The notes under the pieces are model-generated. The model did no database searches. It was not told where the DNA came from and was given only the letters and a program-made list of their open reading frames with translations. A stretch of DNA of 64,000 nt from Polynucleobacter alcilacus (GTDB lineage Bacteria; Pseudomonadota; Gammaproteobacteria; Burkholderiales; Burkholderiaceae). Shown here piece by piece: positions 1 through 64,000 of this stretch. The DNA is taken from contig NZ_JACVQD010000001.1 of NCBI RefSeq assembly GCF_018881545.1, positions 214,039-278,038 of the forward strand. Reading direction: 5' to 3'. Positions within the stretch are counted from its first letter, which is position 1. The number at the start of each line of letters is the position of its first letter. The position numbers and the translations under genes are program-made.

Positions 1-471
1 TGCTTGCTCTTTTTTGTCAATATCTAAATAGTACTTCATGATCTGAGTGCCAGAATCAACTAACAAACTCTCGAACTCATTAACTGAGCCCATGAATTGT
101 TTGTATTGCACTTCGGTACAAAACCCCATTACCTGTTCAACGCCAGCTCGGTTGTACCAACTGCGGTTAAATATTGCAAACTCACCTGCGGAAGGGAGTT
201 CTGCAACATAGCGCTGAAAATACCATTCACCTTCTTCGCGTGAGGAGGGCTTATTTAGTGCCACAACACGGGTCTCGCGGGGGCTTAAGTGCTCGACAAT
301 GCGTTTAATGGTGCCATCTTTTCCGGCAGTATCGCGCCCTTCAAGAATGACTAATAAACGTAAGTTCCCAGAAATAATCTGGCGTTGCAATTTGACCAAC
401 TCAATTTGCAACAGTCTTAATTCTTGCTCGTAGTCTTTTTCGTGATCGGCTGCTTCAGCCTTTTTACTCAT
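1..471 (-). CDS. ppk2: Polyphosphate kinase 2 (PPK2) family protein, N-terminal part
   Basis: PPK2 enzymes move phosphate between polyphosphate and nucleotides in the cytoplasm. Only the first 157 codons are present; the gene runs off the left edge. The P-loop GRDTAGKDG is at residues 45-53 and the family block NRSWYNRAG at about 102-110. The family block normally reads DRSWYNRAG as I remember it, so the Asp of this Walker-B-like motif is Asn here (codon 166-168). The start ATG (469-471) overlaps the stop region of the lysine-rich gene just upstream by 8 bases, so the two are probably co-transcribed and translationally coupled. Family assignment is firm; substrate preference (ADP or GDP) and activity cannot be judged from this half. 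Confidence 0.9.
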   Translation of the reverse strand, partial: MSKKAEAADHEKDYEQELRLLQIELVKLQRQIISGNLRLLVILEGRDTAGKDGTIKRIVEHLSPRETRVVALNKPSSREEGEWYFQRYVAELPSAGEFAIFNRSWYNRAGVEQVMGFCTEVQYKQFMGSVNEFESLLVDSGTQIMKYYLDIDKKEQA

Positions 472-730
472 TACTGGCGACTGGAGCAGGAGGGGCTTTC
501 TTAGCAGGAACTTTCTTGGCTGCTGTTTTTTTCGCAGGAGCCTTTTTTGCTGCTACCTTTTTTGCAGGAGCTTTTTTTGCTGGCACTTTTTTCGCAGGAG
601 CCTTTTTAGCAACTACTTTTTTCTCCAACTTTTCTAGCGCTTTAGAGAGCTTATCAATCAACTTTTCACGGTCAGCTTCTAATTTGTCGAGTTTCTTGAA
701 TAAATCTTTTACTAATTTTTTTTGACTCAT
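464..730 (-). CDS. Lysine/alanine/proline-rich histone H1-like protein
   Basis: An 88-residue, very basic protein. Residues 1-38 look like a charged amphipathic helix or coiled coil (LFKKLDKLEADREKL). Residues 40-80 are tandem units of the KKAPAKK/KKVPAKK type, like bacterial histone H1-like tails and the PAKKA tail of PHB-granule protein PhaM. Such tails bind polyanions, usually DNA. The ATG at 730 has AAAGGA 8 bases upstream. The gene overlaps the start of ppk2 by 8 bases, which suggests a role connected to polyphosphate or the nucleoid; that link is inference. The repeat is likely to vary in copy number between strains. No specific family could be named. Confidence 0.82.
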   Translation of the reverse strand: MSQKKLVKDLFKKLDKLEADREKLIDKLSKALEKLEKKVVAKKAPAKKVPAKKAPAKKVAAKKAPAKKTAAKKVPAKKAPPAPVASNE

Positions 731-774
731 GATTTTTTCCTTTGACTTGCGTTACTTTGTATTTGAGATAACTC

Positions 775-803
775 ATCCTACGTTCTATTGTGCCTTGAAT
801 CAA
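775..803 (-). promoter_or_regulatory. Probable sigma-70 promoter of the lysine-rich gene and ppk2
   Basis: On the minus strand TTGATT (798-803) and TAGGAT (775-780) are separated by exactly 17 bases. The predicted start near 768 leaves a leader of about 38 bases that contains the AAAGGA ribosome binding site. Confidence 0.45.
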
Positions 804-860
804 GCAAATATGACAATCTAAGCCTCTTTTTAGCCTTTACGAGAATTGATGATAAATTAA

Positions 861-2063
861 ATGCGCATGTTTAAAACCCTTTTATCTCTCCCCAAAACCG
901 TTTGGTTAATTGGACTAATTAGCCTCGTTAACGATTCTGCTAGTGAGATGCTTTACCCATTAATGCCGCTGTATTTAGCCTCTGTTCTGATGGCTGGTCC
1001 TAAAGCCATTGGAATTATTGAGGGCATTGCCGAAGCAACTTCTAGCTTATTCAAGCTCATTTCTGGAGTAATTGTCGATAAAACTAAGAATACGAAGATA
1101 TGGATCGTATTTGGGTATGCGCTCGCAGGTTTTGGTAGACCCCTCATTGCTTTTGCAAGTTCTTGGTTTGGAGTGCTGTTAATCCGCTTTGCTGATAGAT
1201 TGGGCAAGGGACTGAGAAGCTCTCCTAGAGATGCATTACTAGCTGAAAGCGTTCCCTCAAATCAACGGGGGATTACTTATGGTCTGCATCGCTCGATGGA
1301 TAACGCAGGTGCTGTTATTGGACCCTTGCTCGCCGCTTATTTACTTGCCATTAACGTTCCATTAAAAGATATATTCCTTTGGGCTGTTATTCCGGGCGCC
1401 ATCACTGTTGGCTTGGCGCTTTGTTTAAAAGAGCCTCCCGACAAGTCTTTGACTCCGCCAGCAAAGTTCTCCTGGACATTGGAGGGGATGCCTGTTCAAT
1501 TTAAGCGTTATATATTTGCTGTTGGTCTATTTGCACTAAGCAACTCATCCGATATGTTTTTGCTTCTTAGGGCAAGGGAACTCGGTGTTCCGCAAGAGCA
1601 AATACCATTGCTCTGGGCAGGTATTTCACTAATTACTACCGTATTTGGTACGCCGCTTTCTGCTCTTTCAGATCGGTTTAGTCGAAAATATTTCATTGCA
1701 ATAGCGTGGGCTGCCTATGCCTTAATTTACACCGGGATGAGTTATTCAGGCCTGACGATTGGCTGGCTATGCGTCTTATTTGTATTTTATGGTTTATTTA
1801 AAGCCGCTACAGAAGGAGTAGAGAAGGCTTTTGTTGCTGATTTAGCCCCTCAGGGTCTTACAGGAACAGCATTTGGCTGGTTCAACCTTTGTTCAGGAAT
1901 CATGCTCTTGCCGGCCTCATTGATATTTGGCTGGCTATATGAATCCTTCAGTCCAACGGCGGCATTTCTCTTTTCAGGCGCTTGCTCTACCTTGGCCGTA
2001 ATACTGCTAGTTCTGTGGGTGTTTAAACCACAAGAACCAGTGCTAATAAATAAAAAAACCTAA
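861..2063 (+). CDS. MFS transporter
   Basis: A 400-residue major facilitator superfamily permease of the inner membrane with about 12 hydrophobic segments. The loop after TM2 (GVIVDKTKNTK, about residues 70-80) corresponds to MFS motif A, and RFADRLGKGLRSSPRD follows around residues 109-124. The length is normal and the gene intact. There is no Shine-Dalgarno sequence before the ATG; a weak GATGAT lies 7 bases upstream. Its neighbours do not indicate the substrate. The stop codon lies inside the left arm of the downstream hairpin. Confidence 0.85.
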   Translation: MRMFKTLLSLPKTVWLIGLISLVNDSASEMLYPLMPLYLASVLMAGPKAIGIIEGIAEATSSLFKLISGVIVDKTKNTKIWIVFGYALAGFGRPLIAFASSWFGVLLIRFADRLGKGLRSSPRDALLAESVPSNQRGITYGLHRSMDNAGAVIGPLLAAYLLAINVPLKDIFLWAVIPGAITVGLALCLKEPPDKSLTPPAKFSWTLEGMPVQFKRYIFAVGLFALSNSSDMFLLLRARELGVPQEQIPLLWAGISLITTVFGTPLSALSDRFSRKYFIAIAWAAYALIYTGMSYSGLTIGWLCVLFVFYGLFKAATEGVEKAFVADLAPQGLTGTAFGWFNLCSGIMLLPASLIFGWLYESFSPTAAFLFSGACSTLAVILLVLWVFKPQEPVLINKKT

Positions 2064-2090
2064 ATAATTCAGTTATTTAGGTTCTATTCT
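2052..2090. terminator. Bidirectional hairpin terminator
   Basis: A perfect 11-bp stem (2057-2067 with 2073-2083) has a 5-base loop. On the minus strand it is followed by seven T residues (2052-2058), making it a good terminator for the small gene at 2098-2283. On the plus strand the T run is weak, but it may still end the MFS transcript. Confidence 0.75.
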
Positions 2091-2097
2091 TAAAGTA

Positions 2098-2283
2098 TTA
2101 CTCTGGATGAAAGTTATTGCTGGCCATGAAGCTGATAGTACGTTCAAAGCCTAAAATGCGAATGTAACGCCAAGCGATATCGCGATATTTACTATCTAGA
2201 TAGCCAATAGCAATCTCAGGCGTCCTGCTGGACAAGTCGATTTCTTGAATAGAACGGGCCCAACGTTTAAGTCTTGTTGACAT
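2098..2283 (-). CDS. Small hypothetical protein, 61 residues
   Basis: I do not recognise this protein. It begins MSTRLKRWARS, is soluble and mixed-charge, and contains EIAIGYLDSKYRDIAWRYI. I chose the ATG at 2283 because GGAGGTGAC, one of the strongest ribosome binding sites in the window, lies about 7 bases upstream. A longer frame to 2313 would bury that site in the coding region. It is a single gene, closed by a strong hairpin terminator, and stands apart from its neighbours. Strong translation signals and a dedicated terminator argue that it is real. Confidence 0.7.
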   Translation of the reverse strand: MSTRLKRWARSIQEIDLSSRTPEIAIGYLDSKYRDIAWRYIRILGFERTISFMASNNFHPE

Positions 2284-2381
2284 ATTTGTCACCTCCATGT
2301 CCATACAACGCACAGTAAATAGGGCGAGATGACAGGAATTACAAAATATTTAACAAATTGAGAAAAAAGCGGGTTTATTGG

Positions 2382-3797
2382 CTAGATTGACACTACTTTA
2401 TGGGGATTGAGGATGTTTTGGGGGTCTAAAGCGGCTTTTAGCGCCTTCATCAGGTCATGGGCAACAACCCCTTTATGGTCTCTTAGGTCGCCTAATTTGA
2501 GCTGGCCAATCCCATGTTCAGCAGAAATAGAACCCTTGCAGCGCTCAACTTGAGCATTCACAAGCGCATAAATTGCCTTTTCATGGTCTACATTGAATGA
2601 TTTAGCATCTACTCCAAGTGGTGGGGCAATGTTGTAGTGGAGGTTGCCATCGCCCAAGTGACCAAAATTGATTATGCGCACCCCTGGATATTGAGTCCTC
2701 ATTAGGTGATCGGTTTCTTGGATAAAACGATCCAGTGAGGATAAGGGGATGGTAATGTCATTTTTGAGGTTGGCGCCTTCTTCAGCTTGTGCCAAGGTGA
2801 TGTGTTCGCGCATCTGCCAGAATGAATTTGCTTGGCTTAAGTTGCTGGCAATAACTGCATCCGTAACAATATTTGCCTTAAATGCTTCCTCCAAAATAGC
2901 CTCTAATAATTGCCTGACATGCTCTTCACTTTCGTGATCAGAAAGTTCGATTAATACGGTATAGGCTGGTTTACCTTTTAAAGGGTTAGCCATTTGTGGA
3001 AAGTGTTTTTCATTTAACTCAAGGGATTCTTGAGTCATCATTTCAAAACCGGTCAGCAAGGAGGTGGCTCGCTTTTGAAATAGATTGAGAAGGGCGATCG
3101 TCGAAGCAATATCTTGGGTAGCCACTAAGGTTGTCCATTGCGAGATCGGCAGTGGATAGAGTTTCATCACTGCGGCAGTAATGATCCCTAAGGTGCCTTC
3201 AGAACCAATAAACAGGTCTCGTAAGTCATAACCGGTATTGTCTTTGCGTAGACCTTTCATACCATCCCAGATTTCACCTTTAGCTGTGACGACCTCTAGG
3301 CCGAGACAAAGGTCGCGCGTATTCCCATAACGCAGGACATTAGTACCACCAGCATTGGTGGCTAAATTGCCACCAATCATGCAGCTACCTTCAGCGCCAA
3401 GACTTAATGGAAAGAGGAAATCTTGCGCTGCCGCTTTCTCTTGCACAGATTGCAATATGCAACCCGCCTCCAGAGTGATGGTTTGATTAGCGACATCAAG
3501 TTCACGGATTTGGTTCATCCGCTTCAAACTCAGAAGAATTTGTTTGCCCGAATCGTCTGGCGTAGCGCCCCCACAAAAACTAGTATTGCCACCTTGGGGA
3601 ACAATAGCTACATTCGCAGCAGCGCATAGTTGGACTATTTGAGCAACTTCTGTAGTTGTTTTTGGAAGTACGACTGCTAAAGCCTTACCAGTAAAGCGTT
3701 TTCGCCAGTCTGTGAGATAGGGCGACTTCTCTTGATCATCAGTCAAAACAAATTGCTGACCTAGAAGCTGCCCAAGTTGATCAATGAGATTTTGCAT
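2382..3797 (-). CDS. FAD-linked oxidase, GlcD / D-lactate dehydrogenase type
   Basis: A 471-residue flavoprotein of the PCMH/vanillyl-alcohol-oxidase fold that oxidises a D-2-hydroxy acid such as glycolate, D-lactate or D-2-hydroxyglutarate. The FAD-binding loop PQGGNTSFCGG is at residues 67-77. The C-terminal FAD-oxidase domain carries the metal-ligand block GHLGDGNLHY and the SAEHGIG motif at about 425-431. The end DPQNILNPHK is typical of the family. It is downstream of wrbA and the DUF2069 gene on the same strand, only 2 bases after the latter, so it probably belongs to that operon. No GlcE or GlcF partner is adjacent, which favours a single-subunit dehydrogenase. The substrate is not determined. 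Confidence 0.88.
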   Translation of the reverse strand: MQNLIDQLGQLLGQQFVLTDDQEKSPYLTDWRKRFTGKALAVVLPKTTTEVAQIVQLCAAANVAIVPQGGNTSFCGGATPDDSGKQILLSLKRMNQIRELDVANQTITLEAGCILQSVQEKAAAQDFLFPLSLGAEGSCMIGGNLATNAGGTNVLRYGNTRDLCLGLEVVTAKGEIWDGMKGLRKDNTGYDLRDLFIGSEGTLGIITAAVMKLYPLPISQWTTLVATQDIASTIALLNLFQKRATSLLTGFEMMTQESLELNEKHFPQMANPLKGKPAYTVLIELSDHESEEHVRQLLEAILEEAFKANIVTDAVIASNLSQANSFWQMREHITLAQAEEGANLKNDITIPLSSLDRFIQETDHLMRTQYPGVRIINFGHLGDGNLHYNIAPPLGVDAKSFNVDHEKAIYALVNAQVERCKGSISAEHGIGQLKLGDLRDHKGVVAHDLMKALKAALDPQNILNPHKVVSI

Positions 3798-3799
3798 CC

Positions 3800-4198
3800 T
3801 TACTTTGTTTGTGCTTTTTGTTTAGCCAAGTTTTTCGCTGCCTTCTTAATCGGCTTGAGATAAATTAATAAACAGACAAAGCCCGTCGTTGCTAAGATCG
3901 TTTCTAAAAGAGCCATCCAAAAGTTGCTACCTGTTTCAAGAATTCGTACTAAGCCTTCGGTGACATAGAGCAGGATCAACATGGACGCCCACTGCATGGT
4001 GTAAACCTTGCCTTTCCAAAGACCAGGTATTGCAAAAAGCAATGGCACCGCTTTCAATATCAACCAGGAGCCACCTGGGCGTAAGGGCGATATAAACCAT
4101 TCCCAACAAACACAGAGAATAAATAAATCGACAAATGCTGCAGTGGCTAATAGTTGATAAGGGTTCTTATCAAGTGCTTTTTTCAATATCGGGATCAA
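3800..4198 (-). CDS. DUF2069 inner-membrane protein
   Basis: A 132-residue protein with four predicted membrane segments and a basic C-terminal tail (KPIKKAAKNLAKQK). The central stretch with SPLRPGGSW and a following hydrophobic segment matches what I know of the DUF2069 family. That family has no known function and commonly follows wrbA in betaproteobacteria. Its start overlaps the wrbA stop by 4 bases, so it is translationally coupled to wrbA. The FAD-linked oxidase gene begins 2 bases after its stop. Confidence 0.75.
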   Translation of the reverse strand: MIPILKKALDKNPYQLLATAAFVDLFILCVCWEWFISPLRPGGSWLILKAVPLLFAIPGLWKGKVYTMQWASMLILLYVTEGLVRILETGSNFWMALLETILATTGFVCLLIYLKPIKKAAKNLAKQKAQTK

Positions 4199-4800
4199 TT
4201 GTTCCTCGCAAGCTTGAGAGCAGTTTCAGCCAAACGTTTACCTTGTGCCTTGGCTAAACGTTGCTCTTCTAGACTAATAGGTAATTGAGTATCAACATGC
4301 GCGAGATGAGATACGCCATAAGGACTTCCACCACTTTTGGTAGACATTAAATCAGACTCACTATAGGGCAGCCCAATAATCATCATGCCGTGATGCAAGA
4401 GAGGAATCATCATAGTGAGTAGCGTACTTTCTTGGCCACCATGCATGCTGCCAGTGCTAGTAAATACACAAGCCGGTTTGCCGATGAGCGCGCCATTAAA
4501 CCATTCTGCAGAACTGCCATCCCAGAAATACTTCATGGGCGCGGCCATATTGCCGAAACGGGTAGGAGAGCCTAAGGCTAGGCCAATACATTCCTGCAAA
4601 TCAGAATATTCCACATAAGGAGCGCCTGTTTGGGGCACGCTAGGCTCAGTTGCTTCGCAAACAGCAGAAATAGCAGGTACTGTGCGCAATCTAGCATTTG
4701 CGCTCGGAACGCTCTCAATTCCTTCCGCGATCAGGCGTGCCAAATCCTTAGTAGCACCATGACGGGAGTAGTACAAAACTAAAATATCGTGTTGGCTCAT
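4195..4800 (-). CDS. wrbA: NAD(P)H:quinone oxidoreductase, WrbA family
   Basis: A 201-residue flavodoxin-fold enzyme that reduces quinones by two electrons, protecting the cell against semiquinone radicals. The FMN phosphate loop YYSRHGATKDL is at residues 10-20 and the isoalloxazine-contact loop GSPTRFGNM at 77-85; TSTGSMHGGQ follows near 113. The length matches WrbA (about 200). It is the first gene of a wrbA-DUF2069-oxidase operon and is divergent from the YihY gene across only 22 bases. AGAGAAG just upstream of the ATG may serve as a weak ribosome binding site. Confidence 0.93.
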   Translation of the reverse strand: MSQHDILVLYYSRHGATKDLARLIAEGIESVPSANARLRTVPAISAVCEATEPSVPQTGAPYVEYSDLQECIGLALGSPTRFGNMAAPMKYFWDGSSAEWFNGALIGKPACVFTSTGSMHGGQESTLLTMMIPLLHHGMMIIGLPYSESDLMSTKSGGSPYGVSHLAHVDTQLPISLEEQRLAKAQGKRLAETALKLARNN

Positions 4801-4810
4801 ATTCTTCTCT

Positions 4811-4816
4811 TATGAT
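4811..4816 (+). promoter_or_regulatory. -10-like TATGAT, 6 bases before the YihY start
   Basis: TATGAT ends 6 bases before the ATG at 4823, so transcription would begin at or near the A of the ATG. No Shine-Dalgarno sequence is present. Read on the other strand the same bases give TATCAT, 11 bases from the wrbA ATG. Confidence 0.45.
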
Positions 4817-4822
4817 ACGGCG

Positions 4823-5671
4823 ATGCGCATTATTCGTAACCCCCAATTATGGCTCTCTCTCGGCAAAGAGATCTGGGAGCGTAATCGCGGCCAAAACCTG
4901 AATCAAATCGCTGCTAGCCTCTCTTATACGACCACCTTATCCCTGGTCCCCATGTTAACAATAGCCACTCTCTTGGTTGGCTATCTACCCAGTGTGATTC
5001 AAGTAAAAAATGACTTTAAAACCTGGCTATTGGATACCTATATGCCTGGTGGTTTGAACCAGCAGGTATTTATCTATTTGGATCAATTTTCTGCGCAGGC
5101 TCGTGGGCTCACTTTGATTGGATTGGCCGGACTATTGATTACAACCCTCATGACGCTAGCCGTTATTGAGGATGCCTTTAATCAAATATTCAAAGTTCAG
5201 GAAGCCCGAACTTTACTAAAGAAGGCTCTGATTTATGGTGTAGCCACTATTTTGGGGCCAATTGTCTTGGGCTTAGGGGTTTATCTCACCGGTATCTTGT
5301 TCAGTGCTTCAGAGGGTTGGATTATGGCCATTTCATTTGGCTTTCGTCTTGTAGCAACGATTGCACCCGTCATCCTAGCTGTTTTGGTTTTTGCCGTTGT
5401 CTACAAATTTCTTCCTTATGCCAAGATCCTATGGTCGGACGCCTTCGCTGGCGCCTTGTTTGCAGCGCTAGCCTTTGAATTGATGAAGTTTGGATTCGTC
5501 ATTTTCCTCAGCCATACCGCATTCTACAAGACGGTCTATGGCGCCTTTGCTATCTTCCCCTTGGGCTTACTCTGGATCTATCTCACTTGGTGGATCACCC
5601 TCGCTGGCGCGGTACTGGTGGCCAATCTTCCCAATATTCGTAGTGGTGTCATTAGGGTTATTCGTTACTAA
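4823..5671 (+). CDS. YihY/UPF0761 family inner-membrane protein
   Basis: A 282-residue protein with about six membrane segments, of the YihY family (older names BrkB and RNase BN; the nuclease assignment was later withdrawn). The N-terminal ASLSYTTTLSLVPMLTI and C-terminal AIFPLGLLWIYLTWW blocks are characteristic. The length equals the E. coli type and lacks the longer C-terminal tail found in some relatives. Its true function is unknown. It has no ribosome binding site and sits on a probable leaderless promoter. Confidence 0.87.
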   Translation: MRIIRNPQLWLSLGKEIWERNRGQNLNQIAASLSYTTTLSLVPMLTIATLLVGYLPSVIQVKNDFKTWLLDTYMPGGLNQQVFIYLDQFSAQARGLTLIGLAGLLITTLMTLAVIEDAFNQIFKVQEARTLLKKALIYGVATILGPIVLGLGVYLTGILFSASEGWIMAISFGFRLVATIAPVILAVLVFAVVYKFLPYAKILWSDAFAGALFAALAFELMKFGFVIFLSHTAFYKTVYGAFAIFPLGLLWIYLTWWITLAGAVLVANLPNIRSGVIRVIRY

Positions 5672-5749
5672 ATCATTGCCTGAAGTCCTTGATTCAAAGG
5701 GGGCTTGGGGATATATTGAAGCTATAAACACATCGTTTTGGGAGATCAG

Positions 5750-6205
5750 ATGAAAGTTCGTGACATATTGCGCGTCAAGGGGAGCACTTTATTTACAGTA
5801 GCTCCTGACACTGCGTTGCAAACTGCCGTGCTGGTCATGAGCGAACATGACATCGGTTCTTTAGTCGTCATGGAGTATGACAAGCTAGTTGGTATTCTCA
5901 CTTTCAGAGAAGTCATTTCTGCTTTGGCAAAACACCATGGCAAATTAGACGGCATTCAGGTAAGTGCAGTGATGAATCAAAAACCCTTGACTTGCAATAT
6001 GGAAACCGAGATCGACGAGGTCCGCCGCATGATGTTGGTTGACCATGCGCGTTATCTACCAGTCGTAGATCAAAAAATGCTCATGGGCGTCATCTCTTTT
6101 TACGACGTTGCTAAATCTGTCGTAGAAGCGCAAGATTTTGAAAACACCATGCTCAAGGCTTATATTCGGGACTGGCCAGAAGATACAGAAAAGGTCACTA
6201 CCTAG
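5750..6205 (+). CDS. CBS-pair domain protein
   Basis: A 151-residue cytoplasmic protein made of two CBS domains (about residues 10-62 and 78-130). Such stand-alone pairs usually sense adenine nucleotides. I chose the ATG at 5750 because GGGAG lies just upstream; a TTG four codons earlier is also open. It is 78 bases after the YihY gene and could share its transcript or have its own. No partner domain shows what it regulates. Confidence 0.85.
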   Translation: MKVRDILRVKGSTLFTVAPDTALQTAVLVMSEHDIGSLVVMEYDKLVGILTFREVISALAKHHGKLDGIQVSAVMNQKPLTCNMETEIDEVRRMMLVDHARYLPVVDQKMLMGVISFYDVAKSVVEAQDFENTMLKAYIRDWPEDTEKVTT

Positions 6206-6235
6206 CCGTTCTAGCCCAATATTGCTGACAAATGA

Positions 6236-6241
6236 CATAAT
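6236..6241 (+). promoter_or_regulatory. -10-like CATAAT, 6 bases before the aroC start
   Basis: CATAAT is followed by 6 bases and then the aroC ATG (6248). There is no Shine-Dalgarno sequence, so a leaderless aroC transcript is possible. The -35 region is weak. Confidence 0.4.
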
Positions 6242-6247
6242 GTCGAT

Positions 6248-7363
6248 ATGTCAGGAAATACCTTAGGCCTCCTCTTTACAGTCACTACTTTTGGTGAGTC
6301 ACATGGTCCCGCTATTGGGGCTGTCGTGGATGGTTGCCCACCAGGCATGCTGCTTTCAGAAGCTGACCTGCAACTGGATTTGGATCGTCGTAAACCGGGT
6401 ACCTCTCGCCACGTTACCCAGCGCAAGGAAGAAGATAAAGTAGAAATTTTATCTGGTGTCTTTGAAGGTAAAACTACCGGTACCCCAATTGCTCTTTTGA
6501 TCCGAAATACTGATCACCGCAGCCAAGACTATGGCGATATTCTGCAAACTTTTCGTCCTGGTCATGCTGACTATGCATACCACCATAAATATGGTCTACG
6601 CGACCCCCGTGGTGGTGGACGTTCTTCGGCACGTCTTACAGCTCCGGTAGTAGCTGCGGCAGCGATTGCTAAAAAGTGGTTGTATGAAAAACACGGTACT
6701 GAGTTTTACGGCTATATGAGCCAATTGGGTGAAATAGAAATTCCGTTTCAAGATCTTGCTGAGATTGGAAAGAATCTATTTTTTGCTGCGAACGCAGAAA
6801 TCATTCCAAAGCTAGAAAGCTATATGGATGAATTGCGTAAGGCAGGGGATTCCTGTGGCGCGCGTATCGAAGTGCGTGCACGGAATGTACCGATTGGTTT
6901 AGGAGAACCTCTCTTTGACAAGCTGGATGCTGACATTGCGCACGCCATGATGGGGATTAATGCTGTGAAAGGCGTCGAAATCGGTGCTGGCTTCAAATCT
7001 GTTACACAGCGCGGTAGCGAACACGGGGATGAAATGCATCCCGATGGCTTTGCGAGCAACAATGCTGGTGGCACATTGGGAGGCATTAGTAGCGGACAAG
7101 ACTTGCGCGTTTCTATAGCCATCAAGCCCACCTCTAGCATCATGAGTCCTAAGCAATCGATTGATTTGGATGGCAAGCCAATTACACTTCAGACTAAAGG
7201 TCGACATGACCCTTGCGTAGGTATTCGTGCTACACCTATTGCCGAGGCCATGTTGGCATTGGTATTGATGGATCATGCGCTGCGTCATCGTGCCCAATGC
7301 GCTGATGTGACATTGGCAATCGCTGCTATTCCGTCAGCACGTCCTGGCTCGAAACGGGATTGA
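6248..7363 (+). CDS. aroC: Chorismate synthase
   Basis: Converts 5-enolpyruvylshikimate-3-phosphate to chorismate, the last shared step of aromatic amino-acid synthesis, using reduced FMN. All three family signatures are present: [18 protein letters not shown] at 16-33, [13 protein letters not shown] at 121-133 and [10 protein letters not shown] at about 319-328. At 371 residues it is slightly longer than the usual 350-365. It is followed after 13 bases by a permease gene, probably in the same operon. Confidence 0.97.
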
Positions 7364-7376
7364 AAGCTTTGCTTAG

Positions 7377-8543
7377 ATGACGCCTTCGTTGCGCTGGGCC
7401 TTCGGGTCCTTTTTCTTTTTATATTTTGCGTATGTGGGTCTGGTTTCTCCCTATGCCAGCCTATTCTTTTTAGATCGCGGCTTTAGTGTCATTGAGATTG
7501 CTGTCCTGATGTCGATGTTGCAAGTTACGCGTATTGTTGGGCCTTTTTCATGGGGCTGGCTCTCTGACTATTTATCTAATCGCGTCGGCATCATCCGCTT
7601 TTGTGCTTGTCTAGCGGCGCTGGTTTTTGCCTTCATTTTCTTCTTGCAAAGCTATATTGGTTTTTTTATTTGGATGTTTGTTCTCCATACCGTCCTCAGC
7701 AGCCTGATGCCACTAGGGGAGTCTGCAACGGTTCATGCCTTATTTAAAGATAACTCTTTTGATAAACGCTATGGTCGCCTACGCTTGTGGGGGTCAATTG
7801 GCTTTATTGTCATGGTGCTTGTAGCGGGTGAATTATTCCAGCGTAAATCCATCGAGCTCTACCCAATTGTTGGGATGATCGTATTGCTTTTACTGGCAGT
7901 GATCAGTTTTTGTTTGCGTGAACCGAAGATGGAACGCCGCAAAATGGTCAAAGGCGAAATGTTAGTTGTTTTAGTTAATCCGGATGTGCGTTGGTTTTTG
8001 CTATCGGGATTTTTTATGATCTTTGCTCATGCTGCACTCTACGTCTTTTACTCCCTGTACTTGGCGGATCTTGGTTACGGTAAGTTTCAAATTGGATTAT
8101 TTTGGGCTTTAGGTGTTTTTGCTGAGGTGATCTTTTTTTATTTCCAAAGCAAAGTATTGAGTCGTGTCGATGCGGAAGTAGTTCTTCAAGGAGCATTTGG
8201 AATTGGGGTAGTGCGCTTTATTTTGATTGCCTTTTTACCCATTACCCCTGTTCTGATCTTTGCACAGATTCTTCATGCGGGAACCTTTGCTGCCCACCAT
8301 AGCGCTGCAACGAAATTGTTACAACGTTGGTTTACTGGACCCCTTCAGGCTAGGGGGCAGGCAGTGATGGCAACCGTATCCTATGGTCTAGGAGGCACCT
8401 TAGGCGGGCTCTGTGCAGGTTGGATTTGGGAATTGTCACAGCCAAGGGATGTATTTGTGATGGCTGCTTTTGCCTGCGGCATGGCAGGAATGGCAATCCA
8501 AAAACTCAGACCGCAGCGCAATCTAAGCAAGCCAGACAGTTAA
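7377..8543 (+). CDS. MFS transporter, PPP (phenylpropionate permease-like) type
   Basis: A 388-residue, 12-segment permease. The N-terminal FFFLYFAYVGLVSPYASLFF and the loop RYGRLRLWGSIGFI (about 121-134) match the MFS_1-like group that includes the E. coli phenylpropionate permease HcaT. It starts 13 bases after aroC without a clear ribosome binding site, so expression probably depends on aroC. Its substrate is unknown. Confidence 0.85.
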   Translation: MTPSLRWAFGSFFFLYFAYVGLVSPYASLFFLDRGFSVIEIAVLMSMLQVTRIVGPFSWGWLSDYLSNRVGIIRFCACLAALVFAFIFFLQSYIGFFIWMFVLHTVLSSLMPLGESATVHALFKDNSFDKRYGRLRLWGSIGFIVMVLVAGELFQRKSIELYPIVGMIVLLLLAVISFCLREPKMERRKMVKGEMLVVLVNPDVRWFLLSGFFMIFAHAALYVFYSLYLADLGYGKFQIGLFWALGVFAEVIFFYFQSKVLSRVDAEVVLQGAFGIGVVRFILIAFLPITPVLIFAQILHAGTFAAHHSAATKLLQRWFTGPLQARGQAVMATVSYGLGGTLGGLCAGWIWELSQPRDVFVMAAFACGMAGMAIQKLRPQRNLSKPDS

Positions 8544-8564
8544 AAGAGAATTTACTCCCTATGC

Positions 8565-9359
8565 TTACTGAATTTTTGCCTTAGCGCGGAGCTTTTGCAT
8601 CATTTCAGTGAACTTCGCCTTTTGCCAGTTTTGATCTGAAGCAATCATTTGCTTTAACTGGTCCTTGATTTCTTCCATACTTGGTGCTTTTACATCGCGT
8701 GTATCGATCACCTTAATCACATGCCAACCGAATTGGGATTTAACTGGCTTATCGGTAACTTGATCGTTCTTTAACTGAACCATTGCTTTGGAAAATTCTG
8801 GTACCAGTGCCTTATCGCTTACCCAGCCTAAATCACCACCATCTTTAGCAGATCCAGGATCCTTGGATTTTGCCTTAGCGATGTCTTCAAAATTAGCACC
8901 GCCTTTAATTTGAACAATGATGGCTTTAGCATCAGCTTCTTTTTCAACCAAGATATGTTCAACGTGATATTCCTTACCGGTGTATTGAGACTTCACCGTT
9001 TCATAAGCGGCCTTGAGGTCAGATTCAGTAACCCCCTCTTTTTCAATGTAGTCTTCAAAAACTGCGGCAACCAGAATACCCATACGAGATTGCTCTAATT
9101 GGTCGCGTACAGATTCTTTTTGAATCACGCCACGCTTATCCGCTTCTTGCAAAATTAATTCTCGTGTAACTAGCATTTCTCGTGCTTGGTTACGAACTTG
9201 AGGGTTATCAGGCTGACCCGATTTTTGTACCAATTTATCTAGCTGCGCTTTTGGAATAGATTTGCCATTCACGATAACGGCATTTTGTGCAATGGCAGTT
9301 GCTGATAAAAAGCTTGCACTCAGTATGCTGATCGTGAGGATTTGTCGTGTATTAAGCAT
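8565..9359 (-). CDS. Periplasmic parvulin-type peptidyl-prolyl isomerase
   Basis: A 264-residue PpiC/SurA-like foldase. A signal peptide covers residues 1-24 (cut after AIAQ). A SurA-type helical region follows to about 125, and the parvulin domain spans about 130-222 with its hallmark strings HILV (135-138), GGDLGWV (174-180) and FGWHVIKV (210-217). All are intact, unlike in the PpiD-like protein at 41044. It probably assists folding of outer-membrane proteins. It lies 47 bases downstream of bolA on the same strand. Confidence 0.92.
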   Translation of the reverse strand: MLNTRQILTISILSASFLSATAIAQNAVIVNGKSIPKAQLDKLVQKSGQPDNPQVRNQAREMLVTRELILQEADKRGVIQKESVRDQLEQSRMGILVAAVFEDYIEKEGVTESDLKAAYETVKSQYTGKEYHVEHILVEKEADAKAIIVQIKGGANFEDIAKAKSKDPGSAKDGGDLGWVSDKALVPEFSKAMVQLKNDQVTDKPVKSQFGWHVIKVIDTRDVKAPSMEEIKDQLKQMIASDQNWQKAKFTEMMQKLRAKAKIQ

Positions 9360-9406
9360 GTCGCAATAAGTAGTTGGTTAAAGGGAAGGCCGCAGTTTAC
9401 TGCAGC

Positions 9407-9691
9407 TTAGGCGCTGATTTCTTCTGGCGTTAAGGCCACGATGGTTAGGGCATGGATTTCAGCAGGGATGTGACGATTTAGGGCAGCATAGATCGCACGA
9501 TGCCTAGCTACGAGATTCATACCTCTAAATTCTGGGGCCACAATCATCAACTTGAAATGGCCGCCGCCACTCGCGGCACCAGCATGACCTGCATGCAGAT
9601 GACTTTCATCATCAATCTGAAGACTATCTATCTTAAACGCTTGATGAAGATCTGCTGTAAAGAGGGCAATACGCTCTTGATTCACGCTCAT
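9407..9691 (-). CDS. bolA: BolA family protein
   Basis: A 94-residue protein of the BolA fold, which binds monothiol glutaredoxins and [2Fe-2S] clusters and affects stress and cell-shape regulation. Typical parts are HAGHAG with [10 protein letters not shown] (about 33-51) and RHRAIYAAL (63-71). I chose the ATG at 9691 because it overlaps the yciB stop as ATGA; a longer frame to 9724 would run further into yciB. The yciB-bolA-parvulin order suggests one transcript. Confidence 0.9.
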
Positions 9692-10236
9692 TCGGAAGGG
9701 TGCTCCATATGCCGAGTTAACCAAATACCCTGGAGAATAACGAACACGACTAGTAAGCCAGTGCTACCAAAAAGTTTGAAGTTAACCCAAGCCTCTTCAG
9801 AGTAGTTAAAGGCAATATACAGATTAAGAGCACCCATGAGAAAAAAGAATACAGCCCAAGCCATATTTAAGCGATGCCATACAGAATGCGAACTTTGTTC
9901 TTTTAGAGTAACTTGTTTTCCCATTAAAACTTGAATCCAATTCTTATTGAAGAATTGGGCACTAATCAATAAGGCGCCTGAGAATAGCCAGTACAAAGCC
10001 GTTGGTTTTAGTTGAATAAAGGTTTTGTCATGTAAAAAAATGGTCAGGCTACCAAAGACAATAATCATAACCAGACTTACCCATTGCATAGCATCGATTT
10101 TGCGATGACGGTAGTACACCCAGAGGATTTGGCCGATGGTCGCAACCATGGCAACAATGGTAGCGGTGTAAATATCACCAAATTTAAAGGCAACAAAAAA
10201 CAGAATGATGGGAAATAGGTCGAATAGAAATTTCAT
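9688..10236 (-). CDS. yciB: Septation protein A family, inner-membrane protein
   Basis: A 182-residue protein with about five membrane helices, member of the YciB/IspZ family that is needed for normal envelope and septum formation. The start [14 protein letters not shown] is diagnostic, as is the C-terminal [19 protein letters not shown]. Its stop overlaps the bolA start. GATAAT lies 7 bases before the ATG with no Shine-Dalgarno sequence. Confidence 0.93.
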
Positions 10237-10243
10237 AAAGGGG

Positions 10244-10249
10244 ATTATC
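10244..10249 (-). promoter_or_regulatory. -10-like GATAAT, 7 bases before the yciB start
   Basis: On the minus strand GATAAT is followed by 7 bases and the yciB ATG (10236). TTGAGG lies 19 bases further upstream as a weak -35. The layout fits a leaderless transcript. Confidence 0.42.
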
Positions 10250-10274
10250 CAGCTATTTGATTTTTAGACCTCAA

Positions 10275-10685
10275 TTACGCATCTTTGCTATGTTTCACAT
10301 TCGCGCTGGGTTCAAAGTTCAAGGATGCAGAATTAATGCAATAACGTAAGCCAGTAGGCTGTGGCCCATCATTGAATACATGCCCAAGATGGGCGTCGCA
10401 CTGAGCACAGCGGACCTCAGTCCGCACCATCCCATGGGTGGTATCGCGGATTTCCTTGATTGCAGACTCTTCCTCTGGCTTGTTATAGCTCGGCCAACCA
10501 CAACCAGCATCAAATTTGGTATCGGATAAAAAGAGGGGGGTGCCGCAACAGACGCATGAATACCTACCCTGATCCCAGTGATCCCAGTACTTTCCAGTAA
10601 ATGGTCTTTCGGTAGCAGCCTCACGAGTGACGCGGTACTCAATTTCACTCAGCGATTCTTTGTATTCTTGATCTGTTTTTTTCAT
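10275..10685 (-). CDS. msrB: Peptide-methionine (R)-S-oxide reductase
   Basis: A 136-residue enzyme that reduces methionine-R-sulfoxide in oxidised proteins. Zinc ligands are seen as CVCC (about 43-46) and RCAQC (about 91-95). The catalytic cysteine is in [11 protein letters not shown] near the C-terminus. I chose the ATG at 10685 (MKKTDQEY), which aligns with the usual MsrB beginning; a TTG at 10718 directly abutting selO is an alternative. It lies just downstream of selO on the same strand, an association that fits redox defence. Confidence 0.93.
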
Positions 10686-10718
10686 ATGGACTTGATGGAG
10701 CTCGTTTGGAGAAGTCAA

Positions 10719-12185
10719 TTAAGAAGAGCAGCTTACTTCAATAGCGGCTAGATTGGGTGGTGGTGCAATGGCGTAGGCCTGAAATTGAGCTTGCTCATCA
10801 AATGGATTCTGCAATAGCTTGAGCAGTCTTGCTACTTCAGAAAAGTCCTTCTTTTGAGCCTGTTCAATCGCAGCTTGAGCTAGATGATTGCGCAAGATAT
10901 ATTTAGGATTCACTAGATTCATCCTGTGTTTGCGCTGTAGATCATCGCTAGATTCTGCTCTCAGACGGACAAGGTAATCGGTAAACCACTGATCAATCAG
11001 CGGCCTATCAATGAAATCATTACGCAGGGCGATGGAATCGATAGTTGAGCTCAGGCTGACTGAACTCAAGTTGCGAAAGAAGTTTGTGAAATCCACCCTA
11101 GAGTCGTGCATGGCCTGAAGCAGTCTTTCAATCAGTTGGATGTCGTCATCCTCAGATGAGCTAAAGCCTAATTTTGATCTGAAAAGAGCTTGCCAAGCTT
11201 GAGCATAAATAGTGGAGAACTCATCCAGTGCTTCTTTTAGAAGGGTTTGCGCCTCTTCTTCAGAGTGATTCAAAGCTAAAAGGGGGATGAGGGCACTGGC
11301 TAAGCAGGCCATATTCCAATGCATGATTTGCGGTTGGCGATGATAAGCGTAGCGACCTCCTTGGTCACTGTGGTTGCAAATATGATCGATCTGAAAATGG
11401 TCTAGGAAACCAAATGGGCCGTAATCAATAGTTAAGCCTAAGGCGCTGATGTTGTCACTATTTAATACTCCATGGCAAAATCCAACGGCTTGCCACTGTG
11501 CAACTAACTTTGCATTACGAGCGCTGATTTGCTTAAATAGTTCAAGGTAAGGCTCATTACTAGATTGACAATCAGGATAGTGATCTTTAACAAGTAAATC
11601 TGCTAGTTCTTTCAAGCGCTCTACATTCTGTAATGCTGCGTAATGTTCAAAATGCCCAATACGAATAAAGCTAGGTGCTAGCCTAGCGCAGATTGCTGCC
11701 GTTTCTACAGCCTCACGCCGGACTGCTAAATCAGATCCCACAACAGAAAGCGCTCTGCTAGTAGGAATTCCCAAAGAATGCATTGCTTCGCTACACAGAA
11801 ATTCGCGTATAGAAGAACGTAATACAGCCCGACCATCGCCCATACGTGAGTAGCGTGTTTTACCTGCGCCTTTTAATTGCAATTCTTGGCCGGCAATATC
11901 ACCAAGCAATATCGCTCTACCATCACCTAGTTGGCCAGCCCACACGCCAAATTGGTGCCCGCTATAGGCGGTAGCTATGGGATGAGAAAATTGTAGTGAC
12001 CCTACATCAAGGCTATTTCCTGCTAGTACCGCTAACCAGGCTGGATCTTGTGGCAGTCCAGCAGCGTTTAAGGGGATGTCAATCAGTTTTGCTGCTGATG
12101 GTGAAAATCCTACCCAGTAGGGTGCTGGAACAGGGCTGGGAAGTACAGGGTGGATGGCGTCAGCGCCGCTTAAAGTAAAGGCCAT
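10719..12185 (-). CDS. selO: Protein adenylyltransferase SelO (YdiU)
   Basis: A 488-residue pseudokinase-fold enzyme that transfers AMP to Ser, Thr or Tyr of target proteins and is linked to redox homeostasis. Family blocks are complete: HPIATAYSGHQFG (68-80), KGAGKTRYSRMGDGRA (105-120), HGVLNSDN (238-245) and DYGPFGF (254-260), which carries the metal-binding Asp. The length is normal. The pairing with msrB downstream supports an oxidative-stress role. There is no ribosome binding site; TAGAAT lies 7 bases upstream. Confidence 0.95.
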   Translation of the reverse strand: MAFTLSGADAIHPVLPSPVPAPYWVGFSPSAAKLIDIPLNAAGLPQDPAWLAVLAGNSLDVGSLQFSHPIATAYSGHQFGVWAGQLGDGRAILLGDIAGQELQLKGAGKTRYSRMGDGRAVLRSSIREFLCSEAMHSLGIPTSRALSVVGSDLAVRREAVETAAICARLAPSFIRIGHFEHYAALQNVERLKELADLLVKDHYPDCQSSNEPYLELFKQISARNAKLVAQWQAVGFCHGVLNSDNISALGLTIDYGPFGFLDHFQIDHICNHSDQGGRYAYHRQPQIMHWNMACLASALIPLLALNHSEEEAQTLLKEALDEFSTIYAQAWQALFRSKLGFSSSEDDDIQLIERLLQAMHDSRVDFTNFFRNLSSVSLSSTIDSIALRNDFIDRPLIDQWFTDYLVRLRAESSDDLQRKHRMNLVNPKYILRNHLAQAAIEQAQKKDFSEVARLLKLLQNPFDEQAQFQAYAIAPPPNLAAIEVSCSS

Positions 12186-12192
12186 AAGTTTG

Positions 12193-12198
12193 ATTCTA
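12193..12198 (-). promoter_or_regulatory. -10-like TAGAAT, 7 bases before the selO start
   Basis: On the minus strand TAGAAT is followed by 7 bases and the selO ATG (12185). It shares a 55-base gap with the divergent thioesterase promoter. Confidence 0.42.
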
Positions 12199-12205
12199 GG
12201 GGGAT

Positions 12206-12234
12206 TTCACAAAAGATGTGCAAGCCTCTAAAAT
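12206..12234 (+). promoter_or_regulatory. Sigma-70 promoter with leaderless spacing, thioesterase gene
   Basis: TTCACA (12206-12211), a 17-base spacer and TAAAAT (12229-12234) make a good promoter. The ATG follows after only 6 bases (12241) with no Shine-Dalgarno sequence, so the message would have almost no leader. This is the best-supported case of the pattern. Confidence 0.55.
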
Positions 12235-12240
12235 AATCAC

Positions 12241-12723
12241 ATGAATAAACAAGTCCAGATTAACCCCCAAACCCAACTCGCTAATTTAGGCGAGGAATTA
12301 AACGTACCGTTTTTGAAGCTCCTCGGTGTTCGATTCATTAGCGCCGAGATGGGCAAAGGAGAAATCCTTTTAGCACTTAAACCAGAGCATACGAATACTT
12401 GGGCAGTAGCGCATGGTGGCGTATTACTCACCTTAATGGATGTCGCTATGGCAGTTGCCGCAAGGTCAGGCGACCCAGGTGACCGCAGTGTTGTCACTAT
12501 CGAAATGAAAAACAATTTTATGCAAGCTGCTACTGGCATATTGCGAGTAAAAGCTGATACCGTGCGCAGAACGGCTACCATGGCATTTTGTGAAGCCAAA
12601 CTTTATAACGACCAAGGTGAGGTTTGTTGCATGGCCACGGGAACTTTTAAATACCTGAAACGCCTAGCCACTCGAAATGCCGAGGGCGATCGGGTTGTCA
12701 ACGACGATCTTCGCTTTGAATAA
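12241..12723 (+). CDS. PaaI-family hotdog thioesterase
   Basis: A 160-residue single hotdog-domain protein that hydrolyses acyl-CoA or aryl-CoA thioesters. The family block AHGGVLLTLMDVAMAVAAR is at residues 57-75; the HGG and the Asp are the usual catalytic region. The length is slightly above average owing to a C-terminal tail. It stands alone, divergent from selO, and ends 9 bases before the convergent NRDE gene. The natural substrate is unknown. Confidence 0.85.
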   Translation: MNKQVQINPQTQLANLGEELNVPFLKLLGVRFISAEMGKGEILLALKPEHTNTWAVAHGGVLLTLMDVAMAVAARSGDPGDRSVVTIEMKNNFMQAATGILRVKADTVRRTATMAFCEAKLYNDQGEVCCMATGTFKYLKRLATRNAEGDRVVNDDLRFE

Positions 12724-12732
12724 AAAGAGTCC

Positions 12733-13590
12733 TTAAACCGACAGATTAGATCCTGGAGCTGCGCTCAGAGCCCCAGTTACAACGTCATGACCAACTGCAC
12801 CATTTGCATCAAAGCGACGCTCTACCATCTCGAACTGGCCATCTTTGCGAACTCGTAGAACGGTACTTGAGCGAGTGCCATAAGAGCTAGTCTTTATAAA
12901 AGCAGGTGATAGGGCCTTTTCCCATTCGCGACTAACACCGGTATTCGGGAGCTCATGATCACTTGCATGGTGGGTATCAGCCAAGAGCTTTAAATATTGG
13001 TCGGCATTTTTCAATTGGCCTTGATCCATCGCTAGCGTTTGGGCGAACGCGGCCACTCGATGATTCACTTTGGGCCAGGGTGTATCCAACATTGCATTGG
13101 AGAGGCCATAAACACCAGGCTCCAAGGGTTGATGGGGAAATACTTTACGTGGACGTATATTCTGACCCATCATCATGCGGTTACTCACCCAATGCATTTC
13201 TGCGTTCTCAGGATCACTCAGATCAGCCATCAGCAAATTAAATCCGTTGTAATTCTGAAAACGCTTTGTATTGCCTTGGATGAAATCAGTAGGGCGTTCT
13301 TTGCCAGCTAAATACATCATTGAAAGTTCGCCGCGTGTTCTCGAATCTGGATTCTTTTCACTCGGGGCACGAACATTACTTAAGGCTGCAAATCTTCCCG
13401 TTTTTGTAAAACCCAACCATGTGCCAGGACTGCCTAATACATCTGCGCGATCTCTACCTGCCAAAACATGGGGATGCTCATCCCACCAAGATATACCTTC
13501 GGTATCACGCTCATAAAACTCATCGCGATTGGCTGCAACAACTAAAGGATAGTCGGGATGCGATTGCCAAGCGAAAAGAATGAGGCACAT
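12733..13590 (-). CDS. NRDE-motif (TANGO2-like) protein
   Basis: A 285-residue protein beginning MCLILFAWQSHPDYP, with the name-giving ANRDEFYER near residue 20. Members occur from bacteria to human TANGO2; the biochemical role is unsettled (haem or lipid handling has been proposed). The N-terminal Cys directly after Met suggests an Ntn-hydrolase-type arrangement, an inference. The sequence before the ATG has no ribosome binding site and consists of an odd pyrimidine-rich repeat. It lies 42 bases downstream of ygfZ on the same strand and is probably co-transcribed. Confidence 0.85.
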   Translation of the reverse strand: MCLILFAWQSHPDYPLVVAANRDEFYERDTEGISWWDEHPHVLAGRDRADVLGSPGTWLGFTKTGRFAALSNVRAPSEKNPDSRTRGELSMMYLAGKERPTDFIQGNTKRFQNYNGFNLLMADLSDPENAEMHWVSNRMMMGQNIRPRKVFPHQPLEPGVYGLSNAMLDTPWPKVNHRVAAFAQTLAMDQGQLKNADQYLKLLADTHHASDHELPNTGVSREWEKALSPAFIKTSSYGTRSSTVLRVRKDGQFEMVERRFDANGAVGHDVVTGALSAAPGSNLSV

Positions 13591-13595
13591 AAAAA

Positions 13596-13631
13596 TGGAG
13601 TAGGTGGAGTAAGTGGGGTAAGAGGAGTGGG
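13596..13631. repeat. G/A-rich imperfect tandem repeat before the NRDE gene
   Basis: The interval reads as repeated GGAGTA/GGTGGAGTA/AGTGGGGTA units on the plus strand, so the message of the minus-strand NRDE gene carries a C/U-rich leader of ACTCC and ACCCC units. No Shine-Dalgarno sequence is present. Confidence 0.6.
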
Positions 13632-13632
13632 T

Positions 13633-14634
13633 TTAAATTTCGATTAAAGGATAGGGTAATGAATCTATTTTTAACACAGGTCCATGAACGCTTCCTAGAT
13701 GAATTTCCCCACTTTGAAGCGCATCTAGTTTGCATTCGGCTTGGAGGTCGATTCTGGATGGGTCTGATGGACTTGGGGATGCCAGGACCACCATGCCAGC
13801 TGGCTGAGCGGGGTCGCTTGTATGAAAAAGCTCCACCCCAGGACCATATTCTTGATTTCCTAGAGAGTCTGCAGAAATATGGGCTAATTGAAGCCGCCTC
13901 TTGATAGCGCCACGATATTGGCTACGGGCAACAATTTCCTGCCCTGGATAGCAACCCTTTTGGAAATCCACACCAGCAACGGATTCAAAATTAATCATCT
14001 GCGGCACAAACTGTTCCTGAGTAGCCAAAACAATTCTGGGTATGGCACTCATCACCTCTAAGTGATTCCAGCTTACTAAATGTTCGTTGCCTATCTTTTC
14101 AGGCTCAGCATTTGGCTTACCAATCAGTACTCGAGCATCAGATTGATTGTTAGAGAGAACATCCGGTAGGCGCAGGGCAATCTCTGTTTTTTCTATTTTT
14201 AGTGCCGCCATAGCTTGATCATTTCCATAAAATCCAGCGACAGTCCAGGATGAAGACATATCTGTAACCTTGGCCTTAGAGCGCAATACATACATTGAAA
14301 GACGTTTTGCAGTGACTGCGGCAATATCTTTAGAGATAAATAAGGCAAACCGATCCTCGCCATTGTCAGTGCTCGGAAATAAAGCAAGCCAGGCGCTTGC
14401 GATGAGTCTTCCTTTAGGGCTGCAATAACCGACCAGCCTTACTGATTCATGGGATTGGGCTACCTGAGCAGAAGCAGTTCTTTGCAGACCTAAAACAGAA
14501 TTACTCAACTGATTTTGTAAAAAACTAGCCGCATCAAGCCCTTCTACAAAGATTAAACCCCATTCAGGAAGTAAGGAGTGGGCGAGGGGGTCTGTGCCAG
14601 ATAGATTAGGTGTGTTTTGAGGGTTTTTTGTCAT
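13633..14634 (-). CDS. ygfZ: YgfZ/GcvT-domain folate-binding protein
   Basis: A 333-residue tetrahydrofolate-dependent protein that helps assemble or repair certain Fe-S enzymes such as MiaB. The signature KGCYPGQE with its conserved Cys is at residues 226-233, followed by IVARSQYRG. The N-terminal GcvT-like fold starts around residue 23 (EWGLIFVEGLDAASFLQNQ). It is head-to-head with mltG, with overlapping -10-like elements in the 19-base gap, and the NRDE gene is 42 bases downstream. Confidence 0.92.
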   Translation of the reverse strand: MTKNPQNTPNLSGTDPLAHSLLPEWGLIFVEGLDAASFLQNQLSNSVLGLQRTASAQVAQSHESVRLVGYCSPKGRLIASAWLALFPSTDNGEDRFALFISKDIAAVTAKRLSMYVLRSKAKVTDMSSSWTVAGFYGNDQAMAALKIEKTEIALRLPDVLSNNQSDARVLIGKPNAEPEKIGNEHLVSWNHLEVMSAIPRIVLATQEQFVPQMINFESVAGVDFQKGCYPGQEIVARSQYRGAIKRRLQLAHISADSLGNQEYGPGVELFHTSDPAQPAGMVVLASPSPSDPSRIDLQAECKLDALQSGEIHLGSVHGPVLKIDSLPYPLIEI

Positions 14635-14641
14635 GACCTTT

Positions 14642-14648
14642 TATCATA
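14642..14648. promoter_or_regulatory. Interlocked -10 elements between ygfZ and mltG
   Basis: TATCAT (14642-14647, plus strand) ends 6 bases before the mltG ATG at 14654. TATGAT (14643-14648, minus strand) ends 8 bases before the ygfZ ATG at 14634. The two hexamers share five base pairs, and neither gene has a convincing Shine-Dalgarno sequence. Confidence 0.45.
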
Positions 14649-14653
14649 GCCTG

Positions 14654-15739
14654 ATGAGCAGAAAAATTCAGAGAAGAAGTCTTTTTTTAAAGAAAAAAAT
14701 GAATACGCCAGGATTGAGGGTTTGCTTGTATGTCTTAATTGCATGCATCACGATCATGTATGGCGCTATATTTTTATGGCCAGTCGTTCCCACCAGCGGA
14801 AACGTCAGCGATTCACCGGTGTACAAAGTGAAGATCAAACCCCAATCGAGTTTAGCCAGCATTGCAGAGCAACTTCAAGAGCAGGGTGTCTCTACTTCTT
14901 CACTTCCATTTCAATTAAGTGCACGGGCTTTGTTTATCGGCGCCAAACTCAAACCAGGAACCTATCTTTTACCAACACGGGCCAGTATGGGAAAAATCCT
15001 GCTTCAAATTGCTCGTGGCGATCGGGTCAGGGAAAGTATTGCCATTATTCCGGGGATGACGATTTGGCAACTGAGAAAGCTGCTTGATTCCCACCCTGCA
15101 ATCATTCACCAAACTAAGGGAATGAGCTCAAAAGAGCTTCTGCAAACCCTGAACCTTAATTATGCGAATGACGAGGGTATTTTTCTGCCTGACACGTATA
15201 TTTTTGACCCCGATGAACCCGATATCAATATTTATCGTAGAGCCGCTCAAGCGATGCAAAAACAACTTTCTCAGACATGGGCTAAAAAAGAGGATGGCTC
15301 CCCGCTGAAATCATCCTATGAGCTATTAATTTTGGCCTCTATTGTAGAAAAAGAAACCGGACGCTCAAGTGACAGGGCCTTAGTAGCTGCTGTATTTACT
15401 AATCGACTCAATAAAGGAATGTTGTTGCAGACTGATCCCACTGTAATCTATGGCATTGGCCCTAAATTTGATGGCAATATAAGAAAAGGGGACTTACGCA
15501 AAGACACTCCCTACAATACCTATATGCATAAAGGATTACCCCCAACACCCATTGCCATGCCCAGTAAGGAATCTATCCAAGCTGCTATCCATCCTGTTAC
15601 CAGCAAAGCTTTATATTTTGTTGCTAAAGGCGATGGCACGAGTCATTTTTCCCAAAGCCTAGGTGAACATGAAGCAGCGGTTGATCGCTACCAACGCAAG
15701 TTAACTCCAAAAGCCAGCTCTAAAACCGCTACCAATTAA
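14654..15739 (+). CDS. mltG: Endolytic murein transglycosylase
   Basis: A 361-residue inner-membrane enzyme that cuts nascent glycan strands and is thought to set their length. A basic N-terminus and one membrane anchor (about residues 23-43) are followed by a LysM-like subdomain and the YceG catalytic domain. IVEKETG at about 230-236 holds the catalytic Glu, and LLQTDPTVIYG follows. I chose ATG 14654 because of the -10-like TATCAT 6 bases upstream; ATGs at 14633 (preceded by GAGGG) and 14699 are alternatives. It heads the mltG-tmk-holB run. Confidence 0.92.
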   Translation: MSRKIQRRSLFLKKKMNTPGLRVCLYVLIACITIMYGAIFLWPVVPTSGNVSDSPVYKVKIKPQSSLASIAEQLQEQGVSTSSLPFQLSARALFIGAKLKPGTYLLPTRASMGKILLQIARGDRVRESIAIIPGMTIWQLRKLLDSHPAIIHQTKGMSSKELLQTLNLNYANDEGIFLPDTYIFDPDEPDINIYRRAAQAMQKQLSQTWAKKEDGSPLKSSYELLILASIVEKETGRSSDRALVAAVFTNRLNKGMLLQTDPTVIYGIGPKFDGNIRKGDLRKDTPYNTYMHKGLPPTPIAMPSKESIQAAIHPVTSKALYFVAKGDGTSHFSQSLGEHEAAVDRYQRKLTPKASSKTATN

Positions 15740-15760
15740 TTGAATCGCGTTTGAATTTTT

Positions 15761-16399
15761 ATGACATCAATCATCCCAGGATTTTTCATTAGCTTTGAAG
15801 GCATCGATGGCGCTGGCAAAAGCACTCACATCGAATCCTTCAAGAAGTTAATGCAAGAGCGCCATCCAGACCGTGAAGTTGTTATGACGCGGGAACCTGG
15901 TGGCACTCCCTTAGGTGAACAGTTGAGAGCACTTTTATTAGACGCCCCAATGAATTTAGAAACAGAGGCTTTATTGATGTTTGCTGCGCGTCGCGAACAT
16001 ATTGCCCAGGTGATTGAGCCAGCACTGAAAGCCGGAAAAATAGTGATCTCTGATCGTTTTACCGATGCTAGCTTTGCTTATCAGGGCGGAGGTCGCGGAT
16101 TAAGTTTAGACAAATTAAACTCCCTAGAGCGCTGGGTACAAGGCCGTCCCGATGGCTCCTTATTGCAACCCAATCTTACGTTCCTCTTTGATTTGCCAGG
16201 AGAGGTTGCTGAAGCACGACGATCTAAAGTGCGAGCACCCGATAAATTTGAAAAAATGGATTTGGATTTTTTTGAAAAAGTTCGCCAAGAATATCTACGT
16301 AGAGCAAAAGCGGATCCAAAGCGCTTTCATTTGGTAGATGCAACCCAAACCCCTGAAGCTATCTGGAATGGATTGAAACAACTTGAGCTCCAAATCTAA
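15761..16399 (+). CDS. tmk: Thymidylate kinase
   Basis: A 212-residue kinase that phosphorylates dTMP to dTDP. The P-loop [11 protein letters not shown] is at residues 12-22, the DR(F/Y) motif appears in [17 protein letters not shown] (about 98-114), and the lid region follows near 145. The length is normal. It lies 21 bases after mltG and directly abuts holB, the order common in betaproteobacteria. Confidence 0.97.
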
Positions 16400-17545
16400 A
16401 TGGGTGATTTGATGGCTGCCAATGTGCAACAAAAATCAGTAGCACCCTGGTTGCAGCCCTTATGGGATAGCATGGATTTTGCTCAGATACCCAATGCGAT
16501 CTTGCTGCATGGCCAGTCCGGAATTGGGAAGTTTGAATTTGCTGTGACGCTAGCTAAGTCACTCCTCTGCGAGGGTTCCCAAGACCTGTCGCGTCCTTGC
16601 AATCAATGTGAGGCATGTCATTGGTTTGATGCTGGCAATCATCCCGACTTCATTGCTCTTGTTCCAGAGACGCACCGAAAACGCTTGCCACACGCTGATT
16701 ACGAAGCGGATGAATCTCCTAGAAAAGGCAAGGCCGCACAAGATGATTCTGATGGTGAGGCTAATGAAAAGAAAGAAAAGAAAAATATCTCTATTGAGGA
16801 AACACGAAGCGCGATTGAAAGCCTTTCGATTGGGTCTCATCGAGGTGGCAAGCGCGTTATATTAATTTACCCTTTGGAATTGATGCGCTCTGACGCAGCC
16901 AACACCTTGCTGAAATCCTTAGAGGAACCCCCAGCAAATACTATTTTTATTCTGCTGGCCGATCGCCTTGATCGGGTTCTCCCCACGATTCGCTCTCGTT
17001 GTCGTTTGCTCACAGCGCCACGCCCAGATCGTGCACAAGGCTTGATCTGGCTACAAAACCAGCTATTGCAACACTCTGGACTAAAAGTGAGTGATGCCGA
17101 TATTGCATCTATTTATGACGAGCAGGGTGGTGCGCCTTATTCCGTTCTCAATTCTTTAATGGCGCGGAATAATAAAGACGAAAAGGATGAATTAACAATT
17201 GCCATCCAAGCCTCACGCTATTTGCTGCAATCCATGTCCCAAGGTGGTCGTATCAATTGGTTGGATGCCGCTGAAAAAACCCATAAGGCGCAATATTCCT
17301 TTTTATTGGCAGCAATGCAGCGTTGGACCTCAGATTTGCAGGCCGTCTTACAAGGTGGCAATCCACGCTACTACCCAAAGCATTTAACTACGCTCAAGGG
17401 CTTATCCCAATCGGCGCGTACTCCCAAACTGCATCATTTTTGGAAAGCCTTAGTTCAAGCCCGGCGCCATGAGAACCACCCCTTAGCTAGCCGCATTCAG
17501 CTTGAAGCCTTGCTTTCCCAATATCAACAAGTTTTTGAGACTTAA
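16400..17545 (+). CDS. holB: DNA polymerase III subunit delta'
   Basis: A 381-residue clamp-loader subunit. The vestigial P-loop region GQSGIGK is at 38-44, zinc ligands CNQCEAC at 67-73, and the LLKSLEEPP block at 170-178. Residues about 94-128 form a highly charged, low-complexity insert (EADESPRKGKAAQDDSD then KKEKK) not expected in the fold. The ATG immediately follows the tmk stop; a second ATG at 16412 with GGGTGA before it is an alternative start. Its place in mltG-tmk-holB supports the assignment. Confidence 0.93.
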   Translation: MGDLMAANVQQKSVAPWLQPLWDSMDFAQIPNAILLHGQSGIGKFEFAVTLAKSLLCEGSQDLSRPCNQCEACHWFDAGNHPDFIALVPETHRKRLPHADYEADESPRKGKAAQDDSDGEANEKKEKKNISIEETRSAIESLSIGSHRGGKRVILIYPLELMRSDAANTLLKSLEEPPANTIFILLADRLDRVLPTIRSRCRLLTAPRPDRAQGLIWLQNQLLQHSGLKVSDADIASIYDEQGGAPYSVLNSLMARNNKDEKDELTIAIQASRYLLQSMSQGGRINWLDAAEKTHKAQYSFLLAAMQRWTSDLQAVLQGGNPRYYPKHLTTLKGLSQSARTPKLHHFWKALVQARRHENHPLASRIQLEALLSQYQQVFET

Positions 17546-17562
17546 TCGAGCTCGAGGCAGAC

Positions 17563-17568
17563 TAAAAT
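17563..17568 (+). promoter_or_regulatory. -10-like TAAAAT, 8 bases before the tatD start
   Basis: TAAAAT ends 8 bases before the tatD ATG (17577). No Shine-Dalgarno sequence is present. The -35 region is not clear. Confidence 0.35.
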
Positions 17569-17576
17569 AGCGAGTC

Positions 17577-18368
17577 ATGTTTATAGACTCTCATTGCCAT
17601 CTCGACTTCCCTGAATTTCAATCCCGCTTGCCTGAAGTGCTGGCGAATATGAAATCAGCTAATGTTAGCCATGCGCTCTGTATTTCCGTTGACTTGCCAG
17701 ACTTTCCTAAGGTGTTGAAGCTCGCCCAAGATCATCCCCATTTATATGCCTCAGTAGGCGTGCATCCAGATTATGAAGATACGCCTGAGCCAAGCTTTGA
17801 TTTCTTAGTAGAGACCGCTTTAAAGCATCCCAAAATCATTGCTATTGGAGAAACTGGTCTGGATTACTACCGTATGGGCGAGCGCAGCTATGAGTCCATG
17901 GAATGGCAACGGGAACGTTTTAGAACGCATATTCGCGCCTCAATTGCCTCTCACAAGCCCCTTATCATCCACACCCGATCGGCTTCGGTAGATACCATTC
18001 AAATCTTAAAAGAGGAGGGTGCTGATCGTATCGGTGGGGTAATGCACTGTTTCACTGAAAGTCTTGATGTAGCAAAAGCCGCTATGGAGATGGGTTTTTA
18101 TATCTCTTTTTCAGGCATTGTTACCTTCAAAAGCGCGAAAGACTTGCAAGAAACCTGCTTAAAAGTGCCTTTGGAGCGGATGCTTATAGAAACCGATTCC
18201 CCTTATTTGGCGCCGATTCCCTATCGAGGCAAAACCAATGAGCCCGCCTGGGTGGCTAAGGTTGGTGAATTTATTGCAAATCTAAAAGGGCTCCCACTTG
18301 AGGATCTGGCTAAGGCCACATCACAGAATTTTTATGATTGTTTTCAGATAGATAGAGCTAGTTCATGA
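17577..18368 (+). CDS. tatD: TatD family metal-dependent hydrolase
   Basis: A 263-residue TIM-barrel hydrolase, probably a 3'-5' DNase or D-aminoacyl-type hydrolase as in the TatD/YcfH group. Metal ligands are seen as DSHCHLD (4-10), the Glu of GETGLDYY (near 96), the histidines in IIHTR and MHCF, and the Asp of IETDSPYLAP (about 205-214). The position after holB is the YcfH arrangement of many proteobacteria. Its stop overlaps the ankyrin gene start by 4 bases. Confidence 0.93.
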   Translation: MFIDSHCHLDFPEFQSRLPEVLANMKSANVSHALCISVDLPDFPKVLKLAQDHPHLYASVGVHPDYEDTPEPSFDFLVETALKHPKIIAIGETGLDYYRMGERSYESMEWQRERFRTHIRASIASHKPLIIHTRSASVDTIQILKEEGADRIGGVMHCFTESLDVAKAAMEMGFYISFSGIVTFKSAKDLQETCLKVPLERMLIETDSPYLAPIPYRGKTNEPAWVAKVGEFIANLKGLPLEDLAKATSQNFYDCFQIDRASS

Positions 18369-19072
18369 GTAATTGCTTTAAAAATACTTTTCTAGTTTCT
18401 CTATCGATAGTGATGCTTAGTTTGCCAGTATTTGCGCAAACGGAGGATCAGGTCACTGATTTTGCAAAAGCAGCCAAGTTTGACGATGTTTCCACGGTGA
18501 CAGCGCTTTTAGCTAAAGGTGTTAGCCCAAATACAGTTGATTCCAGGGGCAATCCAATGCTCATTTTGGCAATTAAGGATAAGTCCACTAAGGTGACTGA
18601 GCTCCTTATTAATGACAAACGTACCGATGTGGACCTATCCAATAAATACGGTGAAACACCCTTAATGATGGCTTCGATAGACGGTGATTTACCCGTTGTG
18701 AAGACCTTGGTTCTACAAAAGAAGGCTATGGTCAATCATATTGGCTGGACGCCTCTCCATTACGCGTGCACCAAGGGAAATCTGGAGGTTTCCCATTTTT
18801 TGATAGCTAATGGAGCGATTGTGGATGGCTTAAGTCCTGGCAATACAACGTCGCTCATGATGGCCGTGCAATCGGGGAACGAGCAGCTTGTAAAACTCCT
18901 TTTAGATAAAGGTGCTGACATTCAACTACGCAATGCAAATGGCTTAAGTGCTATCGATATTGCGGATATTTATGACAAGCCGGGGATCAGTGAGGGCTTA
19001 AGGTCCCGTTGGCAGAAGCTATATAAGCAGCCATATCCAGGGCCACCGAAAGCTAAAGGGTCTAAATCCTGA
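18365..19072 (+). CDS. Exported ankyrin-repeat protein
   Basis: A 235-residue protein with a signal peptide (residues 1-25, ending VFAQ) and about five ankyrin repeats, for example NKYGETPLMMASIDGDLPVV, GWTPLHYACTKGNLEV and NTTSLMMAVQSGNEQLV. Ankyrin stacks bind other proteins; the periplasmic partner is unknown. The ATG lies within the tatD stop, so it is coupled to tatD. A proline- and lysine-rich tail ends the protein. No enzymatic domain is attached. Confidence 0.85.
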   Translation: MSNCFKNTFLVSLSIVMLSLPVFAQTEDQVTDFAKAAKFDDVSTVTALLAKGVSPNTVDSRGNPMLILAIKDKSTKVTELLINDKRTDVDLSNKYGETPLMMASIDGDLPVVKTLVLQKKAMVNHIGWTPLHYACTKGNLEVSHFLIANGAIVDGLSPGNTTSLMMAVQSGNEQLVKLLLDKGADIQLRNANGLSAIDIADIYDKPGISEGLRSRWQKLYKQPYPGPPKAKGSKS

Positions 19073-19087
19073 GTTGGTCTATCTGCG

Positions 19088-19093
19088 TATAAT
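19088..19093 (+). promoter_or_regulatory. Consensus TATAAT -10 element upstream of the ion-channel gene
   Basis: A perfect TATAAT ends 7 bases before an ATG at 19101 that opens a 22-codon frame. The next gene starts at 19182. The -35 region is weak. Confidence 0.45.
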
Positions 19094-19100
19094 CATTATT

Positions 19101-19169
19101 ATGTCAAACAAAATATTAAGATCACTTTCACCCGCTCCATCACGCTTAGCCAACAGCTATCTCACTTGA
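19101..19169 (+). CDS. Possible 22-residue leader peptide
   Basis: A short frame MSNKILRSLSPAPSRLANSYLT lies between the ankyrin gene and the channel gene. It has no Shine-Dalgarno sequence, but its ATG is 7 bases after a perfect TATAAT, the same spacing seen at many starts in this window. It stops 12 bases before the channel start, so it could couple translation. It may also be chance. Confidence 0.3.
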   Translation: MSNKILRSLSPAPSRLANSYLT

Positions 19170-19181
19170 TTCAAAAGAACG

Positions 19182-19721
19182 ATGCCAATCTTAGACCTTC
19201 TTCGTAATGCTGACCTACCCAGCTTTTTAACCTTGTTCCATGAAATCAATGTTGACATGGGAAATAGTCAGATTTGGAGTATCTTAATATTTGCTTGTGG
19301 CATGCTTGCTGTTCATGGAGTTGCGGTACTTGGTATTGCTGGCGCATATCACTTTATGGACCGCTTAATGACTAGAAAACGCATCTTTGCTGCGAGCTTC
19401 TTTTCCTATTTCGTGGCCATACTCCTAGTCATTATGAGTCACCTTTCTGAAATTGTCGCTTGGGCTTATATCTGTGTTGCCCTAAAAGTCTTCTCCTCAG
19501 ATCCTCAAGCCCTTTATTTTTCTGGAGAAATGTACACAACAGTAGGCTATGGAACATACAACTTAAGTGAAAAATGGCGAATACTGCCAATCATCATTTC
19601 GTTTTCGGGAATCTTTTCCGTTTCGATGTCAGGCGCCGCCTTGTACTCAATGATGTGCTCCCTGTTATCAGTCAATAACAGTCAAGGTCCTAGCAAGAAT
19701 GCCTCACAGAATGCTAATTAA
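19182..19721 (+). CDS. Potassium-channel-like protein (Ion_trans_2 pore)
   Basis: A 179-residue inner-membrane protein. Two or three hydrophobic helices precede a pore region with the classical selectivity filter TVGYG (in MYTTVGYGTYNLSEKW, about residues 118-133), followed by a last membrane helix. This is the pore layout of K+ channels, but no RCK or other cytoplasmic regulatory domain is attached. Conduction and ion choice are inferred from the filter. The stop overlaps the convergent DUF3108 gene by 8 bases. Confidence 0.8.
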   Translation: MPILDLLRNADLPSFLTLFHEINVDMGNSQIWSILIFACGMLAVHGVAVLGIAGAYHFMDRLMTRKRIFAASFFSYFVAILLVIMSHLSEIVAWAYICVALKVFSSDPQALYFSGEMYTTVGYGTYNLSEKWRILPIIISFSGIFSVSMSGAALYSMMCSLLSVNNSQGPSKNASQNAN

Positions 19722-20688
19722 CCGTCATTGAGGATGGTAACGGCGCTCTTTGCTTAAATACAAGCTCAAGCACTCTGCCATTGGCTTCGCGCGAGCGAAT
19801 GCGCCCTGGCAACCACTCTAAATCTTTGGCTAGCCAGATGTCCACCTGGCGTTTGTATGGATCATTCTCACGTTGCATCAAAGCGTAATGGCGATTTACA
19901 GACTTACCTAAACTGGGAATATCCTCAGAGATCACCTCACCGTAACTCTTAAATTGCCACATCTCTAGAGTGTTGTAGTCAACTACCGGTAAGGCGCGAA
20001 TACTACCGGCTTCATCTATTTTGCTATCGCCATTTAATAATGCAGCAAACTGAAACATCAAACTGAAGCGATCTTGGGTGCCTGGCAGTAATGCTGGGGT
20101 GAATTCAGGCTTTTCAGAAAAAAACATCTGCCCTCCTCCCTTGGTATCTCTGTCAAAACGGGAATAACGTGGGGGTTTAGTGCCTCGTTGAGTCCAATAA
20201 ATCGTAGGCGCCACACCATAAGCGTCTACAAAGCCTCGAGATTCAAAAACAAAGGGGCCCACAAATGCGTACGGAATATTGATATGCAAGCGGTAACTAT
20301 TGCCTTCAACTATCCAGTCAATTTCTCCGGTTTGGTATTTTTGGCCATCTACAAAAGCGTCGTAATAAATGATTCCTGATTCTGGAAGCTTAAATGCGAC
20401 GCCTTGTTGGTCTGCCGCGCCACCCTGCTCTCCCGAATTCAGGCTTTGACTATCGTCAACCTTTGCAGAGGAGGAATCTTGCTCCCGAATTTTTTTCTTG
20501 GGTGCCTTCGCCATTTGAATTTTTTTGGGAGGCTCAGCTTTTAATTCTGTACGAATAATCAATTCTTCAGGAATATCTTCTGAAGAGCCAAATGATAAAA
20601 AAGGAATCCCAAAAAACAATATGAAGTGCCCGAGCAAAGACAGGGTCAAGGCAACGAGAATCAGCCACAGAGATTTTTTGTGCGTCAA
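19714..20688 (-). CDS. DUF3108 protein with TonB-like N-terminus
   Basis: A 324-residue protein with one N-terminal membrane anchor, a basic, proline-containing linker (KAEPPKKIQMAKAPKKK) and a C-terminal DUF3108 domain of beta-rich type, expected in the periplasm. I favour the TTG at 20688 because AGAGGA lies 7 bases upstream; a TTG at 20718 next to the HNH stop is also open, and neither start is an ATG. It follows the HNH nuclease gene on the same strand. The function is unknown. Confidence 0.78.
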   Translation of the reverse strand: MTHKKSLWLILVALTLSLLGHFILFFGIPFLSFGSSEDIPEELIIRTELKAEPPKKIQMAKAPKKKIREQDSSSAKVDDSQSLNSGEQGGAADQQGVAFKLPESGIIYYDAFVDGQKYQTGEIDWIVEGNSYRLHINIPYAFVGPFVFESRGFVDAYGVAPTIYWTQRGTKPPRYSRFDRDTKGGGQMFFSEKPEFTPALLPGTQDRFSLMFQFAALLNGDSKIDEAGSIRALPVVDYNTLEMWQFKSYGEVISEDIPSLGKSVNRHYALMQRENDPYKRQVDIWLAKDLEWLPGRIRSREANGRVLELVFKQRAPLPSSMTVN

Positions 20689-20720
20689 ACTACCGTCCTC
20701 TGACTGCGTAAACCCCAAGC

Positions 20721-21290
20721 TCAGAAAGGGGCCTCGAGTAAGCGGCTATTTTTGGGTAAGTTCGCAGCAAGAAAATCCATTTGGTCAGCAAGAATATTGC
20801 GCCCTTTGAGGATCATATCTTCATAAAGACTAGGTAGATAAGGCGTATATAGAAGACCCATACCAGCTTGTTCGGGAGTGCGATTACCCTTGTGCTGATT
20901 ACAAGGCCGACAGGAGATGACCAAGTTCATCCAAGAATATTTTCCGCCACGACTATTGGGAATGATGTGTTCAGCTTCCGCCTGGTTTTCATGAATACTA
21001 TCGCCACAGTAGGCGCAAAGACCACGATCCCGTTTAAAGAGCTTATGTTTTGTGAGTACGGGCACCACATCAAATAAATTGATTTTTGCACTACCTTTAA
21101 TCGCAATAATGGAGTGCAATTCAATTACTGACTGAACGCCACTAGCTCTAGAGATGCCGCCACGCATTCTCTTGACGGGGTCACCTAGCGTCCACAAGAC
21201 GCTGTTATCAGCATAGTGTTTTGTCGCTTCTTCAGCATTTACCCAACCCTGGGGAATTCCACCAGCGTCCAATTTCAAGATGCTCAGCAC
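20721..21290 (-). CDS. HNH endonuclease family protein
   Basis: A 189-residue protein. The C-terminal half is a zinc-finger HNH domain: CAYC (92-95), the catalytic His in AEAEHIIPNSRGG (about 104-116), Asn in WMNLVISC, then CRPC (127-130) and NQHKGNR. The N-terminal 80 residues are conserved in chromosomal betaproteobacterial relatives as far as I know, without a named domain. The GTG start is preceded by AGGAGA. No restriction, toxin or phage gene is nearby, so a general DNA role is more likely than defence; that is inference. Confidence 0.87.
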   Translation of the reverse strand: MLSILKLDAGGIPQGWVNAEEATKHYADNSVLWTLGDPVKRMRGGISRASGVQSVIELHSIIAIKGSAKINLFDVVPVLTKHKLFKRDRGLCAYCGDSIHENQAEAEHIIPNSRGGKYSWMNLVISCRPCNQHKGNRTPEQAGMGLLYTPYLPSLYEDMILKGRNILADQMDFLAANLPKNSRLLEAPF

Positions 21291-21365
21291 AAACTCTCCT
21301 TTCTAGACCTCAGCAAAGCCGTCGATCGTTTAAACCATCTTACAGAAGAAGTTTGTGTCAATCAA

Positions 21366-21956
21366 TCATCTAAGGGATATAAACTCCAGAACTTTTGATA
21401 AATGGTCAGCATAGTCAGCAATACCATGATCACTTCCTTCTAAAACCAACTGTTTAGCGCCCCTGTAGAACTCGACCATTTCCTTCCAATCCAAGAGCTC
21501 ATCCCCTTTGGCGGCGATCAATAAATAACGCTCTGGATTAGAAATCCCCTCAACTTGAAGGGTCTTAAGTTCATCAATATATTCAGGGCGGAAATCAAAT
21601 GGTTCTTCACTATCGTAAGCAGTCATCATGCCTACATGGGGGGCTAGCTCTCTAGCGGCTCTGACAGCAGGATTCAGAGTGACGGCTCGACACCCATACT
21701 TTTCAGCTAAATAGTTGGCATAAAAACCACCAAGCGAAGAGCCAATCATCACAATACGATCTGCCCGCGACTGATCAATGTACTGGGTAACCATGTCCAT
21801 ACTTTGTTTTGGGGATGCCAGCAACTGTGGGCAATACCACTCAATCTTCTGTTCCGCAGTTGCCAGCGCTTGAATAGCATCTCCAGTCATCACCGCCTTA
21901 CTCGATCTTGGAGAAGATCGAAAGCCATGCAAATAGACTAATAAGGTTAACGACAT
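21366..21956 (-). CDS. YqiA/YcfP-type alpha/beta-hydrolase
   Basis: A 196-residue small esterase. YLHGFRSSPRSSKA (8-21) forms the oxyanion region, the nucleophile Ser lies in GSSLGG (72-77), and the C-terminal GSDHGIADY supplies the catalytic His. The length and motifs match the YqiA esterase family (UPF0227). It starts 11 bases after garR and is probably in the same transcript. The substrate is unknown. Confidence 0.87.
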   Translation of the reverse strand: MSLTLLVYLHGFRSSPRSSKAVMTGDAIQALATAEQKIEWYCPQLLASPKQSMDMVTQYIDQSRADRIVMIGSSLGGFYANYLAEKYGCRAVTLNPAVRAARELAPHVGMMTAYDSEEPFDFRPEYIDELKTLQVEGISNPERYLLIAAKGDELLDWKEMVEFYRGAKQLVLEGSDHGIADYADHLSKVLEFISLR

Positions 21957-21967
21957 GGGTGAAATCT

Positions 21968-22867
21968 TTATGCTTTTTGGCCGATCTCAAAGTTGGCTAG
22001 CTTTTCTAAAGCCTTCACCATGGCCGAGTGATCCCATGCTTTGCCACCATGTGCAGAGCAGGAGTTAAACAACTCTTGAGCAGTAGCTGTATTGGGAAGT
22101 GATACTCCTAAAGCTCGAGCGCTATTTAAGGCAAGATTTAAATCCTTTTGATGTAGTTCAATCCGAAAGCCAGGATCAAATGTGCGCTTGACCATGCGCT
22201 CCCCATGAACCTCCAAAATTTTCGAGCCAGCAAAACCGCCCATGAGAGCTTGACGTACCTTAGCAGGATCTGCTCCTGCTTTCGCAGCAAACAAGAGCGC
22301 TTCAGCAACCGCTTCAATATTCAGTGCCACAATAATTTGATTTGCTACTTTAGCGGTTTGACCATCTCCGTTTTTGCCTACCAAGTTAATATTTTTACCC
22401 ATCAACTCAAATACAGGTTTTACTCTTTCGAACACAGCGTCATCGCCACCAACCATAATCGATAGGGTTGCATTCTTTGCCCCGACTTCGCCACCAGAAA
22501 CAGGAGCATCGAGATAGTCACAGCCCAAAGCATTGATTTTTTTAGCAAACTCTTTGGTAGTAATTGGAGAGATCGAACTCATATCCACAACTACCTTGCC
22601 TTTAGATAAACCTGCCGCTATGCCGTTTGCACCAAACAATACTTTCTCAACATCAGGCGTATCGGGGACCATGATGAAAATGATGTCGGCTTTCTGCGCA
22701 ACCTCGGATGGGCTAGCACACTGAATAGCCGCTGATGATGCTAGCTCGGTTGGAATTTTGCTACGGGTAGTGATAAACACTTCGTGACCTGCATTAACGA
22801 GGTGCCCAGCCATTGGGCCGCCCATGATGCCAAGACCTACAAATCCTAGTTTTAAATTATTACTCAT
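21968..22867 (-). CDS. garR: 2-hydroxy-3-oxopropionate (tartronate semialdehyde) reductase
   Basis: A 299-residue beta-hydroxyacid dehydrogenase that reduces tartronate semialdehyde to D-glycerate with NAD(P)H. The dinucleotide fold GFVGLGIMGGPMAGHL is at about 8-23, the substrate loop DAPVSGGEVGA near 121, and the catalytic Lys in the block KVANQIIVALN near 172. It lies 36 bases after hyi; together they form the lower glyoxylate (glycerate) pathway. Glyoxylate carboligase itself is not in the window. Confidence 0.92.
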   Translation of the reverse strand: MSNNLKLGFVGLGIMGGPMAGHLVNAGHEVFITTRSKIPTELASSAAIQCASPSEVAQKADIIFIMVPDTPDVEKVLFGANGIAAGLSKGKVVVDMSSISPITTKEFAKKINALGCDYLDAPVSGGEVGAKNATLSIMVGGDDAVFERVKPVFELMGKNINLVGKNGDGQTAKVANQIIVALNIEAVAEALLFAAKAGADPAKVRQALMGGFAGSKILEVHGERMVKRTFDPGFRIELHQKDLNLALNSARALGVSLPNTATAQELFNSCSAHGGKAWDHSAMVKALEKLANFEIGQKA

Positions 22868-22903
22868 TTGATCTCCATCTGTTTATTTGTATTTATGATT
22901 AGT

Positions 22904-23674
22904 TTACTTCTGCATCCATGACAGACCCGCTTCTGTTGTTGTGGCAGGTTTATATTCACACCCTATCCAACCCTGATAACCAATACGATCGAGCATCTTA
23001 AATAGATAGGGATAATGAATTTCACCAGTACCGGGTTCATTGCGACCCGGATTATCTGCTAACTGAATATGGGCAATTTTAGAAAGATTCTTTTCAATCG
23101 TATTGGATAACTCTCCTTCCATACGCTGTGCATGGTAAATATCGTATTGAATAAAAAGATTGTCAGCCCCAACCTCACTCAAAATATCCAAAGCCTGTTG
23201 TGTTTTAGATAAAAAGAAACCGGGAATATCGAATGTATTAATGGGTTCAATTAGCAATTTAATCTTCACTTGCTTTAACTGCTCAGCAGCGTATTTCAAA
23301 TTACTGACAAAAGTATCGTGGGCTAGTTTGGCATCAACTCCAACAGGTGCTTTTCCAGCCAAGCAATTGACCTGACCAACATTGAGGTAGTTAGCATATT
23401 CAATTGCCTTGGCTACACCGGCACGAAACTCTTCTACCCTGCCTGGATGACAAGCGATTCCGCGATCACCCGCATCCCAATCTCCAGCTGGAAGATTGTG
23501 GAGCACCAGCTTTAACTGATGCTTCTCTAATAAATTTTTGATTTCAGTAGCCTCATAGGCATAGGGAAATAAAAATTCCACTGCCTTAAACCCTGAATTA
23601 GCGGCTCGCTCGAAGCGCTCTAAAAAAGGCACTTCGTTATAAAGCATGGTGAGGTTGGCAGCAAATTGAGGCAT
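22904..23674 (-). CDS. hyi: Hydroxypyruvate isomerase
   Basis: A 256-residue TIM-barrel enzyme that interconverts hydroxypyruvate and tartronate semialdehyde. Family features are MPQFAANLTMLYNEVPFLERF at the N-terminus, the Glu of LLIEPINTFDIPGF, the block QYDIYHAQRMEGEL and the C-terminal GCEYKPATTTEAG. A ribosome binding site GAAGGG lies upstream. It is the first gene of the hyi-garR-esterase run. Confidence 0.93.
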   Translation of the reverse strand: MPQFAANLTMLYNEVPFLERFERAANSGFKAVEFLFPYAYEATEIKNLLEKHQLKLVLHNLPAGDWDAGDRGIACHPGRVEEFRAGVAKAIEYANYLNVGQVNCLAGKAPVGVDAKLAHDTFVSNLKYAAEQLKQVKIKLLIEPINTFDIPGFFLSKTQQALDILSEVGADNLFIQYDIYHAQRMEGELSNTIEKNLSKIAHIQLADNPGRNEPGTGEIHYPYLFKMLDRIGYQGWIGCEYKPATTTEAGLSWMQK

Positions 23675-23832
23675 TTCAGACCCTTCTTTGGGTTAAGTGA
23701 TTAGTGAAAGATCTTAACAAAGATGCAGGCTTTGGTCTTCAGTAGCCCCAGACCCTTGCTGAAGGCTAATAAATGATAAAAGTGAGCTAATATCTTACTA
23801 AGCAGCATTTAATAATAAGGAAAATAACGAAT

Positions 23833-24438
23833 ATGAAATTTACTCCCATTCATTTAGCTCTTCTAGCCGTTTTGGCCAGCTCATCCGCAGTCATGGCTCA
23901 AACACAGCCTGCTAATGCTGGTGCCAGCAAGCCAATGGTCATAGATGCGGCCGTCGTCGATAACCGTTACCAGCTGTACGAAGGTGAGGTTGTCAAAATT
24001 GACAAAAAGACCCGTACCCTTACCTTTAAAAATAAGGAAGGTGAATCTAAGTTTGTTGCAGGCCCTGAAATTACCAATTTTGATCAAATCAAAAAAGGGG
24101 ATCGTGTCAATGTATCTTATGAGTTGGCAGTAGCCATTGAACTCATCAAAACTAAGAGTGATGGTATCCGTAGCAAAGTAGAAACAAGCACTGTTACCCA
24201 ATCTAAGGCAAATGAAAAGCCTTCAGAAACGATTGCCAATCAGACAACCATCATTGCCGATATTATTTCCGTTGATCGCGAAAAGAAATTGGTTTCTGTG
24301 AAGGGCCCTAGCGGCAAAGTTACTACTGTAATGGTTAAGAACCCAGCATTACTAGCTGATGTGAATGTTGGCGAGCAAGTGAAGGTGATTTACTACGATG
24401 CGATGGCAGCATCAATCACTACCCCTAAGAAAAAGTAA
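23833..24438 (+). CDS. Exported protein with two similar domains
   Basis: A 201-residue protein with a clear signal peptide (cut after VMAQ, residue 23). I do not recognise a family. The mature part contains two copies of a beta-rich unit of about 55 residues: residues 51-105 (VVKIDKKTRTLTFKNKEG to VNVSYELAVAIEL) and 141-196 (IISVDREKKLVSVKGPSG to VKVIYYDAMAASI). Each ends with a hydrophobic strand preceded by KKGDRV or VGEQV. A Ser/Thr/Lys-rich linker separates them. It is an isolated gene with its own terminator. Confidence 0.82.
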   Translation: MKFTPIHLALLAVLASSSAVMAQTQPANAGASKPMVIDAAVVDNRYQLYEGEVVKIDKKTRTLTFKNKEGESKFVAGPEITNFDQIKKGDRVNVSYELAVAIELIKTKSDGIRSKVETSTVTQSKANEKPSETIANQTTIIADIISVDREKKLVSVKGPSGKVTTVMVKNPALLADVNVGEQVKVIYYDAMAASITTPKKK

Positions 24439-24458
24439 TCCTTACCCGCATTAATTAA

Positions 24459-24486
24459 AGAGCCCTCTTAGGAGGGCTTTTTTAAT
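24459..24486 (+). terminator. Rho-independent terminator of the exported-protein gene
   Basis: Stem AGCCCTC (24461-24467) pairs with GAGGGCT (24472-24478) around a 4-base loop and is followed by a run of T. Confidence 0.88.
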
Positions 24487-24497
24487 TCTTTTGAAAT

Positions 24498-24524
24498 AAA
24501 AAAGCCACCCCAAAGGATGGCTTT
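24498..24524 (-). terminator. Terminator of the gltX/tRNA transcript
   Basis: On the minus strand GCCATCC (24515-24521) pairs with GGGTGGC (24504-24510) with one G-T pair, followed by six T (24498-24503). It ends the tRNA operon about 60 bases after tRNA-Asp. Confidence 0.85.
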
Positions 24525-24540
24525 CTAGTGCTACGAGTAT

Positions 24541-24569
24541 CAAGGAAGTTGCATAAATACAATTCCTTG
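24541..24569 (-). other. Stem-loop in the tRNA-Asp 3' trailer
   Basis: CAATTCCTTG (24560-24569) pairs with CAAGGAAGTTG (24541-24551) with a single bulged base and an 8-base loop. On the minus-strand transcript it lies between the tRNA-Asp 3' end (24585) and the terminator, so the trailer holds two stable hairpins. Confidence 0.55.
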
Positions 24570-24584
24570 CAATACCGATGAATT

Positions 24585-24661
24585 TGGCGGAGCGGACGGG
24601 ACTCGAACCCGCGACCCTCGGCGTGACAGGCCGATATTCTAACCAACTGAACTACCGCTCC
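24585..24661 (-). tRNA. tRNA-Asp (GTC)
   Basis: A 77-base cloverleaf: acceptor GGAGCGG pairs with CCGCTCC, anticodon GTC in the loop CTGTCAC, T loop GTTCGAG, and an encoded CCA end. Last of three tRNAs downstream of gltX. Confidence 0.97.
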
Positions 24662-24712
24662 AAATAACTTCGAGTAATACTTTTTACTGCTGGTAATACA
24701 ACCAAAAAAAAC

Positions 24713-24788
24713 TGGCGTCCCCAGGGGGATTCGAACCCCCGTACTCACCGTGAAAGGGTGATGTCCTAGGCCTCTAGACGATGGGGAC
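24713..24788 (-). tRNA. tRNA-Glu (TTC)
   Basis: A 76-base cloverleaf: acceptor GTCCCCA with TGGGGAC, anticodon TTC in CTTTCAC, T loop GTTCGAA, encoded CCA. It lies two genes downstream of gltX, the gene for its own synthetase. Confidence 0.97.
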
Positions 24789-24820
24789 CTGGACTACAAC
24801 AAACTGCTATTTTAAATGCT

Positions 24821-24896
<76 letters not shown>

Positions 24897-24974
24897 GTAA
24901 TCCCACAATAAAACCGCAAGACACTCAAAACAATCCAAGATTTTAGCCTATTTTTGTGCAACTGCGCAAATTGC

Positions 24975-26372
24975 CTATAGGACTACCTTCGTGAGCCGTT
25001 GAATAGCCTCATCCTTTCCCAACACGACCAATACAGAATCAATGGCAGGAGTCTGTGTCGTGGCAAATAAAGCGTAGCGAACAGGCATCGCTAATGCAGG
25101 CATTTTGAGCTGGTGCTTGGCTAGTACTTGCTTAAAAGCTGCGCCATAAGCCTCTTTACTTGGCTCTGAATTCCTCAGCGCATCAATGAGATCTTTTAAC
25201 GCAGGGGCTACCGCTTCTGGAATATTGGCAGCGATTTGTTCAGAGCTATGACACGGTGCTGGTGAATAGAATAACTTGGCACCTTCAGCAATTTCAAGCA
25301 AGGTATTTGCGCGATCTTTTAATAGCCCGACAACCTGAACAAAGTCTGGTCCACGCTCTGTATCAATACCTAATTGATGTGCAAATGGCTTAGTGGCTTC
25401 AGCCAATCTGCCTACATCCGCATTTTGAATATATTGATGGTTTAACCATAGCAATTTTTCTGGATTATGTTGCGCTGGTGAACGACCTAGACTTTCTAAA
25501 TCGAACCAATCCACAAACTGTTCTTTAGTAAATATTTCAGCATCACCATGAGACCAGCCTAAGCGTGCCAAGTAATTCAAGATAGCCTCTGGCAAGTACC
25601 CTGCTTTTTGATAATCACGAACACTCATAGCGCCGTTACGCTTACTCATCTTTTCACCAGCGTCATTTAAAACGGTAGGTAAATGGGCATAAACAGGCGG
25701 CGTTCCATTCAGCGCCCGCATGATATTAATTTGTCTCGGCGTGTTGTTAACGTGATCATCCCCCCGAATCACGTGAGTAATCTTCATATCTAAGTCATCC
25801 ACCACTACGCAGAAATTGTATGTCGGAGTACCGTCAGGACGCGCAATCACTAAATCATCTAACTCATCATTGCTGATCTCAATTTGCCCTTTAACAGCGT
25901 CCTCCCAAATTACGGAGCCACCGATAGGATTCTTAAACCGAATAACCGGAAGCACGCCTTCCGGAATAGCGGGTAATGTCTTTCCGGGTTCGGGGCGCCA
26001 TAAACCGTTATAGCGCGGCTTTTCTTTATTGGTCATTTGTTGCTCACGAAGCTGATTCAACTCTGCTTCACTCATATAACAAGGGTACGCAAGTCCTGCA
26101 TCTACCATCTGCTGAATCACTTCGCGATAGCGATCAATCCGTTGCATCTGATAGATGGGACCCTCATCTAAATCGAGCCCAAGCCAAGCCATGCCTTCAA
26201 TAATGACGTCAACCGCTTCTTGTGTAGAGCGCTCTAGATCCGTATCTTCAATGCGAAGAATGAAGTCACCTTGATTGTGTCGTGCAAAAGCCCATGGATA
26301 TAGAGCACTGCGGAGATTACCCAGATGAATGAAGCCCGTGGGACTGGGGGCGAAACGTGTACGAATATGCAT
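24975..26372 (-). CDS. gltX: Glutamate-tRNA ligase
   Basis: A 465-residue class I synthetase that charges tRNA-Glu. The HIGH-type motif HLGN is at residues 16-19 within [14 protein letters not shown], and KMSKRNG is present near the middle. I chose ATG 26372 (MHIRTRF) because it aligns with the E. coli beginning MKIKTRF and because GATAAT lies 7 bases upstream; ATG 26381 is three codons earlier, and the frame stays open to 26651. tRNA-Ala, -Glu and -Asp follow on the same strand. Confidence 0.96.
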
Positions 26373-26379
26373 AAATGGC

Positions 26380-26385
26380 ATTATC
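26380..26385 (-). promoter_or_regulatory. -10-like GATAAT, 7 bases before the gltX start
   Basis: On the minus strand GATAAT is followed by 7 bases and ATG 26372. TTGCCG lies 18 bases upstream as a possible -35. There is no Shine-Dalgarno sequence. Confidence 0.45.
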
Positions 26386-26399
26386 TCAGGTCGGGCAAA

Positions 26400-26429
26400 T
26401 TGACGGCAAAGTTGAAAAACAGGGATACT
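26400..26429 (+). promoter_or_regulatory. Promoter with leaderless spacing before hslO
   Basis: TTGACG (26400-26405), an 18-base spacer and GATACT (26424-26429) are followed after 7 bases by the hslO ATG (26437). No Shine-Dalgarno sequence is present. Confidence 0.5.
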
Positions 26430-26436
26430 TTGAGCT

Positions 26437-27402
26437 ATGAATGAATTACTTGTTTTTATCTGTGATGGCGCCCCTGTGCGCGGAGAGATTGTATCCATCA
26501 GCTCAGCCTGGCAAGCCATTTTAGAGCGCCGTGACGACCCTCCTGCTGTTCGCCGTATCTTGGGTGACTTTGTAGGTGCTGCCACCCTTTTAAGTGCCAG
26601 TTTAAAGTTTGACGGCACCTTAATCATCCAAGCCCAAAGTAAGGGACCCATTCAGCTCCTCGTGGTGGAATGTAAGTCAGATCTATCCATGCGAGCCACC
26701 GTCAAGCTCTCTGTAGAGCCTTCAGAAATTTCCGCTGATGCCAGTCTTGGAGAGCTCTTAGATGCTTCCCACAGTGGTAGATTGGTCATTACCTTAGATC
26801 CATCCGATCGTGAGCCAGGACAAGCTCCTTACCAAGGAATTGTTGCCCTTCAGGAGCATCGTGGCGGCAAAATCATGCCGGTAACTAGTGCTGCAGAAGC
26901 AATCGGCCTATATATGCAAAACTCGGAGCAGCTAGATACTCGGATATGGCTAACTTCTAATGACACCCATATTGGTGGCCTACTTTTACAACGCTTGCCC
27001 GACTCAGGTGGGCATGCCCATCTGGATCCTCAAACCGCACTGGAAGGATGGTCGCGAATTCAGACTTTGGGAGACACTATTACCAACGAAGAGCTATTAA
27101 CACTTTCTCCAGAGACAATCTTAAGGCGTCTATTTTTAGAAGAATCGACTGAAAATGGAGTGCGAAGCTTTCCGGCTCGCTCCATTCGCTTCTTCTGTCG
27201 CTGCTCGCGCTCCAAGGTAGCAGATATTTTAAGAATGCTAGGCGAAGAGGAAGTCGACAGTATTCTGGCAGAACAGGGTGCAGTAGAGACTGTCTGTGAA
27301 TTTTGCGCAAAACCATATCGGTTTGATGCAGTGGATTGCTTGCAAGTATTTAAAACCAATTTATTGAGTGATGCCACAAGGCCACCATCTAGCGGTCACT
27401 AA
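26437..27402 (+). CDS. hslO: Hsp33 redox-activated chaperone
   Basis: A 321-residue holdase that becomes active when its four zinc-bound cysteines are oxidised. These are C254 and C256 (CRC) and C287 and C290 (CEFC), giving the expected CxC plus CxxC switch. The N-terminal domain is complete. It is divergent from gltX across 64 bases. I see no sigma-32 promoter here. Confidence 0.95.
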
Positions 27403-27428
27403 ATTATTTATGACTAAATACGCCTTAG

Positions 27429-27752
27429 CTATTGTTTAGGTGCAGCTTTAAGACCCACATCATTTGATGTACTTGCCTTATCAACTGGCAAGATTTGGAC
27501 GAAGAATTCACCTTCTTTGATTAGGCCATGTTCTGCTCTAGCACGCTCTTCGATTGCACGCGTCCCATCTTTTAAGTCTTTCACATCGCCCGCTAACTTG
27601 GCATTCCGTAAAGCTAAGAGGCTATTCTTAGCCTCTTGAAGCTCTACTTGTTTTTCCATTTCATAAACCTTGAGCCATCCACCCTTGCCTAACCAAAGCG
27701 GGTATTGAATTGCTATGAGCAATACCAACATGGAATAGATGATGATACGCAT
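27429..27752 (-). CDS. ftsB: Cell division protein FtsB
   Basis: A 107-residue bitopic protein: a membrane helix at about residues 1-20, a coiled coil from about 28 to 65 (VELQEAKNSLLALRNAKLAGDVKDL cut here into parts), and the RAEHGLIKEGEFFVQI region typical of FtsB. It joins FtsL and FtsQ at the division septum. The position after eno is the classical arrangement. Confidence 0.92.
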   Translation of the reverse strand: MRIIIYSMLVLLIAIQYPLWLGKGGWLKVYEMEKQVELQEAKNSLLALRNAKLAGDVKDLKDGTRAIEERARAEHGLIKEGEFFVQILPVDKASTSNDVGLKAAPKQ

Positions 27753-27774
27753 AAGCTCAATAGAATCGAGTTAG

Positions 27775-29094
<1,320 letters not shown>

Positions 29095-29105
29095 TTATTC
29101 AACAA

Positions 29106-29972
29106 CTAAAACTGAAAACTGTTCTCTAAATAGATATCGGAAGCTTTCACTACAGTATCAATCGCAACCAGCGATTCAAGTAAGTCTTTCATGCGATCTA
29201 GTGGTACTGCATTGGGGCCGTCAGAAAGGGCCTTAGCAGGATCTGGGTGGGTTTCCATAAAGAGTCCACTAATACCAACAGCGACTGCCGCACGAGCCAA
29301 TACGGGTACGAATTCTCTTTGACCACCGCTGGCATTACCCTGACCGCCAGGTAGTTGCACAGAATGGGTCGCATCAAATACTACCGGTGCATTTGATTCA
29401 CGCAAAATAGCAAGACTGCGCATATCTGAAACTAGATTGTTATAGCCAAATGAAGCGCCACGTTCACAAACCATAAACTGGTCTGGAAGGTTCATTTCCT
29501 TGGCAGCAGCACGCGCCTTCTCAATCACATTAAGCATCTCGTGTGGTGAAAGGAATTGTCCTTTTTTGAAATTTACTGGCTTGCCACTTTGGGCACAAGC
29601 GCGGATGAAATCCGTTTGCCTGCACAGAAATGCTGGGGTTTGAAGCACGTCCACTACTTTAGCAACCGCTTGAATCTCGCTTATATCGTGTACGTCGGTC
29701 AGAACTGGAACGCCGACTTCTTTTTTCACTTTAGCCAGAATTTCTAAGCCCTTCTCCATGCCCAGACCCCGAAAGGATGTGCCTGAAGAACGATTCGCTT
29801 TATCGAATGAAGATTTATAGATAAAGGGGATCTTCAGAGCTGTAGTTATTTCTTTTAGCTGACCAGCAATATCAATTGCAGATTGCTCAGACTCGATCAC
29901 ACATGGGCCAGCAATCAGAAAGAAACGCTGATCAAGGCCAACATCGAATCCGCACAGTTTTAATGTACTCAT
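29106..29972 (-). CDS. kdsA: 3-deoxy-8-phosphooctulonate (KDO-8-P) synthase
   Basis: A 288-residue class I aldolase-type enzyme that joins phosphoenolpyruvate and arabinose-5-phosphate for lipopolysaccharide core synthesis. Motifs [12 protein letters not shown] (about 17-28), SFDKANRSS and [11 protein letters not shown] are intact. I chose ATG 29972 since GAGG lies 5 bases upstream and this matches the family N-terminus; the frame is open further into pyrG. It starts 8 bases after the pyrG stop. Confidence 0.96.
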
Positions 29973-29980
29973 AAATCCTC

Positions 29981-31645
<1,665 letters not shown>

Positions 31646-31667
31646 TTAAGCTCTGTTGGAAAAAGTA

Positions 31668-31673
31668 ATTATA
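31668..31673 (-). promoter_or_regulatory. Consensus TATAAT of the pyrG promoter
   Basis: A perfect TATAAT on the minus strand, 25 bases before the pyrG ATG, giving a leader of roughly 20 bases. TTTACT, 19 bases upstream, is a weak -35. Confidence 0.55.
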
Positions 31674-31765
31674 ACGATAGCCACCAATTTCTAGTAAATT
31701 TCAAATTCGGTAATACCTATTGCATATCCCTCAATATTGAACTTTTTTAGCCCTCTTTCCTATTT

Positions 31766-31954
31766 ATGCGCCTCTTATTTGCGATTCTTATAAGCCTTTT
31801 ATCCCTTTTCTACTTTCTACCTTTCGCCATCGCATTTCATAAGAAAAGGGCTAATACTGGCGCTATTTTTGCCTTAAATCTCTTTTTAGGCTGGTCTTTA
31901 ATCGGTTGGGTTGTAGCTCTGGTGTGGGCCTTAAAGGATGAACAAATTATTTAA
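31766..31954 (+). CDS. Superinfection-immunity-type small membrane protein
   Basis: A 62-residue protein with two membrane helices (about 3-23 and 34-56), separated by HKKRANTGAI and ending in WALKDEQII. The layout with a polar turn and GWSLIGWVVALVWA resembles the T4 Imm-like family (superinfection immunity protein), whose phage member blocks DNA injection by related phages. Bacterial members are common and mostly unstudied. There is no phage gene around it. It lies between divergent pyrG and acnB. Confidence 0.7.
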   Translation: MRLLFAILISLLSLFYFLPFAIAFHKKRANTGAIFALNLFLGWSLIGWVVALVWALKDEQII

Positions 31955-32077
31955 GTTTGCGACTCTATACTGCCGATTCAGGCCTTTAGGGCCTTAAAAA
32001 GTCCCCATTTCACGGTTTTAAAGCAATTTAGCCAAATTTTAGGGTTGAAACTCTTATATAAGACTTAAATTAGTCAC

Positions 32078-32111
32078 TATAATTTAGAGAATCGGGAGAA
32101 AATTCCCAATT
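32078..32111 (+). promoter_or_regulatory. acnB promoter -10 with an adjacent dyad
   Basis: TATAAT (32078-32083) is a consensus -10. Just downstream AATCGGGA (32090-32097) and TCCCAATT (32104-32111) form an imperfect dyad (7 of 8) around the predicted start, a likely operator or leader hairpin. No good -35 is visible. AGGAAA precedes the acnB ATG. Confidence 0.45.
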
Positions 32112-32150
32112 GGCCTTTCTGTTGACCATATTTACCTCATAGGAAACACA

Positions 32151-34736
32151 ATGTTAGAAGCCTATAACGCCCACGTTGCAGAACGCGCAGCCCTCGGTAT
32201 TCCAGCCCTGCCGCTCACTAAGGATCAAACCGCTGAATTGGTGAAATTGCTGAAGAGCCCACCAGCCGGTAAAGAAGCAGAGCTAATTGAACTCATTACC
32301 AACCGCGTACCTGCAGGTGTAGATGAAGCGGCTAAAGTAAAGGCTGAATTTTTAGATGCGGTTGCAAAAGGAACAGAAAAGTCTCCTTTGATTACTCGCA
32401 TTCATGCTACTGAATTATTAGGGACCATGCTTGGCGGCTACAACATCAAACCTTTGGTTGAACTGTTAACTGACCCCGAATGTGGTGCAGCAGCAGCTGA
32501 AGCGCTCAAGAAAACACTCTTGATGTTCGACTACTTTAATGATGTTCAGGAGTTAGCCGAAAAAGGCAATGCCAATGCTAAAGCAGTAATGCAGAGCTGG
32601 GCAGATGCTGAATGGTTTACAAGTCGCCCTGCCGTTCCAGAAAACATGAAGTTGACGGTTTTCAAAGTGACTGGTGAAACTAATACTGATGACTTATCAC
32701 CCGCTCCTGACGCCTGGAGTCGCCCCGATATTCCATTGCACGCCACCATCATGCTTAAAAATCCCCGTCCTGGTATTGAGCCTGATGAAACTGGTGTCCG
32801 CGGCCCGATGAAACAAATCGCCGCCCTCCAGAAAAAAGGCAACCAAATTGCGTACGTAGGTGATGTTGTCGGCACTGGCTCATCACGTAAGTCTGCTACT
32901 AACTCCGTATTGTGGTGGACTGGTCAAGATATTCCATTCGTTCCAAACAAACGTTTTGGAGGCGTTTGTCTCGGCACTAATATTGCGCCAATCTTTTTCA
33001 ACACCATGGAAGATTCCGGCGCATTGCCAATCGAATTAGATGTTTCCCAAATGAATATGGGCGATGAAATTGAATTGCGCCCCTATGAAGGAAAAGTATT
33101 TAAAAATGGTAGCGAGATCACAAGTTTCTCCCTGAAATCACCGGTCATTTTGGATGAAGTACGTGCTGGTGGTCGTATTCCATTAATCGTAGGCCGCGGA
33201 TTGACCGCTAAAGCTCGCGCTGCATTGGGCTTGCCTGCTTCTACCGACTTTCGTGTGCCTATTAGCCCCCCTGATAATAAAAAAGGGTTTACCTTGGCAC
33301 AGAAGATGGTTGGACGTGCTTGTGGCTTACCCGAAGGTCAAGGTATTCGCCCTGGTACCTACTGCGAACCCCACATGACTACGGTTGGTTCACAAGACAC
33401 TACTGGCCCTATGACACGCGATGAATTAAAAGACTTGGCTTGCCTCGGCTTTTCTTCAGATTTAGTAATGCAGTCTTTCTGCCATACCTCTGCTTATCCG
33501 AAGCCAGTAGATATTCGCACTCAACACGAATTGCCACCGTTCATGACCAATCGCGGTGGCGTTGCATTACGTCCAGGTGATGGCGTGATTCACAGTTGGT
33601 TAAACCGTTTGCTATTGCCTGATACCTGCGGTACCGGCGGTGATAGTCATACGCGCTTTCCAATCGGCATCTCTTTCCCTGCAGGTTCTGGCTTAGTTGC
33701 CTTTGCAGCTGCAACTGGTGTCATGCCTTTGGATATGCCTGAATCTGTTTTAGTTCGCTTCAAAGGAAAAATGCAGCCCGGTATCACTTTACGTGACTTG
33801 GTGAATGCTATTCCTTTGTATGCCATCAAAAGAGGTCTCTTGACCGTTGAAAAACAAAATAAGAAGAATATTTTCTCTGGCCGTATTTTAGAAATCGAAG
33901 GTTTGCCGGATCTGAAAGTTGAACAAGCTTTTGAATTATCTGATGCATCTGCAGAGCGTTCTGCTGGTGGTTGTACTGTTCATCTGAATAAAGAACCGAT
34001 CATTGAGTATATGCAATCCAATATCACTTTAATGAAGTGGATGATTGCCAATGGTTACGAAGATAAGCGCACTTTAGGTCGCCGTATTAAAGCCATGGAA
34101 GCTTGGATCGCTAATCCACAACTTCTCAAAGCAGATGCAAACGCTGACTATGCAGAGATTATCGAAATCAATGTTGATGAAATCAAAGAGCCTATTTTGG
34201 CGTGTCCTAACGACCCAGATGATGTGAAAATATTGTCTGAAGTGGCAGGCGACAAGATTGATGAAGTCTTTATTGGTTCTTGCATGACTAATATTGGTCA
34301 CTTCCGTGCCGCTGGGCAAGTGCTGCAAGGCAAGAAAGATATGCCTACACGCTTATGGATTGCACCTCCAACCAAGATGGACGCTATGGTCCTAATGGAA
34401 GAAGGTTACTACGGTATTTTGGGTGCCACAGGTGCTCGTATGGAAAGTCCAGGTTGCTCACTCTGTATGGGTAACCAAGCGCAAATCCGTAAGGGCTCTA
34501 CTGCAGTATCTACCTCTACACGTAACTTCCCTAACCGCTTAGGTATTGATACGCGTGTGTATCTCGCTTCTGCTGAACTAGCTTCGGTTGCCGCTCTCTT
34601 AGGGCGCTTACCTACTCCTGCTGAATATCTAGAGCAGGTGAAGGCACTCGATGCAAAAGCAAGTGAAGTTTATCAATACATGAGCTTTGATAAATTGAAG
34701 TCATTTAGTGATGTAGCTGATACTGTGACTGTATAA
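32151..34736 (+). CDS. acnB: Aconitate hydratase B
   Basis: An 861-residue citrate-cycle enzyme that isomerises citrate and isocitrate; as an apo-protein AcnB also binds mRNA in E. coli. Domain order is that of AcnB: N-terminal HEAT-like domain (1-160), swivel domain with [15 protein letters not shown] (about 177-191), then the catalytic core. The [4Fe-4S] ligands are in [13 protein letters not shown] (one Cys) and GCSLCMGN (two Cys). The length matches E. coli (865). It is a single gene between its own promoter and a strong terminator. Confidence 0.98.
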
Positions 34737-34754
34737 GGACTGTATCAGTTACCT

Positions 34755-34780
34755 CCAAGCATATCTTGCGCTACGCTTGG
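34755..34780 (+). other. Weak hairpin before the acnB terminator
   Basis: CCAAGC (34755-34760) can pair with GCTTGG (34775-34780) with a 14-base loop, upstream of the main terminator. No T run follows, so it may only stabilise the 3' end. Confidence 0.3.
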
Positions 34781-34785
34781 CAGAT

Positions 34786-34814
34786 AAAAAGGCGATCAAC
34801 TGATCGCCTTTTTT
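34786..34814. terminator. Bidirectional terminator between acnB and the spermidine synthase-like gene
   Basis: GGCGATCA (34791-34798) pairs with TGATCGCC (34801-34808), flanked by five A on the left and six T on the right, so it can stop transcription from both sides of this convergent pair. Confidence 0.9.
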
Positions 34815-34830
34815 CTTATCTCAGATTAAA

Positions 34831-35586
34831 TTAGATAGATAACTTTGATTCTTGACGGGCGTTTTCATGGCTAATGCCAGATACCCATTTATTGGTTGGT
34901 AAGTCGGTCTTTTCTTTGATGAGCTTTGCCCGACGAGAGACCTCTTTCCACTCAGCCTCTAATTTGGGTCCCTTGAAGCCAATGGCAACTACATTGCAAT
35001 CGTGTGATTCCGGAAACAACAACACCCGATTATCAAAGGCCTCGCAAATATTTTGTAGATTCACCTTAAAGCTCTTGTGACGCGAAAAGAGATTGACGGT
35101 CATCACACCCGGACTTTTGAGGATGTTATAGCAGCCCTGATAAAACTCTAGGGTACTGGCAGATGGTCCATCACAAATCGCATCGTATAAATCCACCTGA
35201 ACCGCATCAAATCGATTTTGATACTGCGAGCTTTTTACAAAAATCTTAGCGTCTGTTTGTATGGTTTCTAATCGACGATCATCATCTGGCATGGAAAACA
35301 TACTTCTAGCAGCAATAATTACTGCAGGGTTTAGCTCAACAACAGTAGACTTTACTGCTGGACAATGGAGATGGGTGAATTTAGTGAGAGCGCCTGTTCC
35401 TAAACCGAGTTGAGCCGCACGCATTCCGGGTTTTGACTCTAAGAATAAGAGCCAAGCCATCATTTGTTGGTTGTACTCTAGGTAGATTTCATTAGGGTCA
35501 CGAATGCGCATTGCCCCCTGAATTAATTCACTACCAAAATGCAGATAGCGAACGCCCCCGCTTTCTGAAAAGGTGACAGGCTCCAT
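34831..35586 (-). CDS. Spermidine synthase-like methyltransferase-fold protein
   Basis: A 251-residue protein of the SpeE fold. The nucleotide-binding loop QLGLGTGALTKF and the acidic DLYDAICDGPSA block are present, but the canonical N-terminal beta-domain is short. It may be a polyamine synthase relative or an orphan aminopropyl/methyl transferase. I chose ATG 35586; a TTG at 35619 would overlap the purL end by 13 bases, and neither has a clear ribosome binding site. It follows purL on the same strand. Confidence 0.75.
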   Translation of the reverse strand: MEPVTFSESGGVRYLHFGSELIQGAMRIRDPNEIYLEYNQQMMAWLLFLESKPGMRAAQLGLGTGALTKFTHLHCPAVKSTVVELNPAVIIAARSMFSMPDDDRRLETIQTDAKIFVKSSQYQNRFDAVQVDLYDAICDGPSASTLEFYQGCYNILKSPGVMTVNLFSRHKSFKVNLQNICEAFDNRVLLFPESHDCNVVAIGFKGPKLEAEWKEVSRRAKLIKEKTDLPTNKWVSGISHENARQESKLSI

Positions 35587-35606
35587 CAACACGGATAGCT
35601 TAGGAA

Positions 35607-38600
35607 TTATTTCGCCCAAAGGCGTGCATTGCGGAATAAACGCAACCAGGGGCTAGCACCATCTGGGGTATCTAGCCACTCAGGTGGGCACCAGCTCATC
35701 TGCGCTGCACGGAACACCCGCTCAGGGTGAGGCATCATGACTGTGAAGCGGCCATCCGGTGTAGTTACACCAGTTAAACCTCCAGGAGAGCCATTGGGAT
35801 TCATTGGATAGGTTTCTGTCGGCTTACCTTGGTGATCAACAAACCGAAGCGTAGCTAAACCCTGCTTTTGTAATTGCGCCAAATTACCTTGCTGGCTAAA
35901 GTTGGCAAAGCCTTCGCCATGCGCAATCGCAATGGGTAATTGACTGCCTTCCATGCCTTGAGTAAAGATCGATGGTGACGGAAGCACTTCAGCCATGACC
36001 AATCGAGCCTCATATTGCTCAGATTGATTACGAGTAAATTTGGGCCATGCTTGTGCTCCAGGAATAATTCCGGAAAGATTGCTCATCATTTGGCAACCGT
36101 TGCAAACGCCCAATGCAAAACTATCTTGGCGATTAAAGAATGCTGAAAACTGATCACGCAATCGTTGATTAAAGAGAATCGTTTTAGCCCAACCTTCACC
36201 AGCACCCAATACATCCCCGTAACTAAAACCACCGCAAGCAATTAAACCCCGGAAATCATCCAACTTGGCTTTTCCACTCAGAAGATCGGACATATGAACA
36301 TCATAGCTATCAAAGCCAGCCCAGTTAACGGCATAAGCCATCTCCACATGGGAATTAACCCCCTGCTCACGCAAAATAGCGACTTTTCGCCTAACATTTT
36401 TTTGAATAAATGGAGCAGTAATATCCTCAGACGGATCGAAGGTGAGCTTTGGAGACATACCAGAGTCTGCCAAGTCATCTAAGAGAGCAAACTCGCTGTC
36501 AGCACAAGCAGGGTTATCGCGCAAACGGGCAATTTGGTAGCTGGTGTTGGTCCACATCTTCTGTAAGACTTCACGCGGCTCTGCAAAAATACTTTTAGCA
36601 TCACGCCAAATTTCAATACGTCCAGTCGTGTTGGGTTTACCGATTACATGACTACAAGCGCTGAGGTTCAACTTACGTAACACCGCAAACACCGCATCGC
36701 GATCTTCTCTACGAACCTGTATCACTGTACCAAGCTCTTCATTAAATAAGGCACGCATCGTTTGCTCGTGACGAAGACCTGAAACTTGCTGGGCCCAATT
36801 CTTGGCATCTCCATAATCAGGCTCTTGTCCTACATCGACTGCAATCATGTCGACATTTATTGAAATGCCACAGTGAGATGCAAAAGCCATTTCAGTAACA
36901 CAAGCCAGTAAGCCACCATCAGAACGATCGTGATAAGCCAACAGTTGATCTTCTTTACGTAACTCAATGATTGCTGCGGCAAGATTCTTTAAATCTTCTG
37001 GGTAATCAAGGTTCGGGGCAGTTTTGCCAGATTGGTTTAACACTTGAGCCAGGATGCTACCTGCCATGCGGTTTTTACCTCGACCAAGGTCAATCAGAAT
37101 TAACTCCGTGTCTAGCGTAGTTCCATCTTGAGTCTTCAACTTCAATAATGGAGTCAAGGTTTTACGAACATCTTGCACTGATGCAAATGCTGAAATAATT
37201 AATGAAACCGGAGCCACTACTTTTTTAGATTGGCTACCTTCTTGCCACGCTGTCGCCATTGATAATGAATCTTTACCAACAGGAATCGAAATTCCGAGCG
37301 CAGGACATAATTCCATACCAACTGCTTTGACTGAGTCATACAGCTTAGCGTCCTCACCTGGCGCGCCACAAGCCGCCATCCAGTTGGCTGACAATTTGAC
37401 ATCCTCAAGGCTGCGAATATCTGCCGCTAATAAATTGGTAATCGCCTCACCTACCGCCATACGAGCAGCCGCTGGAGCATCAATGACTGCTATAGGCGTT
37501 CTTTCACCCATAGCCATGACTTCGCCACGATACCCTTTGTAATCCATCAGGGTAACAGCACAGTCAGCGACTGGAACTTGCCATGGACCAACAAATTGAT
37601 CACGCGCATTTAATCCGCCAACAGTCCTATCGCCAATTGTGATGAGAAAGGACTTGCTTGCAACGGTAGGTTGCTGCAAAACCCAAGCAATACATTGGGC
37701 TAATTCTGTATCGGTAACATTAAGTTCAGTAAATTGCTGTTCAACGCGCTGCACATTACGATGCATGCGCGGAGGCTTACCTAAAAGCACTTCCATCGGC
37801 ATATCGATTGGTAAAGATTCATCCGATCCCGGGATCTGCTTAGAGTCATTTAACTGCAATTGACGTTCTGCTGTAGCCTCACCTACTACTGTAAATGGAC
37901 AACGTTCGCGTTCACATAAGGATTTAAAGAGTTCTAAGTCCTTTGCTTCAATTGCTAGTACATAGCGTTCTTGAGATTCGTTACACCAAATTTCAGCGGG
38001 GCTCATACCGCTCTCTTCGAGGGGAATGTTGCGTAATTGAAATTTGGCACCTAAGCCAGCACCATCAGCAAGCTCTGGGAATGCATTGGATAAGCCACCA
38101 GCTCCAACGTCATGGATTGAGACAATGGGATTATCTGCACCCATGGCACAGCAAACATTGATCACCTCTTGTGCACGGCGTTCCATCTCTGGGTTACCCC
38201 GTTGGACAGAGTCAAAGTCTAAGTCTGCCGTATTGGTTCCGGTGGCAACAGAACTCCCCGTTGCGCCGCCCATACCAATCCGCATACCAGGACCACCTAA
38301 CTGAATCAGTAAATGGCCAGCTTGTATTGCCTTTTTCTCAGTGTGAATAGAATCAATACTGCCAATCCCACCGGCAATCATGATTGGCTTGTGATAACCG
38401 CGACGGGTGCCGTCTAATGTTTGCTCAAATACTCGGAAGTAGCCACCTAAAATGGGGCGACCGAATTCATTATTAAAAGCAGCGCCACCCAATGGGCCGT
38501 CGATCATAATTTGTAACGGTGTTGCTATCCGCTCTGGCTTACCGTATTTTTCACTCTCCCATGGCAAATCTGTACCAGGGATATTGAGGTTAGAGACGGA

Positions 38601-39644
38601 AAAGCCAGTAAGACCAGCTTTTGGACGTCCCCCTACCCCAGTTGCACCTTCATCCCGAATCTCACCACCAGCTCCTGTAGAAGCCCCTGGAAATGGTGCA
38701 ATTGCTGTTGGGTGATTATGGGTTTCAACCTTCATCAAGGTATGAACTAGACGAGTATCTTTTACATAGCGATGATCAGCTCCTTGAGGAACCCAAGTCT
38801 CTGACTCACAACCCGCCATAACAGCAGAGTTATCGGAATAGGCAATGATGGTACCTTTTGGCTGCAGCTGATGGGTGTTGCGAATCATGGCAAACAGGGA
38901 GCGCTCCTGATCATCCCCATCAATCGTCCAGCTTGAATTGAAGATTTTGTGACGACAGTGCTCGCTATTGGCTTGAGCAAACATAATGAGCTCTACGTCA
39001 CTTGGATTACGCTTCAAACGAATAAAGCTTTCTGTCAAATAATCCACTTCATCAGCAGATAAAGCCAAGCCAAGCTCCTGATTAGCAGCATCTAACGAAG
39101 CCCTACCTTCACTTAATACCGGAATGCGACTTAATGGACGATCGTTCAAGGTTTGGTAAAGCGCATTAGCATCATCTATGGAATCAATTACAGACTCCGT
39201 CATGCGATCGTGAACAGCAGCGAGCACAAGTTGCTTTTGCTCTGCGCTCAATACTTTTTTACTCTTCCATGCAAACTGAACACCGCGTTCAATACGCAAG
39301 ACATCTAGACCACACTGACGCGCAATATCGCTTGCCTTACTGGCCCATGGGGATACTGTGCCAAGGCGAGGAATGACAATAGCTACCTGGTCCGCGTTGT
39401 CCGCTTTACCAAACCAAGCTTTACCTTGCTGAAGGCTGGATACAAAAGGCTGACCATAGGTCAATAGACTAGAAAGAATGTCCTTATTAGCGGCACTTAA
39501 CTCGGCATCAGACCAAATGAAGTGGATAAATTGAGCCTCAAGCGACTCCAGGTCGATACCTTGGGCTTCTAATGAAGCTAAAAGTCGTTGTTGACGGAAG
39601 GAGGAAAGCGCATCTGCGCCAGGCAAAAAGTGAAAAAAAGACAT
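35607..39644 (-). CDS. purL: Phosphoribosylformylglycinamidine synthase
   Basis: A 1345-residue large-type PurL for step four of purine synthesis. The N-terminal domain, two AIRS-type catalytic halves (with [17 protein letters not shown] and, later, the degenerate second copy) and the C-terminal glutaminase domain are all present. The nucleophile Cys is in [11 protein letters not shown], with HGEGF and PHPERVFRA near the end. The full length is normal for proteobacteria. TATAAT lies 6 bases before the ATG without a Shine-Dalgarno sequence. Confidence 0.98.
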
Positions 39645-39650
39645 CCCTAG

Positions 39651-39656
39651 ATTATA
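39651..39656 (-). promoter_or_regulatory. Consensus TATAAT, 6 bases before the purL start
   Basis: A perfect TATAAT on the minus strand is followed by CTAGGG and then ATG 39644. AGGG directly touches the ATG, too close to act as a ribosome binding site. The -35 is weak. Confidence 0.5.
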
Positions 39657-39665
39657 AGGTTTTGC

Positions 39666-40340
39666 CTACAGCAATCGCCCACCTTGAAGATGTATTTGGC
39701 GTTGGCATCTACTGGCCAAGGCTGGATCATGGGTAACCAAGATCAGGGTTGATTGATTGGCAGTATTGAGCTCAAAAAGGAGCTCAATCACCCGATTTCC
39801 GCTACTTTCATCAAGACTACCAGTAGGCTCATCAGCAAATAAGAGTGCGGGCTGAGTAATAAAGGCTCGAGCCAAAGCCACCCGTTGTTGCTCCCCGCCT
39901 GAGAGGGTCTTGGGAAAATGCTGGAAGCGCTCTGCCAGACCGACCCGCCCTAACCAAGCTTGCGCATTTTCTTTGGCATTGTTCATGCCATTTAGTTCGG
40001 CAGGCAACATGACGTTTTCTAGGGCTGTTAAATGCGGTAGCAACTGGAATGACTGAAATACAAAGCCAACTTGTAAAGCCCTTAATTTGGCACGTCCATC
40101 CTCATCTAGGCTACTAAGATCTTGCCCCATTAAGGTGACATTTCCGGAACTAGGTAAATCCAAGCCGGCTAAAAGCCCGAGCAAGGTACTCTTACCCGAT
40201 CCAGATGAGCCAGTAATTGCAACACTTTCACCTTGGTTTATAGCAAAGCAAATGTCGTGCAAAATGCTTAAGTTGCCATCACTAGTTGCTACACGCTTTC
40301 CTAGATGATTGGCACTCAGAACCTGGACTGAAGTACTCAT
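39666..40340 (-). CDS. ABC transporter ATP-binding protein, LolD/YbbA type
   Basis: A 224-residue ATPase: Walker A GSSGSGKST (44-52), signature LSGGEQQRVALARAF (about 145-159), Walker B LLFADEPTGSLD (about 168-179) and the His switch in LVTHD. Similarity to the LolD/MacB/YbbA group is clear from the ADEPTGSLDESSG stretch. It is divergent from tesA as ybbA is in E. coli, but no YbbP-like permease follows; purL is next, 21 bases downstream. Its membrane partner is therefore unknown. Confidence 0.9.
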   Translation of the reverse strand: MSTSVQVLSANHLGKRVATSDGNLSILHDICFAINQGESVAITGSSGSGKSTLLGLLAGLDLPSSGNVTLMGQDLSSLDEDGRAKLRALQVGFVFQSFQLLPHLTALENVMLPAELNGMNNAKENAQAWLGRVGLAERFQHFPKTLSGGEQQRVALARAFITQPALLFADEPTGSLDESSGNRVIELLFELNTANQSTLILVTHDPALASRCQRQIHLQGGRLL

Positions 40341-40378
40341 AGAAATAGAGGGCCGTGAGCCCTAAGGTAATGTAAGAG

Positions 40379-41047
40379 ATGAAGCAAGATAGCTGGTCGA
40401 CCTTAATGAAAGTAAAAACAATTTCAACAGGCTTATTTTGCCTGTTAATCTCCTTTGCCGCATTAGCCAGTCCAAATCAAGTCATTTTGGTGATGGGTGA
40501 TAGCCTCTCTGCAGAGTATGGCCTAGCAAGGGGAACTGGTTGGGTCAAGCTTCTCGAGGAGCAACTTCAAAAACAAGGCAGTGTGTGGACCGTCTTTAAT
40601 GCCAGCATCAGTGGTGAAACCAGTTCCGGTGGATTAACCCGCTTGCCAACACTGCTTGAGCAAAAGAAGCCAGGTATTGTCTTGCTAGAGCTGGGTGCAA
40701 ATGATGCTTTGCGGGGCTTATCTGTGAATGAAACAGAAAAAAATCTACGCAGAATGATTCAACTGAGTAAAAAAGCTGGGGCAAAGGTCTTAATATTTGG
40801 TATCCAAATACCGCCTAACTATGGCCAAAAATATACCAAGCAATTTAAAGAGATCTACGCAAGGCTTGCTTCGCAGGAAGGCATTGAATTGCTACCCTTT
40901 TTTATGGCAGGCGTAGCAAGCAATGCATCATTCTTTCAAGCCGATAATATTCATCCAAATGAAAAAGCACAGGCCCAGCTGTATCAAAACGTCTGGAGCG
41001 CAATGGCCTCCTATCAGTCGCTACTCAATAGTAAACCAGCGAACTAA
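40379..41047 (+). CDS. tesA: Arylesterase / acyl-CoA thioesterase I (GDSL family)
   Basis: A 222-residue periplasmic SGNH hydrolase. A signal peptide covers about residues 1-31 (end FAALA). Catalytic blocks are VMGDSLSAEYG (Ser), the Gly in NASISGETSSGG, ELGANDALRG (Asn) and DNIHPNEKAQ (Asp, His). ATG 40379 is used; ATG 40406 gives a shorter signal. It is divergent from the LolD-like ATPase as in E. coli. Its TAA stop shares bases with the TAG stop of the convergent ppiD-like gene. Confidence 0.92.
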   Translation: MKQDSWSTLMKVKTISTGLFCLLISFAALASPNQVILVMGDSLSAEYGLARGTGWVKLLEEQLQKQGSVWTVFNASISGETSSGGLTRLPTLLEQKKPGIVLLELGANDALRGLSVNETEKNLRRMIQLSKKAGAKVLIFGIQIPPNYGQKYTKQFKEIYARLASQEGIELLPFFMAGVASNASFFQADNIHPNEKAQAQLYQNVWSAMASYQSLLNSKPAN

Positions 41048-42507
41048 CCGCCAGCACTGTTAGTGCTTGCCTTAAGCGGGTTAATCACTTTGACCTTTGC
41101 CGTATCGCGCCAGTAAGCCATAAAACCAGCAAACTCAGATTGGGCTGCTAATGATTGAATTTGTTGTGCCTGTGCCTTACGCACTTTGGCATCACCAGCA
41201 CTGGGTTGACGTACCTGATCTATACGGTAAATCGTGGTGCCAACGCCTGAATTGGCTACTGAAACATACGCAGGGAATGTATCCGGATTAATTGACATCA
41301 CATCATCAAGAGCACTACCCACAAGATTGGCAGGCTTATTTCGAGAAACCCAAACTGGGTTAGCAAAACCACTGGCATTCTTCGGATCTTTTTCTAGGGC
41401 TGCGTAACGTTCTGCAGCAGCGGCTACAGCCAGCTTTTCAGCAGCACGCTGACTCACCTGACGTCTCACTTCTGCAGCAACATCCTGAAATGGCAAAGTC
41501 TGCGCGGGATGGAAAACCACTACACGTGCAGATACAAAGACTCCAGGTGATGTCTGAACAGCTTCAATATTGCGTTTATTTTTTACGGCATCATCCCCAA
41601 AGAGTGCTTGTGCAACCTTAGGGTTAGCCAAAGGATGATCGCGCGAAACTCCAACTGCGCCAGAACGAGTCATCCCCTTTTGACTTTGAATATTGAGCTT
41701 TAGCTTATCGGCAGCGGGCTTTAAGCTATCAGCTTGATCATAAGTGAGATTGACAAATTGATCTGCTCTTTCGTTAAAGGCTTTAGCATCTTCCTTCGGA
41801 TCAGCTTTTAGTACGATGTATTCAACATCGATGAACTCAGGACTTTCAAACAATGTTGCATTGGCACTATAAAAAGCTTGGAGCTCTTCCTGGCTCGGAT
41901 TGACCTTGGATAAATAACTTTTTGCGTCAAATTGCAATGTCTGAATTTGACGCTCTGATTCATAGAGTGTTGACACGATTTCGGAGAGCTTAGGGCTTCC
42001 AAGCTCTGTACGCGCAACTGAATTAACGAGTTGTCCGATTTTGAGATCAAAGGCTTGGCCAGCATAAAACTGCTCTTCATTAATACCATTACCTGCCAAA
42101 AGCTGTTTAAAGCGAGCGTCATCAAAGCTGCCATCCGGTTTATAGAGTGCCCGAATTTGCGGAATATTTTGCAAACTTTTAACAAGCTCATCTTTGCTTA
42201 CTTGAAGGCGCAGGTTTGAAACAGCAAACCCTAAGATGCGTTGCTGTAATAGCTCATTCAATATTGCCTGTCTAAATTGCAAGCTTTGGGCAATCTGTAC
42301 ATTGCCACCAACACGTTCAGCTTGACGCTTAGCAGCGTTATCGACTTCTTGTTCAGAGATAGCTTTTCCATTGATCTTTACTAAGTCTGTCTCTTTATCC
42401 ATGAAACTGGAGTAGCTAGAAATACCAAACATCGCAAAGGACGGAACGATAAACAGCATCAATACAAACTGAAGAATCTTTTGGTGCTTACGGACAATAT
42501 CAAACAT
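41044..42507 (-). CDS. PpiD-like periplasmic chaperone lacking the parvulin domain
   Basis: A 487-residue inner-membrane-anchored protein. One membrane helix (about 12-30) follows the typical start MFDIVRKHQK, then a SurA_N-like domain with FARTELG-type helices to about 190. Usual PpiD is about 620-640 residues and holds a parvulin domain next. Here the chain passes from EFIDVEYIVLK (224-234) straight to ADQFVNLTYDQADSLKP (248-264), the segment that normally comes after the parvulin domain. HILI, GDLGW and FGWHII strings are absent. It probably acts as a holdase without isomerase activity. Confidence 0.85.
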   Translation of the reverse strand: MFDIVRKHQKILQFVLMLFIVPSFAMFGISSYSSFMDKETDLVKINGKAISEQEVDNAAKRQAERVGGNVQIAQSLQFRQAILNELLQQRILGFAVSNLRLQVSKDELVKSLQNIPQIRALYKPDGSFDDARFKQLLAGNGINEEQFYAGQAFDLKIGQLVNSVARTELGSPKLSEIVSTLYESERQIQTLQFDAKSYLSKVNPSQEELQAFYSANATLFESPEFIDVEYIVLKADPKEDAKAFNERADQFVNLTYDQADSLKPAADKLKLNIQSQKGMTRSGAVGVSRDHPLANPKVAQALFGDDAVKNKRNIEAVQTSPGVFVSARVVVFHPAQTLPFQDVAAEVRRQVSQRAAEKLAVAAAAERYAALEKDPKNASGFANPVWVSRNKPANLVGSALDDVMSINPDTFPAYVSVANSGVGTTIYRIDQVRQPSAGDAKVRKAQAQQIQSLAAQSEFAGFMAYWRDTAKVKVINPLKASTNSAGG

Positions 42508-42616
42508 GAATTAGGTCGCTAGTGATGGATGTATAAATAAGTTATTGATACAAGTGTACTAGGCAGAGGGATCTTCAGGTTTGAAATACCTTGAATAGAG
42601 GGGGCATGAATAAATT

Positions 42617-42692
42617 TGGTGGGCGCTGACGGGTTCGAACCGCCGACATTCTGCGTGTAAGGCAGACGCTCTACCAACTGAGCTAAGCGCCC
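42617..42692 (-). tRNA. tRNA-Val (TAC)
   Basis: A 76-base cloverleaf: acceptor GGGCGCT with AGCGCCC, anticodon TAC in CTTACAC, T loop GTTCGAA, encoded CCA. It lies between lon and the PpiD-like gene on the same strand. Confidence 0.97.
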
Positions 42693-42741
42693 CAAAATTA
42701 TTACAGGGAGAATTGTAACCTAAGTGACCAAAATATGAGGG

Positions 42742-42788
42742 TTTTCCGTCTAATCCACCCTAAATACACAAGCAGAACAGACGGAAAA
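42742..42788. repeat. 10-bp inverted repeat downstream of lon
   Basis: TTTTCCGTCT (42742-42751) and AGACGGAAAA (42779-42788) are perfect inverted copies 27 bases apart. They lie just after the lon stop and upstream of tRNA-Val. No T run follows, so it is not a classical terminator; mRNA 3'-end stabilisation or a processing site are possible. Confidence 0.5.
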
Positions 42789-42799
42789 ACGCTCTATAT

Positions 42800-45232
42800 T
42801 TAATGCTTGAGAACCTCTCCGGAAGAGAGCTTCTCATTAGCCTTACTCGCTTCTGTAGCCTTTTTAGCAAGCTCTTCTGGTGTGGGATCAGGCAAGGCTT
42901 CTGGCATTCTCTCTAAAGCAAGTTCAAGCACCTTATCAATCCAGCGAACGGGAATAATCTCAATGGCATTCTTCACGTTATCCGGAATATCAATCAAATC
43001 TTTTACGTTCTCTTCAGGAATCAAGGCCAACTTAATACCACCACGATGAGCTGCTAGTAGTTTTTCTTTCAACCCACCAATCGGCAGAACCTCGCCACGT
43101 AAAGTGATTTCACCTGTCATTGCAACGTCAGATCGGATTGGAATACCTGTAAACACCGAGACTAAAGCGGTAGTAATCGCGATACCAGCAGAAGGACCAT
43201 CTTTGGGAGTAGCACCATCAGGGAAGTGAATATGAATATCCTTCTTCTCAAATGCTTCATCAGTAATACCAAGTCGTTTTGATCTAGAGCGTACAACGGT
43301 ACGTGCAGCCTCAACAGACTCTTTCATCACATCACCAATAGAACCAGTTCGAGTAATAACGCCTTTACCTGGCATTACTGCAGCCTCAATAGTAAGAAGA
43401 TCGCCACCCACTTCAGTCCAGGCTAGACCGGTAACTTGACCTACTTGATTCTCTTTAGCGGCCAGTCCAAAGTCATACATCCGCACTGATAAGAATTTCT
43501 CCAGGTTTTCATCGTTAACCACAATCGGCGCCGCCTCTTTTTTCAAGAGCAAGAGCTTAACTACCTTACGGCAAATCTTGCTAATTTCTCTTTCTAAAGA
43601 ACGCACACCTGCTTCACGTGTGTAGTAACGAATCATGCCGCGGACAGCACTCTCTTCAATCTTGAGCTCATCCTTTTTCAAACCATTATTTTTGATTTGC
43701 TTTGGAATTAAATAATTCATCGCAATACTGGTCTTTTCATCTTCTGTATAACCAGCCAAGCGAATAATTTCTAGACGATCCAATAAAGGGCCTGGAATAT
43801 TCAATGAGTTGGAGGTAGCCACAAACATGACGTCTGACAGATCAAAGTCCACCTCGACATAGTGATCCTGAAAGGTGTGGTTTTGCTCTGGGTCCAACAC
43901 CTCTAATAAAGCACTAGCGGGGTCACCCCGAAAGTCCATACCCATCTTATCTACTTCATCCAATAGGAATAAGGGATTGCGCACGCCAACCTTGGTCAGA
44001 CTAGACAAAATCTTGCCAGGCATCGAGCCAATATAAGTACGCCGATGGCCACGAATCTCTGACTCATCGCGCACACCGCCTAATGCCATACGTACAAATT
44101 TTCGATTAGTAGCACGAGCAATAGACTGCCCTAAGGAAGTTTTACCAACACCTGGAGGACCTACCAGACAGAGAATTGGGGCCTTTACCCGGTCAACACG
44201 CTGTTGTACTGCGAGGTACTCCAAAATGCGCTCTTTAACCTTATCTAAACCATAGTGATCTTCATCTAATACTTTTTCAGCATTGGTAAGATCATTATTA
44301 ATCTTGGTTTTTTTCTTCCAAGGAAGATTCACCAAGGTATCAATGAAGTTACGAATCACCGTAGCTTCAGCAGACATTGGCGACATTAACTTTATTTTTT
44401 TCAGCTCAGACTCAGCCTTTTTCAAAGCTTCTTTAGGCATGCGCGCTGCTTTGATTCGCTTCTCAAGCTCTTCAAGATCAGCACCCTCTTCACCCTCGCC
44501 TAATTCTTTCTGAATGGCTTTAACTTGTTCGTTCAGATAGTATTCGCGCTGACTCTTTTCCATTTGACGCTTCACGCGTCCACGAATGCGCTTCTCAACT
44601 TGCAAAATATCAATTTCGCTTTCGAGATCAGCCAAGAGACTTTCCAGTCGCTGAACGACATCTGTCATTTCTAGCAAACGCTGCTTCTGCTCAAGCTTGA
44701 CAGGTAAATGGGCGCAAATGGTATCAGCTAAACGACTCGGGTCATCAATGCCACCGAGTGATGACAAAATTTCTTGCGGTACTTTTTTATTGAGTTTTAC
44801 GTATTGATCAAACTGAGCCATGATGGCGCGACGCAGCGCTTCGGTTTCGTGCGCATCAATCGCATTCAAGGCGGTAGGTGTGGCTTCGCAATTAAAGTAG
44901 CCCATGCTGTCTTCAATTTGACTCACCTCAGCGCGCTGAACTCCTTCTACCAACACCTTCACTGTGCCATCTGGCAGTTTGAGCATTTGCAGAATGTTGG
45001 CAATACAGCCAACCTCATACAGATCCTCAATGATGGGCTCATCCTTAGCGGCTGTTTTCTGTGCTACTAAAAGGACGTTTTTACCGGTTTCCATCGCAGC
45101 TTCTAAGGCTTTAATGGATTTTGGGCGTCCCACAAACAAGGGGATCACCATATGAGGGAAGACAACTACATCCCGCAATGGGAGTAAAGGTAGTTGAATC
45201 GGTTCAGAGGGTAGTAATAAGTGGCCAGGCAT
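42800..45232 (-). CDS. lon: ATP-dependent protease Lon
   Basis: An 810-residue soluble hexameric protease that removes damaged and regulatory proteins. It has the N-terminal substrate domain ([16 protein letters not shown]), the AAA+ domain with Walker A GPPGVGKT, and the Ser-Lys protease domain with the nucleophile in KDGPSAGIA. The length is normal. GGAGG precedes the ATG, and a near-consensus heat-shock promoter lies about 90-125 bases upstream. It is the last of the tig-clpP-clpX-lon block. Confidence 0.98.
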
Positions 45233-45323
45233 AGGGCAAATCCTCCAAAGTAATCAATCCTCAAAAATCTCTATAAGTAATGAACCACTAAATAGAGACA
45301 TTATTCATGAGTAGCATACTACC

Positions 45324-45357
45324 TATATGGGTAGCTCTTAAGAAAATTCAAGGGGGA
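45324..45357 (-). promoter_or_regulatory. Heat-shock (sigma-32) promoter of lon
   Basis: On the minus strand CCCCCTTGAA (45347-45356) is followed after 14-15 bases by ACCCATATA (45324-45332). This is very close to the sigma-32 consensus CCCTTGAA / CCCCAT-TA. It predicts a leader of about 85 bases with GGAGG before the ATG. Confidence 0.85.
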
Positions 45358-45364
45358 AAAGTGC

Positions 45365-45390
45365 AAAAAAGGGGCGAATATGCCCCAAAA
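45365..45390 (-). terminator. Terminator of the clpX transcript
   Basis: On the minus strand GGGGC (45382-45386) pairs with GCCCC (45371-45375) and is followed by six T (45365-45370). It separates clpX from the lon heat-shock promoter. Confidence 0.88.
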
Positions 45391-45410
45391 ATAGCGAAAA
45401 CCCTGAGAAA

Positions 45411-46772
45411 TCAGGCTTTTTTGCTTAAATCCGCTTGTTCTGGATCTTGTTTGTAGACGAGGAGTGGTTTTCCGCCCTCAGCAATACTACTTTCATCTAT
45501 GACAACCTTCTGCACATTCTTTAAGGATGGCAAGTCATACATGACATCCATTAAGGAGCCTTCAAGGATCGATCTGAGGCCGCGAGCGCCAGTCTTACGG
45601 GCAATTGCTTTCTTGGCAATCGCAGATAGCGCCGCAACACGGACTTCTAACTCAGCACCTTCCATAGTCAACAAGGCTTGATATTGCTTGACTAAGGCAT
45701 TTTTAGGTTCGGTGAGGATTTGGATAAGCGCTTCCTCATCTAACTGGGCAAGCGTTGCTACAACCGGCAAACGACCAATTAATTCAGGAATTAAGCCAAA
45801 CTTAATTAAATCCTCTGGCTCGACTTCGATCAAGAGATCACTTACGCCACGATCATCTTTGCCAGGAACCGTTGCGTTGAATCCAATACCAGTCTTAGCA
45901 GTACGTTGCTGAATCACTTTTTCAAGGCCATCAAATGCACCGCCGCAAATGAACAAAATATTCGTAGTATCAACCTGCAAGAAATCTTGGTTTGGGTGTT
46001 TACGTCCGCCTTGTGGTGGAACAGAGGCCATCGTGCCTTCCACCAACTTCAGTAAAGCCTGTTGAACACCTTCACCGGATACGTCACGAGTGATTGAAGG
46101 GTTATCCGACTTTCGGGAAATCTTATCAATCTCATCGATATAAACAATGCCTCGCTGCGCTTTTTCGACATTGTAGTCACAAGCCTGAAGCAATTTTTGA
46201 ATAATATTTTCAACGTCTTCACCAACATAACCCGCTTCAGTTAATGTGGTTGCATCTGCCATCACGAATGGCACATCCAACATGCGTGCCAATGTTTGCG
46301 CTAAAAGGGTTTTGCCTGAACCTGTTGGTCCAATCAGCAAGATATTGCTCTTTGCTAACTCAACACCATCAACCATTGCCTTGGCAGGTACTTTGGATTC
46401 TTTTTTGACAGCCGCATCTACTGGCTTACCGTCTTTATCTAACTTCTCTTTTTTAGTCTTCGGTAAATATTGAAGGCGTTTGTAATGGTTATATACGGCA
46501 ACTGCTAAAGTCTTCTTAGCATGATCTTGACCGATAACATACTGATCCAAGTTTTCTCTAATCTTATGGGGTGTTGGTAAAGAATCATCACCCTCTTCTT
46601 TCGGAAGCTTTGCAATTTCTTCTTGAATGATGTCTGTACAAAGATCAATACACTCATCGCAAATGAACACCGAAGGTCCAGCAATTAGTTTCCTCACTTC
46701 ATGCTGGCTTTTGCCACAGAAAGAGCAATACAGAACTTTGTCTGATGAATTCGGGGTGTGCATATCGCTCAA
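45411..46772 (-). CDS. clpX: ClpX unfoldase subunit of ClpXP
   Basis: A 453-residue AAA+ unfoldase that feeds ClpP. The zinc domain has C16, C19, C38 and C41 (CSFC and CDEC). Walker A GPTGSGKT is at about 148-155, with IGF ClpP-contact loop (TGIGFNA) later. Residues about 103-134 form a lysine-rich insert ([12 protein letters not shown], then [10 protein letters not shown]) before the nucleotide pocket, which accounts for the length above the usual 420-425. It follows clpP by 25 bases. Confidence 0.97.
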
Positions 46773-46797
46773 AATGTGGGCTTAGTAAATGTAGTAA

Positions 46798-47427
46798 TTA
46801 AGGACGTTTATCGATTACTTTATCGATCAGGCCGTAATCGCGGGCCTGCTCTGCTGACATAAAGTTATCGCGATCAGTATCTTTAGCAATGGTTTCAATT
46901 GATTGCCCAGTGCGATCTGCCAAAATCTGATTGAGGCGTTCACGCAAATACAGAATTTCACGTGCTTGAATTTCAATATCCGAAGCTTGACCGCGGGCTC
47001 CGCCCAAAGGCTGATGAATCATCACACGTGAATTCGGTAAGGCGTAACGCTTGCCTTTTTCACCTGCGCATAATAAGAAGGCACCCATGCTGGCAGCCAT
47101 ACCCATACACAAAGTACTAACGTGCGGCTTAATAAATTGCATGGTGTCGTAAATGGCCAGGCCTGCAGATACAGAGCCACCAGGTGAATTGATATAAAGT
47201 GAAATTTCTTTATCAGGGTTCTCACTCTCCAGGAATAGGAGCTGAGCAATCACCAAATTGGCCGTTTGATCATTGACTTCGCCGACCAAGAAAACGACTC
47301 GCTCCCTTAAAAGGCGGGAGTAAATATCATAAGCACGCTCACCACGGCCAGAGGTTTCAATCACCATTGGAACCAAACCTAAACCTTGTGGCTCTAGGTA
47401 TTCAGATTGAAAATGGTTCGGGTTCAT
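46798..47427 (-). CDS. clpP: ATP-dependent Clp protease proteolytic subunit
   Basis: A 209-residue serine protease that forms the 14-mer chamber. The catalytic Ser is in GMAASMGAF, the His in MIHQPLGG and the Asp in KDTDRD. The N-terminal [20 protein letters not shown] is typical. AGAGGA precedes the ATG. It lies between tig and clpX. Confidence 0.98.
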
Positions 47428-47467
47428 ATAGGAAATCCTCTTATGGGTAGATTGTTAGCGACTAGAC

Positions 47468-48805
47468 TTAGTTTAGCTTGCTTAGCTCTTCAAAGCTTAT
47501 CGCCTTGTCGCTTACCTTAGCGAGGGAGGTGAAATGCTTGATAACATTGTCTTCAAGGACCAGGTTTTCGATATCTTTAAGGCGCCCAGGGTTGCTGTAG
47601 TACCAACGAACCACTTCTTTTGGATCTTCGTAAGTAGCAGCCTGCTCATCGATTTCTGCTTTGATTTGGTCGGCAGTAGCAGCCAAATTTTGCTTTTTTA
47701 CTAAATCACTCAAAATCAAACCTAAGCGCACACGCTTGTTGGCTTGTTCAGCAAATAATTCTGCAGGGATTGGCGCATCTTTGGCATTAGGAACGCCGCG
47801 TTGCATCAAGTCTTGACGAGCACCTTCAACCATGCGTTCTTGTTCAGAGGCGACTAAGGATTTTGGTACATCGAGCTCGCACAAGGTGTTGAGTTTTTCC
47901 ATCACTTCATTTTTCAATAAAGAGGTGATGCGGCGTTTTACTTCACGAACCAAGTTTTCTTTAACTTCTTCGCGCATTTTTGTAACGCCACCTTCTGTTA
48001 CACCCATCGATAATGCAAACGCATCATCAACCACTGGCAGATGCGCCCAGTTCACGGATTTAACAGTAATAGTGAACTCTGCTGTTTTACCCGCGACATC
48101 TTTGCCATGATAATCAGCTGGGAAGCTCAATGGGAATGATTTGCTCTCGCCTGGTTTAAGACCCAAGGTTGCGGCCTCGAATTCAGGCAACATGCGACCC
48201 TCACCCAAAACGTATTCAAAGTCTTCTGCTTTACCGCCTGCAAACTCTACGCCATCGATCTTGCCAATAAAGTCAATCACTACTTGATCACCAGTTTGAG
48301 CTGCAATATCAGAGCCGCCATCCCCATGGGCACCGGCTTCGCCGCGTGGGTGGTAATGCACCTGTTGCTTACGCAGGACATCTAAAGCACGATCAATCTC
48401 GGCTTCACCAATATCGGTACTGTACTTAGTTACTTCAGCTTGAGAGAAGTCGCCAATCTTAACTTCTGGCAGCACTTCAAAAAAAGCATCAAAAACTATC
48501 TTGTCTGCGTCGAGTTCACTCTTTGGCTCAAGACGGGGTTGACCGGCTAAAACGATTCCTTCTTTTTTACTTAACTCGTAAAACAATTCGGAGGCTTTAT
48601 CAAATTGGAGTTCAAAATCAACTTGCATGCCGTATTGTTTCTCAACCATATTCTTTGGCACTTTGCCTGGGCGAAAGCCAGCCACTTTCATGGTCTTAGC
48701 AACTTGCGCCAAACGGGCCTCACGTGCTTTAAGCAAATCGGCACGAGCGAATTCCAAAGTCATTTTGCGGTCTAGTGAACCTAAATTTTCTATCTGCACA
48801 GCCAT
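47468..48805 (-). CDS. tig: Trigger factor
   Basis: A 445-residue ribosome-bound chaperone with an N-terminal ribosome-binding domain (GFRPGKVPKNMVEKQYG), an FKBP-type isomerase domain (about 160-245, with DFIGKIDGVEFAGGKAEDF) and a helical C-terminal domain. I chose ATG 48805 (MAVQIENLG), the conserved trigger factor start; the open frame to 48856 would run into the tRNA-Leu trailer. It lies just downstream of tRNA-Leu. Confidence 0.97.
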   Translation of the reverse strand: MAVQIENLGSLDRKMTLEFARADLLKAREARLAQVAKTMKVAGFRPGKVPKNMVEKQYGMQVDFELQFDKASELFYELSKKEGIVLAGQPRLEPKSELDADKIVFDAFFEVLPEVKIGDFSQAEVTKYSTDIGEAEIDRALDVLRKQQVHYHPRGEAGAHGDGGSDIAAQTGDQVVIDFIGKIDGVEFAGGKAEDFEYVLGEGRMLPEFEAATLGLKPGESKSFPLSFPADYHGKDVAGKTAEFTITVKSVNWAHLPVVDDAFALSMGVTEGGVTKMREEVKENLVREVKRRITSLLKNEVMEKLNTLCELDVPKSLVASEQERMVEGARQDLMQRGVPNAKDAPIPAELFAEQANKRVRLGLILSDLVKKQNLAATADQIKAEIDEQAATYEDPKEVVRWYYSNPGRLKDIENLVLEDNVIKHFTSLAKVSDKAISFEELSKLN

Positions 48806-48861
48806 TCTCGTCTCTTTATTGAAATCAGGATATGTGAAGCCCAAGCCAAGTAGCAATCTTG

Positions 48862-48948
48862 TGGTGCGAGGAGGGGGACTCGAACCCCCACACCATTTCT
48901 GGCGTCAGGACCTAAACCTGGTGCGTCTACCAATTTCGCCATCCTCGC
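48862..48948 (-). tRNA. tRNA-Leu (TAG)
   Basis: An 87-base class II tRNA: acceptor GCGAGGA with TCCTCGC, anticodon TAG in the loop TTTAGGT, a long variable arm (CGCCA with TGGTG), T loop TTCGAGT and encoded CCA. The anticodon stem CCAGG/CCTGA has a C-A mismatch at its outer pair (27-43). Confidence 0.96.
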
Positions 48949-49028
48949 GATATCCGCAAACACTGCCGAGCTTAAGACTTCACTCTAAAGACCGTCATTC
49001 TACAATGTTTGGGGTTTTAGAGCTTCTT

Positions 49029-49532
49029 TTAGGCCTTGTAGAGCAAAGCTACAGCGTGTACCGCGACACCCTCACCCCGCCCCAAGTGCCCTAAGGATTC
49101 ATTGGTTTTGGCCTTCAGGTTGACATGGCTTGGGGTAACAGCCAAATCAGCGGCAATATTGCGTACCATTTCCGGTAAGAAATCAGCCAATTTTGGTCTT
49201 TGGCAAATGATGGTGGCATCTACGTTTCCAATCTGAAAACCTGCCGCCTGGACCTTTTGCAGGGCTGCCCTTAATAGGATACGACTATCCATATCTTTAA
49301 ATTCAGGATCTGTATCAGGGAATAACTGGCCAATATCATTTAATCCAGCCGCACCCAACAAGGCATCTGTTAAGGCGTGCAACAGGACATCTGCATCTGA
49401 ATGGCCTAATAAGCCCTTTTCATATGGCACATGTACCCCACCCAAAATAAGCTTGCGGTCTATTACTAGAGCATGAACATCGTAGCCTTGGCCAATACGA
49501 AACTGTGGGGTGTGGGGGTTACTTTGCGTCAT
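49029..49532 (-). CDS. ispF: 2-C-methyl-D-erythritol 2,4-cyclodiphosphate synthase
   Basis: A 167-residue enzyme of the MEP isoprenoid route. The zinc ligands are in GYDVHAL (Asp, His near 15-17) and [19 protein letters not shown] (His near 49), with the C-terminal [12 protein letters not shown] block. It lies 14 bases after ispD, with which it forms a two-step unit. Confidence 0.97.
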
Positions 49533-49546
49533 ATTTTGCTCTCTAA

Positions 49547-50296
49547 TTATTTAGCGCTAGATTGAAGCAGCAATTGCATTAATTCCCAATCGGCCGCATG
49601 AGTTACCTTAAAGTTTCGGGTAGCGCCCTCTATCAATAAGGGCTTTGCCCCAGCTAACTCCATTGCGCTTGCCTCGTCGGTAACATCCGCCTCTAGTCGA
49701 ATCGCGTCTTCCAAGGCTGCGTATAAATTCTGTAGGCCAAACATTTGGGGTGTTTGAGCCAACCATAGATGTTCGCGGGGAATTGTTTTTTCTGCGTGCG
49801 GTACATTTCCAGCAATGACCGAATCCAGATCTGCCCGCTTTAAGGTATCAGCCAATGGAATAGCCAATAAGCCACCTGAAATAGATCTGTGAACTGAGTC
49901 AATCAATTTTTGAATTAGTGCGGGAGTAATCCCAGGCCTTGCTGCATCGTGCACCAACACCCAGTCATCAACTGGAATACCAGCCTTTAATAAAGCGCCA
50001 AGGGTATTTTTGACGGTCTCTTGGCGTGTAGGTCCGCCCGTAGGCAGAAAATGAATTGGCTTATCTCCAGTAGCGAAAGTCTTCAGTATGGGGTTATCAA
50101 TAAAACTGGGTGCTACCCCAATCCAAATTGACTCAATCTGCGGTGAATGTAGAAAAGCTTCCAAAGCATAAGCCAGCATCGGCTTGCCAGCCAACTGCTG
50201 AAACTGCTTTGGCAACTCACCGCCAAGGCGAGATCCGGTGCCGGCCGTAGGCAGTAAAGCGTGGCATTTTTTAGTGGTTTGATTTCCAGAGCCCAT
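49547..50296 (-). CDS. ispD: 2-C-methyl-D-erythritol 4-phosphate cytidylyltransferase
   Basis: A 249-residue enzyme that forms CDP-methylerythritol. The CTP-binding loop [20 protein letters not shown] is near residues 12-31, and [13 protein letters not shown] and the C-terminal [13 protein letters not shown] are typical. I chose ATG 50296; an earlier ATG at 50332 would overlap mfd. It is head-to-head with mfd across 23 bases, and TAGAAT lies 5 bases before its ATG. Confidence 0.95.
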
Positions 50297-50311
50297 ACCT
50301 GATTCTATAAT
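50283..50311. promoter_or_regulatory. Interlocked divergent promoters of mfd and ispD
   Basis: For mfd, TTTCCA (50283-50288), a 17-base spacer and TATAAT (50306-50311) end 8 bases before ATG 50320. For ispD, TAGAAT on the minus strand (50302-50307) ends 5 bases before ATG 50296. The two -10 elements overlap by two bases. Only 23 bases separate the two start codons. Confidence 0.5.
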
Positions 50312-50319
50312 GAGCACAG

Positions 50320-53300
50320 ATGTCTGATGCATTAAATCTAGTTACCCCCATACCTGCTCCGCGGGCTGGGCAGCGCTTTACCTTTTCAGGCCTAGTAGGC
50401 TCTGCAGATGCAGCGCTTATAGCGCAGACGGCATTACGCTATCGCAAGGATTTTTCTGTCATGGTGATCTTTTGCGCGCAAGCGCAAGAGGCGCAACGCC
50501 TTCTAGAAGAAATTCCTGCTTTTGGCCCCCAATTAAAAACCCGTCTCTTGCCGGACTGGGAGATTCTTCCGTACGACCATTTTTCACCCCATCAAGACTT
50601 AGTCTCTGAACGCTTAGCCACGCTTTACGAATTACTCAATGGCAGTTGCGATATTGTTTTAGTGCCCGTTACAACGGCATTGCAAAGACTGGGGCCACCC
50701 ACTTTTCTATCTGGCCATACCTTCTTCTTCAAGCAAGGAGACAAACTGAATGAGGCTGCTTTAAAACTACAGCTTCAACAAGCTGGCTATGATCCTGTTA
50801 GCGCTGTTATGCGTCCTGGTGAATACAGTATTCGAGGCGGACTCATCGATTTATTTCCGATGGGCTCCAATCTACCTTATCGATTAGATTTATTTGGTGA
50901 TGAAATTGAGCAAATCAGGGCATTTGATCCAGATACCCAAAGAAGTCTTTATCCCGTCAAAGAAGTTCGACTGCTGCCAGGCCATGAATTTCCCTTTAAC
51001 GATGCAGCCCGAACCGCCTTTAGAGGGCGCTGGCGCGAAGTCTTTGAGGGCGACCCTAGCCGGTGTTCGATCTATAAAGATGCCAACTTAGGCATCCCTA
51101 GTGCAGGTATTGAATCTTATCTACCGATGTTCTTTACAGAACAATCGAGCGTATTTGATTACTTCCCCAGATCGGGCGACCCTGTTTGGCTTATCAGTAC
51201 TGGCAATATTGAAGAAGCGATTAAAAGTTTTTGGAAAGATACGCTTTCTCGCTACGAATTTTTAAAACATGATCTGGATAGACCGATTCTTCCTCCTAAA
51301 GAATTATTTTTGGATGTCGATGAGTTCTTTTCAATATCAAAACCGCATGCCCGTTTAGCATTAGAAAAAGAAACTTCTGAGCCCGCGCAATTCTTAACGG
51401 TTCCGGATGTTGCCATCCATCGCCGCGATGCAGATCCCATCAATCGTCTGCGAACTCTGGTTACCAAAGCAGAACCTCGTATTCTCATTTGCAGTGATAG
51501 TGCAGGACGTAAAGAATCGATCCGTCAACTATTAGAGGAAAGTAATGCGCTTACAGGCCAGGATGGCAAGCCTGTTTATGCATTGAAGCCAGAAGGTTTT
51601 GAGACCGTTGCTGACTTTATTAAAAGTAATTCTCCATTTGGCCTCGTAACCGCGCCACTTTTCAATGGTTTCTCTTGGCCTGCACAAAACTTAATCCTGC
51701 TAACGGAAGCTGAACTATTTACAACAACGGCAAGACAAAGACGTAAAGGGAAAGAGTCTGAGACAGTTGATCCAGACATGCTATTTAAGGACCTTTCGGA
51801 ACTTAAAATTGGAGATCCGGTAGTACACGCTGAACATGGCATTGGCCGTTACCAAGGGCTAATACTACTGAACTTAGCACCACCAAAAGAAGCCCCCCTA
51901 TTCGAGGAGTTCTTACACCTGCAATACGCACGCGACGCTACTCTTTATGTCCCAGTGCAACAACTCCAAATGGTGACCCGTTACGCAGGCTCTGATCCAG
52001 ACTCAGCACCACTTCATCAACTCGGTTCCGGGCAGTGGGACAAAGCAAAACGTAAAGCAGCCCAGCAGATTCGCGATACTGCGGCAGAACTATTAAGCTT
52101 ATACGCTGCTAGAGCGATTCGTAAGGGTCACGCATTTGAATTCTCAGCCCATGATTACGCAGCTTTTGCTGAGAGCTTTGGTTTTGAAGAAACCCCAGAT
52201 CAAGCCAATGCAATTGCGGCAGTAATTGGTGATATGACAAGTGGTAATCCGATGGATCGCTTGGTGTGTGGTGATGTAGGCTTCGGTAAAACGGAGGTTG
52301 CCCTCAGGGCTAGCTTTGTAGCAGTGATGGGCGGGAAACAAGTTGCCATACTTGCACCAACGACCCTTCTTGCTGAGCAACATGTTGCGACCTGGAAAGA
52401 CCGTTTTGCCGATTGGCCAGTTCGCATTGTCGAACTCTCGCGCTTCAAAACTACCAAAGAAATTAATGCGGCCCTAGAGGCAATCGCTAAGGGTGATGCC
52501 GACATCATCATTGGAACGCATAAGCTACTCTCCAAAGAAACCCAGTTTTTAAACTTGGGCTTAGTAATTGTGGATGAGGAGCATCGTTTTGGTGTGCGGC
52601 AAAAGGATGCTTTAAAAGCATTACGTGCTGAAGTCGATATCTTGACCCTCACAGCCACACCAATCCCACGAACGCTGGGTATGGCTATGGAAGGTTTACG
52701 GGAGTTTTCTATCATCGCTACCGCACCACAAAAACGCTTGGCGATTAAAACCTTTGTGAGGCGAGAGGGTGACGGGGTAATCCGGGAAGCAGTTCTGCGT
52801 GAAATCAAGCGTGGTGGCCAAGTTTACTTCTTACATAATGAAGTAGAAACCATTCAAAACCGCAAGCATGCATTACAAGAACTCATTCCTGAGGCGAGTA
52901 TTAGTGTTGCACACGGTCAAATGCATGAACGTGAACTGGAATCTGTGATGCGTGATTTTGTTTCTCAACGCACAAATATTTTATTGTGTACCACCATTAT
53001 TGAAACCGGTATTGATGTGCCTACAGCCAACACCATCATCATGCATCGTGCAGATAAATTTGGATTAGCTCAATTGCATCAGTTACGTGGCCGCGTTGGA
53101 CGTTCGCATCACCAGGCCTATGCCTATTTACTGGTGCCAGATCCTGAAGCCCTTAGTAAACAAGCGCAATTGCGTTTAAATGCCATTCAAGCGATGGAAG
53201 AACTGGGCTCAGGCTTTTATCTGGCCATGCATGATCTTGAGATACGCGGTGCCGGTGAAGTATTGGGCGATAAGCAATCTGGTGAAATTCATGAAATTGG

Positions 53301-53853
53301 TTTTCAGCTCTATACCGAAATGCTGAATCGCGCCGTTAAAGCATTGCGTAGTGGCAAGGAACCTGATTTGCTATCACCCCTGCAAGCCACAACCGATGTG
53401 AATTTGGGTGTGCCCGCCCTATTCCCAGAAGATTACTGCCCTGATGTTCACGAACGCCTCTCTTTATATAAACGTTTTGCGAGTACAAATGATTTTTCTG
53501 AACTGATGGGTTTACGAGAAGAATTGGTAGATCGTTTTGGCGACTTACCTGACCAAGCGAAATCGTTTTATGAAACCCATCGACTCCGCCTCGAAATGTC
53601 TGGCTTTGGAATTAAAAAAATTGATGCGTCACCCGCATCCATTCAGATTCAATTTATACCCAACCCACCCATCGATCCACTCAAAATTATTCAGTTAATT
53701 CAGAGCTCCAAACATATTCAATTAAATGGTCAAGATAAGCTGAAGGTAATGCCGCAAAAAGACCGTGAATTTGAAAAACTAGAGCAGCGCTTAGATGCCA
53801 TTCGGCAGATCTTACGCAGACTGAATGAATCAGCTGTGCTGAGCCCTGCATAA
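50320..53853 (+). CDS. mfd: Transcription-repair coupling factor
   Basis: A 1177-residue translocase that removes RNA polymerase stalled at DNA lesions and recruits UvrA. It has the N-terminal UvrB-homology domains, the RNA-polymerase interaction domain (DPVVHAEHGIGRYQGL region), the helicase core with Walker A GDVGFGKTE, the DEEH box DEEHRFG and TATPIPRTL, and the C-terminal TRCF domain. The length is normal. No Shine-Dalgarno sequence precedes the ATG. Confidence 0.98.
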   Translation: MSDALNLVTPIPAPRAGQRFTFSGLVGSADAALIAQTALRYRKDFSVMVIFCAQAQEAQRLLEEIPAFGPQLKTRLLPDWEILPYDHFSPHQDLVSERLATLYELLNGSCDIVLVPVTTALQRLGPPTFLSGHTFFFKQGDKLNEAALKLQLQQAGYDPVSAVMRPGEYSIRGGLIDLFPMGSNLPYRLDLFGDEIEQIRAFDPDTQRSLYPVKEVRLLPGHEFPFNDAARTAFRGRWREVFEGDPSRCSIYKDANLGIPSAGIESYLPMFFTEQSSVFDYFPRSGDPVWLISTGNIEEAIKSFWKDTLSRYEFLKHDLDRPILPPKELFLDVDEFFSISKPHARLALEKETSEPAQFLTVPDVAIHRRDADPINRLRTLVTKAEPRILICSDSAGRKESIRQLLEESNALTGQDGKPVYALKPEGFETVADFIKSNSPFGLVTAPLFNGFSWPAQNLILLTEAELFTTTARQRRKGKESETVDPDMLFKDLSELKIGDPVVHAEHGIGRYQGLILLNLAPPKEAPLFEEFLHLQYARDATLYVPVQQLQMVTRYAGSDPDSAPLHQLGSGQWDKAKRKAAQQIRDTAAELLSLYAARAIRKGHAFEFSAHDYAAFAESFGFEETPDQANAIAAVIGDMTSGNPMDRLVCGDVGFGKTEVALRASFVAVMGGKQVAILAPTTLLAEQHVATWKDRFADWPVRIVELSRFKTTKEINAALEAIAKGDADIIIGTHKLLSKETQFLNLGLVIVDEEHRFGVRQKDALKALRAEVDILTLTATPIPRTLGMAMEGLREFSIIATAPQKRLAIKTFVRREGDGVIREAVLREIKRGGQVYFLHNEVETIQNRKHALQELIPEASISVAHGQMHERELESVMRDFVSQRTNILLCTTIIETGIDVPTANTIIMHRADKFGLAQLHQLRGRVGRSHHQAYAYLLVPDPEALSKQAQLRLNAIQAMEELGSGFYLAMHDLEIRGAGEVLGDKQSGEIHEIGFQLYTEMLNRAVKALRSGKEPDLLSPLQATTDVNLGVPALFPEDYCPDVHERLSLYKRFASTNDFSELMGLREELVDRFGDLPDQAKSFYETHRLRLEMSGFGIKKIDASPASIQIQFIPNPPIDPLKIIQLIQSSKHIQLNGQDKLKVMPQKDREFEKLEQRLDAIRQILRRLNESAVLSPA

Positions 53854-53873
53854 GTCCATTAATCCTTCCCTAG

Positions 53874-53879
53874 TATTAT
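53874..53879 (+). promoter_or_regulatory. -10-like TATTAT, 5 bases before the serB start
   Basis: TATTAT ends 5 bases before the serB ATG (53885) with no Shine-Dalgarno sequence. The -35 is weak; serB could alternatively be read from the mfd transcript. Confidence 0.35.
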
Positions 53880-53884
53880 TAGTT

Positions 53885-54775
53885 ATGCCAAACTACCAGA
53901 CCCTAGTAGCCCTCTCTAAAGAACCTCTTTCTGAAAGGCTCGCCTTTGAATTGAAAGATCAAGCGCTACAGTTTGGAGTTTCTTTGCATACCATTGATGG
54001 ACAAATTTCCAATGGCGCTTACCATTCAGAGCGCTGGCAAGCGAATCAACATTTAGAAATTTCACAAAGAGAACAATTGCGTTTCATTGCCGGGCGTTTT
54101 AATGCTGATCTATGTTTTTTACAAGCAGACCTAAAGGTAAGTGATATTCAGGTATTAGCAATGGATATGGACTCCACTTTGATCAATATCGAGTGCATTG
54201 ATGAGATTGCAGATTTCACAGGCAAAAAGGCTGAAGTCGCAGAAATTACAGCAGCGACAATGCGCGGTGAAATTAAAGACTTCAAAGAAAGTTTGCGTAG
54301 ACGTGTGGCGCTTCTTGAAGGCGTATCTGCAGACTCACTTGAGGCTGTATACAAAGAAAGATTGCGACCAAATCCTGGCGCAGCAGAACTGCTTGCTGGT
54401 GCTCATCAGCGCGGCATCTATACCTTGCTGGTATCTGGCGGTTTTACCTTCTTTACTGAGAAATTGCGTGAACAGCTAGGCTTTAAACAAACTCAAGCCA
54501 ATACCTTGGAAATTATTGACGGCAAACTCACTGGGCAAGTCCTTGGGGAAGTTGTAGATGGGCTTGCTAAGGCAACTTATCTAGATGAAGCTTGTCGTAC
54601 ATTAGGCTGTTCAAAAGCTAATTCCATCACCATCGGTGATGGCGCCAACGATCTCATCATGATGAATGGCTCTGGCATTAGCGTTGCGTACAAAGCTAAG
54701 CCTATCGTTAAAGAAAAAGCCGACGCGGCTTTTGACCATGTCGGCTTGGATGCTGCCTTATTGCTGATCTCTTAA
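53885..54775 (+). CDS. serB: Phosphoserine phosphatase
   Basis: A 296-residue HAD-family phosphatase for the last step of serine synthesis. The nucleophile motif DMDSTLINIECIDEIAD is near residues 93-109, VSGGFTFF supplies motif II and GDGANDLIMM motif IV. A short N-terminal domain of about 85 residues precedes the catalytic part. It is 31 bases after mfd and convergent with the acetyl-CoA acetyltransferase gene. Confidence 0.96.
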   Translation: MPNYQTLVALSKEPLSERLAFELKDQALQFGVSLHTIDGQISNGAYHSERWQANQHLEISQREQLRFIAGRFNADLCFLQADLKVSDIQVLAMDMDSTLINIECIDEIADFTGKKAEVAEITAATMRGEIKDFKESLRRRVALLEGVSADSLEAVYKERLRPNPGAAELLAGAHQRGIYTLLVSGGFTFFTEKLREQLGFKQTQANTLEIIDGKLTGQVLGEVVDGLAKATYLDEACRTLGCSKANSITIGDGANDLIMMNGSGISVAYKAKPIVKEKADAAFDHVGLDAALLLIS

Positions 54776-54821
54776 CTTGTCTTTAGAAATCGTTCGTAAT
54801 GGGCTCTAAATAAGACTGGAA

Positions 54822-56006
54822 TTACAGGCGCTCAAAAATCGTCGCAATTCCTTGGCCACCACCAATACACATTGTAACTAAGGCATATTTACCTTGAACG
54901 CGATGCAATTCATGGATAGCTTTAGTGGCAATTGCTGCACCGGAACAACCAATTGGATGACCCAAAGCAATTGCACCGCCGTTTACGTTGGTTTTTGCGG
55001 GGTCTAAACCCAAACCTTTCGTCACTGCCAATGCTTGTGCTGCGAATGCTTCATTCGATTCAATCACGTCGATTTGATCCAACTTCAGACCAGCACGCTC
55101 TAAGGCAATCTTGGTTGCCGGAATTGGACCTTCACCCATGATGTGATTCGGCACACCCGCAACCGCGTAAGAAACTAAACGGGCGATTGGCTTATGACCA
55201 GCTTTCTTCGCGGTTTCAGCATCAGCCAACACAAAGAAGGCTGCGCCGTCGTTAATACCAGAAGCATTACCAGCAGTCACTGAGCCACCCTCTTTTTTGA
55301 ACACAGCCTTCATCTTGCCAAGAGTTTCCATAGTGGTCTCTGGCTTGCAATGCTCATCAGTATCAAACACGATATCGCCCTTACGAGTCTTAATCGTGAT
55401 TGGTACGATTTGAGACTTGAAACGACCTTCTTTAATAGCATGAGCGGCACGACGATGAGACTCCACTGCAAGAGCGTCTTGCTCTTCACGCGTGAGCTTC
55501 CATTTTTCCACGAGGTTTTCAGCAGTGACTCCCATATGACCAACACCGAATGGGTCAGTCAATACGGCAACCATTAAATCCAGCATTTTGGTGTCACCCA
55601 TACGGGCACCACTGCGCATCGCTGGTGAACCATACATACCGCGTGACATGACTTCTACACCGCCACCAACACCATAGTCACAATCGCCGAGCATGATTTG
55701 TTGAGCGGTAGTCACAATCGCTTGCAAGCCTGAACTACATAGGCGGTTCAAAGCCATGGCAACGGATTCCATTGGCAATCCAGCCTGAATTGACGCTACA
55801 CGAGCTACATAGGCATAGCGACTATCCGTGGGAATGGTGTTACCCACAGTAACGTAATTTATGAGTGCTGGATCAACACCAGAGCGGGCAACCGCTTCTT
55901 TCATCACGATTCCGCCGAGTTCAGAAGGCTCAAAGCTACTGAGTGCACCATTAAAGGTACCAATTGCGGAACGTACTGCACTTAAGACAACGACATCACG
56001 ACTCAT
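54822..56006 (-). CDS. phaA: Acetyl-CoA acetyltransferase (beta-ketothiolase)
   Basis: A 394-residue thiolase that condenses two acetyl-CoA to acetoacetyl-CoA, the first PHB step. The acyl-enzyme Cys is in NRLCSSGLQA (about 87-96), the His in GHPIGCSGA and the second Cys in CIGGGQG near the C-terminus. I chose ATG 56006 because AAGGGG lies 7 bases upstream. It is the last gene of the PHB cluster, separated from phaR by rimO. A BktB-type substrate range cannot be excluded. Confidence 0.92.
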   Translation of the reverse strand: MSRDVVVLSAVRSAIGTFNGALSSFEPSELGGIVMKEAVARSGVDPALINYVTVGNTIPTDSRYAYVARVASIQAGLPMESVAMALNRLCSSGLQAIVTTAQQIMLGDCDYGVGGGVEVMSRGMYGSPAMRSGARMGDTKMLDLMVAVLTDPFGVGHMGVTAENLVEKWKLTREEQDALAVESHRRAAHAIKEGRFKSQIVPITIKTRKGDIVFDTDEHCKPETTMETLGKMKAVFKKEGGSVTAGNASGINDGAAFFVLADAETAKKAGHKPIARLVSYAVAGVPNHIMGEGPIPATKIALERAGLKLDQIDVIESNEAFAAQALAVTKGLGLDPAKTNVNGGAIALGHPIGCSGAAIATKAIHELHRVQGKYALVTMCIGGGQGIATIFERL

Positions 56007-56075
56007 ATCAATCCCCTTAGCTGAGCCCAAAAATGGGCTTAATTAATAATACAACCTTCGTTTTTATTACATTCG

Positions 56076-57434
56076 TCAAGTTTCGGCTATTAGGTCATGC
56101 CCTTGGGAGCTAATCACCGTTACCCGGATAATCTCACCGACTCGATAGCGTTTTGAAGGCTTATTCGGGGGCATAACCCTTACTAATCCATCAATTTCAG
56201 GGGCATCTCCTATAGTTCGGCCAATGCCGCCGGATTCATCAACGCGATCAATGAGTACTTGAACTCGTTTGCCTACTTTTTTAGCAAGCCGTTTAATCGA
56301 TATGGCTTCTGCTTTCGCCATAAAGCGCGCTCGCCGCTCTTCTCGAGTGGCATCTGGGACAGGATTTTCTAACTGGTTTGCGGTTGCGCCTTCAACAGGT
56401 GAATAAGCAAAGCAACCCGTGCGATCAATCTGAGCCTCATCTAAGAAGTTCAGCAAATATTCGAACTCTTCTTCAGTCTCCCCCGGAAATCCCGCAATAA
56501 AAGTACTGCGGATTACCAAGTCAGGACAGGCAGCTCGCCAAGCCAAAATACGCTCGACATTTTTCTCACCACTCGCCGGACGCTTCATTCTTTTAAGAAC
56601 ATCCGGATGTGCATGCTGCAATGGAATATCTAAATACGGCAAAACGCCATAGCCATGTTCCGAAAATTCAGCCATCAAAGGCAAGACATCATCTACATGC
56701 GGATAAGGATAGACATAATGCAATCTCACCCATGCTTGATGCTCGCGTGCTATTTGATTCAAGGCATTGACTAAATCAAACATACGCGTTTTAACTGGCT
56801 TGCCATCCCAAAAACCGGTGCGGTATTGGATGTCTACCCCGTAAGCACTCGTATCCTGAGAAACAACTAGCAATTCTTTAACGCCAGATTCAAATAATCT
56901 TGTTGCCTCTGAAAGCACCTCTCCAATGGGTCTAGAAACAAGATCGCCTCGCATGCTTGGAATAATGCAAAATGTACAGCGATGGTTGCAGCCTTCTGAG
57001 ATTTTTAAGTAAGCGTAATGCTTTGGAGTCAGCTTGACCCCAATTGGAGGGACTAAATCTGTAAACGGGTCATGCGGTTTAGGAAGATGCAGATGAATCG
57101 CCTGCATGACTTCATCAGTCGCATGGGGGCCAGTAACGGCAAGGACCTTCGGGTGAATGCTTTGAATGAGATCGGTACCATCCGCATTTTTTCTGGCGCC
57201 TAAGCAACCAGTAACGATGACCTTGCCATTTTCTGCAAGTGCCTCACCGATTGCAGCAAGACTTTCTTCCACAGCAGAATCAATAAAACCACAAGTATTG
57301 ACAACCACGAGATCTGCGCCTGAATAATCTTTAGCAGTCTCATACCCTTCAGCACTTAACTGCGTCAGAATAAGTTCAGAGTCTACTAATGCCTTAGGAC
57401 AACCTAAGGAAACAAAACCAATTTTCCCCGCCAC
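56076..57434 (-). CDS. rimO: Ribosomal protein uS12 methylthiotransferase
   Basis: A 452-residue radical SAM enzyme that methylthiolates Asp89 of ribosomal protein S12. It has the N-terminal UPF0004 domain ([14 protein letters not shown] with Cys ligands), the radical SAM triad in [13 protein letters not shown] (CxxxCxxC), and a C-terminal TRAM domain. It lies 2 bases after the phaR stop, an unusual place for a ribosome-modifying gene within a PHB cluster. Confidence 0.96.
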
Positions 57435-57436
57435 AA

Positions 57437-57997
57437 CTATTCTTTTTCGGTTTTATTTGGCTGTGGAGTAAATGGAAAGCTGCCAAACAAACTTTGTGAG
57501 CCTTGCATTTGCTCTTGCATTTTTACAAACAGATCTTTGCTTTGCTCCATGTAGTTTCCCATCAGGCCCTGCATGAGCGGATTTTGAAGGTTGAGCATTT
57601 GTGACCAAGCCTCAGGTGTACTACCAGCTCCAAGGCCTTTTGATTGATCGCCTAATTTATTGTGAATATCAACAAACGACTGCATGGTTTTTTCGAGATA
57701 ATTTCCCATCAAGCCTTGCATGGAGTTGCCATAGAAGCGAATGATTTGAGAAAGCATTTGGGAAGAAAATACTGGTGCGCCCCCAGCTTCTTCTTCGAGA
57801 ATAATTTGCAGCAAAATATTGCGTGTGAGATCTTCATCGGTCTTGGCGTCGACCACTCTGAAAATCTCATTTGCCATTACTAATCCCTTGATATCATATA
57901 AAGTGACATAGGTGCTAGTTTGGGTATCGTAAAGACGACGATTTGGGTATTTCTTAATGAGTCGATCTTCACCAACTCTTTTTGTACGGGTAGCCAT
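57437..57997 (-). CDS. phaR: PHB synthesis repressor PhaR
   Basis: A 186-residue regulator. The N-terminal DNA-binding domain contains [19 protein letters not shown] (about 12-30), followed by the PHB_acc domain and a Gln/Met-rich tail with two GLMGNYxE repeats. PhaR binds PHB granules and DNA, releasing phasin and its own gene when polymer is present. I chose ATG 57997 since AAGGA lies 7 bases upstream. Three CTGC-N3-GCA sites lie in the leader and intergenic region. Confidence 0.95.
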
Positions 57998-58015
57998 TTT
58001 TTTCCTTACTGAATA

Positions 58016-58113
58016 CTGCAACGCAACATCATTCTAGTTTATCTCTAGTTTGAATAAAGCTTAAATAAGCTGCGTTGCACTATCCTTACCATTCTATAAA
58101 TGCTGCACTGCAG
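58016..58113. promoter_or_regulatory. Putative PhaR operator array before phaR
   Basis: Three sites of the type CTGC-N3-GCA lie between phaB and phaR: CTGCACTGCAG (58103-58113, perfect), CTGCGTTGCAC (58070-58080) and CTGCAACGCAA (58016-58026). The PhaR box known from Paracoccus denitrificans is, from memory, CTGC-N3/4-GCAG. Centres are 33 and 54 bases apart. Confidence 0.6.
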
Positions 58114-58115
58114 TA

Positions 58116-58856
58116 TTAACCAGTGTGAATACCACCATTTAGTGAGAAGTCGGCACCAGTGGCGTAGCCGCCATCATCAGAGGCAATCCAACAACAAATT
58201 GATGCGATCTCATCCGGAGTTCCTAAACGCTTTACCGGAATACCAGAAACGATCTTTTCTAGAACATCCTCCCGAATCGCTTTCACCATGTCAGTACCAA
58301 TATAGCCAGGTGAAACGGTATTTACTGTGATGCCCTTTGTGGCTACTTCCTGTGCCAAAGCCATCGTAAAGCCATGTAGACCTGCTTTAGCTGTTGAGTA
58401 GTTGGATTGGCCAAACTGCCCTTTTTGGCCATTAACAGAGGAAATATTGATAATGCGACCCCAATTGTTTTCGACCATGCCCTCAATCACTTGTTTAGTC
58501 ACGTTAAACAAAGAATTTAGATTGGTGTCGATAACAGCCTTCCAGGCATCGGGAGTCATTTTGCGGAATACGCTGTCACGGGTAATTCCAGCATTATTTA
58601 CTAGCACGTCTACACGACCCACATCAGCCCTCACCTTTTCAAAGGCGGCAACAGTGCTATCCCAGTCGGAAACATTGCCCTCAGAGGCGATGAAGTCATA
58701 GCCAAGCGCCTTTTGCTCTCCAATCCAGCGATCTTTACGCGGTGAATTAGGGCCACAACCCGCGATGACTTTAAAACCATCCTTCGCCAAGCGTTGGCAA
58801 ATAGCAGTACCAATACCACCCATACCACCAGTTACATATGCGACTTTTTGAGACAT
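58116..58856 (-). CDS. phaB: Acetoacetyl-CoA reductase
   Basis: A 246-residue short-chain dehydrogenase that makes (R)-3-hydroxybutyryl-CoA with NADPH. The cofactor loop TGGMGGIG is at about 9-16, NNAGITRD near 88, catalytic Ser in INISSVNGQ and the YSTAKAG motif (Tyr, Lys) near 154. AAGGGGA precedes the ATG. It follows phaC by 42 bases. Confidence 0.96.
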   Translation of the reverse strand: MSQKVAYVTGGMGGIGTAICQRLAKDGFKVIAGCGPNSPRKDRWIGEQKALGYDFIASEGNVSDWDSTVAAFEKVRADVGRVDVLVNNAGITRDSVFRKMTPDAWKAVIDTNLNSLFNVTKQVIEGMVENNWGRIINISSVNGQKGQFGQSNYSTAKAGLHGFTMALAQEVATKGITVNTVSPGYIGTDMVKAIREDVLEKIVSGIPVKRLGTPDEIASICCWIASDDGGYATGADFSLNGGIHTG

Positions 58857-58898
58857 TACTTTCCCCTTTTTAAAAACTTGTGTTCATTGATGTTCTAT

Positions 58899-60530
58899 TT
58901 ATTTCGCTGGTGCCGATTTTTCTTTTACGTAAACGCCAGGTGCTGCTTCCATTTTTTTGTACTTCGCATTACCAAACGTAGTGCTAGCAGGTTTCTGTTC
59001 GCCCCCAAATTGCTCTAACCATTTCGTATAGTTAGGCCACCAACTGCCCGGAATTTGTTTTGCTCCTTCAAGCCATTGATTTGCGCTCGCAGCAATCTTG
59101 TTATTTTCAAAGTGATAACGTTTGTTCTTCGCTGGTGGATTGATCACACCAGCAATATGGCCAGATGCACCCAGAACGAAACGATTTTTACCCTTCAGAA
59201 TATGGGTAGATTCATATGCGGATTGCCAAGGAACAATATGGTCTTCCTGAGACGCATAAATATAGGCTGGACACTTGATCTTGCCCAAATCAATTTTCTC
59301 TCCACAGATTTTGACCTTGCCAGGCTTCACTAAATCATTTTGCAAATAAGTATGTCGCAGATACCAGCAATACATCGAGCCTGGAAGATTGGTAGAGTCG
59401 CCGTTCCAATACAGCAGATCAAACGGTGGCGGTGAATTTCCTTTGAGATAGTTTTCAACTACATAGTTCCAGACCAAATCATTTGGTCGCAAGAATGAGA
59501 AAGTATTCCCCAGGTCTAAGCCCGACATCATGCCGTACTTACCGCCTTTACCGCCAATCGAGTTCTCGCGCATCTCCACCATGCCTTCATCAATAAAGAC
59601 ATCTAATATTCCGCTGTTCTTGAAATCTAATAAGGTGGTGAATAAGGTCAAGCTTGCTGCCGGGTGCTCATTGCGTGCTGCCAATACTGCAAGAGCTGAA
59701 GCAGTCAGCGTACCGCCAACGCAAAAACCCAAGACGTTTATTTGCTTGGAATTACTAATTTCTTTAACGACATCGATCGCTTTAATCACACCTTTGCCGA
59801 CATAGTCATCCCAACTCACTTCCGCCATAGATTCGTCAGGGTTCTTCCAAGAAACTAAAAATACGGTGTAGCCTTGCGCAACCATGTGACGCACAACGGA
59901 ATTATCTGGTTGTAAATCTAATATGTAATATTTATTAATACAGGGCGGCACCATTAAATAAGGGCGCTCGAATACAGTCTCTGTTAGCGGGGTGTATTGA
60001 ATCAACTCAAATAATGCATTACGAAATACAACATGCCCTGCGGTAGTCGCTATATTTTTACCAACTTCGAAAGCGCTCTCATCGGTTTGGGAAACTTTGC
60101 CCTTCTTCATATCCCCAAGTAAATTCGCAATACCATTTTGAATCGATTGGCCTTGGGTGCTAATAATGTTTTCGAGAACCTCAGGATTGGTCGCAATAAA
60201 ATTAGATGGTGACAGTGCATCAATCATCTGCTCAGTTGTAAACAGAATCTTCTGTTTCATTTTGTCATCTGTATCGACAGCTTTAGCCAAAGAGATTAAG
60301 TGCTTGGAGTTCAGCAAATAGGTTGCTGCAATGACCTTACTCCATGAGGAGTGCCAGGCTTTATCAGCAAAACGACGATCTTTAAGTTCGATTGCCTCAG
60401 GATTGGTAGAAATATGCGCTAGTTCAGCAAAATATTCTTTCTGAATTTCTGCCAAACGCTCTTGTGGAATCAGTGCCATATGGTGGGGCGCCAAGGATGG
60501 CGTAGCACCAGTATTCATGCCTGCAAACAT
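58899..60530 (-). CDS. phaC: Class I polyhydroxyalkanoate synthase
   Basis: A 543-residue enzyme that polymerises 3-hydroxybutyryl-CoA. The lipase-like box GFCVGG with the catalytic Cys is in the middle (about 280-285); Asp in the DHIVPW block and His in SGHIAGVINPP complete the triad. It is shorter than the 589 residues of Cupriavidus, mainly at the N-terminus. AAAGAGA precedes the ATG. It is first in the phaC-phaB-phaR-rimO-phaA run. Confidence 0.96.
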   Translation of the reverse strand: MFAGMNTGATPSLAPHHMALIPQERLAEIQKEYFAELAHISTNPEAIELKDRRFADKAWHSSWSKVIAATYLLNSKHLISLAKAVDTDDKMKQKILFTTEQMIDALSPSNFIATNPEVLENIISTQGQSIQNGIANLLGDMKKGKVSQTDESAFEVGKNIATTAGHVVFRNALFELIQYTPLTETVFERPYLMVPPCINKYYILDLQPDNSVVRHMVAQGYTVFLVSWKNPDESMAEVSWDDYVGKGVIKAIDVVKEISNSKQINVLGFCVGGTLTASALAVLAARNEHPAASLTLFTTLLDFKNSGILDVFIDEGMVEMRENSIGGKGGKYGMMSGLDLGNTFSFLRPNDLVWNYVVENYLKGNSPPPFDLLYWNGDSTNLPGSMYCWYLRHTYLQNDLVKPGKVKICGEKIDLGKIKCPAYIYASQEDHIVPWQSAYESTHILKGKNRFVLGASGHIAGVINPPAKNKRYHFENNKIAASANQWLEGAKQIPGSWWPNYTKWLEQFGGEQKPASTTFGNAKYKKMEAAPGVYVKEKSAPAK

Positions 60531-60650
60531 AGTAGTCTCTTTTATTAATTAAGAGCATTCTCCATCCATAAGGGAGATAGAGTTATACGCAATAACCCTA
60601 GCCCAAGGAAGAAGCTAGTATTTACCCCAAGCTATCGATAGAAAAAATGA

Positions 60651-61412
60651 TTACCTGGAAATCCAAATGAGGGATGCAAAACGTCCTGTGACGCCATCGC
60701 GGCGGTAAGAAAAAAATTGTTCTGGATTACCAACGGTGCATAAATCGCCGCCATAAATCGACTGAAGTCCTTGAGCCTGAAGTCGATCCCGTGCCAACTG
60801 ATAGATATTGGCTAAATGCTTACCGGGTTTATTTTCTAAGGGGACAAAGCAAATAGCATCACTATGCAAGCCCGTTTCTTGGAAACGCTCCCGCACATCT
60901 TCGCCTACCTCAAAAGATTCTGGACCAATTGCTGGACCAAACCAGGCGATTAAGTCTGATGCGCTTACTTGAGGTGCAAGTTTCAAGATCTCGCTGATGG
61001 TATTTTCGAGGATGCCATCACATAAGCCACGCCAGCCAGCATGCGCTACGCCCACAACCGCTCCATCGGCTGTGGAAAACAGGACTGGCAAACAATCGGC
61101 TGTCATGATTACTAAGACTTCATCGGGAATGTTGGTGACAGCAGCATCAGCATCAAAAGGACCCTTCAAGACCTGAGAGCGGCTGTTCGGCGTGCTAACT
61201 TGAACGCTATGGGTCTGGTTTAACCAAATCGGATCAGTTGGAAGATGTTTTTTTAGAATCTGTCTATTCGCGATCACTCTGGGTAGTTGGTCGCCGACAT
61301 GAGGGGCCAGATTAAGGCTCTCATAAGGTGGGTTGCTAATACCACCTTGCCGAGTTGTGACAAAGGAATGCACACAATCAGGTGCAGGCCAAATGGGCTT
61401 TATAAAACTCAT
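60651..61412 (-). CDS. pgeF: Purine nucleoside phosphorylase, YfiH/LACC1 family
   Basis: A 253-residue multicopper-fold protein, formerly called polyphenol oxidase. Zinc/active-site ligands are seen in TTRQGGIS, the DCLPVLFS region, HAGWRGLCDG and the C-terminal YRRDGVTGRFASLIW. Relatives cleave purine nucleosides and, in E. coli, remove wrongly built peptidoglycan precursors. The start overlaps the rluD stop by 4 bases. Confidence 0.92.
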   Translation of the reverse strand: MSFIKPIWPAPDCVHSFVTTRQGGISNPPYESLNLAPHVGDQLPRVIANRQILKKHLPTDPIWLNQTHSVQVSTPNSRSQVLKGPFDADAAVTNIPDEVLVIMTADCLPVLFSTADGAVVGVAHAGWRGLCDGILENTISEILKLAPQVSASDLIAWFGPAIGPESFEVGEDVRERFQETGLHSDAICFVPLENKPGKHLANIYQLARDRLQAQGLQSIYGGDLCTVGNPEQFFSYRRDGVTGRFASLIWISR

Positions 61413-62449
61413 GATTTGTGATCGTTTTCAATAGAGGCCAGTAAAACCTCTTCCTTAGGCAGCACATCCGCTCCCATAGCAAGGTGGGGCAATAACTCCA
61501 ATAAATCAAGGGGCGGTAAACGAAACCAAGTGACCCAGTCATGGTTTAGGGGGTGCTGAAGACTTAAGGCATAGGCATGTAAAGCTTGGCGCTCAAATGG
61601 AAGAGTTTTTGCCACTCCTGGATTTTTTTTGCGATACACGGGGTCGCCTAGCAATGGAAAGCCAAGCGACTCTAGGTGAACCCGGATTTGGTGGGTACGG
61701 CCAGTCTCCAATCGGCACTCCAGTAAAGCTAATGGCGCCTCGTTAAATACCCCTTTGGCTAGGCGACGAAATACCGTGGCAGCAGGTTTTCCTTGCGGGC
61801 TGCCAGCTGACATTTTTAGGCGATCTCGCTGATCCCGACCCACCGAAGCAAGCACTTTTCCTTGACTTGGTGCATCACCCCAAACCCAGGCTAAATAGCG
61901 TCGCCCTACCGTGCGATCTTGCAGTTGCCTTACCAGCGAAGTCTGAGCTTGGGACGTACGAGCAACCACCATTAACCCAGAAGTGTCTTTATCTAAGCGG
62001 TGCACTATGCCAGCGCGAGGCAATGACTTGAGCTCCGGGAAGCGAAATAAAAGACCGTTTAATAAAGTGCCTGACCAATTTCCAGCCGCAGGATGAACAA
62101 CTAGGCCCGGCGGCTTATTGATGACAATGATGGATTCATCTTCAAATACAACATCCAAAGGGATGTCTTCAGGACTGAAGGCAAATTGCTCGGGCATTTC
62201 TTGTGGAAATACCTTCACACTCTCGCCGCCCCGCAGCAAATACCGGGCTTTAGTGACTTTTCCGTCGACCATTACTGCCCCAGCCTCAACCCAAGTCTTG
62301 AGCCGATTTCGAGAATAATCTGGCAAAGCGCTTGCCAAGATCTTGTCAAGGCGCTCCCCAGCCATCTCCAAAGGGATATCTAGTGAGATGAAATCCTCTT
62401 CATCGATATAATCAATGGGATTCGAATCAGGAGTTTGCGGCAATGCCAC
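61409..62449 (-). CDS. rluD: 23S rRNA pseudouridine synthase, RluD type
   Basis: A 346-residue enzyme that modifies helix 69 of 23S rRNA. It has an N-terminal S4 domain (MAGERLDKILASALPDYSRN) and the catalytic HRLDKDTSGLMVVA with its Asp. The start is a GTG at 62449; AAGG lies about 10 bases upstream. It is head-to-head with bamD with a 7-base overlap and translationally coupled to pgeF. This rluD-pgeF and bamD layout is classical in proteobacteria. Confidence 0.95.
   Translation of the reverse strand: MALPQTPDSNPIDYIDEEDFISLDIPLEMAGERLDKILASALPDYSRNRLKTWVEAGAVMVDGKVTKARYLLRGGESVKVFPQEMPEQFAFSPEDIPLDVVFEDESIIVINKPPGLVVHPAAGNWSGTLLNGLLFRFPELKSLPRAGIVHRLDKDTSGLMVVARTSQAQTSLVRQLQDRTVGRRYLAWVWGDAPSQGKVLASVGRDQRDRLKMSAGSPQGKPAATVFRRLAKGVFNEAPLALLECRLETGRTHQIRVHLESLGFPLLGDPVYRKKNPGVAKTLPFERQALHAYALSLQHPLNHDWVTWFRLPPLDLLELLPHLAMGADVLPKEEVLLASIENDHKS
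62407..62433 (+). promoter_or_regulatory. -10 element and ribosome binding site of bamD
   Basis: TATAAT (62407-62412), inside the rluD coding region, and AGGAG (62429-62433) lie at suitable distances before ATG 62443. This supports that start and gives a normal leader of about 24 bases. The -35 is weak. Confidence 0.5.
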
Positions 62450-63357
62450 GCTTAGAAAGCCTTTCAGTTATGTCCGACGGAATATCAGACGCCAGTTTAA
62501 GGCTTGCTGGGAACTCTATCCCACAAAATCATTCTGCTCTTTTTGGAGTGAGCCCATTTGCTCTGCTTTTGGTATTGCTAACTGCCCTGCTCCTTTTGAG
62601 CGGCTGTGCAGGTAGTGATGGTCAAAAAGACGATACGGATATCTGGTCTGAAGCAAAACTGTACTCTGAGGCAACCGATAAATTAAACGATGCTGACTTT
62701 GCAAAATGTGGCAAATATTTTGACAAGCTAGAAGCGCGTTTTCCTTTTGGTCCTTATTCCCAGCAGGCTCAAATTAACGCTGCCTATTGCTACTGGAAAG
62801 CCCAGGAACAGGCTCAGGCTTTAGTCGCCATCGATCGCTTTATTAAACTGCACCAAGGTAGCCCCAATTTAGATTACGCGTATTACCTTAAAGGGCTCAT
62901 CACTTTCAATGACGACTTAGGTTGGTTAGGTAAATTTACTGGTCAAGATTTAAGCGAACGTGACCCTAAGGCAGCTAAAGAAGCGTTTGAATCTTTTAAG
63001 GTAGTGGTAGAGCGTTTCCCGAATAGCAAGTACGCTCCCGATTCTTTAGATCGCATGCGCTACATTGTCAATTCACTTGCACAAGCCGATGTTCTTGTAG
63101 CACGTTATTACTATCAACGCGGTGCCTATTTAGCCTCTGCAAATCGCGCGCAGTTAGTGATCCGCGATTACGATCGCGCTCCTGCTGTAGAGGAGGCGCT
63201 CTATATTTTGTATACGTCCTATCAAAAGCTAGGCATGACGGAGCTTGCCAACGATACTGCCCGAGTCTTCAAGCTCAACTTTCCTGAGAGTGAGATGCTA
63301 GAGACCGGCCAAACTGCTAAGAAGGAACGTCGGTGGTGGCAGTTCTGGAATAAGTAA
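62443..63357 (+). CDS. bamD: Outer-membrane assembly lipoprotein BamD
   Basis: A 304-residue TPR lipoprotein of the BAM complex, which inserts beta-barrel proteins in the outer membrane. A hydrophobic segment ends in the lipobox LLSGC, with Cys at about residue 55. TPR units follow (ADFAKCGKYFDKLEARFPFGPYS region, then QAQAL and others). From ATG 62443 the signal peptide has an unusually long polar lead of about 35 residues. A GTG at 62548 would give a normal one, but it has no ribosome binding site at the right distance. Confidence 0.94.
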   Translation: MPRLESLSVMSDGISDASLRLAGNSIPQNHSALFGVSPFALLLVLLTALLLLSGCAGSDGQKDDTDIWSEAKLYSEATDKLNDADFAKCGKYFDKLEARFPFGPYSQQAQINAAYCYWKAQEQAQALVAIDRFIKLHQGSPNLDYAYYLKGLITFNDDLGWLGKFTGQDLSERDPKAAKEAFESFKVVVERFPNSKYAPDSLDRMRYIVNSLAQADVLVARYYYQRGAYLASANRAQLVIRDYDRAPAVEEALYILYTSYQKLGMTELANDTARVFKLNFPESEMLETGQTAKKERRWWQFWNK

Positions 63358-63361
63358 GCTC

Positions 63362-63400
63362 AGCTACATTACTCCGATCAATTGAAGGAGTAATGTAGTT
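63362..63400. terminator. Hairpin between bamD and alr
   Basis: CTACATTACTCC (63364-63375) pairs perfectly with GGAGTAATGTAG (63387-63398) with an 11-base loop. It lies between convergent genes and may serve both, although the T runs are poor. Confidence 0.65.
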
Positions 63401-63401
63401 C

Positions 63402-64000
63402 TTATTTGATTTCTACTGGTACGCGTGGTGCTACAGCGCAGAGAAGTTCATAACCGACGGTATCGCTCATCTGCGCAACCGTATCGACGGGCACTTGATC
63501 ACCCCACAACTCTACAACGCTACCTATATGTGCAAACGGTGCATTGCGAAGATCAATAGTTAGCATATCCATTGATACACGGCCTACGATGGGACAAATC
63601 ACTCCTTCGCCATTCTTACTAGCGTTGTTGACCCATACTGGCGTGCCATCTTTAGCATGACGGGGATAACCATCTGCATAGCCACAGGCGACTACACCAA
63701 TACGCATGGATGTTGGCGCTGCATAGCGTCCACCATAACCAATCCGATCGCCTTCTTGTAATTCCTGAATATCAATAATCTCACTGTGAAGTTGCATTAC
63801 TGCGCGCAAGTGAGCATGCTCTATATCCGCATACAAGCCTGTTGGGGATGCCCCATAGAGCATGATGCCTGGCCTCACCCAATCACCTAAGGCATTACGA
63901 TGCCAGAGGATGGCTGCAGAATTGGCTAAGGAAGTAGATCCATCAAGACCCTCAATAGCCTCATTAAAAACTTCTAATTGACTGCCAACAGAAGGCTGTT
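63402..64000 (-). CDS. alr: Alanine racemase, C-terminal part
   Basis: A PLP enzyme that makes D-alanine for peptidoglycan. Only the last 199 codons are in the window; the gene continues past the right edge, upstream of the first internal GTG at 63878. Visible family blocks are SLANSAAIL, DWVRPGIMLYG, the catalytic Tyr in RIGYGGRYAAP, and VGRVSMDML. The C-terminus VGYELLCAVAPRVPV is typical. alr and dadX cannot be told apart here. Confidence 0.95.
   Translation of the reverse strand, partial: QPSVGSQLEVFNEAIEGLDGSTSLANSAAILWHRNALGDWVRPGIMLYGASPTGLYADIEHAHLRAVMQLHSEIIDIQELQEGDRIGYGGRYAAPTSMRIGVVACGYADGYPRHAKDGTPVWVNNASKNGEGVICPIVGRVSMDMLTIDLRNAPFAHIGSVVELWGDQVPVDTVAQMSDTVGYELLCAVAPRVPVEIK

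Follow-up and report, generated by a model that had tools for sequence, protein, structure and literature searches.

Does PhaR, the PHB/PHA synthesis repressor, control its own gene in Polynucleobacter alcilacus? The question is raised by three similar short sequences ahead of phaR in the window, that is, the whole 64-kb stretch of DNA analysed here (64,000 nucleotides of contig NZ_JACVQD010000001.1). Polynucleobacter is a freshwater genus that can be very abundant, and its phasin and PHA synthase were reported to be up in the cold, in a study whose available excerpt does not mention PhaR (PMC7522526). Among the literature matches listed, as far as their excerpts go, no description of a PhaR feedback promoter or of PhaR binding in Polynucleobacter was found.

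Three boxes between phaB and phaR

The genes of the locus run on the minus strand in the order phaC, phaB, phaR, rimO and thiolase. The phaR product (57437..57997, minus strand; 186 aa) contains both the DNA-binding and the accumulation domain (PF07879, PF05233) and scores 159.2 bits against the NCBIfam equivalog TIGR01848, whose cut-off is 109.45. Upstream of it are phaB (58116..58856, minus strand), an acetoacetyl-CoA reductase gene by TIGR01829 (above cut-off; 183.6 bits against the PhaB model NF042966, under its cut-off of 436), and phaC (58899..60530, minus strand), a class I PHA synthase gene by TIGR01838 (above cut-off). Control of phaC by PhaR through a TGCRNYGCA box was rejected, as no such site is found upstream of phaC in the window.

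On the plus strand, CTGCACTGCAG at 58103-58113 forms a perfect 5-bp inverted repeat about one base, and it is followed towards phaR by CTGCGTTGCAC at 58070-58080 and CTGCAACGCAA at 58016-58026. These distal, middle and proximal boxes are the three CTGC-N3-GCA sites, the first a perfect inverted repeat, that the initial annotation had placed upstream of phaR, and they are present as described; only the size of the gap had to be corrected, from 119 to 118 bases between the phaB stop and the phaR ATG (57998-58115). Over 9 bases, the proximal box is the exact reverse complement of the middle one. All three fit the tighter form TGCRNYGCA, which matches the published PhaR site. In the excerpts available of the cited studies, the motif is given as TG[N]TGC[N]3GCAA for PhaR (PhbF) of Herbaspirillum seropedicae, whose own promoter was footprinted (PMC3206438), as CTGC[N]3GCAG for R. 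sphaeroides FJ1 (as cited in PMC3206438), as the core YGCRNYGCR for Sinorhizobium meliloti (PMC12542648) and as NGCN(3)GC[GA]N(3) for Bradyrhizobium diazoefficiens (PMC10888616).

Could the boxes have arisen by chance? CTGCN3GCA does occur in the window at the expected frequency, CTGCNNNGCA alone having 14 matches against 12.95 expected and thus not being rare. What argues against chance is the clustering: three sites within 118 bp were found in only 4 of 2000 simulated 64-kb sequences (CTGCN3GCA, either strand), and likewise in 4 of 2000 for TGCRNYGCA. The tight form itself occurs 5 times in the window, below the 7.63 expected from shuffles, and its remaining two sites, at 5812 and 35701, lie inside reading frames. 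Together with the conservation across loci and the high matrix ranks described below, this makes a chance origin extremely improbable.

Conservation and ranking of the boxes

Among 61 genus genomes searched, PhaR was found in 58; with one partial match (G028) left out, 57 loci were available, namely 56 phaB-phaR gaps and one last-200-base stretch (L024) upstream of which phaB was not found. TGCRNYGCA stands ahead of phaR in 38 of the 57, a count in which related rows are not independent. When all 64 arm triplets were compared with the same spacer across these loci, TGC came first and ATA second, with 23. The 19 loci without the box are chiefly distant species or have gaps of 44-54 bp; among them are L042-L044, whose PhaR is at 82% although the genes are separated by 54 bp only, and 13 of 17 loci whose PhaR is at 77% or less. 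A phaB-phaR gap of only 53-55 bp, with TAMACT kept and without TGCRNYGCA, was observed in the Polynucleobacter-like loci L042-L047, L177 and L181, where autoregulation may have been lost.

The best-conserved predicted operator is the proximal box, TGCGTTGCA (TGTTGCGTTGCA including its flank; 58017..58025, minus strand), located 20-28 bases before the start codon and at about +4 to +12 of the predicted transcript. The promoter itself is predicted from the alignments of relatives: a −10 element TAAACT (58036..58041, minus strand), from the TAMACT-box arrangement, and a −35 element TTTAAG (58060..58065, minus strand; TTTACC in most relatives), separated by an 18-bp spacer. TAAACTA is invariant in 55 aligned rows, from which L031 (TACACTA) is excluded. 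A consensus promoter scan did not have the TTTAAG/TAAACT pair among its listed promoters. A weaker alternative is TTAATA-17-TAGAAT (58119-58091), whose spacer would contain the distal box; its TAGAAT is not conserved in the alignment of relatives. Within the spacer (58035-58053), which is unusually conserved, a direct repeat AAACTA recurs at 11-base distance (CAAACTAGGGATAAACTA in many relatives).

In 34 of 37 related promoters (genus loci with PhaR at 80% or more and a gap of at least 90 bp), TAMACT is followed by the box, at a spacing of 10 nt in 33 and 11 nt in 1, while the distance from the box to the ATG varies from 28 to 38 bases. The box is therefore tied to the −10 element and not to the start codon, as predicted for an operator over the transcription start. 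In its core, TGC and GCA are constant and the middle bases vary (GTT, GAT, ATT).

A second set, of 80 named loci, overlaps in part with the genus genomes and is not independent of them. Where PhaR reaches 70% identity, 25 of 29 of these loci carry a box between −45 and −15; under 70% the figure is 21 of 51, and 18 of these 21 have a second box further upstream. Box-bearing loci beyond the genus, in the Burkholderiales, include Duganella, Janthinobacterium, Herminiimonas and Massilia, many loci of which have phaC upstream, with phaB not found there. The other two positions are less common: a distal-type box at −113 to −125 occurs in 14 of the 57 genus loci, and a box at −82, corresponding to the middle one, in the window's own locus only; among the 80 named loci, L156 alone has it. 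The initial annotation had staked its claim on conservation in sister species, and that conservation holds for the proximal box, a conserved PhaR box in phaR's own promoter.

The same box precedes phasin genes, where the initial annotation had proposed to look for it. The window's genome has four phasin matches, and boxes lie ahead of three of them, at −102, −83 and −47. Across the genus, 96 phasin places in 22 genomes were collected, of which 6 were left out; the remaining 90 and the 4 from the window's genome make 94, in 23 genomes. In groups assigned by hand from the first residues, a box lies within 200 bp of the gene in 17 of 22, 15 of 15 and 20 of 20 members of three groups, and in 3 of 23 and 0 of 14 members of two others (D and E), which serve as internal controls. 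At 45% identity the sequences fell into only three clusters (57, 23 and 14), one of which took in groups B, C and most of D. The box-poor groups, which include, e.g., L004 and L137, may answer to another regulator.

A 21-base matrix was built from 59 sites (43 distinct) ahead of phasin genes in other Polynucleobacter genomes, taken from the three box-bearing groups and excluding phaR sequences and the window's own genome. When the window was scanned on both strands (127,960 positions), ranks 1 and 2 went to the distal box (its two strands), ranks 3 and 4 to the proximal box, the second-best site, and ranks 11 and 12, well below the outer boxes, to the middle box; the core sites at 5812 and 35701 stayed outside the top twelve. 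As the matrix sites were chosen by their TGCRNYGCA core, a high rank for sites with that core is to some degree expected from the outset, and it is the flanks that discriminate. The distal box, TGCACTGCA (58104..58112, plus strand), comes directly after the phaB stop and sits within the perfect palindrome 58103-58113. The middle box (58071..58079, plus strand) reads TGCGTTGCA, or TGCAACGCA on the minus strand, and is a weak match.

Conservation and matrix score rule out all three boxes as equal operators: no three-operator arrangement with every box conserved was found, the middle box lacking conservation and scoring poorly. The three PhaR boxes of the initial annotation are thus reduced to two, distal and proximal, whereas the middle one (rank 11, and rare) is better explained as the arm of a hairpin. 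Its central proposal, PhaR autoregulation, is upheld at the level of sequence by the conserved proximal box and by the same box before phasin genes, with the weak middle box taken away from it.

In H. seropedicae, PhbF/PhaR belongs to the same family and binds its own promoter as well as a phasin promoter, and a putative sigma-70 promoter lies just upstream of the PhaR site, as predicted here (PMC3206438). There, however, protection was seen 181-204 bases ahead of the start codon, compared with 20-28 for the proximal box, and the motif continues with GCAA, while the phaR boxes here mostly continue with GCAG (PMC3206438). The Polynucleobacter locus further differs from it in having phaB upstream and a probable hairpin overlapping the promoter. 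PhaR of Cupriavidus necator (R. eutropha) is described as an autoregulated repressor (PMC9049629) that is taken off DNA by PHB (PMC4873508); a phaP1 oligonucleotide from this species contains TGCGCCGCAACA, and for its phaR promoter only an 8-bp site is reported (PMC3570403).

Two published observations argue against autoregulation. In one assay, a phaR-promoter fragment of R. eutropha and control DNA were bound with an equal Kd of 18e-7 M (PMC3570403), and PhaR of B. diazoefficiens is listed as not autoregulated (PMC9049629). A PhaR box of B. diazoefficiens phaP1, TGCGTTGCACTA, is letter for letter identical to 58071-58082 of the window (PMC10888616), i.e., to the weakest of the three boxes. 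In S. meliloti, PhaR/AniA has two boxes around the −35 of phasin promoters, and the sites upstream of phaR were below threshold and bound only at the highest protein concentration tested (PMC12542648). Considering all of this, the sequence very probably represents a PhaR-autoregulated promoter in Polynucleobacter, with two good predicted operators; PhaR binding to it, repression and release by PHB are carried over by analogy with relatives.

A predicted RNA hairpin across the promoter

An inverted repeat at 58011..58085 (minus strand) spans the phaR promoter, and its arms contain the middle and proximal boxes. In the alignments, the left arm lies 5′ of the −35 element and the right arm after the −10 element, running into the proximal box. 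On balance, we slightly favor reading this repeat as a sense-strand stem-loop of the RNA formed by read-through from phaCB into phaR, with the middle box as the complement of the right arm. The reading is based on fold, covariation and strand bias. The alignment behind it drew on loci with PhaR at 70% or more; after merging 7 duplicate segments and leaving out 10 short-gap loci and L031, 55 rows remained.

RNAalifold predicted 16 pairs, of which 12 form the promoter stem and 4 a small stem in the box. In the ten outer pairs, 78.9% of 549 cells are paired (shuffled mean 74.1), 38 cells show two-sided changes (shuffled mean 11.6) and the covariation score is 0.223 (shuffled 0.123), none of these values being reached in 500 shuffles, a comparison in which related rows can exceed the shuffles without any structure. 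Sliding the partners lowers pairing to 23-47%. On the other side, the number of pairs with two-sided changes, 3, was reached by 88 of the 500 shuffles, and in 28 to 33 of the 55 rows the three outermost pairs do not form.

Individual pairs were also followed on the phaR gene tree. Pair 33/75 is GC in 29 rows, AU in 18 and GU in 8, and is broken in none, with 6 changes on the left and 7 on the right. Simulated independent two-state evolution fitted this pair as well in 3, 0 and 0 of 400 runs (three assumed rates) and pair 36/72 in 2, 0 and 0 of 400, whereas for pair 34/74 it did so in 270, 179 and 121 of 400, which makes this pair uninformative. Tree-independent pairs are few, and went the same way on average in 1.8 of 4 (33/75) and 0.3 of 2 (36/72). 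Mismatches in the seven inner pairs comprise 20 G-U, 3 A-C and 20 others, and this excess of G-U over A-C is as expected of sense RNA.

The window RNA folds with −35.6 kcal/mol (z −4.48; z −6.1 for a shorter stretch with 100 shuffles). In this fold the two boxes of the arms, middle and proximal, pair with each other in a shifted register (58085-58011), and the bases of the ribosome-binding region stay unpaired; the usual arm register is mostly broken there, which counts against the hairpin reading. Median fold z values are −3.56 in 37 genus loci and −3.77 in 26 named loci, compared with −0.70 for 94 phasin upstream regions and −0.15 for 54 distant named loci. Folding is better on the sense strand in 29 of the 37 genus and 23 of the 26 named loci, yet also in 39 of the 54 distant loci, which have no notable hairpin, and the strand bias of folding is therefore not specific. 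Strong hits of a model of the hairpin (R1) were obtained in 8 of 11 genomes, always at phaR; hits at other places have E of 0.07 or more. With 150 of 570-853 first-look candidates scored per genome, the confinement of strong hits to phaR speaks against a repeated or mobile element. One weak hit of the model (E 0.124) lies directly upstream of a phasin gene (G008:C2:459928-459991).

At the phaB-phaR gaps of four loci searched with E up to 1, no Rfam family was matched; the sole Rfam match, DUF805b in L005, has 25 bits, under the gathering score of 35.6, and lies inside rimO. An intrinsic terminator between phaB and phaR was likewise rejected, since the scan lists none there and no T-run follows the stem. 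Among the literature matches listed, none was relevant by title to a stem-loop or terminator between phaB and phaR.

The inverted repeat could instead be a DNA operator on which another dimeric regulator grips both sides of the promoter. Its close flanking of the −35 and −10 elements and the unusually conserved spacer would suit such a site, but the arms co-vary without a fixed recognition sequence and their mismatches are strand-biased as in RNA, so that we consider this improbable. If the repeat acts as RNA, the stem, which spans the predicted start, can form only in RNA entering from phaCB, and it is for this reason taken as a processing or stabilizing element of the read-through RNA. This role, compatible with PhaR on the outer boxes, appears marginally better than even; it presupposes read-through from phaCB, which is an assumption, and the hairpin accounts for neither the distal box nor the boxes before phasin genes.

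The symmetry of the motif links the hairpin to the middle box: a left arm complementary to TGCGTTGCA takes the form TGCAACGCA, again similar to a PhaR box. Origin as an arm would account for the presence, the rarity and the poor flanks of the middle box, from which we infer that it serves chiefly as the left arm of an RNA hairpin rather than as an operator in its own right; PhaR may still contact it. Tentatively, and with somewhat less than even confidence, a promoter, a PhaR operator and a covarying read-through RNA element, which gives the phaCB and phaR-rimO messages different fates, would share one stretch of DNA. In the window, the opposite arm would have drifted until it resembled a second PhaR box, so that an operator arose out of base pairing. 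In the P. cosmopolitanus branch (L049-L052, L054, L055, L201, L202), the same gap contains a hairpin of unrelated sequence around TACAAT, which hints at selection for the arrangement itself. The z values of these loci run from −2.78 to −7.66, and several of them have an additional hairpin just after the phaB stop.

Reach and meaning of the probable PhaR loop

Judged by its sequence, the locus looks like an ordinary PhaR feedback promoter, new only in its genus, and the one unusual part is the predicted hairpin that overlaps it. In the proposed model, free PhaR would bind the proximal box, overlapping the predicted transcription start, as well as the distal box, some 80 bases further upstream, and would thereby block phaR transcription. 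As PHB granules form, they would take up PhaR, releasing phaR, rimO and the phasin genes that have boxes.

Which genes follow phaR into this control? The initial annotation had included the downstream rimO and a phaA. The gene rimO (56076..57434, minus strand; ribosomal protein S12 methylthiotransferase, TIGR01125 above cut-off) starts 2 nt past the phaR stop in the window. In 22 of 26 named loci (L152-L177), the distance from the phaR start to the beginning of the rimO match is 564 bases, and in the other four it is 543-567; given this tight spacing, shared control is likely, and rimO is plausibly under the same control as phaR. Nothing related to rimO together with phaR was found in the literature, judged from the listing of matches.

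The second gene fared differently. The supposed phaA (54822..56006, minus strand) encodes a BktB-type beta-ketothiolase, with 662.1 bits against the BktB subfamily model NF006552 (cut-off 565), 582.8 against the BktB equivalog NF042999 (under 725) and 296.8 against the PhaA model NF042967 (under 740). It starts 69 bases after rimO, and TGCRNYGCA occurs in 0 of 29 aligned sequences of this leader (56007-56075, minus strand), most of which contain an AT-rich ATAAAA element. Co-control remains plausible for rimO with its 2-nt gap, while the thiolase, behind a 69-base leader without a PhaR box, may be controlled separately from phaR. A small hairpin (AGCCCATTTTTGGGCT type) was seen in the leader by eye, with changes on both sides of its stem across Polynucleobacter, also by eye.

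Beyond the phasin genes, a wider PhaR regulon was not drawn. Of the 14 places where the strict pattern TGNTGCRNYGCAA occurs in the window's own genome, 2 are phasin promoters, 6 fall within reading frames of at least 120 aa and the remaining 6 gave no usable pattern. Strict PhaR-type motifs were also observed at L241 and L242, near position 1501. Divergent reading frames begin 93 and 41 bases away from them and encode 292 and 328 aa, respectively; the first looks permease-like.

The predicted promoter would extend the PhaR feedback loop to Polynucleobacter and provide a motif that can be used for reading its PHB regulon. Furthermore, it leads to the prediction that RimO, an enzyme that modifies the ribosome, is linked to carbon storage. 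If the overlapping hairpin is real, it would illustrate how RNA base pairing can seed a DNA operator.
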